From contig NZ_JARXWE010000002.1 in NCBI RefSeq assembly GCF_029893235.1, forward strand, positions 62,001-126,000: DNA of 64,000 nucleotides, read 5' to 3'. The stretch is from Dysgonomonas sp. PH5-45 (GTDB lineage: Bacteria; Bacteroidota; Bacteroidia; Bacteroidales; Dysgonomonadaceae). Of the stretch, positions 1 to 64,000 are shown in pieces. The first letter of the stretch is position 1, and every line of letters begins with the position of its first letter. Made by a program: the position numbers and the translations under genes. The notes under the pieces were generated by a model that was not told where the DNA came from, searched no databases, and was given only the letters and a program-made list of their open reading frames with translations.

Positions 1-590
1 AACTCCATAATTTTGTCCATTGGAGCAACATTACCGTCCATCGAGAAAACACCATCTGTAACAATAATGCGGAAGCGTTGCGCTTGCGCTTGTTTCAAGC
101 AGTTTTCCAGTTCTTCCATGTTGGCATTGGCATAACGGTAACGTTTTGCTTTACACAAACGCACCCCGTCAATGATAGAAGCGTGGTTAAGAGAATCTGA
201 TATGATCGCGTCTTCTTCGCCCAAAAGAGGTTCAAATACACCTCCGTTTGCATCGAAGCAAGCTGCATATAAGATTGTATCTTCTGTTCCAAAAAAGTCA
301 GATATTTTTTGTTCCAGTTTTTTATGAATATCTTGCGTTCCGCAAATAAAGCGTACGGACGACATGCCAAACCCGCGTTCGTCCAGAGCTTTTTTTGCAG
401 CGTCGATCAACTCTTCGTTGTCCGACAAGCCCAAATAGTTGTTTGCACAAAAGTTAAGAACTTCTTGTCCTGAATTAACTTTAATTTCTGCACTTTGGGG
501 AGAAACAATGATTCTCTCGTTTTTGAATAAGCCCTGTTCTTCGATAGAAGCTAATTCGTTTTGTAGATACGATTGAAATTTTCCGTACAT
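1..590 (-). CDS. kbl: 2-amino-3-ketobutyrate CoA ligase (glycine C-acetyltransferase), 5' part only
   Basis: PLP enzyme of threonine catabolism that cleaves 2-amino-3-ketobutyrate with CoA to glycine and acetyl-CoA. The minus frame from the ATG at 588-590 is open to the window edge (197 codons) and begins MYGKFQSYLQ. It carries the alpha-oxoamine synthase signature NFCANNYLGLS near residue 50, then GMSSVRFICGTQ and DSLNHASIIDG, and VTDGVFSMDG near the edge. The PLP lysine lies outside the window. The family has about 395 residues, so roughly half is present. Substrate specificity is assigned from resemblance to KBL rather than to 8-amino-7-oxononanoate synthase or serine palmitoyltransferase, which share the fold. 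Confidence 0.9.
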   Translation of the reverse strand, partial: MYGKFQSYLQNELASIEEQGLFKNERIIVSPQSAEIKVNSGQEVLNFCANNYLGLSDNEELIDAAKKALDERGFGMSSVRFICGTQDIHKKLEQKISDFFGTEDTILYAACFDANGGVFEPLLGEEDAIISDSLNHASIIDGVRLCKAKRYRYANANMEELENCLKQAQAQRFRIIVTDGVFSMDGNVAPMDKIME

Positions 591-663
591 AGCTTTTATA
601 TTCTAAAATGATATTTTTAATTCAATTTACTCCTTTCCGAAAGGATTATGTATTATAATCGAC

Positions 664-699
664 TAATGGAGTAACAATATTTTCATTGCTACTCCATTA
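664..699 (-). terminator. Hairpin downstream of the DUF1015 gene
   Basis: TAATGGAGTA (664-673) pairs with TACTCCATTA (690-699), and ACAAT/ATTG extends the stem with a bulge. It lies just after the stop of the minus-strand DUF1015 gene and before kbl. There is no clear T-run on the minus strand, so it may be a weak terminator or a processing/stability hairpin. Confidence 0.45.
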
Positions 700-717
700 T
701 ATATTCAAATTATTTTT

Positions 718-1962
718 TTACGACAACTTATGTATAACCAAACCTGAACGTAGTTTAGGCTCGAACCATGTTGTTTTTGGAGGCATGATGTTGCCTGTGT
801 CGGCAATGTCCATCAATTGCTTCATTGTAACAGGATAAAGGGCAAGTGCTACAGCCATTTCTCCACTGTCAACACGTTTTTTCAATTCACCAAGTCCGCG
901 GATACCACCAACAAAGTCGATACGTTTGTCCGAACGTAGGTCTTTGATGCCTAAAATATCGTCAAGTATATATTTTGAAGAAATGGTTACGTCAAGCACT
1001 CCGATTGGATCATTATCATCGTAAGTTCCTTCTTTAGCTGTTAAAGCATAGCAAGTACCATTCAGATAAATTGAGAAATGATGAAGACCTTTAGGTGCGT
1101 CCATTTCAGATCCGAGTTTTTCTACGGTGAAATGTTCTTTCAATTTTTCTACAAACTGCTCAGGAGTCAATCCGTTCAAATCTTTAACTACACGATTGTA
1201 GTCAATGATGTTCAGTTGATTGTCGGGGAAGCATACTGCCATAAAGTAGTTGTATTCTTCGTCTCCTTTGTGGTTTGGATTTTGTTTTGCTTTTTCAGCA
1301 CCAACCAATGCGGCAGCAGCCGAACGGTGGTGGCCGTCTGCTATATACATATCGGGTATTTTAGCAAAAGCTTCGGTGATGAATTTAATGTCATCTTCGT
1401 TGCTGATTACCCAAAAATGGTGTCCGAATCCGTCAGGTGCAACGAAATCGTATTCCGCAGGACTTTGAATGATTCTTTTTATCAAATTATCCAATCCTTC
1501 GTTGTTTGGATATGCAAAGAAAACAGGCTCAACGTTTGCGTTGTTAACACGAACGTGTTTCATACGGTCTTCTTCTTTATCGCGGCGAGTCAACTCATGT
1601 TTTTTGATATGACCATTCATATAATCGTCAACGTGAGCACAAACAACTAAACCATATTGTGTTCTTCCGTCCATAGTTTGTGCATACACGTAATAGTTTT
1701 CTTTATCGTCTTGCACTAACCAGCCTTTATCCTGAAACATGTTGAAGTTTTCAACAGCTTTTTGATATACTTCAGGAGCATGCTCATCTTTACCCGGTTC
1801 GAAATCGATCTCAGGTTTAATGATTCTATATAAAGATTTCTCGTTGCCTTTAGCTTCTTCTCTTGCTTCTTCCGAGCTTAATACATCATAAGGACGAGAT
1901 ACAACTTCTTGTACTAACGCTTTTGGAGGGCGAACGCCCTTAAATGGTTTAATTACAGCCAT
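718..1962 (-). CDS. DUF1015 family protein
   Basis: 414 residues, the usual length for the DUF1015 (COG4198) family, a conserved cytoplasmic family of uncertain function. Seen: an N-terminal segment with PFKGVRPPK and VSRPYDVLS (residues 6-30), which is the family's conserved start, and the hallmark IADGHHRSAAA near residue 210, followed by the core FMAVCFPDNQLNIIDYNRVV. There is no signal peptide or membrane segment. In other Bacteroidales, as I recall it, this gene often sits next to serine biosynthesis genes; here it neighbours kbl, which also concerns glycine/serine/threonine metabolism. I assign no reaction. The ATG at 1962 is preceded by a good promoter at 2018-2051. Confidence 0.85.
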   Translation of the reverse strand: MAVIKPFKGVRPPKALVQEVVSRPYDVLSSEEAREEAKGNEKSLYRIIKPEIDFEPGKDEHAPEVYQKAVENFNMFQDKGWLVQDDKENYYVYAQTMDGRTQYGLVVCAHVDDYMNGHIKKHELTRRDKEEDRMKHVRVNNANVEPVFFAYPNNEGLDNLIKRIIQSPAEYDFVAPDGFGHHFWVISNEDDIKFITEAFAKIPDMYIADGHHRSAAAALVGAEKAKQNPNHKGDEEYNYFMAVCFPDNQLNIIDYNRVVKDLNGLTPEQFVEKLKEHFTVEKLGSEMDAPKGLHHFSIYLNGTCYALTAKEGTYDDNDPIGVLDVTISSKYILDDILGIKDLRSDKRIDFVGGIRGLGELKKRVDSGEMAVALALYPVTMKQLMDIADTGNIMPPKTTWFEPKLRSGLVIHKLS

Positions 1963-2017
1963 AACTTTAATCTTTTTGGTTCTATGATATTATTTATAGA
2001 TTAATAATTTCGTGCTG

Positions 2018-2094
2018 CAAAGATAATGAAAGAGTTTATCGAATAATCAAACTCCGGCATGTTATTTCTGCAAATATTCTGTAAAACATATTTT
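2018..2094 (-). promoter_or_regulatory. Promoter and shared upstream module of the DUF1015 gene
   Basis: On the minus strand a perfect Bacteroidetes -7 box TATCTTTG (plus strand 2018-2025) is preceded 22 bp upstream by TTTG (plus 2048-2051). Farther upstream, 2068-2094 matches 4366-4392 at 26 of 27 positions. A similar arrangement stands before both Omp28-like genes. Confidence 0.65.
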
Positions 2095-2190
2095 GTAAGC
2101 AAAATAGGCTTATGGTCCTTAATTTGTAGTCAGATTGCTTACAATATGCGCAAAAATAGCTTTTATACGGAATTTGTGACAAGTAGATAG

Positions 2191-2229
2191 AAAAAAGAGC
2201 AACCAGAAAATTACCTGATTGCTCTTTTT
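2191..2229 (-). terminator. Intrinsic terminator of the first Omp28-like gene
   Basis: AGAGCAACCAG and CTGATTGCTCT form a near-perfect stem with an 8-base loop, flanked by A-run/T-run tracts on both sides. It lies 22 bp after the stop codon of the minus-strand gene ending at 2251. Confidence 0.8.
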
Positions 2230-2250
2230 GTATAAGTTTAAATCGACTGT

Positions 2251-4206
2251 TTATCGAACAATAACTTTTTCAGTAAATTGTTTATTACCGTTAGTTACCT
2301 TAACGATGTATAGACCACCGTTGGCCGAAACAGTATTTGTTGTATTATCGATGCTCTTAACAAGTCTTCCCATTGCGTCATAAATCTGAGCTGATGTGAA
2401 TTCACCGTCAATGATGATAGAAGAACCTTCTGCACGGACAAATGCTGTTTTTTCGTCTGTTTGAGAATCATTGATACCCATACCAAAGTCTGAAATTTCG
2501 ATCTTGTCAGCATTTACTATTTTACCTTTTGCATCAAGCAACATAACAATATATTCTGTTTTTTCAAGATTATTTACAGACGAGGGAACTGCTATCGTAT
2601 AATCGAAAGTTACGGTTTCTAATTTGTTTAAAGTTGCAGGAACACTACCACTTGCTCCATCGAAAGATGGGAATATTCCGCGAGCAACTTCTTGGTAAAC
2701 CATCTTACTTGCAGGAACAGGATCCGCTAATTTTTCGAAGCCTCCCATTTCACCGGCAGCGCCACCTGCATAATAGTTTGTTTGGTTATACAAGGTAGAT
2801 GTTCCGGTTACATCATTTTCGATAACAGCGAAAGCCAATTTATATTGTGCATTCGGGTTAGCCAAAGCCGATGTTATTGCAGTGGTCAATTTTACTTGTT
2901 TTTTTGTGTCATCAACAAAATCACCATACAGTGTAACACGCATAGGGGCTACCATTTCAGAAATTTCGTAAGCATATGGTATGCTTCCCGGATCTATATC
3001 CATGTACTCTCTGTTATAAAGAGCACTTGGATATCCTGAAATCTTTTTAGACACACTCGAAATATAAGCGGCATTGGTCATCGGGTCTTCAGATGTATAA
3101 CGTCCATGCACTGCTATTCCGATGAATGAATCAGGATAATTTTCTTTCATGTATGCCATAGCAACAGCGCCTCTGGGACACCAACCGCACCATGTTCCGG
3201 TAGCTTCTTCGGCAACCTGTTTTCTGTCGAACAAAACATCCGCGAACAGAACATCAGCAGTTTTAGAGTTATCAGTAACAATATCTTCATCTATGCCGCC
3301 ATTGATATTAGAAAATGTAATCTCAACAGGGTATGTACCTTCTTGTGCATACGAAAGACCCTGTATATTGAATTCTGTTCCGAAGTTGTTATATAGGTTC
3401 AAGTTGGTGAATGTTGTAGTTATAGGATCATTATCTCCAACTTTAAAAGTTATATCAACACTGTTGATTTTTACATTACCTCTGTTATAGAATATTCCAC
3501 TGACAGAAAATTCTTTGTTTGTATAACTACAAGTAGGTGCTGATAAAGTGGGAAAATTAAGGTTACAAAGAGAAGTATAATCTTCTTTTTCTACTAAACC
3601 TAAGATACCAACATTTGCAGCCCAACCATATTCTGAAAAAGTGTGCCACTCGTAAGCAGTAGAACTGCCCGGTTCTCTAAGGGCTATATAGCAATTAGCT
3701 GAGTTACTACCACTTAGGATCCCCAAAGTAGAGTTGGCTGCAACTATACCCGAATATCCCATAACTATACCCTTATCTGAAGGTATTGTGAATGGAGTCT
3801 CCAAGACAATTTCATTCCACCCGCCGCTTGTCAGAATAATATCCTGTTCATAAATAGGCGCTTTGTTATAAGCTTCGCTGATATAAAATTCAACATCAGT
3901 CATTCCTTCTTCGGCATAGATGAAAACTTTAGTCAATTTGCCTCCGGCATAATCATTCAATCTGCTTTTGGAAAGACTTATTGCCATATTTACATCAGCA
4001 TCCAAATTCGGCTGAACTCCATACACATCTGCCAAATAATCGCTATATCCTAATGTCTTTGCTAAAGCATCATTATCATCAGACGATTGAGATTGAGAAA
4101 AAACCTTAGATTTTGATTTTGACGGTGCCAACTGTGTGAATTTTTGGGCACAAATTCCTCCTATCACAAACTGAATGAGGAATAAAAATAGTACACTTCT
4201 TTTCAT
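2251..4206 (-). CDS. Omp28-like thioredoxin-fold protein with T9SS sorting domain (paralogue A)
   Basis: 651 residues, predicted to be exported by Sec and then across the outer membrane by the type IX secretion system. Seen: an N-terminal signal peptide ending ICAQ (about residue 20); a beta-rich region to about residue 320; an Omp28-type thioredoxin-like domain starting with ATGTWCGWCPRGAVA (CxxC near residues 338-341) and GIAVHG; and a C-terminal type A sorting domain with IYDAMGRLVKSI and a KVIVR end. The function of Omp28-like proteins is not settled; the CGWC motif suggests thiol redox activity, which is inference. The gene is a tandem paralogue of the next upstream gene (4571-6481), nearly identical over the last 100 residues. 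Promoter module and terminator flank it, so it is probably monocistronic. Confidence 0.85.
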   Translation of the reverse strand: MKRSVLFLFLIQFVIGGICAQKFTQLAPSKSKSKVFSQSQSSDDNDALAKTLGYSDYLADVYGVQPNLDADVNMAISLSKSRLNDYAGGKLTKVFIYAEEGMTDVEFYISEAYNKAPIYEQDIILTSGGWNEIVLETPFTIPSDKGIVMGYSGIVAANSTLGILSGSNSANCYIALREPGSSTAYEWHTFSEYGWAANVGILGLVEKEDYTSLCNLNFPTLSAPTCSYTNKEFSVSGIFYNRGNVKINSVDITFKVGDNDPITTTFTNLNLYNNFGTEFNIQGLSYAQEGTYPVEITFSNINGGIDEDIVTDNSKTADVLFADVLFDRKQVAEEATGTWCGWCPRGAVAMAYMKENYPDSFIGIAVHGRYTSEDPMTNAAYISSVSKKISGYPSALYNREYMDIDPGSIPYAYEISEMVAPMRVTLYGDFVDDTKKQVKLTTAITSALANPNAQYKLAFAVIENDVTGTSTLYNQTNYYAGGAAGEMGGFEKLADPVPASKMVYQEVARGIFPSFDGASGSVPATLNKLETVTFDYTIAVPSSVNNLEKTEYIVMLLDAKGKIVNADKIEISDFGMGINDSQTDEKTAFVRAEGSSIIIDGEFTSAQIYDAMGRLVKSIDNTTNTVSANGGLYIVKVTNGNKQFTEKVIVR

Positions 4207-4315
4207 TTTTTATCTATTTGAAATAAAACAATTAAAATAACTCTTTGTTTGAAGTTGCAATTCATAAATTAAAATTATCACCTTATTGTTTTTTAAGGCA
4301 ATTTACTTCAAACTG

Positions 4316-4392
4316 TAAATATAGTGAAAGAGTTTTCCTGATAAGTGAATTCATGCAATTTTTTTCTGTAAATATTCTGTAAAACATATTTT
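4316..4392 (-). promoter_or_regulatory. Upstream module of Omp28-like paralogue A
   Basis: On the minus strand a -7-like TATATTTA (plus 4316-4323) sits about 110 bp before the ATG, directly preceded by AACTCTTTCAC as at the DUF1015 gene. The distal part (4366-4392) is a 26/27 copy of 2068-2094. The T9SS gene's -7 box ends in A instead of G. Confidence 0.55.
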
Positions 4393-4462
4393 TTTGTTTA
4401 CTCAAAAATACTTATTTGGCTCTGGTTTTGTATAGTTTTTTTGCATTAGGCCAAAGAATCAA

Positions 4463-4498
4463 GTAAAAAAAGAGAGAATGTAAAAATACATCCTCTCT
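4463..4498 (-). terminator. Intrinsic terminator of the second Omp28-like gene
   Basis: AGAGAGAATGTA (4471-4482) pairs with TACATCCTCTCT (4487-4498). The minus strand reads into a T-run (plus strand A-run 4465-4470). It lies about 75 bp after the stop of the gene at 4571-6481. The remainder of 4207-4570 holds the shared promoter module and no gene. Confidence 0.8.
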
Positions 4499-4570
4499 GA
4501 TTTGCTTCTGTGTGTTTATACATAAAGATACTTAGAATTCAGCTCCTTTTTGTATTGTTTATCTGATTGT

Positions 4571-6481
4571 TTATCGAACAATAACTTTTTCAGTGAATTG
4601 CTTGTTGCCATTGGTTACTTTAACGATGTATAGGCCATTGTTGGCAGAAACAGTATTTGTTGTATTGTTTATGCTCTTAACAAGTCTTCCCATAGCATCG
4701 TAAATCTGAGCTGATGTGAATTCGCCATCAATGATGATAGAAGAACCTTCTGCACGGACATAAGCTGTTTTTCCGTCTGTCTGAGAATCATTGATACCCA
4801 TGCCAAAGTGAGAAACTTCAAGTTTATCAGCATTAACTATTTTACCTTTTGCATCAAGCAACATAACAATATATTCTGTTTTTTCAACATCATTTACAGA
4901 CGAGGGTACTGTTACCGTATAATCGAAAGTAACAGGCTCTAATTGGTTTAATGTTGTAGGAACACTGCCATTTATTCCTTCGAAAGGGAATATTCCACGA
5001 GCAACTTCTTGATACACCATTTGGTCTGCCGGTACAGGGTTGGGTAATTTTTCGAAACCGCCCATTTCGCCATTACGGCCATCTGAGTAAGAGTTCAGCT
5101 GGTTATACAAGTCGCCTGTTCCGGTAACATCATTTTCTATTACAGCAAAAGCCAATTTGTATTGCGCATCCGGGTTTGCCAAAGCTGATGTTATTGCTGC
5201 TGTCAGTTTCACTTGTTTTTTTGTGTCGTCAACAAAATCTCCATACAGTGTTACACGCATTGAAGTCAGCAATTCTGAAGCCTCGAAAAGAGACGGTATA
5301 TTACCCGGATCAATAACATCATCCCTGTTGAATGTAGCTTTTGGATATTCTGAACCACCATAGCGATTCATACCCAAAATATAAGCATCATCAGTCATAG
5401 GATCTTTAACAATAGAAGGGCCATGAACAGCAATGCCAATAAATGAGTCAGGATAGTTTTCTTTCAGGTATGCCAAAGCTACGGCACCTCTGGGACACCA
5501 ACTGCACCATGTTCCGGTAGCTTCTTCGGCAACATGCTTTCTGCCAAATAAAATATTAGCAAACAGAATGTTGGAGGTCTTTGTGTTGTCGCTAATGATA
5601 TCTTCGTCTACACCTCCATTGATGTTTGAGAATGTAATTTCGACAGGATAAGTGCCTTCTTGTGCACAAGAAAGATCGTTTATTTCAAAATCTTTACCGA
5701 AATTATGGTATAGGTTCAAATCGCTAAATGTTATGGTTTTAGCTTCGTTATCCCCAACTTTGTAGGTTACATCAAGGCTGTTGATTTTTGTTGTTCCCCT
5801 GTTATAAAATCGTCCATTAACAGAGAATGGTTTATTCGTCTGATTGTAAGTAGGTGTATATAGAGCGGCAAAATTAATATTGCAAGTAGAATAGTCGTCT
5901 CTTTCTACTGAACCTAAAATAGCAATATTCGCACTCAACCCATTGGTGGTGCCCCATTGGTAATTGTCAGTGCTACCGGCATTTTTTAAACCTATATGAC
6001 AGTTAGCTCCGTTAGCGCCACTAAGCAATCCGAGAAGAGTGCCACCTTTGGCTGAAGCAGAATATCCGATAACAAAAGCTTTGTCTGATGGTATTATGAA
6101 TGGAGTATTCAAAACTATTTCATTCCATTGGCCACCTATCAGAGTAATGTTTTGTGTATAAATGGGCGCTTCATCATAAGTATCCCCAATATAAAGCTGA
6201 ACATCAGATAATCCGTCTTCAGCATAAATAAAGACTCTGGTTAATTTGCCATTGGCGTAGTTAGGTAGCCTGCTTTCGGGGATACTGATTGCTAACTTCA
6301 CGTCAGAGTCTGTATCTAATTCAAATTCTACCGGGCTTGCCATATAGTCGCTATATCCCAATGTTCTTGATTGAGGTTCATTGTTGGATGATTGAAGCCA
6401 TACCTGTTCTGTAAAGTTTTGAGCATAAATTCCTCCTACTATAAACTGAACGAGGAATAAAAACAGTAAATTTCTTTTCAT
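4571..6481 (-). CDS. Omp28-like thioredoxin-fold protein with T9SS sorting domain (paralogue B)
   Basis: 636 residues with the same architecture as the neighbouring paralogue: signal peptide ending IYAQ, beta-rich N-terminal half, Omp28-like thioredoxin domain, type A T9SS C-terminal domain ending KVIVR. The redox motif here is CSWC (about residue 324) instead of CGWC. Divergence is concentrated in the N-terminal 400 residues, while the C-terminal region is almost unchanged, which suggests a tandem duplication followed by relaxed or diversifying change or by gene conversion of the 3' ends. Likely surface-exposed or secreted; substrate unknown. Confidence 0.85.
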   Translation of the reverse strand: MKRNLLFLFLVQFIVGGIYAQNFTEQVWLQSSNNEPQSRTLGYSDYMASPVEFELDTDSDVKLAISIPESRLPNYANGKLTRVFIYAEDGLSDVQLYIGDTYDEAPIYTQNITLIGGQWNEIVLNTPFIIPSDKAFVIGYSASAKGGTLLGLLSGANGANCHIGLKNAGSTDNYQWGTTNGLSANIAILGSVERDDYSTCNINFAALYTPTYNQTNKPFSVNGRFYNRGTTKINSLDVTYKVGDNEAKTITFSDLNLYHNFGKDFEINDLSCAQEGTYPVEITFSNINGGVDEDIISDNTKTSNILFANILFGRKHVAEEATGTWCSWCPRGAVALAYLKENYPDSFIGIAVHGPSIVKDPMTDDAYILGMNRYGGSEYPKATFNRDDVIDPGNIPSLFEASELLTSMRVTLYGDFVDDTKKQVKLTAAITSALANPDAQYKLAFAVIENDVTGTGDLYNQLNSYSDGRNGEMGGFEKLPNPVPADQMVYQEVARGIFPFEGINGSVPTTLNQLEPVTFDYTVTVPSSVNDVEKTEYIVMLLDAKGKIVNADKLEVSHFGMGINDSQTDGKTAYVRAEGSSIIIDGEFTSAQIYDAMGRLVKSINNTTNTVSANNGLYIVKVTNGNKQFTEKVIVR

Positions 6482-6591
6482 TTTATCTTTTTACCTTTAT
6501 TTTGAATGAAACAATTATAATAATTTTTTGCTCGGAGTTGACCATCACCTTAATAAATTAAGGTTCTCCGATTTCAACCTGTAAATATAAT

Positions 6592-6640
6592 AAAAGAGTT
6601 TTCCTTATAAATAAATTCATACAGATTATTTCTCCTGTAT
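6592..6640 (-). promoter_or_regulatory. Upstream module of Omp28-like paralogue B
   Basis: The -7-like TATATTTA (plus 6592-6599) is preceded on the minus strand by AAAACTCTTTTAT, matching the corresponding position before paralogue A and, more loosely, the DUF1015 gene. The distal repeat seen before the other two genes is only partly recognisable here (around 6634-6648). Confidence 0.45.
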
Positions 6641-6775
6641 TATATTTTATTAGGGTATAAATTATGGAGTAACCTCGTTCTTCTTAAATATATTTTGGGG
6701 CTCTGAAGTCCATTCTTAAACTGTTTTATGAGAAACCCATGCTATAAGCTTATCTGCTATTAAGAAAAGTTTGAC

Positions 6776-6783
6776 TACCTTTG
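6776..6783 (+). promoter_or_regulatory. -7 promoter element of der
   Basis: TACCTTTG matches the Bacteroidetes -7 consensus TAnnTTTG, 52 bp before the der ATG. I see no convincing -33 TTTG at the usual spacing. Confidence 0.5.
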
Positions 6784-6834
6784 CATGCGAATATCTCTTT
6801 TGAAAATCCAGAAAAAGAACAACAAAACAATCAT

Positions 6835-8151
6835 ATGGGAAATCTTGTAGCAATAGTTGGCCGTCCAAATGTAGGAAAATCTACTCTCTTTAATCGTCTG
6901 ACACATAGCAAACAAGCTATTGTGGATGAAACCGCAGGCACAACTCGCGACAGGCAATACGGAAAAGTAGAGTGGGGGGGACAGGAGTTCTCGTTGGTAG
7001 ATACTGGCGGGTGGGTTGTCAACTCGGACGACATTTTTGAAGAGGAAATAAACAAACAAGTTGCTATTGCTATCGAGGAAGCCGATGTTATTTTGTTTGT
7101 TCTTGATGTAATGAATGGATTGACAGACTTAGATTTAGGTGTAGCCGATATTCTTCGTCGTTCAAAAAAGCCTGTTATTATAGTATCGAACAAAGCTGAT
7201 AATTTTAATCTGCATGCCCAATCGGCTGAGTTCTATCAACTTGGATTGGGCGATCCGATGAATATATCGGCTATAAATGGTTCTGGTACAGGCGATTTGC
7301 TGGATGAAATAATTTCTAAGTTCACTAAAAAATCGGAAGAGGACGAAGTTCTGGACGATATTCCCCGTATAGCAATAGTTGGTCGTCCAAATGCCGGTAA
7401 ATCATCTTTGGTAAATGCTTTGATTGGTGAAGAACGAAATATTGTAACTGACTTAGCCGGAACAACTCGTGATTCAATTTATACACGATTTAACAAATTT
7501 AATATGGATTTCTATTTGGTTGATACAGCCGGAATCCGTAAAAAAGGAAAAGTAACAGAAGATCTTGAGTATTACTCAGTTATAAGATCGATACGAGCCA
7601 TTGAAAATTCAGATGTCTGTGTTCTGATGATTGATGCCACAAAAGGTATTGAAAGTCAGGACTTGAATATATTTTCACTTATTCAGAAAAACCGGAAAGG
7701 ATTGGTTGTATGTGTCAATAAATGGGATTTGGTGGAGAATAAAGAGCAAGTTGTGATTAAAACTTTCGAAGCGGCTATTCGTAACCGATTGGCTCCATTT
7801 ACCGATTTCCCAATCATATTCGCATCAGCAATTACCAAACAACGGATTCTGAAAGTGTTGGAAGAAGCTAAAGAGGTTTTTAAAATCAGAAAGACCAAAA
7901 TTCCTACAAACCAACTTAACACTGTGATGCTTCCTTTGGTAGAACGTACACCGCCACCAGCTAATAAAGGAAAATACATAAAAATAAAATATATAACACA
8001 ACTTCCGAATACCCAAATACCTACATTCGTGTTTTTCTGTAATTTACCACAATGGATAAAAGAACCATATAAACGTTTCCTTGAAAACCGAATCCGTGAA
8101 AACTGGAAGCTTACAGGAACTCCTATAAACATTATAATAAAGGAAAAATAA
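6835..8151 (+). CDS. der: Ribosome biogenesis GTPase Der (EngA)
   Basis: Essential GTPase acting in 50S subunit assembly. 438 residues from the ATG at 6835, the family's normal length; the frame is open to a TTG at 6781, but that lies in the -7 promoter box and would add residues foreign to the family. Two tandem G domains are visible: GRPNVGKST with DTGG and NKAD, then GRPNAGKSS with DTAG and NKWD, followed by the C-terminal KH-like domain ending INIIIKEK. Single gene, with an AT-rich stretch behind it. Confidence 0.97.
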
Positions 8152-8405
8152 GGAACGGAAAATCCTATTGCTTTAAGATCACCAAAAGTTATATAATCTC
8201 TATTATGTTTAATTGTAATGATAGAGACCTTCTTTTATGCTAAAAAGTAACCGTCTCAAAATATAGCCCTCTCCTAATTATTTAGAAACTATAAAAATAT
8301 ATAGCTTTAACAACAAAATATTAAATTAAAGTTAATGTTTTGTTTATACTGCTATTTTGTATTTCTTTTTGGTTAATTTACACCAAAATATTCGAAATTA
8401 AAAAA
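8152..8405. other. AT-rich intergenic region
   Basis: No ORF, RNA or convincing terminator is recognisable between der and the gene remnant that starts at 8406. Confidence 0.5.
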
Positions 8406-8459
8406 ATGAAATACAAAGCAGTATACCTCACATTATTTTTTGTCCTTTTTACTTTAAAT

Positions 8460-8470
8460 ATTTGGGGACA
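8460..8470. repeat. Left direct repeat (target duplication) of the small element
   Basis: ATTTGGGGACA, repeated exactly at 8682-8692 on the other side of the 211-bp insertion. An 11-bp duplication would fit IS4-family-like transposases (10-12 bp). Confidence 0.75.
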
Positions 8471-8681
8471 CTAGTGTCCCATAAAAATTAATCTGCTAAT
8501 AATTGAATAAATTTGATTTATCGATAATGCTGAATTATAGGATTTTACAAAATAGAAATATTTAATTTTTACATTTAAGTACGAATTACAAATCCAAGTC
8601 CGTTTACTTTTATATTGATTGTAATTTAGTGGTATTCAGAAGCATATAAGAGTTAATCGAAATTTTAATGGGACACTAATG
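8471..8681. mobile_element. MITE-like non-autonomous transposon, 211 bp
   Basis: Terminal inverted repeats TAGTGTCCCATAAAAATT (8472-8489) and AATTTTAATGGGACACTA (8661-8678) match at 17 of 18 positions. The element is AT-rich, has no ORF of note, and is flanked by an 11-bp direct repeat. It interrupts the signal-peptide end of the remnant gene at 8406. The mobilising transposase is not in the window; the IS982 element at 46.4 kb has unrelated ends. Confidence 0.75.
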
Positions 8682-8692
8682 ATTTGGGGACA
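8682..8692. repeat. Right direct repeat (target duplication) of the small element
   Basis: Second copy of ATTTGGGGACA. Joining the flanks restores the reading frame from the signal peptide through NIWGQKMDT before a stop. Confidence 0.75.
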
Positions 8693-8923
8693 AAAAATGG
8701 ATACGTTTAAATTTTAATTCAGGTTTCCCTACTACAATTATTATTGATAGTAGAGGAAATGTTTATAAAGTTTTGGTAAATATGGAAATTAAGAAGAAAC
8801 AAGAGATATTCCAATTACTTCAAGAATCAATAGATTCTTTATTAAAAGAAATTCGGTCATTAGATAAAAATAAAATAGGCTAATGTAATATTTTAAGTTT
8901 ATTTTTGTTTCAAACTGCAAGTG

Positions 8924-8959
8924 ATGAAATATAAAATAATATACCTCACGTTATTATGA
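8924..8959 (+). other. Short leader ORF, decayed copy of the upstream gene's start
   Basis: ATG plus 10 codons (MKYKIIYLTLL) and TGA, whose TGA overlaps the ATG of the following gene (ATGA at 8956-8959). The DNA matches the start of the remnant gene at 8406 at about 27 of 32 positions. It may be a fossil start codon region rather than a functional leader; the overlap would nevertheless allow translational coupling. Confidence 0.5.
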
Positions 8960-10272
8960 TTCATAAATTGAGAGTAATTATATCTTTTTTTTGTCTTATG
9001 GGAATGATGTCTTGCTCTTTTATCTCAGCGCAAATTAAGAGTGAAAAATATATCGTTTTATTTGAAAAAAAAGCTTATACCAAAAGTGACAAATATAATT
9101 CGGGTTCTTTTCTGTATGCTGACAGAGTTACAGATATAAGCTCATTTAAAGGTATCCCCCAAGCCGATGCCATAGCTGTTTATGTGCTTTTAGCAAATCC
9201 AACGCTACCAGATGGGTTGAAAAATGCCGACGAAAATAAAATACACTTGTGCATAAGCCTCGATAAGAAAGAGGGAACTAAATCAATAATAGCAGACTGT
9301 AACGGCAATAAAAAATTTTCGGACGAGAAAGTATATACATTTTCTTTGAAAGATTATAACATTCCTCCCTTCTCGGAAGAACAGGAACAGTTATGTATTC
9401 GCTTTTCGGTTAATTCTTTTAGGTATGAGCCGGCGACAGGCTTTACTCCAACAGAGGTATATCTGTACATAAACCCTTTTTATCATGATTTGGGAGACAA
9501 GGAAAATTATCTCACTGAGGATGATTATTATCTTGATTTTTTAATAGCATCGAATAATTATATGAAAGGTTCTGTTAGCATAAATGACAGATTAGTAGAT
9601 ATCTATGAGGGAAAAAGCGGAAGGGATATAACCGTTTCTCATCTTGATAAAAAAATGTCGAAGTTTAGATTTGTGAGCCAAGAACATCTGTTGGGTGAGC
9701 CATTATTAGAAAAAAAGATAGGTGATACTCTTTCTGTGAACAACAGAATGGTATTTTTAGAATCTATTGTAGGTAATAATCTCTATTTGGAAGACCTCGG
9801 AGCGTTGACCGACAGTAGCCGTGTAGGGAGTTGTCTGCCTGTGTTATATTCAAATTCATTATCAACAGGCAAGCCGCTATGTTTGAACGATTTGATGAAA
9901 GATAAATATGTTTTTATTGATTTTTGGGGCAGTTGGTGTGGTCCATGTATAGAATCATTGCCAGAAATAAAAGAACTATACGATAAGATAAAAGGCAGAG
10001 AAGATGTTTTGATTATAGGAATTGCTTTGGAAAATGAAAAAGACATCGAAAAGCTGCAAGGTATCATTGAGCAGGAAAATGTAAGATGGCCGAATGTTTG
10101 GAACAGTTATTCAACTGTAAAAAACCTGGAGTCTGTTCACGGAAAACTGAAAATGGAAACTTTTCCCACTTATATGCTTATTGATAAACAGGGTAAAATA
10201 GTTTATAGAGAGGGGTCGTCTTTCAAAACAAAGGAGGCGATAAATGTCTTTTTGAAATTAATAAAACTTTAA
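8956..10272 (+). CDS. Exported TlpA-like thioredoxin-domain protein
   Basis: 438 residues. Seen: an N-terminal signal peptide (hydrophobic to about residue 26, ending FISAQ; a Cys in GMMSCSF makes a lipoprotein possible), a long beta-rich N-terminal region of unknown family, and a C-terminal TlpA/AhpC-type thioredoxin domain with DFWGSWCGPC (C328, C331) and the cis-Pro motif ETFPTYMLID. Likely a periplasmic or envelope thiol-disulfide oxidoreductase; partner unknown. The ATG overlaps the stop of an 11-codon leader ORF at 8924-8959. The next gene starts 4 bp after its stop, so they form an operon. Confidence 0.85.
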   Translation: MIHKLRVIISFFCLMGMMSCSFISAQIKSEKYIVLFEKKAYTKSDKYNSGSFLYADRVTDISSFKGIPQADAIAVYVLLANPTLPDGLKNADENKIHLCISLDKKEGTKSIIADCNGNKKFSDEKVYTFSLKDYNIPPFSEEQEQLCIRFSVNSFRYEPATGFTPTEVYLYINPFYHDLGDKENYLTEDDYYLDFLIASNNYMKGSVSINDRLVDIYEGKSGRDITVSHLDKKMSKFRFVSQEHLLGEPLLEKKIGDTLSVNNRMVFLESIVGNNLYLEDLGALTDSSRVGSCLPVLYSNSLSTGKPLCLNDLMKDKYVFIDFWGSWCGPCIESLPEIKELYDKIKGREDVLIIGIALENEKDIEKLQGIIEQENVRWPNVWNSYSTVKNLESVHGKLKMETFPTYMLIDKQGKIVYREGSSFKTKEAINVFLKLIKL

Positions 10273-10276
10273 ATTT

Positions 10277-11818
10277 ATGAATAAAAAGAATTACTTAAGA
10301 ATAGCGACACTATTGAGTGTTTTGTTGGTAACTTTCTCTTTAAATGCCAAAGACTCGTTGCCTGTACCTCAAATAAAATCGGGAACGGCTAAGGTTACAG
10401 GAACTATAATTGATAAATATGGTAAAGCGAATATAAGTGATGAGGTGTTTTTTGCTGTATATCATCCAATTACTGCTGAAATATTGATGCTTACGACTCA
10501 AATAAAGGAAGATAATTCATTCAGTATTGAAGTGCCTATTGAAACTGATTATGCAATATCTTTTCTTAGCATTAACGATGAGTGTAGTTCTCTTATGGTT
10601 GGTGTGACTCGTGATGAAACTACGAACCTAACCATTATTTATGATGAAGCAGGAAAGAAACAAATAAAAACTGATGGATTCACCCTTTTTTCGTCTTACG
10701 ACATAGTAAATTCAGCAGATGTAATGAATGATATGATGGAAGGCAATCATCCTTATAGAGAAGTGGCACCGGAAGAAAAACTTTATGAAAAAAGCCTGGA
10801 TTATTATGTGGAATTATCAAAAAAAATGCTGAAACATAGGGAAGAAATAGCTGATAGTGATACCTCTTTGTCAGAGCGGGCAAAACAAATACTAAAAAAT
10901 GAATTTAAACTTTTTCTTATAAATAATCAGTTTTTTCCTTATAAAGAATCGATGGCAATCAATTATTCAAACACAAACCCGGAAAAGAATGAAGATGATT
11001 TCCCAAACTTTATTGAACCTGAAATATCTTACTATTCGTTCCTAAAAGATATGAACTTGAATGATACACTGTTGTTATATACTAGCGAATATTTTAAACT
11101 TTTTCAGAATATATTAGAGAACGAAACCTTGAATGTCTCTCCTATCGATGATATACCAATAGAGACATGGCTTCGTTCAGCAAAGGCAATACTGACCGAT
11201 TTGGTGGGTTTCGATGACGGAATATTTTACGATGTTCTGATAGCCAATGCTTATGCTCAGCAACTAAATAACAGATTAAGGCCGCTGTCAGGAAAACAAA
11301 TTGAAAATATAGAAGCTTACTTCGGAAAAGGTGAGATAGCCCGAATTTTATTAAATAAAAATGAAGAAGTAAAGCAACTATCAGCCACCAAGGGTAATCC
11401 TGTTGTTAATAAAACACCGGATGTGCCGAAAGAAAAAGTAATGGAGGCAATCATTTCGAAATACAAAGGTAAGGTTGTAATTGTTGATTTTTGGGCAACA
11501 TGGTGCGGTCCATGCCTAAGAGCAATGGAAGAAATGAGAGGATTAAAATCGGATCTGAAAGATAAAGAAATTGTTTTTGTATATATGACCAACGAATCTT
11601 CCCCTCAAAATATCTGGACTCAAAGAGTAGAAGGCATTGGCGGTGAGCATTACTATCTCACAAAAGAAGAGTGGAAATATATAACAAACACTTTGGACTT
11701 TTCGGAGATTCCTACTTATTTGTTGTACGACAAGGACGGAAAACTAAAACAAAAGCAGTCAAGTTTTCCGGGTTCGGAACAAATGCAGGAATGGATTGAT
11801 GAGCTTCTGTCTGAGTAG
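10277..11818 (+). CDS. Exported TlpA-like thioredoxin-domain protein
   Basis: 513 residues. Signal peptide ending LNAKD (about residue 25); a N-terminal beta domain (residues about 35-125) resembling the regulatory-like beta-sandwich found before TlpA domains in Bacteroidetes; a helical middle; and a C-terminal thioredoxin domain with DFWATWCGPC (C410, C413) and EIPTYLLYD. Probably an envelope disulfide oxidoreductase working with the protein encoded just upstream; only 4 bp separate the genes. A bidirectional terminator follows. Confidence 0.85.
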   Translation: MNKKNYLRIATLLSVLLVTFSLNAKDSLPVPQIKSGTAKVTGTIIDKYGKANISDEVFFAVYHPITAEILMLTTQIKEDNSFSIEVPIETDYAISFLSINDECSSLMVGVTRDETTNLTIIYDEAGKKQIKTDGFTLFSSYDIVNSADVMNDMMEGNHPYREVAPEEKLYEKSLDYYVELSKKMLKHREEIADSDTSLSERAKQILKNEFKLFLINNQFFPYKESMAINYSNTNPEKNEDDFPNFIEPEISYYSFLKDMNLNDTLLLYTSEYFKLFQNILENETLNVSPIDDIPIETWLRSAKAILTDLVGFDDGIFYDVLIANAYAQQLNNRLRPLSGKQIENIEAYFGKGEIARILLNKNEEVKQLSATKGNPVVNKTPDVPKEKVMEAIISKYKGKVVIVDFWATWCGPCLRAMEEMRGLKSDLKDKEIVFVYMTNESSPQNIWTQRVEGIGGEHYYLTKEEWKYITNTLDFSEIPTYLLYDKDGKLKQKQSSFPGSEQMQEWIDELLSE

Positions 11819-11834
11819 TAAAAAAAGATCAACC

Positions 11835-11886
11835 AAAAAATAAACTGTATATTTCCACTACGAGAAGATATACAGTTTATTTTTTA
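11835..11886. terminator. Bidirectional terminator between convergent genes
   Basis: AAAAAATAAACTGTATAT and its complement ATATACAGTTTATTTTTT enclose a 15-base loop. A-run and T-run on the two sides allow use by the TlpA operon (plus) and pruA (minus, stop at 11900). Confidence 0.85.
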
Positions 11887-11899
11887 TTAGCTTCGATTA

Positions 11900-13537
11900 T
11901 TACTTCTTATCCGGATCAAGGAACGGATATCTGTAATCGGTTGCCGGAACAAGCGTTTCTTTGATACAACGCGGGCTTACCCAGCGATATAGGTTAAGAG
12001 CGCTTCCTGCCTTATCGTTCGTACCAGATGCTCTTGCACCGCCAAATGGTTGATTTCCAACAACGGCTCCCGTTGGTTTATCGTTGATGTAGAAGTTACC
12101 GGCAGCATACCTCAATGCTTCGAAAGCTTCGATTGCGGCATAACGGTCGCGAGCAAAGATAGAACCTGTTAAAGCATATGCTGATGTTTGGTCGCATAGA
12201 CACAAGGTTTCGCTATACTTTTTGTCTTCGTACACGTAAACTGTGATTACAGGTCCAAACAATTCCAAAGACATTGTTTCGTAATCAGGAGTTTTGGCTT
12301 CAATCAGAGTCGGTTCAATAAAGTACCCTACCGATTTATCATAATTCCCACCGAATACGATTTCCGCATCTTTCGAGTCTTTAGCCCTGTCTATATATTT
12401 TGTTATTGTATTGAATGCTTTTTCGTCAATAACGGCATTCATAAAATTGGTGAAGTCGCGCACGTCTCCCATTTTGAGAGTTTTCATCATTACTGCAATT
12501 TCCTTCACTGTATTTTCCCAAATCGATTTGGGAACATATGCCCGTGAAGCAGCCGAACATTTTTGTCCCTGATATTCGAATGCTCCCCGCACTATTGCAA
12601 CCGCAAGCTCTTTTGGGTCGGCCGATTCATGAGCAAAAATAAAGTCTTTTCCACCTGTTTCACCCACTATTTTGGGATATGTTTTATACTTATCCACATT
12701 GTTGGCTATGGTTTTCCAGAACGCATTGAAGGTAGACGTACTTCCGGTAAAGTGTACACCGGCAAAATCGGGAGAAGCAAAAACAGTATCGCTAATCACT
12801 GCACCGCTACCCGGAAGGAAGTTGATAACTCCATCTGGCAACCCTGCTTCCTTAAATATCTCCATCAGGTAATAGTTAGAAAGGATAGCTGTTGTTGCAG
12901 GTTTCCATATCGTAACATTTCCCATCAGCACTGGCGATATATTGAGGTTACATGCTATGGCCGTAAAGTTGAACGGAGATATGGCATATACAAAACCTTC
13001 TAACGGACGGTATTCCAGCCTGTTAATTACAGAATTATCCGATAATGGTTGCTCGGCGTATATTTGAGAGGCATAGTATGCGTTGAACCGAAGGAAGTCG
13101 ATAGCCTCACATGGAGTATCAATCTCGGCTTGGTAAGGGTTTTTGCCCTGCCCCAGCATGGTTGCCGCGCTTATTACATATCTATATTTTTTAGACAGCA
13201 GCTCGGCAATTTTCATCATGATAGAACAACGTTCCACCCATGGTGTGTTTTCCCATTGTTTTTTAGCATTCATTGCCGCATCAATGGCCATTTTCACCTC
13301 TTTTTCGGTTACCATGTGATAAGTTGCCAATACATGACCATGTTCTGTTGGCATTACCACTTTCCCCATTTTACCGGTTTTAACGGCTTTACCACCAATA
13401 ATGAGTGGTATTTCGATGGTTTTGTTATACTGTCTCTTTAACTCTTCTTGCAGAAGTTTTCTTTCTGGAGTGCCCGGAGCGTACGAATTGACAGGCTCAT
13501 TCTGGGGTTCCCTGAATTGGAAAATAGCATTGTTCAT
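11900..13537 (-). CDS. pruA: 1-pyrroline-5-carboxylate dehydrogenase
   Basis: Oxidises glutamate-5-semialdehyde (P5C) to glutamate with NAD+, the last step of proline and arginine degradation. 545 residues, normal for the stand-alone P5CDH type. Aldehyde dehydrogenase motifs seen: ISPFNFTAIA, GSGAVISDTV, HFTGSTSTF, catalytic-site region VGETGGKDFIF (Glu) and GQKCSAASR (Cys nucleophile), plus LFGPVITVYVY. No proline dehydrogenase domain is fused and putA/rocD are not adjacent. Monocistronic. Confidence 0.93.
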   Translation of the reverse strand: MNNAIFQFREPQNEPVNSYAPGTPERKLLQEELKRQYNKTIEIPLIIGGKAVKTGKMGKVVMPTEHGHVLATYHMVTEKEVKMAIDAAMNAKKQWENTPWVERCSIMMKIAELLSKKYRYVISAATMLGQGKNPYQAEIDTPCEAIDFLRFNAYYASQIYAEQPLSDNSVINRLEYRPLEGFVYAISPFNFTAIACNLNISPVLMGNVTIWKPATTAILSNYYLMEIFKEAGLPDGVINFLPGSGAVISDTVFASPDFAGVHFTGSTSTFNAFWKTIANNVDKYKTYPKIVGETGGKDFIFAHESADPKELAVAIVRGAFEYQGQKCSAASRAYVPKSIWENTVKEIAVMMKTLKMGDVRDFTNFMNAVIDEKAFNTITKYIDRAKDSKDAEIVFGGNYDKSVGYFIEPTLIEAKTPDYETMSLELFGPVITVYVYEDKKYSETLCLCDQTSAYALTGSIFARDRYAAIEAFEALRYAAGNFYINDKPTGAVVGNQPFGGARASGTNDKAGSALNLYRWVSPRCIKETLVPATDYRYPFLDPDKK

Positions 13538-13633
13538 GATTCTTAAATGATATTTATTGTTCGTTTATAATATATATGAATAACGTAAAGGTACTTAAAA
13601 ATATTTTATGACAAACTTCATAAAAAGAATCTT

Positions 13634-14545
13634 CTATACCTGCAACTTCCCTACAAGGTTTTTTATATCAGAAATATTATGACGTTCCAGATAATCGGCA
13701 ATTCCATCAACTACCTTTACGGATATGGTTGGGTCTACAAAGTTATATGTACCTATCTGGATGGCAGTTGCTCCGGCAAGGATAAACTCCACAGCGTCTT
13801 GCCACGATGAAATCCCCCCCATTCCTATAATCGGAATCTTTACGGCATTATATGTTTGCCAAACCATTCTCAGAGCAACAGGTTTTACGCATGGCCCGGA
13901 AAGCCCTCCTGTAATGGTCGATAGTATAGGTTTTCTTTTTTCTACGTCGATGGCCATGCCTAAAAGTGTATTGATAAGCGACAGCGAATCAGCACCTTCG
14001 GCTTCTACGGCTTTTGCTATCTCTGTTATGTCCGTAACATTGGGCGATAGTTTGACAATCAGTGTTTTATGATATACTTTTCTGACAGCCCTAACAACCT
14101 GAGCAGCCGAAGAGGTTGAAGTACCAAAGGCCATTCCTCCCTCCTTAACGTTTGGGCATGAAATATTCAGCTCAATAGCCGGAATTTTTTCTATATCCGC
14201 CAGCCGGGCAGCGCATTCGGCGTAATCTTCAACAGTAGAGCCGGATACATTTACAATAATATTAGTATCAATATCTTTTATTTCGGGATAAATATCAGAA
14301 ATGAAATAATCGACACCTTTATTCTGAAGTCCTACGGCATTGAGCATACCGGCAGCAGTTTCGGCCATACGTGGATAAGGATTTCCTTGCCTGTTGTGCA
14401 GGGTTGTTCCCTTTACACAGATTCCTCCAAGTCGGGAAAGATCTATAAAGTCGGCAAATTCTTTTCCATAACCAAATGTGCCCGATGCTGTCATTACGGG
14501 GTTTTTCAGAGCCAGACTGCCTATATTTACTTTTAGCTTATCCAT
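13634..14545 (-). CDS. pyrD: Dihydroorotate dehydrogenase B, catalytic subunit
   Basis: FMN enzyme that oxidises dihydroorotate to orotate in pyrimidine synthesis. 303 residues, class 1B length. Motifs: [13 protein letters not shown] near the start, [13 protein letters not shown] carrying the active-site Cys, [34 protein letters not shown] and [11 protein letters not shown] for FMN phosphate. The start overlaps the 3' end of pyrK by 13 bp, consistent with coupled synthesis of the PyrD-PyrK heterotetramer. Confidence 0.96.
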
Positions 14546-15315
14546 TTTAAATCTTTTATATTAAATACCGGTCCTTCCGTACATACACAAACATTTCCGT
14601 TGTGCTTAGTGTCTTCAACACAACACAAACATACACCAAAACCACAAGCCATTGTGTTTTCGAGCGAAACTTCGCACTCTATTTGGTTTTTGTGTGCATA
14701 ATTGGCAACAGCCATCATCATTGGCTTGGGGCCACAGGTGTACACTCTATCAAATTTTATATTTTCGAGTATCGAATGATTAGTAACAAAACCTTTCTGG
14801 CCATGGCTTCCATCTTCAGTTGTTGTGTACACTTGGCCATATTGGGCAAAATCGTCTAATTGCAAAAGATCTTTAGATGAACGGGCGCCCAACAGAAACT
14901 TAGGGTTAAATCCACTCTCTTTCAGTATAGCACCCAAGTACAACATTGGGGCTGTACCTACCCCACCGCCCACAAGCAGAAGTTCTTGCTGATGTTTTTC
15001 GGGAGTGGAAAACTGGTTTCCAAGAGGTAAAAGCAAATTAACAATAGTGCCTGTTTTATATTCCGACATTTTTCGTGTCCCGTCTCCTACAACTTGTACC
15101 AAAAGCCATAATTCATTTTTCAGTTTATCAACGAAGTTAACCGAAATAGGTCGTCGTAAAAATGTGGTTGGTGAATCGACTACACGTATCTCAACAAATT
15201 GACCGGGATACATTTCGGGCAGAACCGACTTGTCAGGAGTAGAAAGTTTTAGAAGGCAATAATTCTGATTCAGTTTATTATTTTCAACTACAACCAAATC
15301 AAGCATTTTTTTCAT
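14533..15315 (-). CDS. pyrK: Dihydroorotate dehydrogenase B, electron transfer subunit
   Basis: FAD and 2Fe-2S subunit that passes electrons from PyrD to NAD+. 260 residues. Seen: FAD-binding RRPISVNF (about residue 55), NAD-binding [21 protein letters not shown], and a C-terminal cysteine cluster CGFGVCLCC...CVC typical of the PyrK iron-sulfur site. First gene of the pyrK-pyrD operon. A -7 box TAACTTTG (plus strand 15347-15354) lies 31 bp upstream. Confidence 0.95.
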
Positions 15316-15346
15316 ATTAACACAAAGTTTCTTTATTGATATGATA

Positions 15347-15354
15347 CAAAGTTA
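15347..15354 (-). promoter_or_regulatory. -7 promoter element of pyrK-pyrD
   Basis: CAAAGTTA on the plus strand is TAACTTTG on the minus strand, matching TAnnTTTG. No clear -33 TTTG at the standard distance. Confidence 0.5.
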
Positions 15355-15410
15355 ATGAAAACTTATCTTATTCAGAAAAATCAAGAAAACTAATCCGCGC
15401 GTTAATTTAT

Positions 15411-15899
15411 TCATGCATTAAATGTCTCGAAGGTATTGTCGGTATAGTAAATGATTATTTGCTTTATTTTTTTTACAGGAGCTTCTTTGTATATAATACG
15501 CTCATTTAGTGTCTGTTTATCGTTATTTATAGCTGAGTTAAGTATGTTTTCCTTATCATTTTTACTTTCAGCATGTAGATTATCCCTGTATTTCTGATTC
15601 TCGGACGGTAAATTTTGAGAAAAAAGGTCAGGCAACCCTCCGTTTTGATTTTTTGCGTCTTCCGGTTGCTCGTTGTCTTCTCCTCCATTCAAATACATTG
15701 CCCCCTCGCCCATAAGCAACCATGTTGAATTTATTTGTGGCATCTTTTTCAAGATTCGGGTAATAACATCCAAACTCGGTTTATTACGCCCATTCAATAT
15801 ATGAGAGATAACCGCACGCCCTATTGACAAATTGTCAGCAAAACGGGCTGGGGTTAATTCTTCCGTTTCCATTATCTTTTTTATACGTTCTGCTATCAT
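15411..15899 (-). CDS. XRE-family helix-turn-helix regulator
   Basis: 162 residues from the ATG at 15897-15899. The frame extends 16 codons upstream, but this ATG gives the expected start MIAERIKKIM of the domain and lies properly downstream of the promoter at 15935-15966. HTH_3 domain at residues 1-65 (ARFADNLSIGRAVISHILNG), then a charged low-complexity linker rich in N, E and K, and a short C-terminal segment ending IIYYTDNTFETFNA. Ligand and targets are unknown. Such regulators are common beside mobile or stress genes; the nearest gene upstream is the helicase, separated by about 560 bp. Confidence 0.85.
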   Translation of the reverse strand: MIAERIKKIMETEELTPARFADNLSIGRAVISHILNGRNKPSLDVITRILKKMPQINSTWLLMGEGAMYLNGGEDNEQPEDAKNQNGGLPDLFSQNLPSENQKYRDNLHAESKNDKENILNSAINNDKQTLNERIIYKEAPVKKIKQIIIYYTDNTFETFNA

Positions 15900-15934
15900 C
15901 AGATATTGTTTACATAAATAAATCGAATAGAAAA

Positions 15935-15966
15935 CAAAAGTAATCAAAATGATTTACATCCACAAA
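15935..15966 (-). promoter_or_regulatory. Promoter of the XRE regulator
   Basis: Minus strand: -7 box TACTTTTG (plus 15935-15942) and -33 TTTG (plus 15963-15966) with 20 bp between them, a full match to the Bacteroidetes consensus. Confidence 0.7.
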
Positions 15967-15993
15967 TAAACAATTGTTACCACGAGTGGATGT
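15956..15993. promoter_or_regulatory. Possible operator of the XRE regulator
   Basis: Perfect inverted half-sites ACATCCAC (15956-15963) and GTGGATGT (15986-15993) separated by 22 bp; the left half abuts the -33 box. A reasonable but untested autoregulatory site. Confidence 0.4.
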
Positions 15994-16458
15994 GTGAATT
16001 TACAAATAAACACCAGATTTCCCAAAAAGGTAATAAACAAGCATAATAACGATAAATTACGACTTTATATTTATCGTATATAATATTAAATTACAGGTAT
16101 TTATATGGTATTAGTTTTCAATATTAAAAACACATTTTTATATATTTTATCGTTTTTGCGATAAGTATATAATTTAAAACTTCATATAATTGATTTAATT
16201 TACTGATATACAGTATTATGGCGTCATACGTATTAAGCTTATGAGTTATTTACATCTGAATAATATTCAATTGTGAGATCCCTGACTGTTCTCATAAAAT
16301 ATTTGTATTTATTTGTATATAGTGTAACAATGTGATTTTACTTATGTTTTATTATTTACAAAAGTTACCATAGGTAGAAATGTAAATTGACGGTATTTTT
16401 CCCTTAAAATGAAATTTATAGGATATGTGTAATTTAATATTTGAAAAGGAGGATTTTT
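15994..16458. other. AT-rich intergenic region
   Basis: Very AT-rich stretch between the helicase stop and the XRE upstream region. No ORF above about 40 codons looks coding, and I see no RNA gene or strong hairpin. Confidence 0.5.
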
Positions 16459-19400
16459 TTAACCATTTATATGCTGCAAAAGCTCTCTATACAGTTTATT
16501 TTGGCTTAAAATGTACTGATTGCCTATCAAAAAAAACTGTTGCCGGGCACGGGTAAGAGCAACGTTTAGTTTACGGTCTACTGTTTGGTCGCTATTCATA
16601 TTACAGAAAAAATCTAACTGATAGGGCTTATTTATACAAAACGAAAGGATAATTATGTCCTTTTGGCTGCCTTGATAGCGTTCAACAGTATCAACCATAA
16701 CGTTTTTCAATTCATTAATACCGGTTTCGGCCAATTTATGTTTGATTAAAGCTATCTGGTTGCGATATGGAGTTATTATACCCAGAGTTTTTTCTGTATC
16801 AAAAACCAAATTATTTTCATTATATAGACTAATAATGGCTTTTGATAGCTCTACTACATAATAAGCTTCTTTGGAGTTTGTTTTATCGTTCAATATCTGA
16901 TCGTTCGAAAAACCTGTATCAACAAAAGCTAACCTGTTATTTCTAACCAAATGCTCAAAATTGCAGTTTTTGTTACTTATATTGTATTGTAACAGGTTCT
17001 TTTGCCATTTATTTGCTATGGATAACTTGCTGTTGTAGAAATATTTATTGGGAAATTCAGCAATAACTTCGTGCATTCGTCCCTGATATACCAAAGTGTC
17101 GTAGGCTTGTTGCCAATTATTCAATTTACAAAGCCTGTATAACCGTTCAAAAAAAGATTCGGAACAATTGTATAACCCAATGTTATTCAGAAGAGGATCT
17201 TTTACTTCCGACTTAGCCTGATTTTGTAGGGTAATGGTCGACAGTTGCTTATGATCGCCTATCAGAATAAATTTATTTACATTTGTCAACAACCCAACTA
17301 TTTGTGGTTCAAGTATCTGTGAGGCTTCATCTACAATTGCAAGGTTAAACCTCTTTATATCGAATAATTCCGGTTTACCAACTATTGCGGCTAAAGTTCC
17401 TACAAATATCCGGCAAGAATGGATAATGGTACGCAATTCATCACGCCGTTTCGCTCCATTGCTTATATTTTGCAGTAGTCGATGCCTGTAATTCTCTCCA
17501 CACGACAGTTCCGTACCGATGCGTATATAGTCAGTACATTCACTATCTGCACACCCAAAAGCCTGATTTATAGCCTCACATAGTTCGTCTACGGCTTTGT
17601 TTGTGTATGCTACCACAAGTATATCGTCTTGGGTATTATTGTAATAATGCTCAATCAATCGGCGGGCAAAGATGGAAGTCTTACCAGTGCCGGGAGGCCC
17701 CACAATCAGGAAGTAATCTTTGCTGTTAATTGCTTTATTTATAATGTTATCCTGTTTTTCTTGTGCAGTATTGGCAGTTATATTTTCGGTGGTTGCATCA
17801 TAGACCGAAGGTTCGCATAAGCCCAAAAGTAACTCTCGTTTTTCGGGAGGTGATTGTAGAAACGAAAACAGGCTTCTGTACATACTGTTATAGCTTTGAT
17901 CTAAGCGATCGTGCTCCAGAACCCATGTTGTATACTTTTGTAAAAAGTCTTTGTTCCGTTGTTTGTATCTGAACCTCAATAATATATGATAGGGAGTGAT
18001 TTCTGCAACTGTACCTTTCAGTACTTGATTAGACAAGGCTGAATCATCGTCTTTTTCGTGCGGGTAAACAATGCAGATTTCGCCTTCTCTGAAATTATTG
18101 AATTCGGACGAATCGTGACGCGAGAATAAAATTTTCATATCCCTACCCGAGTCATCTATTTGTTCTATCTTTAAATCGGATATCAAATCGAAGGCCTCGA
18201 GCCGTTCGTCAAATTCTGTATTCCATAAACAAGCGGTCGAAGAGTTTGAACCATATGTGTCGCCTCCAACTTTTTGGATATATAATTCTCTGGATATAAA
18301 CGTAATATATCGAAACAAATAACTCCTTTCTACGGTAGTAAGGTTGTCTATTGTTTTTCCGAAATCTTGTATCTTGTTTACAAAAAAATCCGGTACTTTT
18401 CCGTAATTATCAAGGTTCAATATGTCGGAAAACAATCCGGAAGCTGCGTCTTTTACTCCGGTGTAAAGATCGTGTTCGATTGCTACAATCAGATTGCGCG
18501 TATTTATGATTTCTTTTTCCAGCTGCCTGTATGGAGCCGAAAACCGGAGATTTTCACCCTTATTATCTGCTGCTGAGTAAAGTATGGCTGACATAATGCT
18601 CTGTTCGTCATACCCAAAAACCGATCTGATAATCAACCGGTAAATAGCTGTCTGCACCTCATGGTTTATAGCTACCTTCCCTTTATTGTCCTTTGGGTAT
18701 GGTAAACCGCCCGATTTCAGCTCTATTATTGAGTTTTGACTGTTTTCATCCTCAGATAACTGTAATAGGTCTAAACGTCCTTGAAATCCGTATTTTTCGC
18801 TATAAAACGATGGCTCGAGTGTACATCTGTCCCTGTTTATTTTATTTGCCTTAAAATCTTCTGTAACAACCCTTTTGATATTCTCGAATTGACCTTTTGC
18901 TTTTGCCATAAAAAGCTTAAAATCGGGTACTTGTTTTATCTCATTGCAGCTCGTAAACTCGAACGGTTTTTGTTTGAATGCTTCAAGAAAAACGGTATCG
19001 AATTCCAAATCTTCGGGGCTGTCGGCATAAATAAGTTCATCGAGAAAGAAATTTGCCAAATTTCCGAGTAATATGTGTTGCGAATTGGTTGTCTGTTCAA
19101 ATTTTCGTCTGAAATAGTGCAGATGCGAACTTCCATAGTTTTGAAAACACTCGGCCATAGCCGATGCGTCTACCAGATAATCGGGTTCGAGAACTATAAA
19201 CGAGGGTATATAGCAACCATCTTTGTCTATTTTACTATCCAGAAGGTTCACTTGTGCATCAAGCCAAAGACGAGCTACCGTTTCGCGGAAAGCGTCATTT
19301 ACATCCTTAATGTTATATCTGAACTTTATAACCTCGGCTTCTGCAGTGTTGGCAACACCTTCTATCAGTTCATTTTTATAGTCAACATATGTTATTTGTA

Positions 19401-19833
19401 TCCGTTTGTAATCAACAAAATCGGCTTTCGATAATTGTTGATGTACAAAAGCCTTACCATCGTTTACATTTGTTTGTAAGTAAATAGCTACATTGTAAAC
19501 TTTTGATATTAAAGCTTTTAAATGTATATAGGCTTTATTGTATTGGGCCGAGGATACCAAATTACTCTCATCTTTTTGAAGAAGAGTTGCCTTAACCCTG
19601 ATGGTTTGTAAGCCCCGTGAAAGAACCGCATTCAGTTTATACTTTTGAGAGATAAATACCAAACGGGAAAACAGTGAAGAGAACTGCAGGGATTCGCTTT
19701 CTGTCGATTCTTTGCTGACCCTTTCCAAGATATATTTTAATTGAATATACTTTTCCCTAAAAGGCAATGCAGATATATTAATAGCCTCTATTTCAGATAT
19801 TAATTTATTGTATTTATTAATTCTTTCTGACAT
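16459..19833 (-). CDS. Dna2-like superfamily 1 helicase with Cas4/RecB-type nuclease domain
   Basis: 1124 residues. The middle of the protein has a PD-(D/E)XK nuclease signature of the RecB/Cas4 kind: GRLDLLQL (Asp, about residue 352), IIELKSGG (E-x-K, about 372) and HEVQTAIYRL (Q-x3-Y). The C-terminal half is an SF1B helicase: Walker A GPPGTGKTS (about 710), Walker B VDEASQILEP (about 834), GDHKQLSTI (about 859), and NVALTRARQQFFLIG (about 1093). The order nuclease then helicase is that of Dna2. I see no four-cysteine Fe-S cluster of the Dna2/AddB type. Likely roles are DNA end or flap processing; a defence role is possible but nothing adjacent supports it. It appears as a single gene. Confidence 0.85.
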   Translation of the reverse strand: MSERINKYNKLISEIEAINISALPFREKYIQLKYILERVSKESTESESLQFSSLFSRLVFISQKYKLNAVLSRGLQTIRVKATLLQKDESNLVSSAQYNKAYIHLKALISKVYNVAIYLQTNVNDGKAFVHQQLSKADFVDYKRIQITYVDYKNELIEGVANTAEAEVIKFRYNIKDVNDAFRETVARLWLDAQVNLLDSKIDKDGCYIPSFIVLEPDYLVDASAMAECFQNYGSSHLHYFRRKFEQTTNSQHILLGNLANFFLDELIYADSPEDLEFDTVFLEAFKQKPFEFTSCNEIKQVPDFKLFMAKAKGQFENIKRVVTEDFKANKINRDRCTLEPSFYSEKYGFQGRLDLLQLSEDENSQNSIIELKSGGLPYPKDNKGKVAINHEVQTAIYRLIIRSVFGYDEQSIMSAILYSAADNKGENLRFSAPYRQLEKEIINTRNLIVAIEHDLYTGVKDAASGLFSDILNLDNYGKVPDFFVNKIQDFGKTIDNLTTVERSYLFRYITFISRELYIQKVGGDTYGSNSSTACLWNTEFDERLEAFDLISDLKIEQIDDSGRDMKILFSRHDSSEFNNFREGEICIVYPHEKDDDSALSNQVLKGTVAEITPYHILLRFRYKQRNKDFLQKYTTWVLEHDRLDQSYNSMYRSLFSFLQSPPEKRELLLGLCEPSVYDATTENITANTAQEKQDNIINKAINSKDYFLIVGPPGTGKTSIFARRLIEHYYNNTQDDILVVAYTNKAVDELCEAINQAFGCADSECTDYIRIGTELSCGENYRHRLLQNISNGAKRRDELRTIIHSCRIFVGTLAAIVGKPELFDIKRFNLAIVDEASQILEPQIVGLLTNVNKFILIGDHKQLSTITLQNQAKSEVKDPLLNNIGLYNCSESFFERLYRLCKLNNWQQAYDTLVYQGRMHEVIAEFPNKYFYNSKLSIANKWQKNLLQYNISNKNCNFEHLVRNNRLAFVDTGFSNDQILNDKTNSKEAYYVVELSKAIISLYNENNLVFDTEKTLGIITPYRNQIALIKHKLAETGINELKNVMVDTVERYQGSQKDIIILSFCINKPYQLDFFCNMNSDQTVDRKLNVALTRARQQFFLIGNQYILSQNKLYRELLQHING

Positions 19834-19896
19834 AGAAACTATTTGGAAACCAATGACACCCCTCTTAACTGTTGTAGCTAAGAAGAATAAGTGATT

Positions 19897-20235
19897 TTAA
19901 TATAAAAAATGGCCTTTAGGAGGTGCATTGATATTATTTAGGGCGCAAATCAAAAGGACGTAATTATGACAAATATAATTATTTTTTTGTCTTTTTTGCC
20001 CTAATAGTGTAGTTTTTTGTATGTGATTTGTGTTATTTCCCACCAAAAAAGGTTCATTTATTATTTTTCCGACATTTTTGGTGAGGCAAACCTCTTTAAA
20101 TGTCAATATTGTTGATATTTTAATTTCCACTGTTGTTTCAGTCAAGCATACTTCCTTTGCTTTGAGTGTGATGATTCCCCAAAAAAGAAATATTGTCAGC
20201 AACAGTATTTTGAATATATATGAGTTCAATTTCAT
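19897..20235 (-). CDS. Small exported protein of unknown function
   Basis: 112 residues with a hydrophobic N-terminus (about 8-25) that reads as a signal peptide ending LKAKE. The short phrase KEVCLT occurs twice (residues about 27-32 and 47-52). The rest is K/N/I-rich with a second weakly hydrophobic stretch. No family recognised. Divergent from the TetR gene, with a -7-like TATTTTTG (plus strand 20257-20264), so it could share the regulator's control region. Short and AT-rich, hence only moderately sure it is a gene. Confidence 0.5.
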   Translation of the reverse strand: MKLNSYIFKILLLTIFLFWGIITLKAKEVCLTETTVEIKISTILTFKEVCLTKNVGKIINEPFLVGNNTNHIQKTTLLGQKRQKNNYICHNYVLLICALNNINAPPKGHFLY

Positions 20236-20326
20236 TATTTACACTTTTCAGTTAAGCAAAAATAGGAAAAATATATTGATAATAAAAACTTGATTGATAA
20301 ATATTTACAAAATAATTATCTCACAA

Positions 20327-20358
20327 TTTGCATGTTACCTACAAGTAACATATCTTTG
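20327..20358 (+). promoter_or_regulatory. Promoter of the TetR-family gene
   Basis: TTTG (20327-20330), 20 bp, then TATCTTTG (20351-20358): an exact Bacteroidetes promoter 30 bp before the ATG. Confidence 0.8.
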
Positions 20359-20373
20359 TTACCTACAAGTAAC
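20332..20373. promoter_or_regulatory. Two tandem palindromic operators overlapping the TetR promoter
   Basis: Two identical 16-bp dyads GTTACCTACAAGTAAC at 20334-20349 and 20358-20373, 24 bp apart. The first, extended to ATGTTACCTACAAGTAACAT, fills the spacer between the -33 and -7 boxes; the second covers the region just after the -7 box. Binding by the TetR protein encoded next would block RNA polymerase, so autorepression is strongly suggested. Confidence 0.8.
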
Positions 20374-20387
20374 ATACAGGTTTAAAG

Positions 20388-21008
20388 ATGAAAGAAAATA
20401 AAGCAGAAAAAGGCAGGGAGGCCACACGGAATAAGCTATTGGAGGCTGTTGGACTGATTCTGAATGAAGAAGGCTTTGATAAAGTTGGTGTAAATGCTGT
20501 TGCTGCAAAGGCCGGAGTTTCTAAAATGCTGATTTACCGCTATTTTGAGTCGGTCGATAATATGATTATCGAATATCTCTCTCAGAATAGCTTATGGGAG
20601 GCCTTTGCTATTGAATTTCCCAAAAATGAAAATCTCAGAGAGTTTACAAAAACGCTAATATCTGTGCAGATATCCAATCTTCGGGAAAATAAAATATTGC
20701 GCGAACTATACAGATGGGAACTCACCGGAGCAAACAATACGGTTATTGACAAATTGCGTCTTAAACGGGAGTCGAAAGGGGTTACACTTGCCACAATATT
20801 AAGCCAACTGTTGCAACATCCGCAAGAAGAGGTCGCTACTTTGGCTACGCTTCTGTCTTCCTCTATCAATTATTTGGTTTTGTTAGAAAACTCATGCCCT
20901 GTATTTAATGGTATCGACATAAACCAAGAACAGGGATGGAAGCAAATAATTTGCGGTGTCGATAAACTCATTGACTTGTGGTTCGACGATATTGAAAAAA
21001 GGAGATAA
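20388..21008 (+). CDS. TetR/AcrR-family transcriptional regulator
   Basis: 206 residues. N-terminal TetR HTH at about residues 10-60, with TRNKLLEAVGLILNEEGF, VAAKAGVSKMLIYRYFES; the C-terminal ligand domain is not assignable. Probably represses its own promoter through two operators at 20334-20373, and perhaps the divergent small exported protein. It converges on the ABC-F gene, with 10 bp between the stops, so that gene is not cotranscribed with it. Confidence 0.9.
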   Translation: MKENKAEKGREATRNKLLEAVGLILNEEGFDKVGVNAVAAKAGVSKMLIYRYFESVDNMIIEYLSQNSLWEAFAIEFPKNENLREFTKTLISVQISNLRENKILRELYRWELTGANNTVIDKLRLKRESKGVTLATILSQLLQHPQEEVATLATLLSSSINYLVLLENSCPVFNGIDINQEQGWKQIICGVDKLIDLWFDDIEKRR

Positions 21009-21018
21009 AGCCAATTGA

Positions 21019-22974
21019 TTAAACTTTCGCTTTCAGTTCTTCAAGCTCAAGGGTGAATAGTTCCCACACACTCATTTGGTTTTCTATGTCTTTTACCAAT
21101 CGCCCGTGCTTGTCGAACAAGTCGGGGTTGGATGCTCCATCGGGTGTTGCAAGGGTGGCTTCGAGCAACGTTTTTTCTTGCTCCATCTGTTCTATCTTTT
21201 GCTCAGCGTCAGAAATTTGTTTTTCGAGGCGTTTTATGGATTTATTTACCTCCTTTCGTTCTTCGTACGAAAGTTTACTGCTTTCTGTTGAAATTTCAGA
21301 CGTTGTATTTCGGACTTCGGGTTTTGGAGCGACCGATGGTTGTTTGACCTCTAATTCTTTGAGACTTTCCATTTTCTTGGTTTGTAGGAATTCATAGATT
21401 CCACCCAAATGTTCTTTTACCCGTTGGTTGCCAAATTCATAAACCTTATCGACCAACCCGTCAAGAAACTCACGGTCGTGCGAAACTACGATAACCGTTC
21501 CGTCAAATTCTTTGATAGCTTCCTTCAATACATCTTTCGAGCGCATATCAAGGTGATTGGTTGGCTCATCCAGTATAAGCAGATTCACAGGCTCGAGCAG
21601 AAGGCGAATCATTGCCAAACGGCTGCGTTCACCTCCGGAAAGTACCTTTACTTTTTTGTCGGATGCCTCTCCACCAAACATAAAAGCACCCAATATATCT
21701 CTGACTTTTGTGCGGATATCCCCTACCGCTACATAGTCGATGGTTTCGAATACAGTTTTGTTTTCATCGAGCAATGAGGCCTGATTTTGAGCAAAGTATC
21801 CTATCTTGACGTTGTGCCCCAGTTCCAGTTTCCCGGAAAAATCAATCTCGCCCATTATACATTTCACGAGTGTAGACTTCCCCTCTCCGTTTTTTCCTAC
21901 AAAAGCTACCTTGTCGCCCCGATTCAGTGTGAAAGTAACATCCTTAAAAATAAGATGTTCGCCATAGCTTTTGGAAACATTTTCGGCAATCACAGGATAT
22001 GAACCCGAACGTGGTGCAGGCGGGAATTTAAGGCGCAGACTCGAATTATCTTCCTCGTCCACTTCCAAGCGTTCCAATTTTTCCAATTGTTTTATACGCG
22101 ACTGAACCTGAACGGCTTTTGTTGCTTTGTAACGGAAACGCTCTATAAAGTCTTCGGTATCCTGTATTTGCTTCTGCTGGTTTTCGTATGCCCGTATTTG
22201 TTGTTCGCGGCGTTCTTTCCGCAGTTCTACATATTTTGAATAACTTACTTTGTAGTCGTGGGTTTGCCCCAAAACAATTTCAATGGTGCGCATCGTAACG
22301 GCATCCAGAAAAGCACGGTCGTGCGAAACCAAAATAACGGCATTTGCCCGTGTTGCCAAGAAGTTTTCCAACCATTGTATGGACTCAATATCGAGGTGGT
22401 TGGTAGGCTCATCGAGCAACAGCACATCGGGACGGCGCAAAAGCAGTTTCGCCAATTCTATACGCATACGCCACCCACCGCTGAACTGGTTGGTGGGGCG
22501 ACCAAAGTCACTGCGTTTAAAACCAAGCCCCGTAAGGGTACGCTCCACTTCGGAAAGGAAGTTTCCCCCACCCGACATCAGAAACTGCTCGTTAAGATGA
22601 GCCGAACGGTCAATCAAACGATGGTATTCTTCCGATTCGTAGTCGGTACGCCGGGCAAGTTCGGTATTTACAGCCTCCAATTCTTCTTCCAGTTGATGTA
22701 TATGGTCAAAAGCCAGTGATGCTTCTTCCAACACGGTATTACCGTCATTGAGTTGCATTTGCTGTGGCAAGTAACCAATGGTTATATCTTTGGGGAAAGA
22801 AACATTTCCCCGTGTAGGTTCTTGCAGTCCGGCAAAAATTTTGAGCATCGTTGTTTTTCCTGCTCCATTCTTGCCAACAAGGGCTATGCGGTCTTTTTTA
22901 TTTACAACAAACGATATATCGTCAAAAAGCGGGCGGCCGCTAAACTCAACTGTTAGTCCTTCTACTGAAATCAC
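21019..22974 (-). CDS. ABC-F family ATPase
   Basis: 651 residues, soluble protein with two ABC domains and no membrane segments. Walker A GKNGAGKTT (about residue 35) and GKNGEGKST (about 362), signatures FSGGWRMRIELAK and LSGGERSRLAMIR, Walker B DVLLLDEPTNHLD and NLLILDEPTNHLD, interdomain linker with charged helices, and a C-terminal coiled coil (about 560-650). ABC-F proteins act on the ribosome, either relieving stalls or protecting against antibiotics; which applies here cannot be told from sequence. Resembles the YdiF/YheS-like housekeeping branch. Confidence 0.92.
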   Translation of the reverse strand: MISVEGLTVEFSGRPLFDDISFVVNKKDRIALVGKNGAGKTTMLKIFAGLQEPTRGNVSFPKDITIGYLPQQMQLNDGNTVLEEASLAFDHIHQLEEELEAVNTELARRTDYESEEYHRLIDRSAHLNEQFLMSGGGNFLSEVERTLTGLGFKRSDFGRPTNQFSGGWRMRIELAKLLLRRPDVLLLDEPTNHLDIESIQWLENFLATRANAVILVSHDRAFLDAVTMRTIEIVLGQTHDYKVSYSKYVELRKERREQQIRAYENQQKQIQDTEDFIERFRYKATKAVQVQSRIKQLEKLERLEVDEEDNSSLRLKFPPAPRSGSYPVIAENVSKSYGEHLIFKDVTFTLNRGDKVAFVGKNGEGKSTLVKCIMGEIDFSGKLELGHNVKIGYFAQNQASLLDENKTVFETIDYVAVGDIRTKVRDILGAFMFGGEASDKKVKVLSGGERSRLAMIRLLLEPVNLLILDEPTNHLDMRSKDVLKEAIKEFDGTVIVVSHDREFLDGLVDKVYEFGNQRVKEHLGGIYEFLQTKKMESLKELEVKQPSVAPKPEVRNTTSEISTESSKLSYEERKEVNKSIKRLEKQISDAEQKIEQMEQEKTLLEATLATPDGASNPDLFDKHGRLVKDIENQMSVWELFTLELEELKAKV

Positions 22975-23040
22975 TTTTCTAAAATTGGATAAAACTCGGT
23001 TTCGATTAAGCCGAATTGGCGTTTACAATATTCTTTTGTG

Positions 23041-23048
23041 CAAAAGTA
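23041..23048 (-). promoter_or_regulatory. -7 promoter element of the minus-strand ABC-F gene
   Basis: CAAAAGTA on the plus strand reads TACTTTTG on the minus strand, 67 bp before the ATG. No clear -33 box. Confidence 0.45.
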
Positions 23049-23134
23049 CGGAAATTTATCCACAGAAGTAAAAACCATTAAACAGGTTTGATTTTTGCAA
23101 TCGCATTTCGGGGCGATATGTTGTAATCTTTCTA

Positions 23135-23142
23135 TACCTTTG
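23135..23142 (+). promoter_or_regulatory. -7 promoter element of the plus-strand ABC-F gene
   Basis: TACCTTTG, 20 bp before the ATG at 23162, so the leader is very short. No -33 TTTG at standard spacing. Confidence 0.5.
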
Positions 23143-23161
23143 TATTAAAATTCAGACAAAA

Positions 23162-25039
23162 ATGGCAACTCCATATTTACAGATTGACGGCCTTACGAAA
23201 AGCTTCGGCGATTTAGTTCTTTTTCAGGACATTTCCTTCGGTATAGCCGAAGGGCAAAGGATAGGGCTTATCGCTAAAAACGGCTCAGGGAAAACAACAT
23301 TACTGAACATTATAGCGGGGAAAGAACCATACGAGGGGGGCTCTGTTGTTTTTCGTCGCGACCTGAAAGTGGCTTACCTTGAGCAAGATCCCCACTACCC
23401 TGCCCAACTGACTGTTTTAGAGGCTTGTTTCCGGTCCGACAATGAGGTGACAAACCTGATTGCGGAATACGAGCGCATTATGGAGTCGGGCAACCACGCC
23501 CATCTGAATGACGTTCTGCAACGTATGGATATGCTCAAGGCTTGGGATTATGAGCAGAGAGCAAAGCAGATTCTATCGCAACTGAAAATAAAAAACTTCG
23601 ACCAGAAAATATCTGAACTTTCGGGCGGACAGCTAAAGCGTGTGGCTCTGGCCAATGTATTGATTACCGAACCCGACCTTATTATTTTGGACGAGCCTAC
23701 CAATCACCTCGATTTAGATATGACCGAATGGCTGGAAGAATATTTGCAGCGTTCGCGCCTCAGCTTGTTGATGGTGACACACGACCGTTATTTTCTGGAT
23801 CGTGTCTGTTCCGAAATCATAGAGATAGACCAGCAACAAATATTCCAGTATAAAGGCAACTACTCTTATTTTCTGGAAAAAAGACAAGAACGTATAAATG
23901 CGCAAAATGCCGAAACAGACAGGGCAAACAACCTTCTGCGTAAAGAGCTTGAATGGATGTGCCGCCAGCCGCAGGCCCGTGCCACAAAAGCAAAATCGCG
24001 TATCGACGCTTTTTACGACTTGGAGAAAAAGGCACAGCAAGTGCGCGATGCGGGTAATGTTCGTTTGGAAATGAAAGGAGTATATATCGGCAATAAGATA
24101 TTTGAGGCCAAGCACGTTTATAAATCGTTTGGCGATGTTAAGATACTGGAAGATTTCAATTATACCTTTGCCCGTTACGAAAAGATGGGCATAGTTGGTA
24201 ACAACGGAACAGGCAAATCGACTTTCGTAAAAATGCTTACAGGTGAAGCACAGCCCGACAAGGGCGAATTCGATATTGGCGAAACCGTAACCTTCGGTTA
24301 TTACAGCCAGGATGGTTTACAGTTCGACGAGCAAATGAAGGTCATAGACGTTGTTCAGAACATTGCCGAGGTTATAGATCTGGGGAATGGAAACAGATTG
24401 ACGGCTTCGCAGTTTTTGCAACATTTTCTGTTTCCACCCGAAAAACAGCATAATTACGTATATAAGCTTTCGGGGGGAGAGAAACGGCGTTTGTATCTGT
24501 GCACAGTTTTGATTAAAAATCCAAACTTCCTTGTTCTGGACGAACCTACCAACGACCTCGATATAATGACACTGAACATTCTGGAAGAATATCTTCAATC
24601 GTTCAAAGGCTGTGTTATCGTTGTCTCGCACGATCGCTACTTTATGGACAAGGTAGTAGACCACTTGTTGGCCTTTAGTGGACAAGCACGTATCAAGGAC
24701 TTTCCCGGTAATTATAGCGAATACAGGGCATGGAAAGAAATTCAGGACTCTAAAGAGAAAGAAGCAAATCTATTGGCCAAGCCCAAAGAGGAGAAACCAA
24801 AGCCCCAACAGAAAAAAGAAGAAAAAAAGAGACTCTCGTTCAAAGAAAATCGCGAGTTTGAAGAATTGGACGAACTTATTCCTAAACTGGAGGCCGAGAA
24901 AAGCCAATTAGAAACAGAACTATCGAGTGGAACCCTTTCTACCGACGATTTATTAGCAAAATCGAACCGAATAAGCGAATTGATTGTTGAAATAGACGAA
25001 AAAACTATGCGCTGGATGGAATTGAGCGAATGGTTATAA
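23162..25039 (+). CDS. ABC-F family ATPase, Uup-like
   Basis: 625 residues. Two ABC domains: Walker A AKNGSGKTT (about residue 40) and GNNGTGKST (about 350), signatures LSGGQLKRVALAN and LSGGEKRRLYLCT, Walker B DLIILDEPTNHLD and NFLVLDEPTNDLD. A lysine/glutamate-rich linker (about 540-560) leads to a C-terminal coiled coil (about 560-620), the arrangement of Uup, which acts at ribosomes or branched DNA. Divergent from the other ABC-F gene; 23 bp before the MFS gene, so likely cotranscribed with it. Confidence 0.92.
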   Translation: MATPYLQIDGLTKSFGDLVLFQDISFGIAEGQRIGLIAKNGSGKTTLLNIIAGKEPYEGGSVVFRRDLKVAYLEQDPHYPAQLTVLEACFRSDNEVTNLIAEYERIMESGNHAHLNDVLQRMDMLKAWDYEQRAKQILSQLKIKNFDQKISELSGGQLKRVALANVLITEPDLIILDEPTNHLDLDMTEWLEEYLQRSRLSLLMVTHDRYFLDRVCSEIIEIDQQQIFQYKGNYSYFLEKRQERINAQNAETDRANNLLRKELEWMCRQPQARATKAKSRIDAFYDLEKKAQQVRDAGNVRLEMKGVYIGNKIFEAKHVYKSFGDVKILEDFNYTFARYEKMGIVGNNGTGKSTFVKMLTGEAQPDKGEFDIGETVTFGYYSQDGLQFDEQMKVIDVVQNIAEVIDLGNGNRLTASQFLQHFLFPPEKQHNYVYKLSGGEKRRLYLCTVLIKNPNFLVLDEPTNDLDIMTLNILEEYLQSFKGCVIVVSHDRYFMDKVVDHLLAFSGQARIKDFPGNYSEYRAWKEIQDSKEKEANLLAKPKEEKPKPQQKKEEKKRLSFKENREFEELDELIPKLEAEKSQLETELSSGTLSTDDLLAKSNRISELIVEIDEKTMRWMELSEWL

Positions 25040-25062
25040 AATAACAGATACTAAAAAAAGAG

Positions 25063-26301
25063 ATGAAAGCCGGGCAAAAAGATAGGCTGTGGACAACAGG
25101 TTATATCAATGTTTGTATTGCAAACTTCTTGATGGCATGCTCTTTTAATCTTTTAATGCCATCAATACCATTATATATAACCGAACAATTGGGTGTTCCA
25201 CAAACAAGAACGGGAGTGGTATTAGCATCGTATGCTATCGCTATCATGATTATCCGCCCTTTTTCGGGATACATAGTTGATATGTTTTCCCGGAAAAAAG
25301 TATTGTTGGTGAGTTTTGTCTGTTATGTACTTATCTTTTTGGGATATTTTAATGCCACAACCGAAGGTGCATATAAGATAATCGGGCTACTGTCCGGCGC
25401 ATCGTGGGATTTTTATGCCGTAACCCTCGGAATGTTTATTGCGGTTCGTTTTCTGCATGGTTTGGCATGGGGTATGTCGACGGTTTCGTCAAGCACATTA
25501 GCTATCGACGTGGTTCCTTCCGAACGCCGTGCCGAAGGAATCGGTTATTATGGCACTTTCACGAATGTGGCTATGGCAATAGGGCCATTCATAGCGATAC
25601 ATATATATCAGCATTATGGTTTCTCTACCCTACTCTGGTATGCAATTGGCATGGGTGTATTGGGTATTATTGCCGTATCTCTGATTAAAGCACCGGTAAA
25701 ACCTCCTGTTGAAAAAGAAAAACTATCGTTCGACCGTTTTTTTCTGCTACCGGCATGGCCAATCTTTCTGAATCAGCTTTTACCCTGTTTTGCTTGGGGT
25801 ACAATAGGACCATTTGTGGCACAGTATGGTAAAATGGTGAATGTAGATAATCCCGGAATTTTCTTTCTGTTTTGGGCGGGAGGTATTATTGTTTCGCGGG
25901 TCTTTGCTGGTAAGTTGGTAGACAGGGGACATATCCATCTGGTAAATCTTTCGTCGATGGCAATAGTTTCAGCCTCTTTTTTGAGTTTTGCGCTGATTCA
26001 CAATATTGTAGCTTTCTGTATATCAGGTTTGTTTATTGGTATAGGTTTTGGCATGATGTTTCCCGCTTTACAGACTTTATACATAAACATGGCCGAAAAT
26101 AACCAACGGGGAACGGCCAACTCCACTTATCTGGTAGGCTTCGATTTAGGACTTGCCCTGGGTATGCTACTGGGCGGATATGTATCGGGATTGTTTTCTT
26201 TCGAGTCTTTATATCTGATTTCTTCGGCGGTTTGTTTGCTGAGTGTTGCTTTATATTGGGTTGTTTCACGCAAAGTATTTGACAATAAACGTTTAAGATG
26301 A
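25063..26301 (+). CDS. Major facilitator superfamily transporter
   Basis: 412 residues, about 12 hydrophobic segments in two halves. The loop 2-3 motif of MFS drug-type exporters appears as GYIVDMFSRKKVLL near residue 70. N-terminal stretch INVCIANFLMACSFNLLMPS and SSTLAIDVVPSERRAEGIGYYG are typical of the YfcJ/arabinose-efflux-like group. Substrate unknown. Probably translated from the ABC-F operon. The 3' end overlaps the tail of the AAA ATPase remnant on the other strand by 9 bp. Confidence 0.88.
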   Translation: MKAGQKDRLWTTGYINVCIANFLMACSFNLLMPSIPLYITEQLGVPQTRTGVVLASYAIAIMIIRPFSGYIVDMFSRKKVLLVSFVCYVLIFLGYFNATTEGAYKIIGLLSGASWDFYAVTLGMFIAVRFLHGLAWGMSTVSSSTLAIDVVPSERRAEGIGYYGTFTNVAMAIGPFIAIHIYQHYGFSTLLWYAIGMGVLGIIAVSLIKAPVKPPVEKEKLSFDRFFLLPAWPIFLNQLLPCFAWGTIGPFVAQYGKMVNVDNPGIFFLFWAGGIIVSRVFAGKLVDRGHIHLVNLSSMAIVSASFLSFALIHNIVAFCISGLFIGIGFGMMFPALQTLYINMAENNQRGTANSTYLVGFDLGLALGMLLGGYVSGLFSFESLYLISSAVCLLSVALYWVVSRKVFDNKRLR

Positions 26302-26619
26302 TATTCCACTCAATACTTGTTCTGTTTTTTTAATAGCCTGTTTTAAGACTTCTTCGCTTAGGTGGTTTGAATCGGACGAAAGTATTTGTATGCCACATCT
26401 GCGAATAACATTCGATATTGCGCCCCCGGACAGTTCACTTTCGGAGGCTATATCTATCAGTTTATCAAATCTTTCTCTTTTATTGCCCAACCATGTTGGC
26501 GGAAGCATCTTTCGCCATAGCTCTTTTCGCAGTTCTTTATCCGGCATTGGGAAATAGATAACAGACTGAAAGCGCCTTGAAAATGCTTCATCAATATTAG
26601 ATTTAAGTATGGTTTTGTT
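26293..26619 (-). pseudogene. C-terminal remnant of an AAA+ ATPase
   Basis: An open minus frame of about 108 codons with no start. It reads KTILKSNIDEAFSRRFQSVI then YFPMPDKELRKELWRKM, which is the sensor-1/arginine-finger region and start of the lid domain of a AAA+ ATPase (the ATN-N-DEAF-RRF pattern), and ends TEQVLSGISS. The Walker motifs are gone. It directly follows the stop of the 26620 gene in the same frame. Confidence 0.75.
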
Positions 26620-27435
26620 TTATTCTTTTTCTATCGTGTAAATTCCATCTTTTTCAGCAACTTTCCATCCTTGATTTATTTGAATCTTATAATCATCTCC
26701 TTCAACAATATTTTCAACTATTCTTTTAGGAGGAAGGAGATAAAATGCAGACCAATTGTTTAGACGGACAATACCTTTTTTGACATTGATTTGTCCCCAT
26801 TCTCCTGTAAGTGTCATATTCCGTAATAATACAGCATCTTCTACTGTAATTACTCGATCATGAGGGTTGTAGGTGAAATTAATTCTACTATTTGTAATCA
26901 ATAGTTTTGTTGTTTCAGGTTTAAGTAATTCTTGAAATCGAGCAATGTCTCCAAAAGATTTTAATTCATCTCTTTCATTGAATAAAATTTTATCATAATT
27001 ATACTTGTCAAGTAGCTTTTCCAGATAAACGTCTTCAATTATAAAAGTATATTGCGGACTTGTCTTTTTTATCAAATAAATCATGCCATAAGCTAAGTCC
27101 TTATCACACTTCCATTCTGGGTATAATTTGTCTAATAGAACAGCATAAGCAGAGCCTGTAAAATAACCGAAGGCATTCGCATACCCTCTTGAAACATCAT
27201 AGTTCAGACGGCTTTTTATATATTCCCGTATATTAGCAGTAGATAGTTTAACCCCAGTGTATTCAGCCAATCCTTCATTTAATTCATATAAATCCTCGTT
27301 GTTATTTGGATATAGGCTTTGACGATAGGCTCGGATATATAGTGCATCATATAAACTTTGTGAATCGCCATCCAATGCGCGTTGAAGATTCTCCATCTCA
27401 ATTTGAAGCAATGCTCTACCCTCTACTTCGTCCAT
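26620..27435 (-). pseudogene. 5'-truncated gene for a peptidase-like protein of unknown family
   Basis: 271 codons. The phrase LYELNEGLAEYTGVKL (about residue 47) resembles the segment that follows HExxH in zinc peptidase-like proteins, but no HExxH precedes it because the frame runs straight into the antisense of the histidine kinase. The first residues, DEVEGRALLQIEMENLQRAL, look like an internal helix of the family, not a start; the ATG at 27433 seems fortuitous. Hence a 5' truncation, which is inference from pattern, not alignment. Confidence 0.6.
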
Positions 27436-28472
27436 ATGGTAATTTGTCGATAATTGGTTCTCTATGTCCTTTTAATACAGAGCGTTTTGATTCTTTGCTC
27501 TTGAAGCAAGGAATCAAAGTTCTATCTATAAAGACTGAAGTTACAGATTCAATGGTATGGAATTCTCATAAGATAAGTTATACTTCGATATGGAATCCAA
27601 CAATGGAAGTTACTTATCCATTTAATATTTTGCAGAAGGAACAAGTTAGAGTAACCTATAAATTGGGTTGGTCGCCAATACTTGGAAAGATGTTTGAATC
27701 TCTGTTATGTTCAATCGTCCTTTCTTTATTTCTCACGTTTTGCTTGATATATCAGATACGGACAATTTTTAAACAACAACGGATTGATGAATTAAGAAAA
27801 GATTTTATTAAAACCATGATCCATGAGCTCAAAAGACCAGTTGCTACCTTAAAAATGTGTATCTCTTTCATGAAAAACAATAAAATGATGCAGGATAAAA
27901 CGATGAAAGAGGATATTATTCGTAGTTCACAAAATGAGTTAGATAATCTATCTTCTTACTTTTCTAAATTAAGAGATTTAACGTATGGAGATATGGAAGA
28001 AATCCCATTGAATTTATCAACCTTCAACATAAAAAGATTAATAGAAGAATGTATTGAAAAACAAAATCTCCCTGCTGATAGACAAATTACTATCACAGTC
28101 TGTTTCGATAATGATAATGTTGAAATTACAGCGGATAGAATGCATGTAATAAATATCATATGCAATTTATTGGAAAACGCTATTAAGTATTCGCAAGGAG
28201 AAACATCAGTTCGAATTGACTGTCATTCAGTAGGAGATAAATATGTGATAGAGGTTTCGGATAATGGTTTCGGAATATCCACAGCAGAATCCCCCTATGT
28301 TTTTAATAAGTTTTTTAGGAGTGCAAATATTGTAGATAAAAACATTCCCGGAATAGGATTAGGACTTAGTTATGTTAAGCTATTAGTTATTGCTCATAGA
28401 GGAAGAATTTCTTTAGAAAGTTCGTTAGGGAGTGGTAGTAAGTTTATTATTGAAATACCCAGAAAACAATAA
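27436..28472 (+). pseudogene. Sensor histidine kinase lacking its N-terminal sensor half (RprX-like)
   Basis: The kinase core looks intact: one membrane helix (FESLLCSIVLSLFLTFCLIY), dimerisation/H box with FIKTMIHELKRPVATLK, N box LLENAIKYSQ, G boxes VSDNGFGIS and GIGLGLSYVKLL. Homology-like sequence starts abruptly near 27440 (LSIIGSLCPFNTERFDSLLL); everything upstream in frame is the antisense of the 26620 gene. The first transmembrane helix and most of the periplasmic domain are missing. In-frame ATG at 27552 could start a 306-residue protein. The stop is 1 bp before the response regulator's ATG, the usual operon arrangement. Whether it is made or active is unknown. Confidence 0.65.
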
Positions 28473-28473
28473 A

Positions 28474-29151
28474 ATGAGAGTACGAAAAATATTATTGGTA
28501 GATGATGATTTGAAAAACTCCATGTTTCTAAAGAGGTTTTTAGAAGAAGAATCTTATGAAATAACTTATGCCAATAATGGAAACGTTGCGTGGGAGTTAT
28601 TTATACCATTTAAGCCAGATTTGGTATTATTAGATATTAATATGCCCGAAATGGACGGTTTTGCACTTGCTCAAAAAATCAGAGAATATGATAAAAATGT
28701 CATTATATTTTTCTTAACAGATCGAACAGAGAAAGCGGATCGTCTAAAAGGATTTAGCCTAAAAGGAAATGATTATATACCAAAACCGTTTTACCCGGAA
28801 GAATTGATAGCTAAGATAAAAGAACGGTTTGATAGATTATCAGACTGCGAAGAAGAAATATACCAAGTAGGAAATACAATCTTCAATTATTCTCTTTGTA
28901 ATATTAATTTTAATGGTATTTGTCAAAATATATCTGCGAGGCAATCAGATATACTTAAAATATTGGTTCAACGCCTTAACTCTATTGTAGAAAGAGATTA
29001 TATACTTGATAATGTTTGGGGCAACAATAGTTACTCTAATTCTTTGTCGCTGAATGTCCAAATTACGTATTTGAGGAAAATATTGGAAGCCGATAGATCT
29101 ATATCTATTTATTCATTAAGTAAGAGGGGATATGTACTCAGAATATTATAA
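28474..29151 (+). CDS. OmpR-family response regulator (RprY-like)
   Basis: 225 residues from the ATG at 28474, one base after the kinase stop; the frame extends upstream but that part is antisense-like kinase sequence. Receiver domain: KILLVDDDLKNS (acidic pocket), phospho-acceptor in LVLLDINMPEMDGF (about residue 56), TDRTEKADR, and Lys in YIPKPFYPEEL. C-terminal winged helix (about 130-225) with a recognition-helix region SLSLNVQITYLRKIL and SKRGYVLRI. Its partner kinase appears truncated, so signalling through this pair may be altered. Confidence 0.9.
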   Translation: MRVRKILLVDDDLKNSMFLKRFLEEESYEITYANNGNVAWELFIPFKPDLVLLDINMPEMDGFALAQKIREYDKNVIIFFLTDRTEKADRLKGFSLKGNDYIPKPFYPEELIAKIKERFDRLSDCEEEIYQVGNTIFNYSLCNINFNGICQNISARQSDILKILVQRLNSIVERDYILDNVWGNNSYSNSLSLNVQITYLRKILEADRSISIYSLSKRGYVLRIL

Positions 29152-29159
29152 AAATTAAA

Positions 29160-29192
29160 GTAGACGAATAGAAAATTTATCTATTCGCCTAC
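29160..29192 (+). terminator. Hairpin after the response regulator
   Basis: GTAGACGAATAGA (29160-29172) pairs with TCTATTCGCCTAC (29180-29192), 12 of 13 positions. No T-run follows, so this is a probable but weak terminator or RNA-stabilising hairpin. Confidence 0.5.
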
Positions 29193-29403
29193 TATGAACT
29201 GATAATAAACCAAAATAAAGGTTATCGCGATTATAATCCAAAGGGATAGTATATATATCGTTAAGCATTACCATCATTTATTAAACGATGTAAAATTAAC
29301 CAAAATATGTTTCACGAAAGAGAAATTGAATAGATAAAATTTATTTTGTATAATACTGTAAATTATCCATTTACAAAAAAACAATAAAAAAGTGAATTAA
29401 ATA

Positions 29404-29435
29404 TTTGATATAAGACGAAAAAACCTCTATCTTTG
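29404..29435 (+). promoter_or_regulatory. Promoter of the tRNA-Arg gene
   Basis: TTTG (29404-29407), 20 bp, TATCTTTG (29428-29435): exact consensus, ending 18 bp before the mature tRNA 5' end. Confidence 0.8.
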
Positions 29436-29453
29436 CATCGCATTTAAGGAAAT

Positions 29454-29527
29454 GGCTACGTAGCTCAACTGAATAGAGCATCTGACTACGGATCAGAAGG
29501 TTGCAGGTTTGAATCCTGCCGTGGTCA
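29454..29527 (+). tRNA. tRNA-Arg (anticodon ACG)
   Basis: A 74-nt cloverleaf. Acceptor stem GGCTACG (29454-29460) pairs with CGTGGTC (29520-29526), discriminator A29527. D arm begins TAGCTC. Anticodon stem TCTGA/TCAGA encloses the loop CTACGGA with anticodon ACG. T arm GCAGG-TTTGAATC-CTGC. No encoded CCA. Anticodon ACG would be edited to ICG by TadA. Confidence 0.95.
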
Positions 29528-29541
29528 CTTTTAGAAAAAGT

Positions 29542-29582
29542 AGAAGCGTGTAAATTAACAGTTTATGCGCTTCTGTTTTTTT
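29542..29582 (+). terminator. Intrinsic terminator of tRNA-Arg
   Basis: AGAAGCG (29542-29548) and CGCTTCT (29568-29574), with further pairing GTAAA/TTTAT inside, followed by a T-run at 29576-29582. Confidence 0.85.
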
Positions 29583-29682
29583 AGTACTTAGAAAACACTT
29601 AAAAAAAGAAGGCTTTGATAAACTATTAAATATAAAATAGGATTATATTTGCTCGTTTTTTAATGGAAAAAGATATAAAACA

Positions 29683-30531
29683 ATGAGTTCAGTACGCAAG
29701 AATAAGATTATAACTATCCAAAGCAGGGTTGTTAATGGTTATGTAGGCAATAATACATCCGAACTGGCAATCCAACTGCACGGATTAGACCCCATAGCAT
29801 TCCCAACGGTTCTGTATGCCAATCACTCCGGATTTCAACCTATCTATGGTTCGGCAATAACCAAAGATATGTTCGAACAACTGGTGAAAGGCATAGAGGT
29901 AGTAAACATAACAGATCAGGCAAAATATATGATTAGCGGATACATAGGTTCGGCCGATGTTATGGACTCGATAAAAGATTTTGTGGAAAGAACAAAAAAT
30001 AAAGATAAATCGAAGGTATATATCTGCGACCCGGTTATGGGCGACAGAGGCCGGGGATTATTTGTACCCGAAGCCATTGCCAATAAAATATGCGAATGCT
30101 TGGTTCCTATAAGCGATATAATTACTCCTAACCAGTACGAACTGGGCTTTATCGTAAACAAAGAGATAGAAACAATAGACGACATAAAGCAAAGTATAAG
30201 CAAGCATAGTGTATTAAAGGACAAATCGGTGGTTGTGACAGGTTGTTTGCTTAAAGATACGCCTGAAGGAATGATCGATACTATTCTGGTAACCGATGGT
30301 GCTGTTGAGCGCAATCGTTCTCCACGAGTAGATATAGAGATGGTTGGCTCAGGCGATTTGTTTACATCAACCATGACATCGCAAATAGCGCGAGGCGAAA
30401 CGCTTTCTGCTGCTGTAAGCTTTGCTTCACAAACGGTTTATAAAGCTATTGTATTTGCAACACAAAGAGGCAAATCAGAAATGAATGCAGAATGCCTGTT
30501 GCATGCTTTGGGTTTAAAGAAGATTGATTAA
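29683..30531 (+). CDS. pdxY: Pyridoxal kinase (PdxY/PdxK-like)
   Basis: Ribokinase-fold enzyme that phosphorylates pyridoxal in vitamin B6 salvage. 282 residues, the usual length. Seen: an N-terminal TIQSRVVNGYVGNNTSELAI where PdxY has SHVxxGxVGN, YICDPVMGDRGRGLFVPEA, ITPNQYELGFI, and the catalytic anion-hole motif VGSGDLFTS (Asp base). The unusual element is Arg in place of the common His in SxV. Between pdxY and pdxK I cannot choose with certainty. It converges with a DUF3667 stub whose frame runs into the antisense of this gene. Confidence 0.85.
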   Translation: MSSVRKNKIITIQSRVVNGYVGNNTSELAIQLHGLDPIAFPTVLYANHSGFQPIYGSAITKDMFEQLVKGIEVVNITDQAKYMISGYIGSADVMDSIKDFVERTKNKDKSKVYICDPVMGDRGRGLFVPEAIANKICECLVPISDIITPNQYELGFIVNKEIETIDDIKQSISKHSVLKDKSVVVTGCLLKDTPEGMIDTILVTDGAVERNRSPRVDIEMVGSGDLFTSTMTSQIARGETLSAAVSFASQTVYKAIVFATQRGKSEMNAECLLHALGLKKID

Positions 30532-30790
30532 CGACAAACCCGAAAGGTTTAAAAAGATTTACTCTTTTACCTTCCAGATACCCTTTTATTGTGATAGATG
30601 GTCTCAGTAAAAGTTCTTTGATGGTGAAAAGTATTCCCTTGTCTACATGGAAAATACTATGTTGTATTTCGTGTACAAGATAATGGAAATTTATACGATC
30701 GGTTTTGGTGGCTTGTCCGCAATTTTGGCAGTAATTGCCTTTTATTGTACTATTACAATTTTTGCATATAGATGAATCTTGTTTCCCCAT
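30446..30790 (-). pseudogene. DUF3667 protein, N-terminal stub
   Basis: 114 codons, of which about the first 86 look like the DUF3667 family: zinc-ribbon CKNCNSTIKGNYCQNCGQ (residues 9-26), then HSIFHVDKGILFTIKELLLR and GYLEGKRVNLFKPFGF. DUF3667 proteins normally continue with several membrane helices; here the frame passes at about 30535 into the antisense of the pyridoxal kinase 3' end and stops at 30446. The 3' part is therefore lost. Confidence 0.75.
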
Positions 30791-30840
30791 ACTGTGTTTA
30801 TATTCTTGCCTGTTGTTGTAGTAATGGATACTGTATACTC

Positions 30841-30884
30841 GAACAAAAACAAGAGGCTACAATATTCAGATTGCAGCCTCTTGG
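30841..30884 (-). terminator. Intrinsic terminator of rpsA
   Basis: CAAGAGGCTACAAT (30850-30863) pairs with ATTGCAGCCTCTTG (30870-30883) with one mismatch; the minus strand then reads TTTTTG. It lies 31 bp after the rpsA stop. Confidence 0.85.
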
Positions 30885-30914
30885 TATAAAAAGTTAACTT
30901 TTCAGTCTAATTTA

Positions 30915-32708
30915 TTACTTACCTTCCTCGCCTTCAAGCTTTTCTTTCAAAGCAGCAAGGCCTTCAATGTCGCCAAGAGTTGTTTTTTCGGCAGGGGTTG
31001 AAGTTACTTGAGCAGTATCTTCTTTCTTAGAAGATCTTTTCGCTTTTTTCTCGCCTGCTTCGCCACCTGCCTTTTCGTCTTCGAACGTACGGCTGTGTGA
31101 AACGATGATTCTCTTAGAGTCTTTGTTAAACTCGATAACTTTGAAGTCAAGTTTTTCGTCAACCTGAGCTTGAGTTCCGTCTTCTTTCACCAAGTGTTTA
31201 GGAGTTGCAAAACCTTCTACTCCGTAAGGAAGAGAAACAACAGCACCTTTATCGACCAACTCTACAACTGTTCCTTCGTGTACCGAACCTACTGTAAAGA
31301 TAGTTTCGAATACATCCCAAGGATTTTCTTCCAATTGTTTATGGCCAAGGCTTAGGCGACGGTTTTCTTTGTCTATTTCAAGCACTTGAACTTCAATATC
31401 GGCATCGATAGTTGTCACTTCGCTTGGGTGTTTGATTTTCTTAGTCCAAGAAAGGTCTGAAATATGGATAAGACCATCCACGCCTTCTTCTATTTCTGCA
31501 AATACACCAAAGTTAGTGAAGTTGCGTACTTTTGCTGTATGACGGCTTCCAACAGGATAACGTTGTTCAATGTTTTCCCATGGATCTGGCTTCAATTGTT
31601 TGATACCCAACGACATTTTGCGTTCGTCACGGTCAAGGGTAAGCACAACGGCTTCTACCTCGTCGCCCACTTTCATGAAGTCTTGAGCGCTACGTAGGTG
31701 TTGAGTCCAGCTCATTTCCGAAACGTGGATAAGACCTTCTACACCAGGAGCAATCTCGATGAATGCACCATAGTCGGCCATAACAACAACACGGCCTTTC
31801 ACCTTGTCGCCAACCTTAAGGTCTGCACTAAGGGCATCCCATGGGTGAGGAGTAAGTTGTTTAAGACCAAGGGCAATACGTTTTTTGTCGTCATCAAAGT
31901 CAAGGATAACAACATTGATTTTCTCGTCCAATTTAACCACTTCTTCAGGATGTTGAACACGTCCCCAAGAAAGGTCGGTAATGTGGATAAGACCATCTAC
32001 GCCACCAAGGTCGATGAATACACCATAAGAAGTGATGTTCTTAACTGTACCTTCAAGCACTTGTCCTTTTTCCAGTTTCGAGATAATATCTTTCTTTTGT
32101 TGTTCAAGTTCTGCCTCGATAAGAGCTTTGTGCGATACAACAACGTTTTTGAATTCGTGGTTGATTTTAACAACTTTGAATTCCATTGTTTTATCAACAA
32201 ACACATCGTAGTCGCGGATAGGTTTCACATCAATTTGCGATCCAGGTAAGAATGCTTCGATGCCAAACACATCTACAATCATACCGCCTTTGGTACGGCA
32301 CTTGATGTAACCTTTGATGATTTCGTCTTTTTCAAGAGCTTCATTAACACGTTCCCAAGAGCGAGAAGCGCGCGCTTTTTTGTGAGAAAGGATAAGCTGT
32401 CCTTTTTTGTCTTCTTGGCTTTCGATGTAAACTTCTACTTCGTCGCCAACTTTAAGATCGGGGTTGTAACGGAATTCGTTCATCGAAACAACACCATCCG
32501 ATTTGTAACCGATGTTAACAACAACTTCGCGTTTGTTCATCGCGGTTACTTTACCTATAACCACATCTTTGTCGTTTACTTTGTTCAACGATTGGTCATA
32601 GACACTGGTTAGTTCTTCTTGGCTTTTTTCTGTATAAGAATCGCCTCTTTCGTACGCATCCCAGTCGAAATCTGCGTCTGGTTGTACATTTTTTAAGTTA
32701 TCAATCAT
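30915..32708 (-). CDS. rpsA: 30S ribosomal protein S1
   Basis: RNA-binding protein of the small subunit needed for initiation on structured or leaderless-like mRNAs, which matters in a phylum with weak Shine-Dalgarno use. 597 residues with six S1 (OB-fold) repeats; repeats 3 to 6 are clearest: GVFIDLGGVDGLIHITDLSW, GAFIEIAPGVEGLIHVSEMSW, GVFAEIEEGVDGLIHISDLSW and GAVVSLPYGVEGFATPKHL. A lysine/glutamate-rich C-terminal tail follows (about 545-597), typical of Bacteroidetes S1. Own promoter and terminator are visible. Confidence 0.97.
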   Translation of the reverse strand: MIDNLKNVQPDADFDWDAYERGDSYTEKSQEELTSVYDQSLNKVNDKDVVIGKVTAMNKREVVVNIGYKSDGVVSMNEFRYNPDLKVGDEVEVYIESQEDKKGQLILSHKKARASRSWERVNEALEKDEIIKGYIKCRTKGGMIVDVFGIEAFLPGSQIDVKPIRDYDVFVDKTMEFKVVKINHEFKNVVVSHKALIEAELEQQKKDIISKLEKGQVLEGTVKNITSYGVFIDLGGVDGLIHITDLSWGRVQHPEEVVKLDEKINVVILDFDDDKKRIALGLKQLTPHPWDALSADLKVGDKVKGRVVVMADYGAFIEIAPGVEGLIHVSEMSWTQHLRSAQDFMKVGDEVEAVVLTLDRDERKMSLGIKQLKPDPWENIEQRYPVGSRHTAKVRNFTNFGVFAEIEEGVDGLIHISDLSWTKKIKHPSEVTTIDADIEVQVLEIDKENRRLSLGHKQLEENPWDVFETIFTVGSVHEGTVVELVDKGAVVSLPYGVEGFATPKHLVKEDGTQAQVDEKLDFKVIEFNKDSKRIIVSHSRTFEDEKAGGEAGEKKAKRSSKKEDTAQVTSTPAEKTTLGDIEGLAALKEKLEGEEGK

Positions 32709-32777
32709 TTAATTTCCGACCGTAAGTGGTCAACTTTTTAAATTTAATGGATTAGACATTATTTTTCTAAAGCGGTG

Positions 32778-32809
32778 CAAAGATAACGCTTTAACTTTAA
32801 GTACACAAA
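32778..32809 (-). promoter_or_regulatory. Promoter of rpsA
   Basis: Minus strand TTTG (plus 32806-32809), 20 bp, TATCTTTG (plus 32778-32785). Exact consensus, leaving a leader of about 65 nt. Confidence 0.8.
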
Positions 32810-32906
32810 TCTGAAGTTGATATTTTTCTTATTATAAATCAAGCATATAATAAGATTCTTCAGAAACATAAAACACCCCACCCTGCTTAACAGAGCGGTT
32901 ATTGAA

Positions 32907-33941
32907 TTACATAATTCTTTTTTCTCTCAGCTTCAATTGCCATTTCCAAGCAGAAAGAAGTGTATCGTCCAATGTTTCAACGGCTTTCCATCCTAACACA
33001 TTGTTAGCCTTGGTTGGTTCGGCCCATATTTTTTCGATATCTCCTTCCCTGCGTCCTACAATCTTATAATTCAGCTTTAGCCCGTTTACACGTTCAAACC
33101 CATTGATAAGTTCCAAAACCGAAACACCGTTGCCTGTACCGATATTGAATGTTTCGACCTTATCGTCCGATTTATTTTCCAACATCCTGTCCATAGCAAC
33201 CACATGGGCACGGGCAAGGTCTACCACGTTTATAAAATCACGGATGCACGACCCATCAGGAGTATTATAATCATCGCCAAACACACTTAAACATTCGCGT
33301 ACACCGATAGCCGTTTGAGTGATGAAAGGTATTAAATTTTGTGGCACTCCGTTTGGAAGTTCGCCAATTTCGGCTGTTGGGTGCGCTCCTATTGGATTGA
33401 AGTAGCGAAGAATGATACTCTTGATTGGAGCACCCGAACGAATCACATCGTGAATGATTTCTTCGTTTATCTGTTTTGTGTTTCCGTAGGGAGACGTTGC
33501 CGGTTTGATAGGAGCCGACTCGTCAATCGGGTTCATATCGGGCTCTCCATACACTGTGCAAGAAGACGAAAACACGATGCCTTTAACATTGTATTCGGGC
33601 ATCAATTCAAGCAAATTTATGAGTGAATTCAGATTGTTGCGGTAATACAAGATAGGTTTCTGCACCGATTCGCCAACCGCTTTACTGGCTGCAAAATGGA
33701 TGATTCCGGTAATGTCGCTGTGTCTGGCAAGTAGGTTTTTCAATCCTTCAATGTCGTTACAGTCAAGCTGCTCAAAGTGCGGCCTGATACCTGTTATGCG
33801 TTCAATACCGTCGATAGAGTCGATGGTAGAATTCGACAAATTGTCGATGATAACCACTTCATAACCCGCATTTTGCAGTTCTACCGTTGTGTGCGATCCG
33901 ATATATCCGGTTCCACCTGTTACAAGAATTTTCCTTTTCAT
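32907..33941 (-). CDS. galE: UDP-glucose 4-epimerase
   Basis: Interconverts UDP-glucose and UDP-galactose for galactose use and cell-surface sugars. 344 residues from the ATG at 33939-33941; ten upstream in-frame codons overlap the promoter region and are not part of the family. Rossmann motif VTGGTGYIGSHT at the N-terminus, SSSCTVYGEP, catalytic SPYGNTK (Tyr-x3-Lys), FNPIGAHP and GTGNGVSVLEL. Possible -7 box TACTTTTG at plus 33969-33976. Confidence 0.96.
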   Translation of the reverse strand: MKRKILVTGGTGYIGSHTTVELQNAGYEVVIIDNLSNSTIDSIDGIERITGIRPHFEQLDCNDIEGLKNLLARHSDITGIIHFAASKAVGESVQKPILYYRNNLNSLINLLELMPEYNVKGIVFSSSCTVYGEPDMNPIDESAPIKPATSPYGNTKQINEEIIHDVIRSGAPIKSIILRYFNPIGAHPTAEIGELPNGVPQNLIPFITQTAIGVRECLSVFGDDYNTPDGSCIRDFINVVDLARAHVVAMDRMLENKSDDKVETFNIGTGNGVSVLELINGFERVNGLKLNYKIVGRREGDIEKIWAEPTKANNVLGWKAVETLDDTLLSAWKWQLKLREKRIM

Positions 33942-33968
33942 AATCAGAATTGTATTGATTCTATATTT

Positions 33969-33976
33969 CAAAAGTA
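33969..33976 (-). promoter_or_regulatory. -7 promoter element of galE
   Basis: CAAAAGTA on the plus strand is TACTTTTG on the minus strand, 27 bp before the ATG; no -33 box at standard spacing. The near-copy CGAAAGTA directly follows. Confidence 0.4.
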
Positions 33977-34156
33977 CGAAAGTACAAATAATATAGACTT
34001 ATATTAATTTTATTTGTGTCAAAAATAAAGAACCCTCTATAATATAAATGAAAAGATGACTTCATAAAAGTCAATTCTTTCACTTCGTTCAATAAACAAA
34101 ACTTACAATTCGCATGTTTATTGTAAAAATAATATACAACTATAAATTTTATAGAA

Positions 34157-34444
34157 ATGGAGAATTATGAACTAATAGACAATATTGCAGGTAATCAATA
34201 TGAATTTCATGTGGGAGAATATCTGGCCAAAATAGAATATATAAAAACACAAAAAGGAGAAATATACCTGACACATACCGAAGTCCCGATTGTTTTAGAA
34301 GGTCAAGGTATAGGTAGCCAATTAGTAGAAAAAACTCTTACGGATATAGAGAAAAAAGGCCTACGTCTGGTGCCTCTTTGCCCTTTTGTGGCAGGATATA
34401 TAAGAAAACATCCTGAATGGAGGCGCATTGTTATAAGAATGTAA
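34157..34444 (+). CDS. GNAT-like small acetyltransferase (YjdJ type)
   Basis: 95 residues, a short GNAT-fold protein of the COG2388/YjdJ group. Seen: the acetyl-CoA loop region VPIVLEGQGIGSQLVEKTL (about residues 48-66) and the family's C-terminal PFVAGYIRKHPEW. Acceptor unknown. It stands 34 bp before a YjdI-like iron-sulfur gene, the same pairing as yjdI-yjdJ in Escherichia coli but in reversed order. Confidence 0.85.
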   Translation: MENYELIDNIAGNQYEFHVGEYLAKIEYIKTQKGEIYLTHTEVPIVLEGQGIGSQLVEKTLTDIEKKGLRLVPLCPFVAGYIRKHPEWRRIVIRM

Positions 34445-34478
34445 AGCTCTCAATAAAACAATTTTAAAAAGCAAAGAT

Positions 34479-34700
34479 ATGGAAAAGAAAATTGAATACA
34501 CCAACGGTGAACTTACCATCATTTGGCGTCCGGATTTATGTCAACATTCAGGTATTTGCGTAAAAATGCTCCCTAAAGTTTATAATCCCAAAGAAAAGCC
34601 TTGGGTAAAACCTGAAAACGCAACAACCCAACAGTTGATAGATCAAGTAACACAGTGCCCATCAGGTGCATTAAGTTATAGAATGAATAAGGAGAAATAA
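34479..34700 (+). CDS. YjdI-like (4Fe-4S) mono-cluster protein
   Basis: 73 residues. It has DLCQHSGICVKMLP near residue 20 and TQCPSGALSYR near the C-terminus, the cysteine arrangement of the DUF1271/Fer4_19 family (YjdI). Electron-carrier role is inferred from the family. It ends exactly where the next gene's GTG starts, and follows the YjdJ-like gene, so three genes appear to form one operon. Confidence 0.85.
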   Translation: MEKKIEYTNGELTIIWRPDLCQHSGICVKMLPKVYNPKEKPWVKPENATTQQLIDQVTQCPSGALSYRMNKEK

Positions 34701-35222
34701 GTGGAGAAATTCAATAATATAGAATATCTTAAAAGGGGCAGTATCCGTCAGCAACGTGCTTACAGTGTGTTGAAACAGCTTGGGATAATGGATAAGCTAC
34801 AGGCTTATGATCCTATACTTGTGGGAACAATACCCATAGGTATAGATATTGAAGACAGCGACCTTGATGTGATATGTTATTATATTGATAAACAAGATTT
34901 CGCAAATAAAATCACGACCTGTTTCAAAAACGAAAAAGACTTTAAAATCAGATTTCAGGAAACAGACGATATATCGGTAGTTGCTAATTTTTTTACCGAA
35001 GGTTTTGAAATTGAAATTTTTGGACAAAACATTCCAACCAAACAACAATATGCCTACCGCCACATGATAATCGAATATCGGATATTATCCGAACGGGGCG
35101 AAATGTTCAGAAAACAAATCATAGAACTGAAACAACAGGGACTGAAAACAGAACCTGCTTTCGGTCGGTTACTTGGCCTTAAAGGCAACCCTTATGAAGA
35201 ACTCTTATCTTATGAAGTATAA
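34701..35222 (+). CDS. DUF4269 family protein
   Basis: 173 residues starting at a GTG placed immediately after the TAA of the previous gene; no ATG fits the family start (QQRAYSVLKQLGI at about residue 17). The centre has GTIPIGIDIEDSDLDVICY, the G-x(n)-D-x-D layout of nucleotidyltransferase-like folds, and EIEIFGQNIPTKQQYAYRHM. Enzymatic activity of DUF4269 is unproven, so I name no reaction. Third gene of the yjdJ-yjdI-like cluster. Confidence 0.8.
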   Translation: MEKFNNIEYLKRGSIRQQRAYSVLKQLGIMDKLQAYDPILVGTIPIGIDIEDSDLDVICYYIDKQDFANKITTCFKNEKDFKIRFQETDDISVVANFFTEGFEIEIFGQNIPTKQQYAYRHMIIEYRILSERGEMFRKQIIELKQQGLKTEPAFGRLLGLKGNPYEELLSYEV

Positions 35223-35280
35223 AAACAGAATTGTTTGAAAGCGCAGATGCCAACTCGGAACCTTATCCGACAAGGATATA

Positions 35281-35319
35281 AAAAAGAGAAGAAGATACCC
35301 CTATTGAGATATCTTCTTC
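35281..35319. terminator. Bidirectional terminator
   Basis: GAAGAAGATA (35288-35297) pairs perfectly with TATCTTCTTC (35310-35319). A-run before and AT-rich tract after suit both the DUF4269 operon and the convergent peptide transporter. Confidence 0.8.
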
Positions 35320-35358
35320 ATTTATTTTATCGTATTACGTATTATATTCTGAGTTTGT

Positions 35359-36882
35359 TTATTTGGTGATTCGCTCTAACCATTTCAACATAAACAACAT
35401 TGTAAACATTGATATACAGCAAGCCACAACAAATACACACCAAGTAGCCCAAACAGGAATACTTTGATAAAGAATTACACCGATAAACAATATTTGGTTA
35501 CCTAAGGCAGTAGCTCCAAGCCAACAACCTTGCATAATACCTTGGTATTGAGGAGGTGCAACTTTCGATACAAAAGCAATACCTAACGGACTGATAAACA
35601 ATTCGGCAACCGTCAATATCAAATAAGTTCCGATAAGAAGGAATGGAGTAACACGTTGTGTTTCATCAAGACCACCCATTGCAAGTCTTTCCGCGTCCGA
35701 AGGAAGTCCAAACGAACCAAAAGCCATCACGGCAAAAGCAACAGCGGCAATACCCATACCAACAGCAATCTTCTTGGGCGTCGACATTTCAATTCCTCGG
35801 GCTTTCATCCAGCCAAAGAAACCTATAACCACAGGAGTAAGGAATACAACAAAGAATGGGTTGAATGTTTGGAAAATCTCAGCACCTTGAAGGGTTGTAA
35901 AACCTAAATCAAGCTTTACGAGCTTTGTATAGTCATTAGCAAAAAGCGTTAGTGTTTGTCCATTTTGATGGAACGAGAACCAGAAAAATATAACTACCGC
36001 ATAAACTGCAAATAGCGCATAAAGACGTTGTTTAACTTCGTCTTTGCTCATCTCAACAACATTGGCAGCTTGTGCACCATCAAGTTTTTTCGCTGCTGGA
36101 TCAGGAAGTCCTTTTTGATTTATGATGTATATAACAAGCGAAATAACCATTGCTACAATCGCTATACCAAAAGAATAGTGATATCCGGTAACAAACACAT
36201 CAAGGTAGTTGTTGGCGAATGTAGCCAAGTCGGGCGAGGTATTACCAACCTCTTTTGCCAGTTCTGTAAAACGAGCCGAAGCTTCGGGAGTAATTGTTCC
36301 GCTAAGATATTGGTTACATAGTTTAGGAAGGTCGGCATTGAACTGATAACCATTGCTTTGTACCCACCAGTTTCTAAGACCAACAGCCATAAGAGGGGCA
36401 AACATTGCTCCGATATTAATGAACATGTAGAATATCTGGAATCCGGTTTCACGCTTATCTGCATATTTAGGATCGTCGTACAACTGTCCTACTACCGCTT
36501 GCAGGTTACCTTTAAACAAACCGTTACCGAAAGCAATGGCAAAAAGCCCTATACAAGTAACAGTCAGAATAAGTGACATGTTTTCAACCGGAGTTTTGGT
36601 AGGTATGGCCAATATAACATACCCGGCAGTCATTAGTACCAATCCAATCAAAATAGTTTTCTTATACTTCTTTGTTTTGTCGGCTATAACCCCTCCGGCA
36701 AGGGCAAGCAAATAGATAGCTGCATAGAAAACCGAGTAGATTATAGACCCGGTCGATCCGGAAAAGTCGAATTTAAAGTTCAGGAATAACAGGAGTATGG
36801 CCATCATGATGTAGAAGCCAAAACGTTCTCCCATATTCGATAGAGAGGCGGCTAATAGACCTTTAGGATGATTTTTAAACAT
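35359..36882 (-). CDS. POT-family proton-dependent peptide transporter
   Basis: Inner-membrane symporter for di- and tripeptides. 507 residues with about 14 hydrophobic segments. N-terminal HPKGLLAASLSNMGERFGFY contains the ExxER-like motif of POT transporters reduced to GERFGFY; GNGLFKGNLQAVVGQLY and GFQIFYMFINIGAMFAPL correspond to the PTR2 signature segments; LTVAELFISPLGIAFVSKV is the conserved TM10 region. Substrate assignment is by family. Monocistronic, -7 box TACCTTTG at plus 36983-36990. Confidence 0.9.
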   Translation of the reverse strand: MFKNHPKGLLAASLSNMGERFGFYIMMAILLLFLNFKFDFSGSTGSIIYSVFYAAIYLLALAGGVIADKTKKYKKTILIGLVLMTAGYVILAIPTKTPVENMSLILTVTCIGLFAIAFGNGLFKGNLQAVVGQLYDDPKYADKRETGFQIFYMFINIGAMFAPLMAVGLRNWWVQSNGYQFNADLPKLCNQYLSGTITPEASARFTELAKEVGNTSPDLATFANNYLDVFVTGYHYSFGIAIVAMVISLVIYIINQKGLPDPAAKKLDGAQAANVVEMSKDEVKQRLYALFAVYAVVIFFWFSFHQNGQTLTLFANDYTKLVKLDLGFTTLQGAEIFQTFNPFFVVFLTPVVIGFFGWMKARGIEMSTPKKIAVGMGIAAVAFAVMAFGSFGLPSDAERLAMGGLDETQRVTPFLLIGTYLILTVAELFISPLGIAFVSKVAPPQYQGIMQGCWLGATALGNQILFIGVILYQSIPVWATWCVFVVACCISMFTMLFMLKWLERITK

Positions 36883-36982
36883 AAAATGTAATTGTTTAAG
36901 GGTTATATGAATAATAATTATTAATTTCTTTTTTCAATACTTTTTGTTCTTTATAAACTTATTTTAAACACCCAGCGGCTGG

Positions 36983-36990
36983 CAAAGGTA
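36983..36990 (-). promoter_or_regulatory. -7 promoter element of the peptide transporter
   Basis: CAAAGGTA on the plus strand is TACCTTTG on the minus strand, about 100 bp before the ATG. No clear -33 box. Confidence 0.45.
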
Positions 36991-37071
36991 ATAAAAACTA
37001 ACCAACTGTTTAAATCCGGATTATTTCAAATAAATGTTTTTAGAAACATAAAAACCGAAAAGATAGTGTTG

Positions 37072-38598
37072 CTATGCTTGGTGTTGATCTCGCAACAAAT
37101 CGTTCACAGTTTTCACCGGATTGAATGTTTCGATAGGCACTTCTACAAAGATGGTATTCCAGTCGGACATTGCTCCATTCCACAAACCGGGAAGTTCAAG
37201 GGCTTTCAGTTCTTTTCCGCCTTTCGATTTTATGGATATAAATCCTGTGTTCTTATCTACATAGTTAAGCAGATTTAATTTATGTCCCCGATAATCTTTC
37301 ACTCCGCAAACAAGGTCTACGGGGTTGAAATGGGTTCCTTTTTCAAACATTTCGCGAGAAACATCATCATTCATGTCTATTTGTGAACTTTCCAAAATCT
37401 GGAGTGATATGGTTCCATCAGGGTTTTGAGCAAAGAAAGGGCCTCCTCCCGGTTCGCCTACGTTTTTCACCATGCCACAAACACGGAACGGACGGTCTAA
37501 TTTCTTTTTCAGATATAGGACTAATTCTACATCTTCCAGCAATTTTGCCTCTGGATTTTTTATGTTTAGGGTTTGTTGTACAAACTCAAGAATCTCTATC
37601 AATTCATCGTGGGTATATTTGCCCGAATCAATCAACTTAAGGCACTCAAATGCTTTTTGTTGAACTTCGACCAACACCCCTGCCAAGATTTTCTTATACT
37701 TGGCTTCGTTTTGTTTGAGCCTGTCGGGCACTACGTTATCTATATTCTTAATGAATATGATATCGGCACTTAAATCATTCAGATTTTCGATCAATGCACC
37801 ATGGCCTCCCGGACGGAAAACTAGTTCGCCGTTTTCTTCTCTGAACGGTTCGTTGTTCATATCAACGGCTATTGTATCGGTTTTGGGCTTTTGTTCGCTA
37901 AAGTTAACCTCAAAATGCGTAGACAGTTCGTTTTCGAGAACCGGTTTTTTGTCGTCAATCAGTTGGTTGAAAAGCAAATTATGTTCGGGCGATACAGTGA
38001 AATGTATGTTCACCATTCCTTGGCTATTCTTGGCATAGATAGCACCTTCTTTAAGGTGTTCTTCTACGGGTGTACACGAATATCCGTTGGCATATCTGTG
38101 AAATTTGAGTAAACCTTTGGGCAGGTTTCCGTAATTCAGACCTTTTGTGCTTAGCAGATTCGCAACAACGTGTTTATAATTTCCGTTGGCAAGCAATTCT
38201 TTAATACTCTTATAGTCGTTCCGCAAACAAGCAGCATCCAAATCCTGATAGAAAGCAAATTTCTCGATATTGTCGAAAAATTTTTTTTCAAAATCGCTTG
38301 TAGGCACATCGTATGATGCATCCAAAAACTCGAACAGGTTTTTGAACATGCGGCTGGCCGCCCCCGAAGCGGGTACAAATTTGATGATGGTTTTGTTGGA
38401 GGCACAATAATTGTTCCATTCGTTCAGAAATGACGATTCCTCCTGAGGTGATACGGTTTTAATACCATTCCCTACCGCAGCGGCACTATGCAGTTTGAGA
38501 AAAGGAAATCCTGTTTTGAAGTTCTCAATTTGCCTCTCAATCTCTTCGAGACTTATTCCTTTTTTGTTAAGGAAATTTACATCTTGCTCTGTAAACAT
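37072..38598 (-). CDS. DUF4301 family protein
   Basis: 508 residues. The start LNKKGISLEEIERQIENFKTG, then FVPASGAASRMFKNL (about residue 80), VFRPGGHGALIENLNDLSAD and IFIKNIDNVVPD are hallmarks of DUF4301, a Bacteroidetes-typical family. The GGHGALI...D...KNIDNV pattern resembles sugar-nucleotidyltransferase/UTP-glucose-1-phosphate uridylyltransferase folds, so a nucleotidyltransferase activity is a reasonable but unproven inference. Cytoplasmic, no membrane segments. Confidence 0.85.
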   Translation of the reverse strand: MFTEQDVNFLNKKGISLEEIERQIENFKTGFPFLKLHSAAAVGNGIKTVSPQEESSFLNEWNNYCASNKTIIKFVPASGAASRMFKNLFEFLDASYDVPTSDFEKKFFDNIEKFAFYQDLDAACLRNDYKSIKELLANGNYKHVVANLLSTKGLNYGNLPKGLLKFHRYANGYSCTPVEEHLKEGAIYAKNSQGMVNIHFTVSPEHNLLFNQLIDDKKPVLENELSTHFEVNFSEQKPKTDTIAVDMNNEPFREENGELVFRPGGHGALIENLNDLSADIIFIKNIDNVVPDRLKQNEAKYKKILAGVLVEVQQKAFECLKLIDSGKYTHDELIEILEFVQQTLNIKNPEAKLLEDVELVLYLKKKLDRPFRVCGMVKNVGEPGGGPFFAQNPDGTISLQILESSQIDMNDDVSREMFEKGTHFNPVDLVCGVKDYRGHKLNLLNYVDKNTGFISIKSKGGKELKALELPGLWNGAMSDWNTIFVEVPIETFNPVKTVNDLLRDQHQA

Positions 38599-38637
38599 AT
38601 CATTTTTTGAATTTTTAGCGAAAGATAATGATTTTTT

Positions 38638-39225
38638 TTAGTTTAAATACCTTCCTTGCACACAATAGATATGTTTATCGTCAACATATAACACCGGAAA
38701 GCTTTCCGAATCGTCTTTACGTGGATTTTTCCGTTTCAGGTCGGTGGCTTTCAGAGCCGATATATAAATGTCATTTTCTATGGGTATAGCCTTTCCGTGT
38801 TTTACGGACGATGCCTTCTCCATGCATTTTTCCGACCCCGATTCTTTACGCAAGTTTTCTATGTAATACCTGTCGTGACGGCGACTACCCGTCGAAAAAA
38901 TAAAATATTGTTTCTTATCTTTTACTTCAACAGGAGCAGCCCAGCATACAAGGAAAGCCCCTTCCTTATTTATTGCCGTACGGGTGATGTGCTGCCTCAC
39001 GGCTTTCAGCCAAACGGTTCCGACGGCAAATATAACAATGTAGGGTATTGCATACCACGAAACCAATTGATTAATATTCTGGAGGTATATCACTCCAAAC
39101 AGGCCAAGGAACAGAAGGCAGGCAGGAGCAACCATTGCCAGATTTTTCAGAATATAAGAACGTGGCACAAACAGCCGTTTGAACTTATTGTCTTTTTCGA
39201 GGTTTTCTAACACAGTCGATTTCAT
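38638..39225 (-). CDS. Membrane protein of unknown function
   Basis: 195 residues. Two adjacent membrane helices (about residues 28-48 and 56-73) and a soluble C-terminal part rich in K, R and D, ending YVDDKHIYCVQGRYLN. No family recognised. Its start overlaps the end of the ArnT-like glycosyltransferase by 4 bp, so it is translated from the same mRNA and may assist that enzyme. Confidence 0.75.
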   Translation of the reverse strand: MKSTVLENLEKDNKFKRLFVPRSYILKNLAMVAPACLLFLGLFGVIYLQNINQLVSWYAIPYIVIFAVGTVWLKAVRQHITRTAINKEGAFLVCWAAPVEVKDKKQYFIFSTGSRRHDRYYIENLRKESGSEKCMEKASSVKHGKAIPIENDIYISALKATDLKRKNPRKDDSESFPVLYVDDKHIYCVQGRYLN

Positions 39226-40889
39226 TGTTGTATGGTATCTTTTTGATTTATAATCGGTTTTATTATGGCTACTTGCCGCACCAATTCTTTTTTGTGTTTA
39301 CGGCTCGTTTTTTTTTGCCAGTTGTTATCGAAAGTATCAATATGTTCTATGACTACGTTTTTGCCGGCAAAGATACTGTCTATTGATGCACCACTCAAAA
39401 AAACAAACGGCAGATTGCTATATACACCTTGTTCTTTGCTCGGGTTGAGTGGACGGATTATTTTGTCCGACTCGAAAACGAGTTCCATCCTTATTTCGCC
39501 CTCTTGCTCGTTGTAGAAGAAAGGCAGGCCTTCTACCCGTTTGTCTGTCCGGAGCATGCGTATGCTGTGGCGATCGTCATTGATGAAGGTTTTGCCGATA
39601 GGAATCAGACAAAAAGCTTCTACCATGATCATGGTAAGGATAATCCCCGTAAAAACTTTTTTGCCGCTGTTATTGTCTTTCGTATAAGCTGAAATGAAAA
39701 TAAAAGCCGACAGAGCCAAACTCAAAACAGTTATCGTAACATAGAGCGGAATTGAAATCATATCTTTTTGCATAAACATGATAAACAGCGCAACAGGTAT
39801 AGCCAGCAGTATGATGCCAATAACGGAAGCATTGATGCGGAAAACCATCCTCTCGCCTTTGCTTTTCAATCCTTCTATACAATAATGGATATAGAATGCC
39901 GTATTTATAGCACCCGGAATGAGTATAGGCAAAAGGTAGCGCGTTTTCTTTTCGGGGAAGCAAGACAGCAATACGATTGCCGAGAATGTCCATACAATAG
40001 AGAAAATATACGCTTTCCGGTCGGCAAACTTATTTTTCCAATAGAAGAACATGAGCGATGTAATCCAGAACAAAGCCCAGATTCCGGCTTCGGCCGGGAA
40101 TTGCCAATAATAGTACCAAGGGCGTACATTGCGGTTAATCCACGACGTGGATTCTTTTTGCGCAACCGATACAGCAAACTCTTTATGAAATGCCATGATA
40201 TACAAAGGCCACCAAAAGGCAATGATAAGGCAAACAAGAACCATAAGCACCAATGCGCCTATCTTTCCACGGACGTTGGGGCGGTAAATTGCGATGTATG
40301 CAATCAGAAAGGGTAATAGTAGGGCGAAAAATGACACAGGGCCTTTTCCTAAAAAAGAAAGCCCCATAAATAATCCGGCCAGTAAAAAACGTCCGTATTG
40401 CGCGCCCTTTTCCTGAAACCCTGCCACCATAAAATAAATAGCACCCAACATAAAGCTATGGCAATAAATATCCCATGTGGCAGTACGCCCCATCAGAATA
40501 ATATTGAAACACGAAGCCAATATAAGCGCTGAAATAAGTCCTATGCTTCTGTTTTTTGTAAGCCTAACAACCAACAAATACAAGAAGAAGGCCATCACCG
40601 TAGCCATTATGCCTGCCGCACAACGTTGCGCAACAATATTTTCGGGGATAGCGGTTTCTATAACGGCGGCTACCCATGTGGGTAACGGCGGTTTTTCGAG
40701 ACGTAGTTCGCCATTCATGCGGGGGATAAGGAAGTCGCTCGAATGAACCATTTCTTGCGCTGTGGCAAGATTGCGCGATTCCATCAAATCGGCAGGAATA
40801 ATATGGTTATTAACGAAAAAAGCAAAAAAACTGACAATCAATATTATCAAATAATGCTGTTGGCCAACAGTAAGTCTCGTTATCTTCAT
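39222..40889 (-). CDS. ArnT-like GT39 glycosyltransferase
   Basis: 555 residues with about 12 membrane helices. N-terminal DLMESRNLATAQEMVHSSDF and RMNGELRLEKPPLPTW correspond to the first periplasmic loop of ArnT/PMT_2 enzymes, which contains the catalytic acidic pair and moves a sugar from undecaprenyl phosphate onto lipid A or another periplasmic acceptor. The C-terminal part is a soluble domain. Here it is divergent from a GT2 plus LpxB-N-like pair (41169-42537) that could supply its polyprenyl-phosphate sugar donor. Sugar and acceptor unknown. Confidence 0.88.
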   Translation of the reverse strand: MKITRLTVGQQHYLIILIVSFFAFFVNNHIIPADLMESRNLATAQEMVHSSDFLIPRMNGELRLEKPPLPTWVAAVIETAIPENIVAQRCAAGIMATVMAFFLYLLVVRLTKNRSIGLISALILASCFNIILMGRTATWDIYCHSFMLGAIYFMVAGFQEKGAQYGRFLLAGLFMGLSFLGKGPVSFFALLLPFLIAYIAIYRPNVRGKIGALVLMVLVCLIIAFWWPLYIMAFHKEFAVSVAQKESTSWINRNVRPWYYYWQFPAEAGIWALFWITSLMFFYWKNKFADRKAYIFSIVWTFSAIVLLSCFPEKKTRYLLPILIPGAINTAFYIHYCIEGLKSKGERMVFRINASVIGIILLAIPVALFIMFMQKDMISIPLYVTITVLSLALSAFIFISAYTKDNNSGKKVFTGIILTMIMVEAFCLIPIGKTFINDDRHSIRMLRTDKRVEGLPFFYNEQEGEIRMELVFESDKIIRPLNPSKEQGVYSNLPFVFLSGASIDSIFAGKNVVIEHIDTFDNNWQKKTSRKHKKELVRQVAIIKPIINQKDTIQQ

Positions 40890-41128
40890 TGGTTGTAATT
40901 TTGTTGTCTTAGCTAAAAATTTTTATTGACAGATAGTTTACTTTTTGCTTCCATAATTATGTTTACACAACTTTGTGTTTACAGGGGGTATAAGGTTTTG
41001 CACAAACAGATTATAACAACCTTTTATAATCACAAAGTTAACAATACAAATATAGTGAAATAAGACAGCGACAGGCGTTGGAGGGATGTGTTTTAAAAAA
41101 AAATTAACCTTTTGTCCTAAAAAATTGA

Positions 41129-41136
41129 TACCTTTG
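41129..41136 (+). promoter_or_regulatory. -7 promoter element of the GT2 gene
   Basis: TACCTTTG, 33 bp before the ATG at 41169. A TTTG occurs 14 bp upstream, closer than usual. On the other strand TATATTTG (plus 41048-41055) could serve the ArnT-like gene. Confidence 0.45.
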
Positions 41137-41168
41137 CCGCAGTTTCATGGGGAAAACTTGAGTCAACG

Positions 41169-41924
41169 ATGAATAAAACCGAATTATACGAATTCTGCAT
41201 TATCGTTCCGATATATAACGAAGAAGACAATATGCTTCGTCTGGAAAAAGAACTGGCAGACTACCTTAAAACGGCATCTGTAAAAGCATGCGCATTGTTT
41301 GTTAATGATGGATCGAAAGATGACAGCCAAAGGCTTATAGAAGATGTTTGCGCACGTAACAAAAGTTTTTACTATATCAGTTTTGCTCAGAACAGGGGGC
41401 TTAGCGCTGCCATAAAGGCAGGGATAGACGTTGCACAATCGCCTTACGTGGGCTATATTGATGCCGATTTGCAGACCACACCCCAAGATTTTGAACTTTT
41501 GCTCCCTCACCGCAAGGACTACGAACTTGTGCTGGGCATTCGTTCGGGAAGGAAAGATAGTTTTGTGAAGAACCTGTCGTCTAAGATTGCTAACGGATTT
41601 CGTCGTATGATGACAAAGGACGGAGTGGAAGACACCGGCTGCCCTCTCAAGGTTATCCGTACCGATTATGCCAAACGCATCCCTTTCTTTACGGGTATGC
41701 ACCGTTTTTTGCCTGCGCTGATACAACTGCAAAACGGGAGGGTGAAACAGTTGCCTGTAAGGCATTTTGAACGCATGGCAGGGCAATCTAAATTTCACTT
41801 ATGGAACAGGCTTACAGGCCCATTTATGGATTGTTTTGCTTACCGTTGGATGAAAAAACGCTATATAAACTATACCATAGCGGCCGATAATATTACACCG
41901 AATAAGGATACAAATGTTGGATAA
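41169..41924 (+). CDS. Family 2 glycosyltransferase (DPM1/ArnC-like)
   Basis: 251 residues, GT-A fold: CIIVPIYNEEDN at the start, VNDGSKDDS (nucleotide binding), GLSAAIKAGIDVAQ, and metal-binding YIDADLQTTPQD. GT2 enzymes of this kind attach a sugar to polyprenyl phosphate. It lacks the two C-terminal membrane helices of ArnC/GtrB; the overlapping next gene (11 bp) encodes a small membrane protein that may fill this role. Likely partner of the divergent ArnT-like enzyme. Confidence 0.9.
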   Translation: MNKTELYEFCIIVPIYNEEDNMLRLEKELADYLKTASVKACALFVNDGSKDDSQRLIEDVCARNKSFYYISFAQNRGLSAAIKAGIDVAQSPYVGYIDADLQTTPQDFELLLPHRKDYELVLGIRSGRKDSFVKNLSSKIANGFRRMMTKDGVEDTGCPLKVIRTDYAKRIPFFTGMHRFLPALIQLQNGRVKQLPVRHFERMAGQSKFHLWNRLTGPFMDCFAYRWMKKRYINYTIAADNITPNKDTNVG

Positions 41925-42537
41925 CCCTTGGTATTTTGTTTTGGGATTCGTAGCTCAGGGTTTGTTCTCTGTCAGGGTGCTTATACAATGGGCTTTGTCC
42001 GAAAAAGAAAAAAAGGTGGTATCGCCCACCATATATTGGCAGGTAAGCCTTTTGGCCTCTTTTATGTTTTCTATTTATGGTTGGCTGCGGGGCGACTTTG
42101 CTATTATTCTGGGGCAAATATTCTCTTACTATATCTACATTTGGAATATCAACAGCAAAAACCATTGGAAAGAAATACCCGTAGTGCTCCGCCGTGCGAT
42201 ACAACTAACACCCGTTGTAGCTCTTATTTACGTTATAGCACATGGCGATGCTAGCGTTGACCGCCTATTTCGCAGTATGCCCATAGGTTTGCTTATTTTT
42301 GGTTCGGCAGGGCAGGTGTTGTTTACATTCAGGTTTATTTACCAGTGGTGGTATTCACGCTCGCGTTCCGAATCGTTGTTACCAATGCAATTCTGGATTA
42401 TCAGCCTTATTGGCTCACTGATAACAATATCTTACGGACTCTTTCGCCAAGATCCAGTACTTATCATCGGGCAGGCCGCCGGATTTATAGCTTATTCGCG
42501 CAACTTACGCTTAGCTATAAAATCGAACAAGAAGTAG
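41914..42537 (+). CDS. LpxB N-terminal-domain-like membrane protein (LAB_N)
   Basis: 207 residues, about six membrane helices, containing two similar halves: GFVAQGLFSVRVLIQWALSE (residues about 8-27) and GSAGQVLFTFRFIYQWWYSR (about 130-149), each followed by a P-T/M-x-F/Y-W segment. This is the LAB_N (COG3952) domain also found before LpxB catalytic domains in some bacteria. Probably works with GT2 at the membrane in envelope glycolipid modification; exact role not established. Confidence 0.85.
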   Translation: MLDNPWYFVLGFVAQGLFSVRVLIQWALSEKEKKVVSPTIYWQVSLLASFMFSIYGWLRGDFAIILGQIFSYYIYIWNINSKNHWKEIPVVLRRAIQLTPVVALIYVIAHGDASVDRLFRSMPIGLLIFGSAGQVLFTFRFIYQWWYSRSRSESLLPMQFWIISLIGSLITISYGLFRQDPVLIIGQAAGFIAYSRNLRLAIKSNKK

Positions 42538-42558
42538 AAAGAAGAAAACCACTCCTCC

Positions 42559-44022
42559 CTACTCTTCCTCTTTTTTCACCCATTCGTAACAGCCTATGTC
42601 GGGATCATTGTCCGCAAGGCGAGAAACCCCGTCAAGGTCGTTCTGTAACGAATAAAAAACCGTAAACGAACTTTCAGCCTTGTTTATAGCAGCCGATTCC
42701 GAATCGAGGTGGAAGTCGTAATAATAGTCTCTATCGGCATTCAGGTAAACAAATTTGGGGTCTGTTTTAGAATTTTTATACCAAACCGTGTTCACAAAAT
42801 TTTCATCATCCTTCCCGCTTGCCTTTATCAGACAATTGCTGAAATAATGGGCAAAAGGGTTATCGCTGTTTTTAGTATTTGCCAAAGTAACTTCCGAGGA
42901 ACTGGAGCCGGAAATAATACTATTTATAAAGTCGCACTTCTGTAAAGGAATAGCAATCTGATTGCCATCGTCGTCATAAATATAGTTACCCAAAACGAGT
43001 GCTTTTTCGTGTATCATTCCCCACCACGTCATATAGTTAGCCAATGTGCAATGAACAAATGTATAGTTGCCACCTATGAGGCGTGCCACGGCTTTCCCGG
43101 CGTTAGACAGCAAAGAGTTTTTTACAGTGATATTACAATCGACAGCCGAAACCAAATCGCCCGTGCTGTTGTGTATTTCGCAGTTCAGGAATGTGGCTTT
43201 CTCCTTTGCAGGGTCAGAACGTCTGAATTCTATGCCTTTTTCCATTCCCCTTATTTTTACCGATTCGAAATAGTTGTCGAAACTCAACGAATCGAACGTT
43301 ATGCCTCCCCACTGTCCTGGTATATTATTATAAGGAGTGTTTGTCAGTATATAGTCGTACCTGTCGCCCCGCATCTGTACAGGATTCTGGCGTGTTCCTT
43401 TCGCATTGATACGTCCCTGTACATGCATCATTGCGCCACTATGGAAATGCAGCTTTGTTCCACCTTCAATATTAAGGGTTGCACCTTCTTTTATCAGCAG
43501 GGTATCCAGTACGAGGAACGGTTTTGTGGATGTGATGGTGGTATCCTGCTCAATAATCTTTTTATTCCACACAATGGCATCTTGCCCTATGGCCTCTAAG
43601 CGTACGTACTGGCTCTTTCCGTTGTAACTGAAGCGTATAGAATCTTCTATAAGCAGTGGTGTATTAGAATTGATAGGATCGACAGTTATTTCGATAAAAA
43701 CAAAAGCACTGTCTTTGCCATATACTTCCACATTCTTTATCTTATCGCCGGGAACACCATCTACGTTTATTCGGAAACCTGTTTGTCCGGCTCCCATTAG
43801 TTCTACTTCGTCAATACAGATTGCATTTTTATTGCAATTATATATTTTCAATCTTGTTGTGGCAGACCCAAAAGTAGAGAAAATAGTGTCGAACCGAACC
43901 GTATCCTTCGAGAAAGTCAGGCTCAATCCCGGACTGGACGAAAATTCACTACTGTCGTCCTTACACGCAATAAAAAAAATGGGTAGTATCAGAAATAAGA
44001 TAAAGAACCGGATATTTTTCAT
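42559..44022 (-). CDS. Lipoprotein with right-handed beta-helix-like repeats
   Basis: 487 residues. Lipobox FFIACKDD puts the acylated Cys at about residue 20. An Ig-like segment follows (FDTIFSTFGSATTRLKIYN, about 43-130), then a beta-helix-type region with a repeated hydrophobic pattern (GATLNIEGGTKLHFHSGAMM, VDCNITVKNSLLSNAGKAV), ending DNDPDIGCYEW, the close found in many Bacteroidetes pectate-lyase-like surface proteins. No catalytic residues can be assigned. Likely outer-membrane or surface protein. Confidence 0.8.
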   Translation of the reverse strand: MKNIRFFILFLILPIFFIACKDDSSEFSSSPGLSLTFSKDTVRFDTIFSTFGSATTRLKIYNCNKNAICIDEVELMGAGQTGFRINVDGVPGDKIKNVEVYGKDSAFVFIEITVDPINSNTPLLIEDSIRFSYNGKSQYVRLEAIGQDAIVWNKKIIEQDTTITSTKPFLVLDTLLIKEGATLNIEGGTKLHFHSGAMMHVQGRINAKGTRQNPVQMRGDRYDYILTNTPYNNIPGQWGGITFDSLSFDNYFESVKIRGMEKGIEFRRSDPAKEKATFLNCEIHNSTGDLVSAVDCNITVKNSLLSNAGKAVARLIGGNYTFVHCTLANYMTWWGMIHEKALVLGNYIYDDDGNQIAIPLQKCDFINSIISGSSSSEVTLANTKNSDNPFAHYFSNCLIKASGKDDENFVNTVWYKNSKTDPKFVYLNADRDYYYDFHLDSESAAINKAESSFTVFYSLQNDLDGVSRLADNDPDIGCYEWVKKEEE

Positions 44023-44053
44023 GATTTATTTTAAAATGTTATTCGCTTTTATT

Positions 44054-44779
44054 TTAACTGCATTTCCCATCGATGGAACATGCTTGGCCACTGATAATAT
44101 CGCCCGGGGTTTCGGCAACGCCACTGGCTTTCCATTCGGCGTACGATTTGTTCAGCACCTCAAGATATTCGTCTTCCGATATGATGCCTTGTATTATCTC
44201 TTTATTGTTAAACACATAAAACGGAATAAATTGCAAATTCAGTACGTCTTCGCTGTAACGGATATCCGCCTCTAAGTCGTTTTTGAATAAGTCGCTATCG
44301 AGCATATTTTCTATCTCCTCTTTTGGGATGCCTATTTCCACACCCAATCGCACGAGCACTTTTCTGTCGCTTATACATTCTCCGTCTACGAAGTATGCTT
44401 TGAACAGGGCTTCTTCGGTTTCTGTTGCAAAGTTATATTTCTTGGCGAGTTTTACCAAGCGCAAACTATCGGAAGTGTTTGTTACAATCAGATTGTCAAA
44501 ATTGTAGGCCAAACCTGTATCTTTGGCCAACTTTACTATTCCGCTCAAATGGTCGTTAGCATCGTCGAGCGAGCAGTCATTCTGCATACTGAAATACTGA
44601 GCGTACGTCAACCCCATGTTTTGTTTAGGAAGCTTAGGATTCAGTTCGTAGCTATGCCACACAAGCTCTACCTCGTCGGCATGCGGAAATTTTGTTAAAG
44701 CACGGTCTAATTTACGTTTCCCTATATAACAATACGGACAGGCGATGTCTGACCAAATTTCAATTTTCATCTTGTTCAT
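44054..44779 (-). CDS. DsbA-family oxidoreductase, FrnE-like
   Basis: 241 residues; ATG at 44779 or 44770 (the latter gives MKIEIWSDIACPYC). CPYC active site at about residue 16 (SDIACPYCYIGKRKL), helical insertion, and IQGIISEDEYLEVL near the end, all typical of the FrnE/2-hydroxychromene-2-carboxylate isomerase-related DsbA group. No signal peptide, so probably cytoplasmic and possibly linked to oxidative stress. The C-terminal CSIDGKCS is an extra Cys pair, as in some FrnE proteins. Confidence 0.87.
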   Translation of the reverse strand: MNKMKIEIWSDIACPYCYIGKRKLDRALTKFPHADEVELVWHSYELNPKLPKQNMGLTYAQYFSMQNDCSLDDANDHLSGIVKLAKDTGLAYNFDNLIVTNTSDSLRLVKLAKKYNFATETEEALFKAYFVDGECISDRKVLVRLGVEIGIPKEEIENMLDSDLFKNDLEADIRYSEDVLNLQFIPFYVFNNKEIIQGIISEDEYLEVLNKSYAEWKASGVAETPGDIISGQACSIDGKCS

Positions 44780-44918
44780 AACCAGATTCTGTGATTTTTA
44801 AGTTCAATTATATATACTATTAATCACTATATACAACAAACGGATATTGAGGAAAGTTATTTCGTTTAACACGAAAAAAGATAAACTTTAGGCCGACAGG
44901 GTGAAAATAAACACTTTT

Positions 44919-45632
44919 TTACAACTTCAGATAGAAGTCTTTTGCCAACTCAGCAAACTCCTCAGAGTAAACATGCCGTGAGACTTCAATAACAAGCTGA
45001 TTGCAAACGGAAGGCTGTGGCATCCGCGACAGTTCCATTAATACGCGTTTGGGTTCGGACGCCGGAGTGGGTAATACTTCCGTCAGGCGGGTAGGATATA
45101 AACCGTATTTTTCGGCAAGTTCCAACAAAAAATATTTTTCCTGATACGGATATATGAACGACAACCGTCCTTTGTCCGATAAAAGATATTCTGAATACCG
45201 TATCAAATCTTCTACCGGAAGTGTATCGGTGTGGCGAGCCAGTGTACGTTTCTCACTGGGCGATTTGAGCGACGACGCAAAATAAGGAGGATTGGAAACT
45301 ATATGATCGTACGTATCCCTGCATTCCACAGCAAGCTCTTGCAAGGATATCTCTTTGCAGACGATGTTGGTGAAAGGTGATTCCCGCACGTTTTCGTTTG
45401 TCTGCAAAATAGCATCAGGGTCTATATCTATGGCTGTAATCCTTGCCGACTCGTCATAACGTTGCGCCAACATAATGGCAATCAGTCCCGAACCTGTGCC
45501 CACATCAAGAATAGTTTGACAGCCGGAAGCATCGGCCCATGCCCCGAGCAAAACCCCGTCGGTACCTACCTTCATGGCACATTTGTCGTGACGGATTGTG
45601 AACCGCTTAAACTCAAAATAAGGATTAGGCAT
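44919..45632 (-). CDS. trmN6: tRNA1(Val) A37 N6-methyltransferase
   Basis: SAM-dependent methylation of A37 in tRNA-Val (YfiC/TrmN6). 237 residues. SAM-binding ILDVGTGSGLIAIMLAQ (about residue 40), acidic AIDIDPDA, catalytic VSNPPYF (about 112), and the N-terminal FRFKxFxIxH-like start FKRFTIRHDKCAMKV. Located 84 bp from the ferredoxin gene, with a terminator between. Confidence 0.92.
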   Translation of the reverse strand: MPNPYFEFKRFTIRHDKCAMKVGTDGVLLGAWADASGCQTILDVGTGSGLIAIMLAQRYDESARITAIDIDPDAILQTNENVRESPFTNIVCKEISLQELAVECRDTYDHIVSNPPYFASSLKSPSEKRTLARHTDTLPVEDLIRYSEYLLSDKGRLSFIYPYQEKYFLLELAEKYGLYPTRLTEVLPTPASEPKRVLMELSRMPQPSVCNQLVIEVSRHVYSEEFAELAKDFYLKL

Positions 45633-45659
45633 AGTATTTTTACTGATATTTTAAACAAA

Positions 45660-45692
45660 CAAAAAGACCGTCCTGCGTAAACAAAACGGTCT
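45660..45692 (-). terminator. Intrinsic terminator of the ferredoxin gene
   Basis: AGACCGT (45665-45671) pairs with ACGGTCT (45686-45692); the minus strand continues into TTTTT (plus 45660-45664). Confidence 0.8.
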
Positions 45693-45715
45693 GTAAATCC
45701 TTATAGACTCTCAAA

Positions 45716-45883
45716 TTATGCAGGATGTATTGCTTCTGTTGGGCAAACATCTGCACATGTACCGCAGTCTGTACATGCATCTGGATCAATTTTATAGATT
45801 TCTCCTTCAGAAATCGCACCTACTGGGCACTCATCAATACATGTACCGCAAGCGATGCAATCTTCACTAATTACATAAGCCAT
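45716..45883 (-). CDS. 4Fe-4S ferredoxin
   Basis: A 55-residue bacterial-type 2[4Fe-4S] ferredoxin missed by length cut-offs. Two classic motifs: CIACGTCIDECP and CTDCGTCADVCP (C-x2-C-x2-C-x3-CP each). Low-potential electron carrier, probably for pyruvate:ferredoxin oxidoreductase and similar anaerobic enzymes. Monocistronic with its own promoter and terminator. Confidence 0.95.
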   Translation of the reverse strand: MAYVISEDCIACGTCIDECPVGAISEGEIYKIDPDACTDCGTCADVCPTEAIHPA

Positions 45884-45933
45884 GACTAATAGTTTTATAA
45901 ATTAATACTAACTTTTCTTTAACTTTGATAGCA

Positions 45934-45965
45934 CAAATATAAACCGATTTTTACTCGCAAACAAA
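45934..45965 (-). promoter_or_regulatory. Promoter of the ferredoxin gene
   Basis: Minus strand TTTG (plus 45962-45965), 20 bp, TATATTTG (plus 45934-45941), about 50 bp before the ATG. Exact consensus. Confidence 0.75.
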
Positions 45966-46415
45966 TATTATCTATTAGATTATATATATCTATTGATAAC
46001 ATTTATCTATACTCCAGATACTAATATGCTGACATACTGTATTTATAACATATAACAAAAGAATGGTACGGAATTCTAATTTTGAATGTTTCTAAAGTAA
46101 AAAACACCTTCCAAGCCTACTTAGAGAAGCAAAAACTGCTTTGCGAGATTTTTTCTACTTAATCTACCAATTTCTCTAAATACTTACTGGCCATTTCTAT
46201 ACCTCCTCTAAAAATCAAACGGCTTTCCTTATCAAAAATCAAAACCATGGGGTATTTCTTTACCTTGAGTTCTTTCCTTAATATGGTGTCTTCTATGTTA
46301 ATAGACAAAGAAGGCAAATAAAGATTTTCTTTTTTCAATATCTCCGCTCCTGTGGCATATGTTTCTTTTTCCTTCTCAATTCGGCTATGTAAGGCGAACA
46401 CCTGTACTTGAGGAT

Positions 46416-46422
46416 TGTCTTT
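46416..46422. repeat. IS982 target duplication, left copy
   Basis: TGTCTTT, repeated exactly at 47398-47404. Confidence 0.92.
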
Positions 46423-47397
46423 ACCCGTGGTGCATTTAAGCAATTACGGTTTTTAAGTTGTTAATATTCTTGTTATTTAATTTGTTTATGAGTTGTATGA
46501 CCGTCAGAGCCATAATCTTAGATAAGATTCTGTTTTTAAACCCATCAAAGGATTTGGCATAATTTCTACGAATCATAAATTGGTCGCACAGTTGGGAAAA
46601 CAAGGTTTCAATGCGTTTTCTTGATTTTCGAAAGATATAAGCTTGTGGCTTATAATCTTTTTGATTCCTACGCATTGGAACTTCAAGCCTTATTTGATTA
46701 GATGAGAACAAATCCCTTTGATAATCAATACTTAGATATCCTTTATCTCCTAAAATCGTACAATCTTTATACATTGATTTAATGTTTTTGAGATAATGAA
46801 TATCGTGTATGGATGCCTGTGTCAAATCAAAATCAGTAAATACACCATCAACAGTGCAGACTGCATGAAGTTTGTAACCATAATAATTATTTCCTTGAGA
46901 AGCACAATAACCCTTATCTGGTGCAGTTTCATATTCTTCTTTGCAAATCTGACTGCGAGTGCAGCGACTCAATTTGCATACTTCTAATGGCATACTGTCA
47001 ACAATAAAGTAATCTTGCCTACTGATACTGCGAGCCAATTCTTTGCGCAAGGCTTCCCGATGGTAAAATAAACCTCGTTTTCTCCGATTATAAACACTAC
47101 GCTCAACTTTGGATAATAAGTCAATAGGCAGCTTCCTAAACAAATCTCTCTCAGAATCAATACCTAAAAACTCTGACGTCAAGTCAATAGCAATCAACTC
47201 AATATCTGATAATTTAGGCTTACGTTTTTGATTCAGAAAATTCATTTTACCTCCAATATGTTGTAAGGTTTCTAATATTTTTTCGTAATTTCGAGTGAAG
47301 TTGTTCATATATTTAATTGATTGCAAGTCTTTTAAATATAATCATTTAACTGAGAATGAACAACTTCTTTTTATTTATATATTAATGCACCACGGGT
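46423..47397 (-). mobile_element. Complete IS982-family insertion sequence, 975 bp
   Basis: Ends ACCCGTGGTGCATT (46423-46436) and its exact complement AATGCACCACGGGT (47384-47397), flanked by 7-bp target duplications. Carries one uninterrupted transposase gene. The ACCC ends, size and single ORF fit IS982. Confidence 0.95.
46436..47326 (-). CDS. IS982-family transposase
   Basis: 296 residues; start at 47326 or at the ATG 18 bp further in (MNNFTRNYEKIL). DDE catalytic pattern: DYFIVDSMPLEVCK (first Asp), CTILGDKGYLS (second Asp), and KRIETLFSQLCDQF (Glu), with HAVCTVDGVFTDF between. The frame is intact from the start to the terminal repeat, so the element may be active. Confidence 0.95.
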   Translation of the reverse strand: MQSIKYMNNFTRNYEKILETLQHIGGKMNFLNQKRKPKLSDIELIAIDLTSEFLGIDSERDLFRKLPIDLLSKVERSVYNRRKRGLFYHREALRKELARSISRQDYFIVDSMPLEVCKLSRCTRSQICKEEYETAPDKGYCASQGNNYYGYKLHAVCTVDGVFTDFDLTQASIHDIHYLKNIKSMYKDCTILGDKGYLSIDYQRDLFSSNQIRLEVPMRRNQKDYKPQAYIFRKSRKRIETLFSQLCDQFMIRRNYAKSFDGFKNRILSKIMALTVIQLINKLNNKNINNLKTVIA

Positions 47398-47404
47398 TGT
47401 CTTT
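47398..47404. repeat. IS982 target duplication, right copy
   Basis: TGTCTTT, identical to 46416-46422. Confidence 0.92.
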
Positions 47405-48193
47405 ATATTTTTCGTACAGCTTTTGTACATGGGGCATATCTTGGTAGCAATACCCGCAATGGGTGTACCAACAATCCAACACCAAGTATTTACCCTTAAA
47501 AGCCGACAGGAACACGCTCTGTCCATCTTCGCCCGTAAATTCGGGGGCAACAGATACTACCTTTGCTTCTAATGCGCCCGTAAATGAACCATAATTTAAT
47601 TTGTTCTGCCACAATTTATTTCCTGTGGTAGAAAGCCAAAAGCCACAGACAAGAATAAATATAGATACTATAATCTTACTTTTCAATTCTAATTTATAAC
47701 AAAAATAAGCAGCTATCACAATTAATAAGTGTATTATATATTCAAAAAGAGTTCCCAGTGTTGGTGTAAAATCAATAACATGAACTGGCAAAGGCAATAT
47801 AGACATCCCGATTAGTGCACAAATCAAGACCGATTTCGGAGATGTTTTTTCTCTATATTTTGAGGTAATCCACATCATAAGGAAATAGTAAAGAATAACA
47901 CCTAAAAGTGATGATTGCATACGTCCATTTAATCCTAAAATGCTAAGCCCCCACCCCCGCAAAGGGACAATAATAAGGAAAACTAATGCAAAACTAAATA
48001 TGATAATTAAGTAAATTTTTATTTTTTGCTTCATGATAAGGCTTAGTTTTCCATAGAAAATGAGTATATTGTAGTTTATAATTGTAAGATTACATATTAA
48101 TCACAATATTATATAATATTTATTTAAAACACAAATAAATCAGCATTAAAAATAACATTATGTAATTGAATTTATCAAAAATATATCAAAAAA

Positions 48194-48868
48194 ATGTCAG
48201 ATAAAAAGCATACAGGCATAACCAAGCAGTTTTTGGATTGGATATACACCAAAGCTTTGAATGGTTTTGGAGGGGCAGACTCCGCTTACATTCTGGCGGA
48301 AAGCTATCTGAAAGGAAAAGGAACTATCGACCAGAAAGTTAACTCGCTCATAAAATGGCAAACCGCAAAATCGGCAACCAGCGGTTTCCTTTCAGGTTTC
48401 GGAGGGTTTGTTACCATCCCCTTCACTATTCCGGCCAATGTGGCAAGCGTTATCTATATACAGATAAGGATGATTGCTGCCATCGCATACATGGGCGGAC
48501 ACGACATAAGGGACGACAAAGTAAAAACCCTTACTTACATTTGCATGGCAGGCAATAGCGCCAAAGAGCTGTTGAAAGAAGTAAGCATCCGTGCCGGCGA
48601 AAAAGCCCTGACACACGCAATACAAAAAGCCTCGGTGCAAACGGTTTCGGCCATCAATCAAAAAGCCGGACAGAAAGCCTTGTCAAAATTGGGCGTTAAA
48701 GGCATTGCCAATGCCGGAAAGATAATACCTGTGGTGGGCGGGCTGATAAGCGGGTCGTACGACGCTATTTCGACAAAAGCAGTGGGTATGGCGGCAAAAA
48801 AAATATTTATCGACAACAACTTTAAAAATATAGAAGACCCGGAGGCTGATATTTTACCCGAAAAATAA
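48194..48868 (+). CDS. EcsC family protein
   Basis: 224 residues. Central hydrophobic stretch GFGGFVTIPFTIPANVASVI and IRMIAAIAYMGGHDIRDDKV, and the glycine-rich end GIANAGKIIPVVGGLISGSYDA, match the EcsC family, which is related to a protein encoded with the EcsAB ABC transporter in Bacillus but has no defined biochemical role. It precedes the mlaE-mlaF pair by 50 bp with a promoter between. Confidence 0.83.
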   Translation: MSDKKHTGITKQFLDWIYTKALNGFGGADSAYILAESYLKGKGTIDQKVNSLIKWQTAKSATSGFLSGFGGFVTIPFTIPANVASVIYIQIRMIAAIAYMGGHDIRDDKVKTLTYICMAGNSAKELLKEVSIRAGEKALTHAIQKASVQTVSAINQKAGQKALSKLGVKGIANAGKIIPVVGGLISGSYDAISTKAVGMAAKKIFIDNNFKNIEDPEADILPEK

Positions 48869-48869
48869 T

Positions 48870-48877
48870 TATCTTTG
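48870..48877 (+). promoter_or_regulatory. -7 promoter element of mlaE-mlaF
   Basis: TATCTTTG directly after the EcsC stop, 41 bp before the mlaE ATG. No -33 TTTG at standard spacing. Confidence 0.45.
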
Positions 48878-48918
48878 CACTTCGCCGCAAGGTATATTTT
48901 TAAGGTAACTGATAAATT

Positions 48919-49668
48919 ATGTTTTTATCCACTTTTTTCGAAAAACTGGGACAATACGTACTCCTTATGTCGAAGGTTTTTACAAAACCTCAGAAATGGA
49001 GTGTATTTTTCAGGCAATTTGTTCAGGAAATAAATAAACTTGGCGTTGGCTCCATTGGCATTGTTATTCTGATATCCTTCTTTATCGGGGCTGTTATAGT
49101 AGTCCAGATTAAACTAAATATAGACAACCCCATTATGCCACGATGGACGGTAGGTTACGTTTCGAGGGAAATTATTTTGCTCGAATTTTCATCGTCTATC
49201 ATGTTCCTTATCTTGGCCGGAAAGGTTGGTTCTAATATTGCATCCGAGATAGGCACAATCCGCATCACCGAACAGATTGATGCTTTGGAGATTATGGGTG
49301 TAAACTCGGCCAACTACCTGATACTGCCCAAAACCCTTGCCTTAATGGTATTTACCCCCGTATTGGTAACGTTCAGCATATTTGCAGGCGTTGTGGGTGG
49401 ATTTGTAGTTGCAGGGATAGGGCACATTATGCCTGTTGCAGACTTGGAATTTGGTTTTCAGTCGTTCTTCAAACCGTTTTATGTTTGGTATGCAATAATA
49501 AAATCTATTTTCTTTGCATATATTGTAGCAACAGTAGCCTCATACTATGGCTATTATGCACGGGGAGGTTCGCTCGATGTGGGTAAAGCAAGCACAAATT
49601 CGGTGGTGATGAGCAGTATTCTTATTCTGGCATCCGACTTAGTAATTACACAATTGATGATGGGATGA
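48919..49668 (+). CDS. mlaE: MlaE-type ABC transporter permease
   Basis: Inner-membrane permease of the phospholipid-trafficking Mla system. 249 residues with about five membrane helices. The MlaE segment LARESLGP...-like core is seen here as LEFSSSIMFLILAGKVGSNIASEIGTIRITEQIDALEIMG in sequence order (LAGKVGSNIASEIGTIRITE at about 100-119, then QIDALEIMGVN), followed by LPKTLALMVFTPVL. Overlaps mlaF by 4 bp. No mlaD gene is adjacent. Confidence 0.92.
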   Translation: MFLSTFFEKLGQYVLLMSKVFTKPQKWSVFFRQFVQEINKLGVGSIGIVILISFFIGAVIVVQIKLNIDNPIMPRWTVGYVSREIILLEFSSSIMFLILAGKVGSNIASEIGTIRITEQIDALEIMGVNSANYLILPKTLALMVFTPVLVTFSIFAGVVGGFVVAGIGHIMPVADLEFGFQSFFKPFYVWYAIIKSIFFAYIVATVASYYGYYARGGSLDVGKASTNSVVMSSILILASDLVITQLMMG

Positions 49669-50465
49669 TTGAAGTTAAAGACTTACGAAAATCGTTCGAC
49701 GAAAGGGAGGTTCTGAAAGGGATAAGCGCAACTTTCGAAGAAGGAAAAACCAATCTGATAATAGGGCAAAGCGGTTCGGGTAAAACCGTTCTGCTGAAAA
49801 ACCTTGTCGGTCTGATACGCCCCACAAATGGTGAGATACTTTACGATAATCGGGATTTAACCAAAATGGCGGGCGAAGAACTTAAATCGCTGCGTCAGGA
49901 GATGGGGATGATATTTCAGGGATCGGCCTTGTTCGATGCAAAAACCGTGTTCGAAAACGTGTATTTCCCCCTCGAAATGTTTTCAAAAATATCGAAAGAA
50001 GATAAAATAAAACGTGCCGAATTCTGCCTTGAACGTGTGAACCTGAAGGACGCAGGGCATCTTTACCCCTCGGAAATAAGCGGAGGGATGATGAAGCGCG
50101 CCGCCATTGCGCGTGCCATTGCATTGAATCCTAAGTACTTATTTTGCGACGAGCCTAACTCGGGACTCGACCCTCAAACATCGCTCGTTATTGATGATCT
50201 TATTCACGACATCACCAAAGAGTATAATATTACAACCGTAATCAATACCCACGACATGAACTCCGTTATGAATATCGGGGAAAAAATCCTTTTCATAAAA
50301 GAAGGTTCTTTGGAGTGGACAGGAACGAGCAAAGACATCATGTCGTCTACAAACGAAGCTCTGAACCGTTTTGTTTTCGCTTCCGACCTTTTCAAAAAAG
50401 TGAAACAGGCCGAAATGAAAGAAGCAACCGCACAACATCAAAAACCGACAACCAACCAGATATGA
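49665..50465 (+). CDS. mlaF: MlaF-type ABC transporter ATPase
   Basis: 266 residues. Walker [13 protein letters not shown] (about residue 37), Q-loop [10 protein letters not shown], signature [16 protein letters not shown], Walker [14 protein letters not shown], His switch NTHDMNSV. The GSALFD Q-loop and EPNSGLDP are MlaF-like. Pairs with the permease encoded just before. The stop overlaps the ATG of xth, so the three genes form one transcript. Confidence 0.93.
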
Positions 50466-51238
50466 AAATAATATCGTACAACGTGAACGGTATCCGTGCC
50501 GCAATAAACAAAGGTTTATTGACATGGCTTCAAGAAGAGCAAACCGATGCCGATGTAGTCTGTTTTCAGGAGTTAAAGGCTCACGAAGATCAGATTGACG
50601 TCATTTCGTTGCAAGCTTTGGGTTATCAGTATTGTTATTTCCATCCGGCCGAAAAGAAAGGTTACAGCGGCGTGGGAATAATATCTAAGCGCGAGCCCGA
50701 TTTCGTGAAAGTAGGCATGGATATGGATATATACGACCGCGAAGGGCGTGTTCTGCGTGCGGATTTCGGAGAGCTGACCGTTATTTGCGTTTATATACCT
50801 TCGGGCACGATGGGCGATGTACGGCAGGATTTCAAGATGCAATTTCTGGAAGACTTCACAAACTTCATTCTCGAACTCCGTAAGGAACGTAAAGAAGTGC
50901 TTATCTGCGGCGATTATAACATCTGCCACAAGCCAATAGACATAAATCACCCTGAACGGCATACCAAAGATTCGGGTTTCTTGCCCGAAGAAAGAGAATG
51001 GTTCGACCGTTTTATTGCAACAGGGATGGTCGATACCTTCCGCGAATACGACCAAAGCCCCGAAAAATACAGCTGGTGGAGCTACCGCGCAGGAGCAAGA
51101 GGCAAAAACTTAGGCTGGCGCATCGACTATCACCTGATATCGGAAGCCGTTAAACCCAAACTCCGCGGTGCCGCAATATTGCCCGAAGCTATGCACTCCG
51201 ATCATTGCCCTGTTGTTGTTGAAATAGAAAACCGATAA
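50462..51238 (+). CDS. xth: Exodeoxyribonuclease III (AP endonuclease)
   Basis: Repairs abasic sites and trims 3' ends. 258 residues from the ATG at 50462, which overlaps the mlaF stop as ATGA; upstream in-frame codons are antisense-free mlaF sequence in another frame and not part of the enzyme. Motifs: [18 protein letters not shown] (metal Glu), [11 protein letters not shown], and DHCPVVVE with IDYHLIS (catalytic Asp-His). Confidence 0.95.
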
Positions 51239-51264
51239 GATATAAGCTTAAATAGATTTTATAG

Positions 51265-51306
51265 ATACTCAATAGCCTTGCAGTGATGCAACTTTTGAGT
51301 ATTTTT
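51265..51306 (+). terminator. Intrinsic terminator after xth
   Basis: ATACTCAA (51265-51272) pairs with TTGAGTAT (51295-51302), with a weak inner pairing TTGCA/TGCAA, then a T-run. It separates xth from the suf genes. Confidence 0.75.
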
Positions 51307-51349
51307 GTTGTTTATATAGTAACCCGAAATAAAAACATTTAATCATATA

Positions 51350-52111
51350 ATGGCCAATCTATTAAATATAAACAATTTACATGCCGACATAGACGGCAAA
51401 GAAATATTAAGGGGATTGAATCTTACAGTCAACAAAGGCGAAGTTCATGCTATTATGGGCCCTAACGGAGCAGGGAAAAGCACTCTGGCTTCGGTATTGG
51501 TAGGTAATCCTAATTTTGAAGTAACCGAGGGTGAAGTTCTATTCGAAGGAAAAGACTTGCTCGAACTTGCTCCCGAAGAAAGAGCCGGCGAAGGACTCTT
51601 CCTCAGCTTTCAGTATCCTGTCGAAATACCGGGCGTCAGCATGGTTAATTTTATGCGTACGGCCGTGAACGAAACCCGTAAATACAGGGGCGAAGAACCG
51701 GTTTCGGCTTCCGACTTTCTGAAACTGATGAAAGAAAAACGTCAGTTGGTGGAACTCGATAGTGACCTTGCCGGACGATCGGTAAACGAAGGCTTTTCGG
51801 GCGGAGAGAAAAAACGCAACGAAATATTCCAAATGGCAATGCTTAACCCCAAATTGGCTATTCTGGACGAAACCGATTCGGGTTTGGATATAGATGCCTT
51901 GCGCATCGTTGCTTCGGGCGTAAACAAGCTTCGCAGCGCCGAAAACGCAACCATCGTGATTACGCACTACCAACGCTTGTTGGAATACATCAAGCCCGAC
52001 TTTGTGCATGTGCTCTACAAAGGACGCATAGTAAAAAGCGCAGGCCCGGAATTGGCTCTCGAACTTGAGGAAAAAGGGTACGACTGGATTATCAAAGAGT
52101 TTCAAGATTAA
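51350..52111 (+). CDS. sufC: Fe-S cluster assembly ATPase SufC
   Basis: 253 residues, ABC-type ATPase of the SUF iron-sulfur assembly complex. Walker A GPNGAGKSTL (about residue 37), Q-loop region LFLSFQYPVEIPGV, signature FSGGEKKRNEIFQMA, Walker B LAILDETDSGLD, His switch VITHYQRLLEYI. The DETDSGLD and NEIFQ phrases are specific for SufC. Followed 44 bp later by sufD. Confidence 0.96.
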   Translation: MANLLNINNLHADIDGKEILRGLNLTVNKGEVHAIMGPNGAGKSTLASVLVGNPNFEVTEGEVLFEGKDLLELAPEERAGEGLFLSFQYPVEIPGVSMVNFMRTAVNETRKYRGEEPVSASDFLKLMKEKRQLVELDSDLAGRSVNEGFSGGEKKRNEIFQMAMLNPKLAILDETDSGLDIDALRIVASGVNKLRSAENATIVITHYQRLLEYIKPDFVHVLYKGRIVKSAGPELALELEEKGYDWIIKEFQD

Positions 52112-52155
52112 TCTCGTATCCCCCACTATGTCAATCTAAATTTCATTTAAACAGA

Positions 52156-53496
52156 ATGATAGAACAACAATATATCGACTTATTTACCAAGTGCCGGACG
52201 ATGATAGACTCGAACTCGGCCGAAGGTATCAATAAGTTACGGGACAGGGCTTTCGATGCTTTCAGAGAACTCGGTTTCCCGACAAAACAAATGGAGGATT
52301 TTCTGCATTCGGATATAGCCGGCAAATTTGCTCCCGATTATGGATTAAACCTGCAAAGGATTGAATATAAGATAAACCCGTACAAATCGTTCGGATGCAA
52401 CGTACCGGAGATGTCGACCAATCTGTATTTTGTACTGAACGATTCTTTTCAAGGCAAACATCTACCTGAGGTCTACTATCCCGAAGGTGTTTTTGTGGGA
52501 GGTTTGAAAGACTTTGCGGAACAACATCCCGATGTGTTTTCCAAATACTATGGCAATGCCATGGAGTGGGATAAGAACGGGGTAAACGCATTCAATACAA
52601 TGTTTGTACAAGATGGTTTTGTGGTTTATATCCCCGACAATACCGTTTTGGAGCAGCCTCTTCAATTGGTCAATATACTGAAAAGCTCGGTCAACTTTCT
52701 GGTAAACCGCCGCATAATGTTGATTGCCGGTAAAAACTCGCAAGTAAAACTTTTGGTTTGCGACCATGCGGTCGATTCGGCTAACTTCTTGGTAACACAG
52801 GTCACCGAGATTTTTGCCGGAGAAAATTCGCATGTCGATTTTTATGAGTTGGAAGAAAACTCCGACAATGTAACACGTTTGGCTGCAACATTTATACATC
52901 AGTCCGAGGGGTCGAATGTACTGAGCAACAATCTTACTCTGAATTGTGGTTTCACCCGCAACAACTACCACGTTAAACTCGATGGAGAACATGCCGAAAC
53001 TACCGTGGCGGGAATGATTATAGCCGGAAAAAAACAGCATGTGGATAACTTCGCGTTCTTAGACCATGCCAAGCCTAACTGTCAGAGCACGCAATTGTTC
53101 AAATACGTTTTGCAAGACAGCGCTTTAGGCGCCTTCTGCGGTCGTATTCTCGTAGAAAAAGACGCCCAGAAAACACAGGCCTATCAAACTAATAATAATC
53201 TGTGTACAACTCCTGACTCGCGCATGTATTCAAAACCCCAACTGGAAATCTATGCCGACGATGTTAAATGTTCGCACGGACTAACAACTGGACAGCTCGA
53301 CGAGGAGGCTCTTCTCTATATGAGAGCCCGGGGTATCGGCAAAGATACTGCCCGGCTGATGCTTATGCAGGCATTTACGGCCGATGTGCTTAAACTTATC
53401 CGCTTGGATGTGCTTAAAGACAGGTTGCAAGACCTTGTTGAAAAACGGTTCAAAGGCGAAACCGCCCGTTGTGGAAACTGTTCCATTTGCAAATAA
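52156..53496 (+). CDS. sufD: Fe-S cluster assembly protein SufD
   Basis: 446 residues. SufB/SufD beta-helix core, with the C-terminal KPQLEIYADDVKCSHGLTTG (conserved Cys-Ser-His-Gly) and RGIGKDTARLMLMQAF. Length and N-terminal helical domain favour SufD over SufB. Unusual tail ARCGNCSICK adds three cysteines at the end, possibly a metal-binding site. Operon with sufC and sufS; sufB is not in the window. Confidence 0.9.
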   Translation: MIEQQYIDLFTKCRTMIDSNSAEGINKLRDRAFDAFRELGFPTKQMEDFLHSDIAGKFAPDYGLNLQRIEYKINPYKSFGCNVPEMSTNLYFVLNDSFQGKHLPEVYYPEGVFVGGLKDFAEQHPDVFSKYYGNAMEWDKNGVNAFNTMFVQDGFVVYIPDNTVLEQPLQLVNILKSSVNFLVNRRIMLIAGKNSQVKLLVCDHAVDSANFLVTQVTEIFAGENSHVDFYELEENSDNVTRLAATFIHQSEGSNVLSNNLTLNCGFTRNNYHVKLDGEHAETTVAGMIIAGKKQHVDNFAFLDHAKPNCQSTQLFKYVLQDSALGAFCGRILVEKDAQKTQAYQTNNNLCTTPDSRMYSKPQLEIYADDVKCSHGLTTGQLDEEALLYMRARGIGKDTARLMLMQAFTADVLKLIRLDVLKDRLQDLVEKRFKGETARCGNCSICK

Positions 53497-53534
53497 CCTA
53501 ACACACAGAAGGATTCCTTTAAAACAAACTTATT

Positions 53535-54755
53535 ATGCAACTTGATGTACAAAAAATACGGGCCGACTTCCCTATCCTATCGCAAACCGTGTACGGGAAA
53601 TCTCTCGTTTATCTCGATAACGGAGCTACCACGCAAAAACCCGTATGCGTAATAGACAAGGTCAGTGAAGTTTACCGAACTATTAATGCCAATGTACATC
53701 GCGGTGTGCATCACCTCAGTCAAGAAGCAACGGAACAGGCCGAGGCCGTTCGCGAAAAAGTAAGGGCGTTTATCAATGCGAAACACAGCCACGAAATTGT
53801 ATTTACCAGAGGTACTACCGAGTCGTTCAATCTTATAGCATCAAGTTTCTGCCAAGCATATTGCAAGCAAGGCGACGAAGTTATTGTGTCCACAATGGAG
53901 CATCATGCCAATATTGTACCTTGGCAACTGCAAAAAGATATCAGCGGAATAGAACTGAAGGTTACCCCTATCAATGACAAGGGCGAACTGCTTGTTGATG
54001 AATTTGAAAAACTTATTTCAGAAAAAACCAAACTGATTTCGATAACCCACGTATCGAACGTGATGGGCGTTATTAACCCCATAAAGAAAATCATAGAGAT
54101 AGCTCACAAACATAATATTCCGGTGGTGATTGATGCCGCACAGTCTGTTCAACACATACCGATAGATGTTCAGGAACTGGATTGTGATTTCCTTGTTTTT
54201 TCGGCTCACAAAATATACGGGCCCACGGGCGTGGGCATTCTGTACGGGAAAGAAGAATTTCTGAACCAAATGCCTCCCTACCAAGGCGGTGGCGAAATGA
54301 TTAGCCAAGTATCCTTTAAAGGAACAACTTTCAATGAATTGCCTTTCAAATTCGAAGCCGGAACGCCCAACTATGCCGATATCATTGCTTTCGGTACAGC
54401 GCTCGACTATGTTCTTTCCATAGGGCTCGATAATATCGGCCAGTACGAAGACTCCCTGTTGCAATATGCAACCGATCGGTTACTGGAAATAGATGGGCTG
54501 AGAATATACGGAACAGCCAAAGAGAAGTGCAGCGCAATATCTTTTCTCGTAGGTGATATACATCATTACGATATGGGAATGTTGCTCGACAAAATGGGAA
54601 TAGCCGTGCGTACAGGCCACCACTGCGCCCAACCTCTGATGGAGCGGTTCGGTATAGAAGGTACGGTAAGAGCAAGTTTTTCGTTCTACAACACAAAAGA
54701 AGAAATAGACAGCTTGGTGGCAGGCATAAAACGTATTGTAACAATGTTTGCTTAA
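53535..54755 (+). CDS. sufS: Cysteine desulfurase SufS
   Basis: PLP enzyme that mobilises sulfur from cysteine. 406 residues, group II. VYLDNGATTQKP at the start, MEHHANIVPWQ, VVIDAAQSVQHIP, PLP lysine in VFSAHKIYGPTGVG (about residue 224), active Cys in RTGHHCAQPLM (about 360). No SufE or SufU partner gene adjacent. Confidence 0.96.
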   Translation: MQLDVQKIRADFPILSQTVYGKSLVYLDNGATTQKPVCVIDKVSEVYRTINANVHRGVHHLSQEATEQAEAVREKVRAFINAKHSHEIVFTRGTTESFNLIASSFCQAYCKQGDEVIVSTMEHHANIVPWQLQKDISGIELKVTPINDKGELLVDEFEKLISEKTKLISITHVSNVMGVINPIKKIIEIAHKHNIPVVIDAAQSVQHIPIDVQELDCDFLVFSAHKIYGPTGVGILYGKEEFLNQMPPYQGGGEMISQVSFKGTTFNELPFKFEAGTPNYADIIAFGTALDYVLSIGLDNIGQYEDSLLQYATDRLLEIDGLRIYGTAKEKCSAISFLVGDIHHYDMGMLLDKMGIAVRTGHHCAQPLMERFGIEGTVRASFSFYNTKEEIDSLVAGIKRIVTMFA

Positions 54756-54805
54756 AGGAGAACAGAAAAAGACAGAGAGAGAAAAGGAATATCTTCCTAC
54801 TCCTC

Positions 54806-55573
54806 TTACTCTTTGTTATCGTGGTTTATTCCCTGTAAATCGTTTTTCTTTAGCTTTATATCGTACAGGTAAATTCTTTTGTCGCCGCTAAGGTGCGACG
54901 CGTTTGCGTGTATATATCCCGAAATTTGGCAGACTTTTTTGTCCTTGAGTCTTGGTATCAGAATTTTATACTCCTTATTTTCCGTTATCTTTTGTTCTTG
55001 GATAACTACCGTGTCGGGATATTCGATACGAGCCTGAAAACGAACTGCCGTATTTTCACCTATTCCTTGTACCTTAAATTTCAAATCAAAGTCAGAGTAC
55101 TGAACAGAATGGGCAGAATCGGCCGTGAACGACAAAGTAGGTGTGTACTTGGTTATGTAATATTTTTCGGGAAGTATGTCATCCGGTGTTCTTAATTTTG
55201 CGAACACAGGAGTTGATGGGGCTACTTCCGCTTTAATCCGATTAAGTTTTACTACCACCGAATCGTTAACTTTCAGATAAACGTCAACATGATCCGAATA
55301 CCACATAAGGGAAGAATCTAAGTCTACCTGCGTTATCTTATGCTTTGCCAGCACCCCATCCATCAAAGCTTTCCTTGCCTCCGGGCTTCTATAATCGGGA
55401 TCGCTCAAGTAAATCACACGGGCTATTTGAATATCAGATAGTACCGAAACCATTTCCTCTTGCGAGAGTATTTTTGCCTCCTTGCGGCAAGATGTTGCAA
55501 AAAGCATACAGCATACCACCAACAGAACAACATACAAGCTTCTTTTCTTACTATCCATACGTATCATATACAA
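54806..55573 (-). CDS. DUF4296 lipoprotein
   Basis: 255 residues; start at 55573 or more likely the ATG at 55558 (MDSKKRSLY). Lipobox FATSCRKE gives a lipid anchor. N-terminal SQEEMVSVLSDIQIARVIYL and DSSLMWYSDHVDVYLKV are the DUF4296 pattern; the rest is a beta-rich domain. Function unknown. It stands 5 bp after lspA, which encodes the enzyme that would process its signal peptide. Confidence 0.85.
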   Translation of the reverse strand: MYMIRMDSKKRSLYVVLLVVCCMLFATSCRKEAKILSQEEMVSVLSDIQIARVIYLSDPDYRSPEARKALMDGVLAKHKITQVDLDSSLMWYSDHVDVYLKVNDSVVVKLNRIKAEVAPSTPVFAKLRTPDDILPEKYYITKYTPTLSFTADSAHSVQYSDFDLKFKVQGIGENTAVRFQARIEYPDTVVIQEQKITENKEYKILIPRLKDKKVCQISGYIHANASHLSGDKRIYLYDIKLKKNDLQGINHDNKE

Positions 55574-55578
55574 GGGAT

Positions 55579-56214
55579 TTAATTTTCACTCACTTTTTCT
55601 TCTTTATGAAAAGAAGCCGACATAGTTTTGCGATAAAACAACAGCAAGATAAAAAGGCCAACCGTAATTGCCGAATCGGCTAAGTTAAATATCGGGCGGA
55701 AAAATACAAACTCCTCCCCACCCCACACCGGAACCCACGAAGGAAATGTTCCTTCAATCAGCGGAAAATAAAACATATCTACAACCTTGCCGTGCAACCA
55801 TTCCGAATAGCCTTCGCCAATAGGTACAAAGTCGGCTACATGCCCCGGATAACTGGCCGAGAATATTTCCCCATAAAACACACAATCTATTATGTTTCCG
55901 AAAGCCCCAGCCAATATAAGAGCTATACAAGCAATGTAGCCATAGTTATATTTTTCCTTAATCAGTTTACATAGGTAATAAGCTATAAAACCGATTGCTA
56001 TAATCCGAAACACTGTAAGAAAAAGCTTACCTATAACCTCTATACCAAACGCCATTCCGTTGTTCTCCACAAAATATATCTTGAACCAGCTGGTTATCTC
56101 GATCGATTCGTAGAGCGACATATTCGTTTTCACCCATATCTTTATCACTTGGTCGGCAACAATTACCACCAAAACAACAAAAACGGCAATCAGCCATCGA
56201 GGTATTTTTTTCAT
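55579..56214 (-). CDS. lspA: Lipoprotein signal peptidase (LspA)
   Basis: Inner-membrane aspartyl protease cutting prolipoproteins. 211 residues from the ATG at 56212-56214; 19 upstream in-frame codons are not family-like. Four helices. Conserved ADQVIKIW, NNGMAFGI, AGAFGNIIDC (Asp) and FNLADSAITVG (Asp). Longer loop around DMFYFPLIEGTFPSWVP is usual in Bacteroidetes. Operon order ileS, dksA-like, lspA, DUF4296, all on the minus strand. Confidence 0.96.
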   Translation of the reverse strand: MKKIPRWLIAVFVVLVVIVADQVIKIWVKTNMSLYESIEITSWFKIYFVENNGMAFGIEVIGKLFLTVFRIIAIGFIAYYLCKLIKEKYNYGYIACIALILAGAFGNIIDCVFYGEIFSASYPGHVADFVPIGEGYSEWLHGKVVDMFYFPLIEGTFPSWVPVWGGEEFVFFRPIFNLADSAITVGLFILLLFYRKTMSASFHKEEKVSEN

Positions 56215-56320
56215 TATCAGTAAACTTTTACTATCATTTATACATAAACAATCAGAAGAAGAAGCAGACAAAAATACTACTTCTCCCTCATGAATGTATA
56301 TTCGTTATTTATAAAAATAC

Positions 56321-56701
56321 TTATTTCACGCCGCTATTTTTGGCTTCGATGCTTAATGTGGCATGAGGCACAGCACGCAAACGTTCTTTGGGAATAAGCT
56401 TTCCGGTTTCGCGGCAAATTCCATAAGTTTTGTTTTCGATGCGTATCAGAGCAGCTTGCAAGTTCTGGATGAATTTCATCTGGCGTTGAGCCAAACGTCC
56501 GGCTTCTTCTTTCGACAAGGTCGATGCCCCTTCTTCCAGCACCTTAAATGTTGGAGACGTGTCTGTTACATCATTTCCATCCGAATTGGTTATCGATGCC
56601 TTAAGGCCTTCGTATTCCGATTTAGCTGTTTCCAGTTTTTCCAGAATCAACTGGCGGAATTCGTCCAACTCCTCATCTGTATATCTGGTTTTCTCGCTCA
56701 T
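56321..56701 (-). CDS. DksA/TraR-like protein with a cysteine-poor zinc finger
   Basis: 126 residues. N-terminal coiled-coil (about 10-70) and a C-terminal globule YGICRETGKLIPKERLRAVP. In DksA four cysteines bind zinc; here only the first (ICRET) remains, and the last pair is replaced in LSIEAKN. The overall match is still to the DksA/TraR family, as seen in other Bacteroidetes. Probably binds RNA polymerase secondary channel; ppGpp response is inference. 42 bp behind ileS. Confidence 0.85.
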   Translation of the reverse strand: MSEKTRYTDEELDEFRQLILEKLETAKSEYEGLKASITNSDGNDVTDTSPTFKVLEEGASTLSKEEAGRLAQRQMKFIQNLQAALIRIENKTYGICRETGKLIPKERLRAVPHATLSIEAKNSGVK

Positions 56702-56743
56702 AATCTTTTTGTTTTAGTTATTACTATTATTGTTTTTTTACAC

Positions 56744-59700
56744 CTATACTTTTTTTATAGATATTACCAAAACATAGTCGTCCATATCTATATCAACACC
56801 ATTTTCTACATTTGCCGCAAGCTCAAACTTATCAGCCAAAACCTGAGTCGACATATAGTCTCTGTATTCTGTTACGGCATCCCTTATCTGTTCGTTGTCC
56901 GATACAGACACTTGTATGCGGTCCGTTATTTCAAAGCCTGCCGACTTCCGCAAGTTCTGAATTCGGTTAACTAATTCACGGGCAATACCTTCTTTTTTCA
57001 GTTCGTCTGTTATGGTTATATCAAGGGCAACCGTCAGTTTGCCTTCGTTGGCAACCAACCATCCGGGTATGTCTTCCGATATTATTTCCACATCGGCAAG
57101 TTCTACGGTAGCCTGTTGTTCTTCAATGCTGAAGCTAAAATTACCCTCTTTTTCAAACCGGGTAATATCGCTTTGTTCCATAGTTTGGATTGCTGCTGCC
57201 AGTTGTTTCATTATTTTACCGTAACGTGGCCCCAACTTTTTGAAATCGGGTTTCACCTTTTTCACAAGAATACCTGTTGCGTTATCTACATAGTTCAGGT
57301 CTTTCACGTTTACCTCGTTCAGTATCAAATCACGAACAGCCTCTATGGCCTCTCCCTGCTCTTTATTCAGAACCGGAACCATTATTTGTGTTAACGGTTG
57401 ACGAACCTTAATGTTCACCTTGCGGCGAAGAGCCAATACCATAGACGATATACTCTGCGCAATGCTCATCCGTTCTTCCAAAGCCTTATCAATGTAGGCC
57501 TCGTTATATTCCGGGAAATCAGCCAAGTGTACAGACTCTACATTCTCCCTGCCACTAACCGAAACTAAATCCGTGAAAAGAAGATCGGCGTAGAATGGCG
57601 CAATCGGCGCAATCAGTTTAGCAACCGTTTCAAGGCACAAATACAATGTTTGGTAGGCCGATAGTTTATCGGTAGTCATTTCACCTCCCCAGAAACGTTT
57701 TCTGTTCAGGCGAACATACCAGTTACTCAAATGGTCGTTCACAAACTCGGATATAGCCCTGCCAGCTTTAGTAGGTTCATACGTATTCAGGTAGCCGTCT
57801 ACATCTTTCACCAACGTATTGAGCAAAGATATAATCCAACGGTCAATTTCAGGTCTGTCTGACAAGGGGATATCTTTCTCTGCAAAAGCAAAATTATCGA
57901 CATTGGCATAAAGGGCAAAGAACGAATAAGTGTTATATAACGTTCCGAAGAACTTACGGCGAACTTCTTCTACGCCTTCTAAATCGAATTTCAGGTTATC
58001 CCAAGGCGAAGAGTTGGTTATCATATACCAGCGCAAAGGGTCTGAGCCGTATTTTTCGATGGCTTCGAAAGGATCAATAACATTGCCCCATCGTTTCGAC
58101 ATCTTATTGCCGTTCTTATCCAACACCAAGCCGTTCGATATAACATTCTTGAAAGCGATGTTACCATTTATCATAGTCGAAATAGCGTGTAGCGTAAAGA
58201 ACCATCCTCTGGTCTGGTCAACGCCCTCGGCAATGAAATCGGCAGGATACATCTCAAGGAAATCTTCGGCCTTTATGTTCGGGTAAAACACTTGGGCAAA
58301 AGGCATAGCTCCAGAGTCGAACCAAACGTCTATAAGGTCAAGTTCGCGCTTCATTGGTTTTCCACTGGGAGAAACCAATACGATATTATCTACATACGGA
58401 CGGTGCAGATCTATTTTTTCGTAGTTCTGTTTGTCCATATTTTCTATTTCAAATCCTTTCCACGGAAAATCGGACATATAGCCTGCCGCTATCGATTTTT
58501 CCATTTCGGCATACAATTCTTTTACCGAACCTATACAAAGTTCTTCCTTGCCGTCTTCCGTACGCCATATCGGCAACGGTGTTCCCCAATAGCGGCTACG
58601 GCTCAGGTTCCAGTCTTGCAGGTTTTCTAACCATTTGCCAAACCGCCCTGCTCCTGTCGATTGTGGTTTCCAGTTGATTGTCTTATTCAGTTCAATCAGG
58701 CGGTCGCGGCACGATGTGGTGCGTATAAACCAACTGTCGAGCGGATAATACAAAACAGGTTTGTCTGTACGCCAACAGTGTGGATAGTTGTGAACGTGTT
58801 TTTCGATACGATACACCAAGTTGGCTTGCTTCAGCATTACACAAAGATCAACGTCGAGCGTAGTATCGTCTGCCGTCAAACTGCTGTCATATTCGTTCTT
58901 AACATAGCGTCCGGCATACTCCGTATATAGGTCTACATTCACAAATTTGCTTACATAGTCGGCATCCAAGTCTTTCAGCAAGAAATATTTTCCCGTCAGG
59001 TCTACCATCGGGCGTATATTTCCTTCTTTATCGGTAAGCGTAAGTCCAACTATATCATTCTGTTTGGCAACTTTGGCATCATCAGCTCCGAAAGTTGGGG
59101 CTATATGCACAACGCCCGTACCGTCTTCGGTGGTAACAAAATCGCCGGTTATGACCTTAAAGGCATTTCCGTTCGGTTTTATCCACGGGATTAGTTGTTC
59201 GTATTCCATTCCGGCAAGTTCGGCGCCTGTCCATTCTCCTACTACCGAATATGGTATCAGCTTGTCGCCTTCCTTATAGTCTTCGAGCTTCAATTCGGCA
59301 GCTTTCGGGTTAAACAAACTTGCCATCAACGACCTTGCGGCAATAACCGTTATTTTTTTGCTTGTATAAGGGTTATATGTTTGTACCGCTACGTAATTGA
59401 TGTTAGGGCCAACAGCCAAAGCCGTATTAGACGGTAGTGTCCACGGCGTGGTTGTCCATGCAAGGAAATAGGCATCTCCCCACAACGACATTTCGTGCTT
59501 CGGATTGATTATCTTAAACTGGGCAATACAAGTCGTGTCTTTCACATCACGATAAGCACCCGGCTGATTCAATTCGTGCGTACTCAAACCAGTTCCTGCC
59601 GCCGGAGAGTATGGCTGAATTGAATAACCTTTATACAAATAGCCTTTATTGTAAAGGTCTTTAAGCAGATACCACAGCGATTCTATATAACGGTTATCGT

Positions 59701-60157
59701 AGGTGACGTAAGGATTGTTCATGTCTACCCAATATCCCATTTTGTTGGTAAGGTCTTCCCACTCCTTGGTATATTTCATCACTTCCCTACGGCAAGCGTT
59801 ATTATAGTCTTCTACCGATATCTTTTTGCCGATATCTTCTTTTGTTATCCCTAATGTTTTTTCAACACTTAGTTCCACAGGCAAGCCATGTGTGTCCCAA
59901 CCGGCTTTCCGGTTCACTAAGAACCCTTTCATGGTTTTGTAACGGCAGAAAATATCTTTAATAGAACGAGACATTGCGTGGTGGATACCCGGCATCCCGT
60001 TTGCCGACGGAGGTCCTTCGTAAAAAACAAAAGACGGAGCCCCGGCGCGTATATCCAAACTCTTCTGAAAAAGATCACTTCGAGTCCATTTATCTAACAT
60101 TTGCTTGTTTATGTCGGATAAATTAAATTGGTTATATTCTTTAAATTTCCTGCTCAT
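56744..60157 (-). CDS. ileS: Isoleucyl-tRNA synthetase
   Basis: 1137 residues, class I synthetase. HIGH-like motif in PSANGMPGIHHAMSR (about residue 51), RKAGWDTHGLPVELSVEK, WTTTPWTLPSNTAL for the editing domain, VDQTRGWFFTLHAIS, and KMSKRWGN (about 682). The length and the motif forms are those of the long, eukaryote-like clade rather than the ~930-residue E. coli type; mupirocin tolerance is common in that clade, which is family knowledge and not shown here. First gene of the ileS-dksA-lspA-DUF4296 run. Possible -7 box TATATTTG at plus 60195-60202. Confidence 0.96.
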   Translation of the reverse strand: MSRKFKEYNQFNLSDINKQMLDKWTRSDLFQKSLDIRAGAPSFVFYEGPPSANGMPGIHHAMSRSIKDIFCRYKTMKGFLVNRKAGWDTHGLPVELSVEKTLGITKEDIGKKISVEDYNNACRREVMKYTKEWEDLTNKMGYWVDMNNPYVTYDNRYIESLWYLLKDLYNKGYLYKGYSIQPYSPAAGTGLSTHELNQPGAYRDVKDTTCIAQFKIINPKHEMSLWGDAYFLAWTTTPWTLPSNTALAVGPNINYVAVQTYNPYTSKKITVIAARSLMASLFNPKAAELKLEDYKEGDKLIPYSVVGEWTGAELAGMEYEQLIPWIKPNGNAFKVITGDFVTTEDGTGVVHIAPTFGADDAKVAKQNDIVGLTLTDKEGNIRPMVDLTGKYFLLKDLDADYVSKFVNVDLYTEYAGRYVKNEYDSSLTADDTTLDVDLCVMLKQANLVYRIEKHVHNYPHCWRTDKPVLYYPLDSWFIRTTSCRDRLIELNKTINWKPQSTGAGRFGKWLENLQDWNLSRSRYWGTPLPIWRTEDGKEELCIGSVKELYAEMEKSIAAGYMSDFPWKGFEIENMDKQNYEKIDLHRPYVDNIVLVSPSGKPMKRELDLIDVWFDSGAMPFAQVFYPNIKAEDFLEMYPADFIAEGVDQTRGWFFTLHAISTMINGNIAFKNVISNGLVLDKNGNKMSKRWGNVIDPFEAIEKYGSDPLRWYMITNSSPWDNLKFDLEGVEEVRRKFFGTLYNTYSFFALYANVDNFAFAEKDIPLSDRPEIDRWIISLLNTLVKDVDGYLNTYEPTKAGRAISEFVNDHLSNWYVRLNRKRFWGGEMTTDKLSAYQTLYLCLETVAKLIAPIAPFYADLLFTDLVSVSGRENVESVHLADFPEYNEAYIDKALEERMSIAQSISSMVLALRRKVNIKVRQPLTQIMVPVLNKEQGEAIEAVRDLILNEVNVKDLNYVDNATGILVKKVKPDFKKLGPRYGKIMKQLAAAIQTMEQSDITRFEKEGNFSFSIEEQQATVELADVEIISEDIPGWLVANEGKLTVALDITITDELKKEGIARELVNRIQNLRKSAGFEITDRIQVSVSDNEQIRDAVTEYRDYMSTQVLADKFELAANVENGVDIDMDDYVLVISIKKV

Positions 60158-60194
60158 TTTTCTATTCTCCTTTATTCCTTATATAAAATTGTCG

Positions 60195-60202
60195 CAAATA
60201 TA
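60195..60202 (-). promoter_or_regulatory. -7 promoter element of ileS
   Basis: CAAATATA on the plus strand is TATATTTG on the minus strand, 37 bp before the ATG. No -33 box recognised; no T-box is expected or seen. Confidence 0.45.
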
Positions 60203-60349
60203 ATGAAAAAAGATTAGATAACACTCGTTGTAGACATGCTACTTAAGGCAAACACATCAAAATATATACCAACAGCAAACCCGTACACGTTAGCCATTAC
60301 GCAGAAAGATATAACGGCTATAACATTTCTGATAGACAAGCTTATTTTA

Positions 60350-60357
60350 TACCTTTG
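60350..60357 (+). promoter_or_regulatory. -7 promoter element of the TauE/SafE gene
   Basis: TACCTTTG, 36 bp before the ATG at 60394. The open frame reaches back to a TTG inside this box, which argues against that upstream start. Confidence 0.5.
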
Positions 60358-60393
60358 CCACCTGATAACTTACAAGATATATTATACGTAAAT

Positions 60394-61233
60394 ATGGATG
60401 TAGCTCTTTTTTCAGTAATACTTTTCGGAGGTGCTATCTTCGCAGGATTTCTCGGCGCTTTAACCGGATTAGGAGGTGGCGTGGTGGTTATTCCACTGCT
60501 TACACTTGGTTTTGGGGTAGATATGCGCTATGCCATTGGGGCAGCCTTAGTGACTTCAATAGCCAGCTCATCGGGAGCGGCCGCAGCTTACATAAAAGAA
60601 GGAATTACCAACGTACGCATAGGCATGTTCCTCGAAATAGCAACAACAACAGGCGCCGTTATTGGTGCTTTTGTGGCAATGTATCTCGACAAGAAGTATA
60701 TCGCCCTTATATTTGGTTGTGTTCTTATATTTTCAGCTATACGGTCTGTCAGAAAAAACAATGATAATTGCGACTATTCCTTACCAGGCGATAAGCTGGG
60801 GGAAAAACTGAAACTCAACGGCTCATATCCCACAAAAGAAGGTATTGTAAAATATAATGTACACAATGTGGCGGGCGGCTACTCGTTGATGACGCTTGCC
60901 GGAGTTCTGTCCGGCTTATTGGGTATTGGTTCGGGAGCCTTAAAGGTTTTAGCAATGGATACTGCAATGAAGATACCTTTTAAAGTATCGACCACCACCA
61001 GCAATTTTATGGTAGGGGTCACCGCGGCGGCCAGTGCCGTTATTTACCTGCAACGAGGATATATTGACCCGGGATTGGCTTTCCCCATTGTGGTAGGTGT
61101 GCTGTTGGGAGCTTTCATTGGGTCTAAAATATTACCTAAGGCAAATGTACGCAACCTGCGCTTGCTATTCAGTGTAGTGATTTTCTTTCTTGCCCTATCG
61201 ATGATGTATAATGGGTTAACAGGCAAACTTTAA
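60394..61233 (+). CDS. TauE/SafE family sulfite or anion exporter-like protein
   Basis: 279 residues from the ATG at 60394 (MDVALFSVILFGG). About eight membrane helices with the duplicated glycine-rich motif GALTGLGGGVVVIPLLT (residues about 21-37) and GVLSGLLGIGSGALKVLAM (about 180-198), the two TauE repeats. Substrate unknown; family members export sulfite, sulfonates or other anions. The DUF1634 gene starts 1 bp after its stop, a recurrent pairing. Confidence 0.9.
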   Translation: MDVALFSVILFGGAIFAGFLGALTGLGGGVVVIPLLTLGFGVDMRYAIGAALVTSIASSSGAAAAYIKEGITNVRIGMFLEIATTTGAVIGAFVAMYLDKKYIALIFGCVLIFSAIRSVRKNNDNCDYSLPGDKLGEKLKLNGSYPTKEGIVKYNVHNVAGGYSLMTLAGVLSGLLGIGSGALKVLAMDTAMKIPFKVSTTTSNFMVGVTAAASAVIYLQRGYIDPGLAFPIVVGVLLGAFIGSKILPKANVRNLRLLFSVVIFFLALSMMYNGLTGKL

Positions 61234-61234
61234 G

Positions 61235-61657
61235 ATGAAGATGAGAATATTTACAAAACAATTTTGGATGGAACGCGATGTTGAGTTATACATCGGCCGT
61301 CTGCTTCGCTATGGTGTGATGCTATCGTGTGGTATAACCCTTTTGGGAGGTATAGTATATATGTTCCAATCGCACGATGACGACATAACCCGCCGCTACG
61401 CGGCTTCCGATATTCCAAATCAAGCTTTTGGAGTAGAGCATTATTTGCGCGAATTATCGACCATCGTTCCACGTTTATTAGCTTTCGACGGAGCAGCTAT
61501 CATACAGTTGGGTGTCATTGTATTAATTGCTACACCAATAATACGTGTCGTATTCTCTGCCATTGCTTTCATTATTGAGAAAGACTATATGTATGTAGCC
61601 ATCACGCTTGTTGTTTTATGTATCATCATGGCAAACATGTTGCTTGGATTGCACTAA
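61235..61657 (+). CDS. DUF1634 membrane protein
   Basis: 140 residues, three membrane helices: MLSCGITLLGGIVYMF, IIQLGVIVLIATPIIRVVFS and the last near MYVAITLVVLCIIMANM. The pattern IGRLLRYGVMLSCGITLLGG and GVIVLIATPIIRV is DUF1634. As it follows the TauE/SafE gene by 1 bp, it is probably an accessory subunit of that transporter. Confidence 0.88.
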   Translation: MKMRIFTKQFWMERDVELYIGRLLRYGVMLSCGITLLGGIVYMFQSHDDDITRRYAASDIPNQAFGVEHYLRELSTIVPRLLAFDGAAIIQLGVIVLIATPIIRVVFSAIAFIIEKDYMYVAITLVVLCIIMANMLLGLH

Positions 61658-61713
61658 AAAAACTACCATAGTTGTAAAAAACATAAGGCAATGATGCCAA
61701 AAAGAAAAACAGA

Positions 61714-61746
61714 AACGGCAGCAAGATTATTTCTCGCTGCCGTTAT
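61714..61746. terminator. Bidirectional terminator
   Basis: AACGGCAGC (61714-61722) pairs perfectly with GCTGCCGTT (61736-61744). Located between the DUF1634 operon and the convergent TPR gene. Confidence 0.8.
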
Positions 61747-61780
61747 TCATTATTTATAGAAACCGGGATTACCCGTTTCT

Positions 61781-63460
61781 TTATTTAGCTATTTCTATTA
61801 ATTGTTTTGCCAATCCGTTTTCAGGATCCATTGTTAATAGTTTTTCGCTATAACTCTTCATTTGAGCCTTATCTTCGGCCTTATTATTTGTAGCAAAACG
61901 TTTGTAGTAATATACAGCCAGATATTCGTAAGCTTCTTTCAAGTCAGAAGAACCGTTGCCTCCTTCTTTTGCTAAAATAACTTTAGCTGTTTCTTCGTAA
62001 GCATCTTTAGCCAAACCAAGTTCGGTTGTTGGATCTAAAGCAGATGTTGCCCTTGCTCTCCAGAAATAACCCAAATGACTTTCGGGAACCATTTCCGCCA
62101 CTTTTGAGAAAGCTGCTACCGCTTTGTTCAGAAGTTCTTTACCCAGCTCTACATCAGCTTGATCAACTACAACCGATGCGTCTTGTTGCGCAGTCATCAG
62201 AACCCTTACCTTTGGAGCACCTGCCGAATAGTAATTCCTACCCACATTGTAGTAATCCAAAGCCTGAACCTCTTCGCCTAAAAGATTAATATATTTACTA
62301 TAATAATCTCCAGCTTCGGCATATAATCCGGCTTCGGCACAAGCTTCCGATACTTCCAAATACAAATCTCTGTTTTCAGGCTCCAATTCTATGGCTTTTT
62401 TGTATTGAGCAACTGCAGATTCGGCTTGACCAGATTTTGCCAATAATTTTCCATATGTAATATAATCGAGAGAGATATACTTTGTTTTTGGATTTTTAGG
62501 TATAGCAAAGAATCGTTCCGAATATTTTATACCACCCGCATAATCTTCTTTTTGCAAAGCGCTATAAGCAGCAAGACGGTTCAATACAAAATCATCTGGA
62601 ATAGAAGCCAAACCTTCGTTGATTATTTTACTTGCCTCGTCATATTGCTCCGTAAAATATAATGCACCTGCATAACTAGTCAAATCTTTTACGGTATAGT
62701 TACCACCGGCCATAAATTTCTTATATGCCTCGATAGCTTCATTATAACGTCCCGAATCGTAATAAATTCTACCAAGATATTTATATGCCAGAATGTAATC
62801 AGGATTTGTTTCCAATACTTTGTTTAGCTCCTCGATAGCTGTTTCATTGCCTGAGATTCCTGTATTTTCGTACACTAAAGCATTTTTTATGTAAGCGGGC
62901 ACACATTTAGAATCGAAAGCCATTGCTTGGGCATATTGAGTTGCGGCTTCTCCTTCTTTACCTTCCGACAACCAAATATCTCCTTCCAGAATATACAGAT
63001 AAGGGTATTTTTTATCCAGCTTCCGCAATTCGGCTATCTTCACCAAGGCTTGAGGCTTCATTCCCGCCTCAAAGTAAGCACGGGCTATGGCCAGATATAC
63101 CATTTTATCTTTTTTGTTCAATTTTATGGCTGCATCGAAATGATTTTCAGCAGCTTTTGGGTCAGTTTTAAGTAATAATTTACCTAAACCTACTTCGTTC
63201 AAACCTAATTTTGGATTTTGAGCCAATCCATTTTCGAAATAAGTCTTTGCTTCAGCCATTTTCCCCTCTTGTAAGGCAATATCCCCCAAATAATAAGAAG
63301 TTAATGGAGACGATTGGTCGGCTTGTTTCTCGAAATAATTTTTAGCAGCGGCATACTCTTGTGTGTAGAAATAATCTTCGCCTAAACTCCCTTGGGCAAA
63401 CGAAACCGTTGTGGCCAAGAAGAAAGACAAGCAAATTCCTAAAAAAAACTTTTTCTTCAT
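61781..63460 (-). CDS. Exported tetratricopeptide-repeat protein
   Basis: 559 residues with a signal peptide ending VSFAQG. The rest is a run of about ten or more TPR-like helix pairs, e.g. AAENHFDAAIKLNKKDKMVY, LAYKYLGRIYYDSGRYNEAI, AVAQYKKAIELEPENRDLY and LKEAYEYLAVYYYKRF. Likely a periplasmic scaffold. It follows the PstS-like gene by 52 bp; in related genomes such a pair follows tonB/exbBD genes, as far as I recall, so it may belong to an energy-transduction or phosphate-related operon. Confidence 0.88.
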   Translation of the reverse strand: MKKKFFLGICLSFFLATTVSFAQGSLGEDYFYTQEYAAAKNYFEKQADQSSPLTSYYLGDIALQEGKMAEAKTYFENGLAQNPKLGLNEVGLGKLLLKTDPKAAENHFDAAIKLNKKDKMVYLAIARAYFEAGMKPQALVKIAELRKLDKKYPYLYILEGDIWLSEGKEGEAATQYAQAMAFDSKCVPAYIKNALVYENTGISGNETAIEELNKVLETNPDYILAYKYLGRIYYDSGRYNEAIEAYKKFMAGGNYTVKDLTSYAGALYFTEQYDEASKIINEGLASIPDDFVLNRLAAYSALQKEDYAGGIKYSERFFAIPKNPKTKYISLDYITYGKLLAKSGQAESAVAQYKKAIELEPENRDLYLEVSEACAEAGLYAEAGDYYSKYINLLGEEVQALDYYNVGRNYYSAGAPKVRVLMTAQQDASVVVDQADVELGKELLNKAVAAFSKVAEMVPESHLGYFWRARATSALDPTTELGLAKDAYEETAKVILAKEGGNGSSDLKEAYEYLAVYYYKRFATNNKAEDKAQMKSYSEKLLTMDPENGLAKQLIEIAK

Positions 63461-63512
63461 CTTAAAATTATATTTATTAAATTATTTATCATCTAAACTC
63501 AAAACACTCATA

Positions 63513-64000
63513 TCAAAACGATTCCTTTACTGATATAACCCTCATTGGGCTTACAGCGGGCAATAATCCGGCTTTAAGCACTATACGTTGCCCACGATCG
63601 CCGGCCATAAAATGTACTATCCCGGCAGGCAAGGTACCCCGTAGGTCTATCAATACAGCATACATATTCCGGGTTAAAGGGTATTCATTCAAAGCCAAAA
63701 ATGCCGGAAAAGGTTTATAACTGTTGTCGGCTGTTGCTACATCCCATTTACTTACGGAAACTACACGCACTTTTTCGGTAAATTGATTATAGGTAGTATC
63801 GGTAGGACTACTTATCCAGTTTACACCAATAACACCCAACGCATTTGGTGTATTCGAAACTTTATCCAAAACTTCCTGATTCGATTTCTGAGCCATCAGT
63901 CCATCATACATTGGTTTGTCTGTGCATATCGAATCGTGTATATATCTTACCGTGCTCGACCGCGGATTGTCGAAGTACACAGCTATTTTATCATATTTAG
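63513..64000 (-). CDS. PstS-like substrate-binding protein, C-terminal part
   Basis: The minus frame is open to the window edge (162 codons). It begins inside the protein with KYDKIAVYFDN and continues RSSTVRYIHDS, VSNTPNALGVIGVNWIS, YPLTRNMYAVL and GIVHFMAGDRGQRIVLKAGL, which is the second lobe of a PstS/PBP2-type phosphate-binding protein as found in Bacteroidetes. N-terminus and signal peptide lie outside the window. Confidence 0.85.
   Translation of the reverse strand, partial: KYDKIAVYFDNPRSSTVRYIHDSICTDKPMYDGLMAQKSNQEVLDKVSNTPNALGVIGVNWISSPTDTTYNQFTEKVRVVSVSKWDVATADNSYKPFPAFLALNEYPLTRNMYAVLIDLRGTLPAGIVHFMAGDRGQRIVLKAGLLPAVSPMRVISVKESF

Follow-up and report, generated by a model that had tools for sequence, protein, structure and literature searches.

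IS-derived MITEs are described in Porphyromonas gingivalis, where MITE239, MITE464/PgRS, MITE700 and BrickBuilt carry IS5-family ends such as GAGACCTTTGCA (PMC4596501). The IS4Sa subgroup is delimited by ends of the form CA------T, direct repeats of 8-10 bp and a size of 1150-1750 bp (PMC2266710). A dependence of transposition on length is known for IS50, in which the distance between the ends was varied experimentally (Goryshin, Kil and Reznikoff 1994, as cited in PMC3464196), and the internal eliminated sequences of ciliates exhibit a length periodicity of approximately 10 bp (PMC3464196, PMC9942856).

The window considered here, the whole 64,000-nucleotide stretch of the Dysgonomonas sp. 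PH5-45 genome that was analyzed, contains a 213-bp element (CACTAGTGTCCC...GGGACACTAATG, positions 8469-8681, minus strand) that is almost certainly a MITE, a non-autonomous internal-deletion derivative of an IS4-family (IS4Sa-type) IS of about 1316 bp, probably moved in trans by the DDE transposase of that IS. The element is AT-rich (24% GC) and lacks any ORF of at least 60 amino acids; it has no coding capacity and no transposase gene. Its terminal inverted repeats lie at 8469-8489 on the plus strand (CACTAGTGTCCCATAAAAATT, the equivalent of the IS right end) and at 8661-8681, read on the minus strand (CATTAGTGTCCCATTAAAATT), where position 8681 is the equivalent of the IS left end, on the side of an internal motif. 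Direct repeats of 9 bp (ATTTGGGGA) flank the element exactly at 8460-8468 and 8682-8690, their length being set by other copies. The element is thus short, bears terminal inverted repeats and an exact 9-bp duplication, occurs in more than one copy and shares its ends with full-length IS, as is characteristic of a MITE. The initial annotation located the inverted and direct repeats correctly, and its near-perfect terminal inverted repeats (17 of 18) become 19 of 21 once its boundaries of 8471-8681 (211 bp) are corrected to 8469-8681 (213 bp). The duplication of 11 bp that it proposed is instead one of 9 bp, as is evident from the second copy in this genome (AAACAGAAT) and from foreign copies (GGTTTATCT and AGGACACCT); the apparent 11 bp arises because CA, the dinucleotide with which the element begins, recurs by chance in the right flank. 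The target sequence also makes the left junction, by chance, a perfect 16-bp palindrome (GGGACACTAGTGTCCC, 8465-8480).

A whole-genome search reveals the second copy on contig C33 (13517-13729), in the opposite orientation and with a single difference in 213 bases. This copy starts with CATTAGTGTCCC, finishes with GGGACACTAGTG and has its exact 9-bp duplication on each side; because that flanking duplication fixes the ends of the element, the boundaries of the window copy follow. The C33 copy interrupts an acyltransferase gene. When 222 bp, comprising the element and one of its 9-bp repeats, are deleted by script, the frame reopens and encodes a 361-residue product that matches Acyl_transf_3 (PF01757) with 74 bits against a cut-off of 31, and a relative (G008) possesses the same gene uninterrupted, with 55% identity over residues 2-359. 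An empty version is therefore known for the locus of the second copy. The window locus yielded no empty-site counterpart, as the genes beyond der differ in the sister species (G001), which has a transporter-like ORF there. The earlier view of the window element as a MITE within the leader of a host gene is sustained by this second copy, by the exact duplications, by the reconstruction of the empty site at the second locus and by relatives in other genera.

The host gene of the window copy begins with a signal-peptide-like leader (8406-8468, plus strand, translated as MKYKAVYLTLFFVLFTLNIWG), and past the insertion the leader frame continues at 8691-8717 on the same strand, where joining of the flanks gives QKMDTFKF before a stop. 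With the element present the leader frame ends in NIWGH and a stop; excision of 222 bp restores MKYKAVYLTLFFVLFTLNIWGQKMDTFKF followed by a stop, that is, the leader and then a stop eight residues on. The initial annotation had proposed both that removal restores the end of the leader and that the gene has decayed, its tail standing in another frame, and both proposals agree with this reconstruction. Because the joined flanks still give a leader and then a stop, the host gene is broken independently of the insertion, and because the element and its duplication together make 222 bp, a multiple of three, the insertion is not itself the cause of the frame difference. The window element is thus a genome parasite of an ordinary kind, lodged in a gene that would be defective even without it. 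The out-of-frame tail (8725-8883, plus strand, 52 amino acids, FPTTIIIDSRGNVYKV...KIG) was formerly called a thioredoxin tail. It is thioredoxin-like by resemblance only (FPTTIIIDSRGNVY), and two TlpA/thioredoxin-domain genes lie downstream of it (8956-10272 and 10277-11818); the tail itself gave no significant Pfam match and no relative among 36 genomes. A second decayed copy of the leader (MKYKIIYLTLL and a stop) is found at 8924-8956, 518 bp beyond the first, with 74% identity over 47 bp, and runs into the gene start at 8956, which suggests a collapsed or decayed tandem family of TlpA-like genes.

Full-length IS with the same ends as the MITE, the elements for which the initial annotation proposed a search, are found at 1316-1325 bp in other Bacteroidales and in Bacteroides and Phocaeicola plasmids. 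Five of them, in G023, G031, G012, a Bacteroides cellulosilyticus plasmid and a Phocaeicola plasmid, are flanked by exact 9-bp duplications. Their transposases match NF033592 with 289 bits (cut-off 115) as well as PF14294 and PF01609 (DUF4372 and DDE_Tnp_1), and the YREK motif, Y-(2)-R-(3)-E-(6)-K, is present in five full-length copies (YKNRWQVELFFKWLK and equivalents). Their ends (CACTAGTGT..., with CA and a T at position 9), together with their length and their duplications, are those of the IS4Sa subgroup. Within the Dysgonomonas genome itself, a search with the end sequence recovers a damaged IS on contig C20 (35522) whose end, CACTAGTGTCCCATTAAAATT, matches each end of the MITE at 20 of 21 positions. 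The transposase fragment of this copy belongs to the IS4 family (NF033592), retains DUF4372 and part of DDE_Tnp_1, and lacks about 120 residues, including the YREK region. No intact transposase gene of this kind is present in the assembly, given the loss in C20 and the junction in C50 described below. Contigs C1 and C42 terminate within related IS ends, and an intact copy may lie in one of these assembly gaps. The expectation of an IS4-like mobilizer is thus supported by the full IS with shared ends and the damaged C20 copy; the reason formerly offered for it, an 11-bp duplication, was wrong in detail, and 9 bp remains compatible with this family.

Several further observations concern this group of IS. 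On contig C50 (L068, 512-1462) an IS4-type frame passes after about 190 residues into unrelated transposase-like sequence, IS630-like by eye, and this is an IS-into-IS junction. Contig C42 stops within the left end of a second IS subtype (14471-14563; the 3' end of L028 and L122), which reads GTCCACTAAAAA as compared with GTCCCATTAAAA, and the Dysgonomonas MITEs carry the end of this second subtype (GTCCACTAAAAA). A circular Bacteroides finegoldii 'plasmid' (NZ_OY725889.1, 1-1318) consists of one IS of this group plus 2 bp, and this 1318-bp circle is either an IS that was excised and circularized or an artefact of assembly.

The relationship between MITE and IS is clearest in a 202-bp element of Parabacteroides sp. 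52, which aligns end to end with the left and right ends of the IS (z scores of 5.6 and 10.5 versus shuffles); its match to both IS ends over its whole length shows it to have formed by internal deletion. The interior of the window MITE resembles the IS only weakly beyond the ends and the motif. Mobilization in trans by this IS is likely, judging from the shared sequence features. In the mechanism envisaged, an IS4-type transposase would be expressed from a full copy and act in trans on the MITE, recognizing its ends of approximately 20 bp and excising it; insertion would then occur at a 9-bp staggered target, repair of which would duplicate the target, and the window copy would have entered the leader of the independently broken gene in this way.

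The same ends recur well outside this genome, as a scan of about 85,000 genomes for both ends at 198-228 bp demonstrates: it yielded 21 stretches, most of them in Bacteroidales and many with exact 9-bp duplications. The possibility raised initially, that the inverted-repeat sequence might occur nowhere else, is thereby removed. Relatives of the window MITE are present in Dysgonomonas sp. PF1-14 and Petrimonas sp. IBARAKI, and the MITE set across Bacteroidales comprises 17 types, which form 13 clusters by interior sequence. No near copy of the MITE was found in plasmid and phage collections, and viral contigs contained no element with both ends at 168-259 bp; a motif-anchored scan of the viral contigs gave spacings resembling chance and one apparent full-length IS. 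Gammaproteobacterial and Myxococcales matches with the same ends, end-pairs in G203 and G375 and a 226-bp pair in G225 were omitted, all being without duplications and motif. Outside Bacteroidota, an element of 220 bp in a Nitrosomonas sp. MAG (L098, 5619-5838) shares these ends and is flanked by an exact 9-bp duplication; it lacks the motif and was omitted from the phasing set described below. A locus with the ends and an exact 9-bp duplication around an N-run at the place of the element (L299, G301:C1:197021-197214) was omitted from the length statistics. Two STF2 MAG contigs may be misbinned: one titled Parabacteroides sp. (L100) shares both its MITE and the flanking 9-mers with Petrimonas sp. 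IBARAKI, and another titled Eubacteriales (L103) carries a Bacteroidales-type MITE.

Apart from their ends, these elements share one fixed internal motif. In the window copy it lies at 8591-8605 on the minus strand (AAACGGACTTGGATT, consensus AAACGGATTTGAATT), corresponding to positions 77-91 from the 8681 end. The consensus occurs at position 77 from the left end, upstream of the transposase gene, in seven of the nine full IS copies examined and at positions 76-79 in nearly all Bacteroidales MITE types, most of whose interiors are otherwise unrelated. More specifically, the motif core (GATTTGAA) lies roughly 81 bp in from the left end, with 16 of the 17 types having it at 80-83, while a motif match of at least 13 of 15 positions arises in only about 0.2% of shuffled MITEs. 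When representatives of the 13 clusters are aligned, the conserved columns are essentially the ends and the motif core, plus isolated bases, and the core is near-invariant, most of its bases being shared by 12 or 13 of the 13 clusters. An end-plus-motif search independent of length across 393 Bacteroidales genomes returned 71 matches, mostly at one spacing and many of them full IS copies, versus 18 in a reversed-pattern control. Because the motif persists in MITEs that have no transposase gene, we infer that it is probably a cis-acting site for transposition, and either the transposase or a host protein that bends DNA would bind this candidate site.

The lengths of the short elements are also restricted. 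In that search and the end-to-end scans, closed elements below 900 bp with the motif or a duplication measure 194, 201-205, 212-215 and 234 bp, and the next length class above the MITEs is the IS itself (994-1415 bp). The lengths of the 17 types cluster at a 10.5-bp repeat (Rayleigh R 0.75, p 6e-5), a period that is the B-DNA value and was chosen with the two main length classes already in view; the best-fitting period among those tried is approximately 10.25-10.5 bp. The clustering persists among the 13 clusters with unrelated interiors (R 0.70, p 1.6e-3), in a small sample whose types may share some ancestry and for which the genome-wide end-to-end scan covered 198-228 bp only. Two types (L101 and L279) are off-phase in the distance from the motif to the far end. 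On the strength of these sequence lengths, it is an evenly balanced proposition that short elements would spread only if their ends stand in the right helical phase, giving lengths about 10.5 bp apart. The combined proposal, that a transposition complex would form, and the element spread, only in derivatives whose ends are in the same phase (approximately 194, 203, 214 and 234 bp) and which keep the cis site about 81 bp from the left end, is offered tentatively, as possible and slightly doubtful.

The motif and the length classes might alternatively reflect descent from just one or two ancient deletion derivatives, in which case the motif would be a relic of the region upstream of the transposase gene and the lengths would have persisted because indels were few. 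This is a serious possibility, if not a probable one, and it leaves the identity of the element as a MITE unaffected. Retained upstream sequence is to be expected since the MITEs derive from IS ends, and four 213-bp types (the window element and those of Dysgonomonas, Petrimonas and L103) have clearly related right halves, as L087 and L089 also share theirs. However, most interiors cannot be aligned, and yet the core is near-invariant at nearly the same position; types with unrelated interiors, including those of 194 and 234 bp, differ by whole turns, and the persistence of phasing among the 13 clusters likewise argues against simple inheritance.

Some regulatory repeats likewise combine a conserved motif in their interior with little variation in size, so that a domesticated regulatory or RNA-coding repeat, whose length and motif were preserved because they serve the host and not transposition, might look much the same. 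Such an origin is very unlikely: the two copies in this genome occupy unrelated sites, one of them within the acyltransferase gene, the duplications are exact at 9 bp, interiors differ between genera, and the motif is common to a full transposable element. Even more remote is a chance arrangement of inverted and direct repeats in AT-rich DNA. While this AT-rich part of the window has many short, imperfect repeats, the near-identical second copy rules out such an arrangement, and homologues carry their own duplications, making chance vanishingly improbable.

Should the combined proposal of cis site and helical phase prove true, the Bacteroidales MITEs of this IS4-type transposon would constitute a natural helical-twist experiment, with unrelated interiors supplying evolutionary evidence that an IS4-type transposase depends on a DNA site inside the element and on proper helical spacing between the ends. 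It would likewise make predictions, open to direct test, about the transposition complex of an IS group that is common in gut bacteria, and would supply a rule by which short derivatives of that group could be found. No description of helical length phasing in natural bacterial MITEs was found in the literature searched, which is weak evidence of absence.

Like the members of the IS4Sa subgroup (PMC2266710), the mobilizing IS has CA ends with T at position 9, 9-bp repeats, a size of about 1316 bp and a YREK DDE transposase, its placement there being made by the published criteria rather than by ISfinder comparison or a tree; unlike those members, the window element has no transposase gene. The P. 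gingivalis MITEs (PMC4596501) are similarly short, AT-rich and non-coding, with ends that match a full IS in the same genome; they differ in having IS5-family ends, and the available part of their description mentions no fixed internal motif or length phasing. A mechanism for phasing exists, because the helical-phase dependence of IS50 and the periodicity of ciliate eliminated sequences are known: as in both of those systems, the length classes here are about one helical turn apart, a spacing for which the explanation would be that short DNA forms a loop within a transposase complex. IS50 is, like the mobilizing IS here, an IS4-family element, whereas the ciliate sequences are excised by a domesticated piggyBac transposase. 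In contrast to both, the elements described here would form a naturally occurring series of bacterial MITEs, about 200 bp in length.
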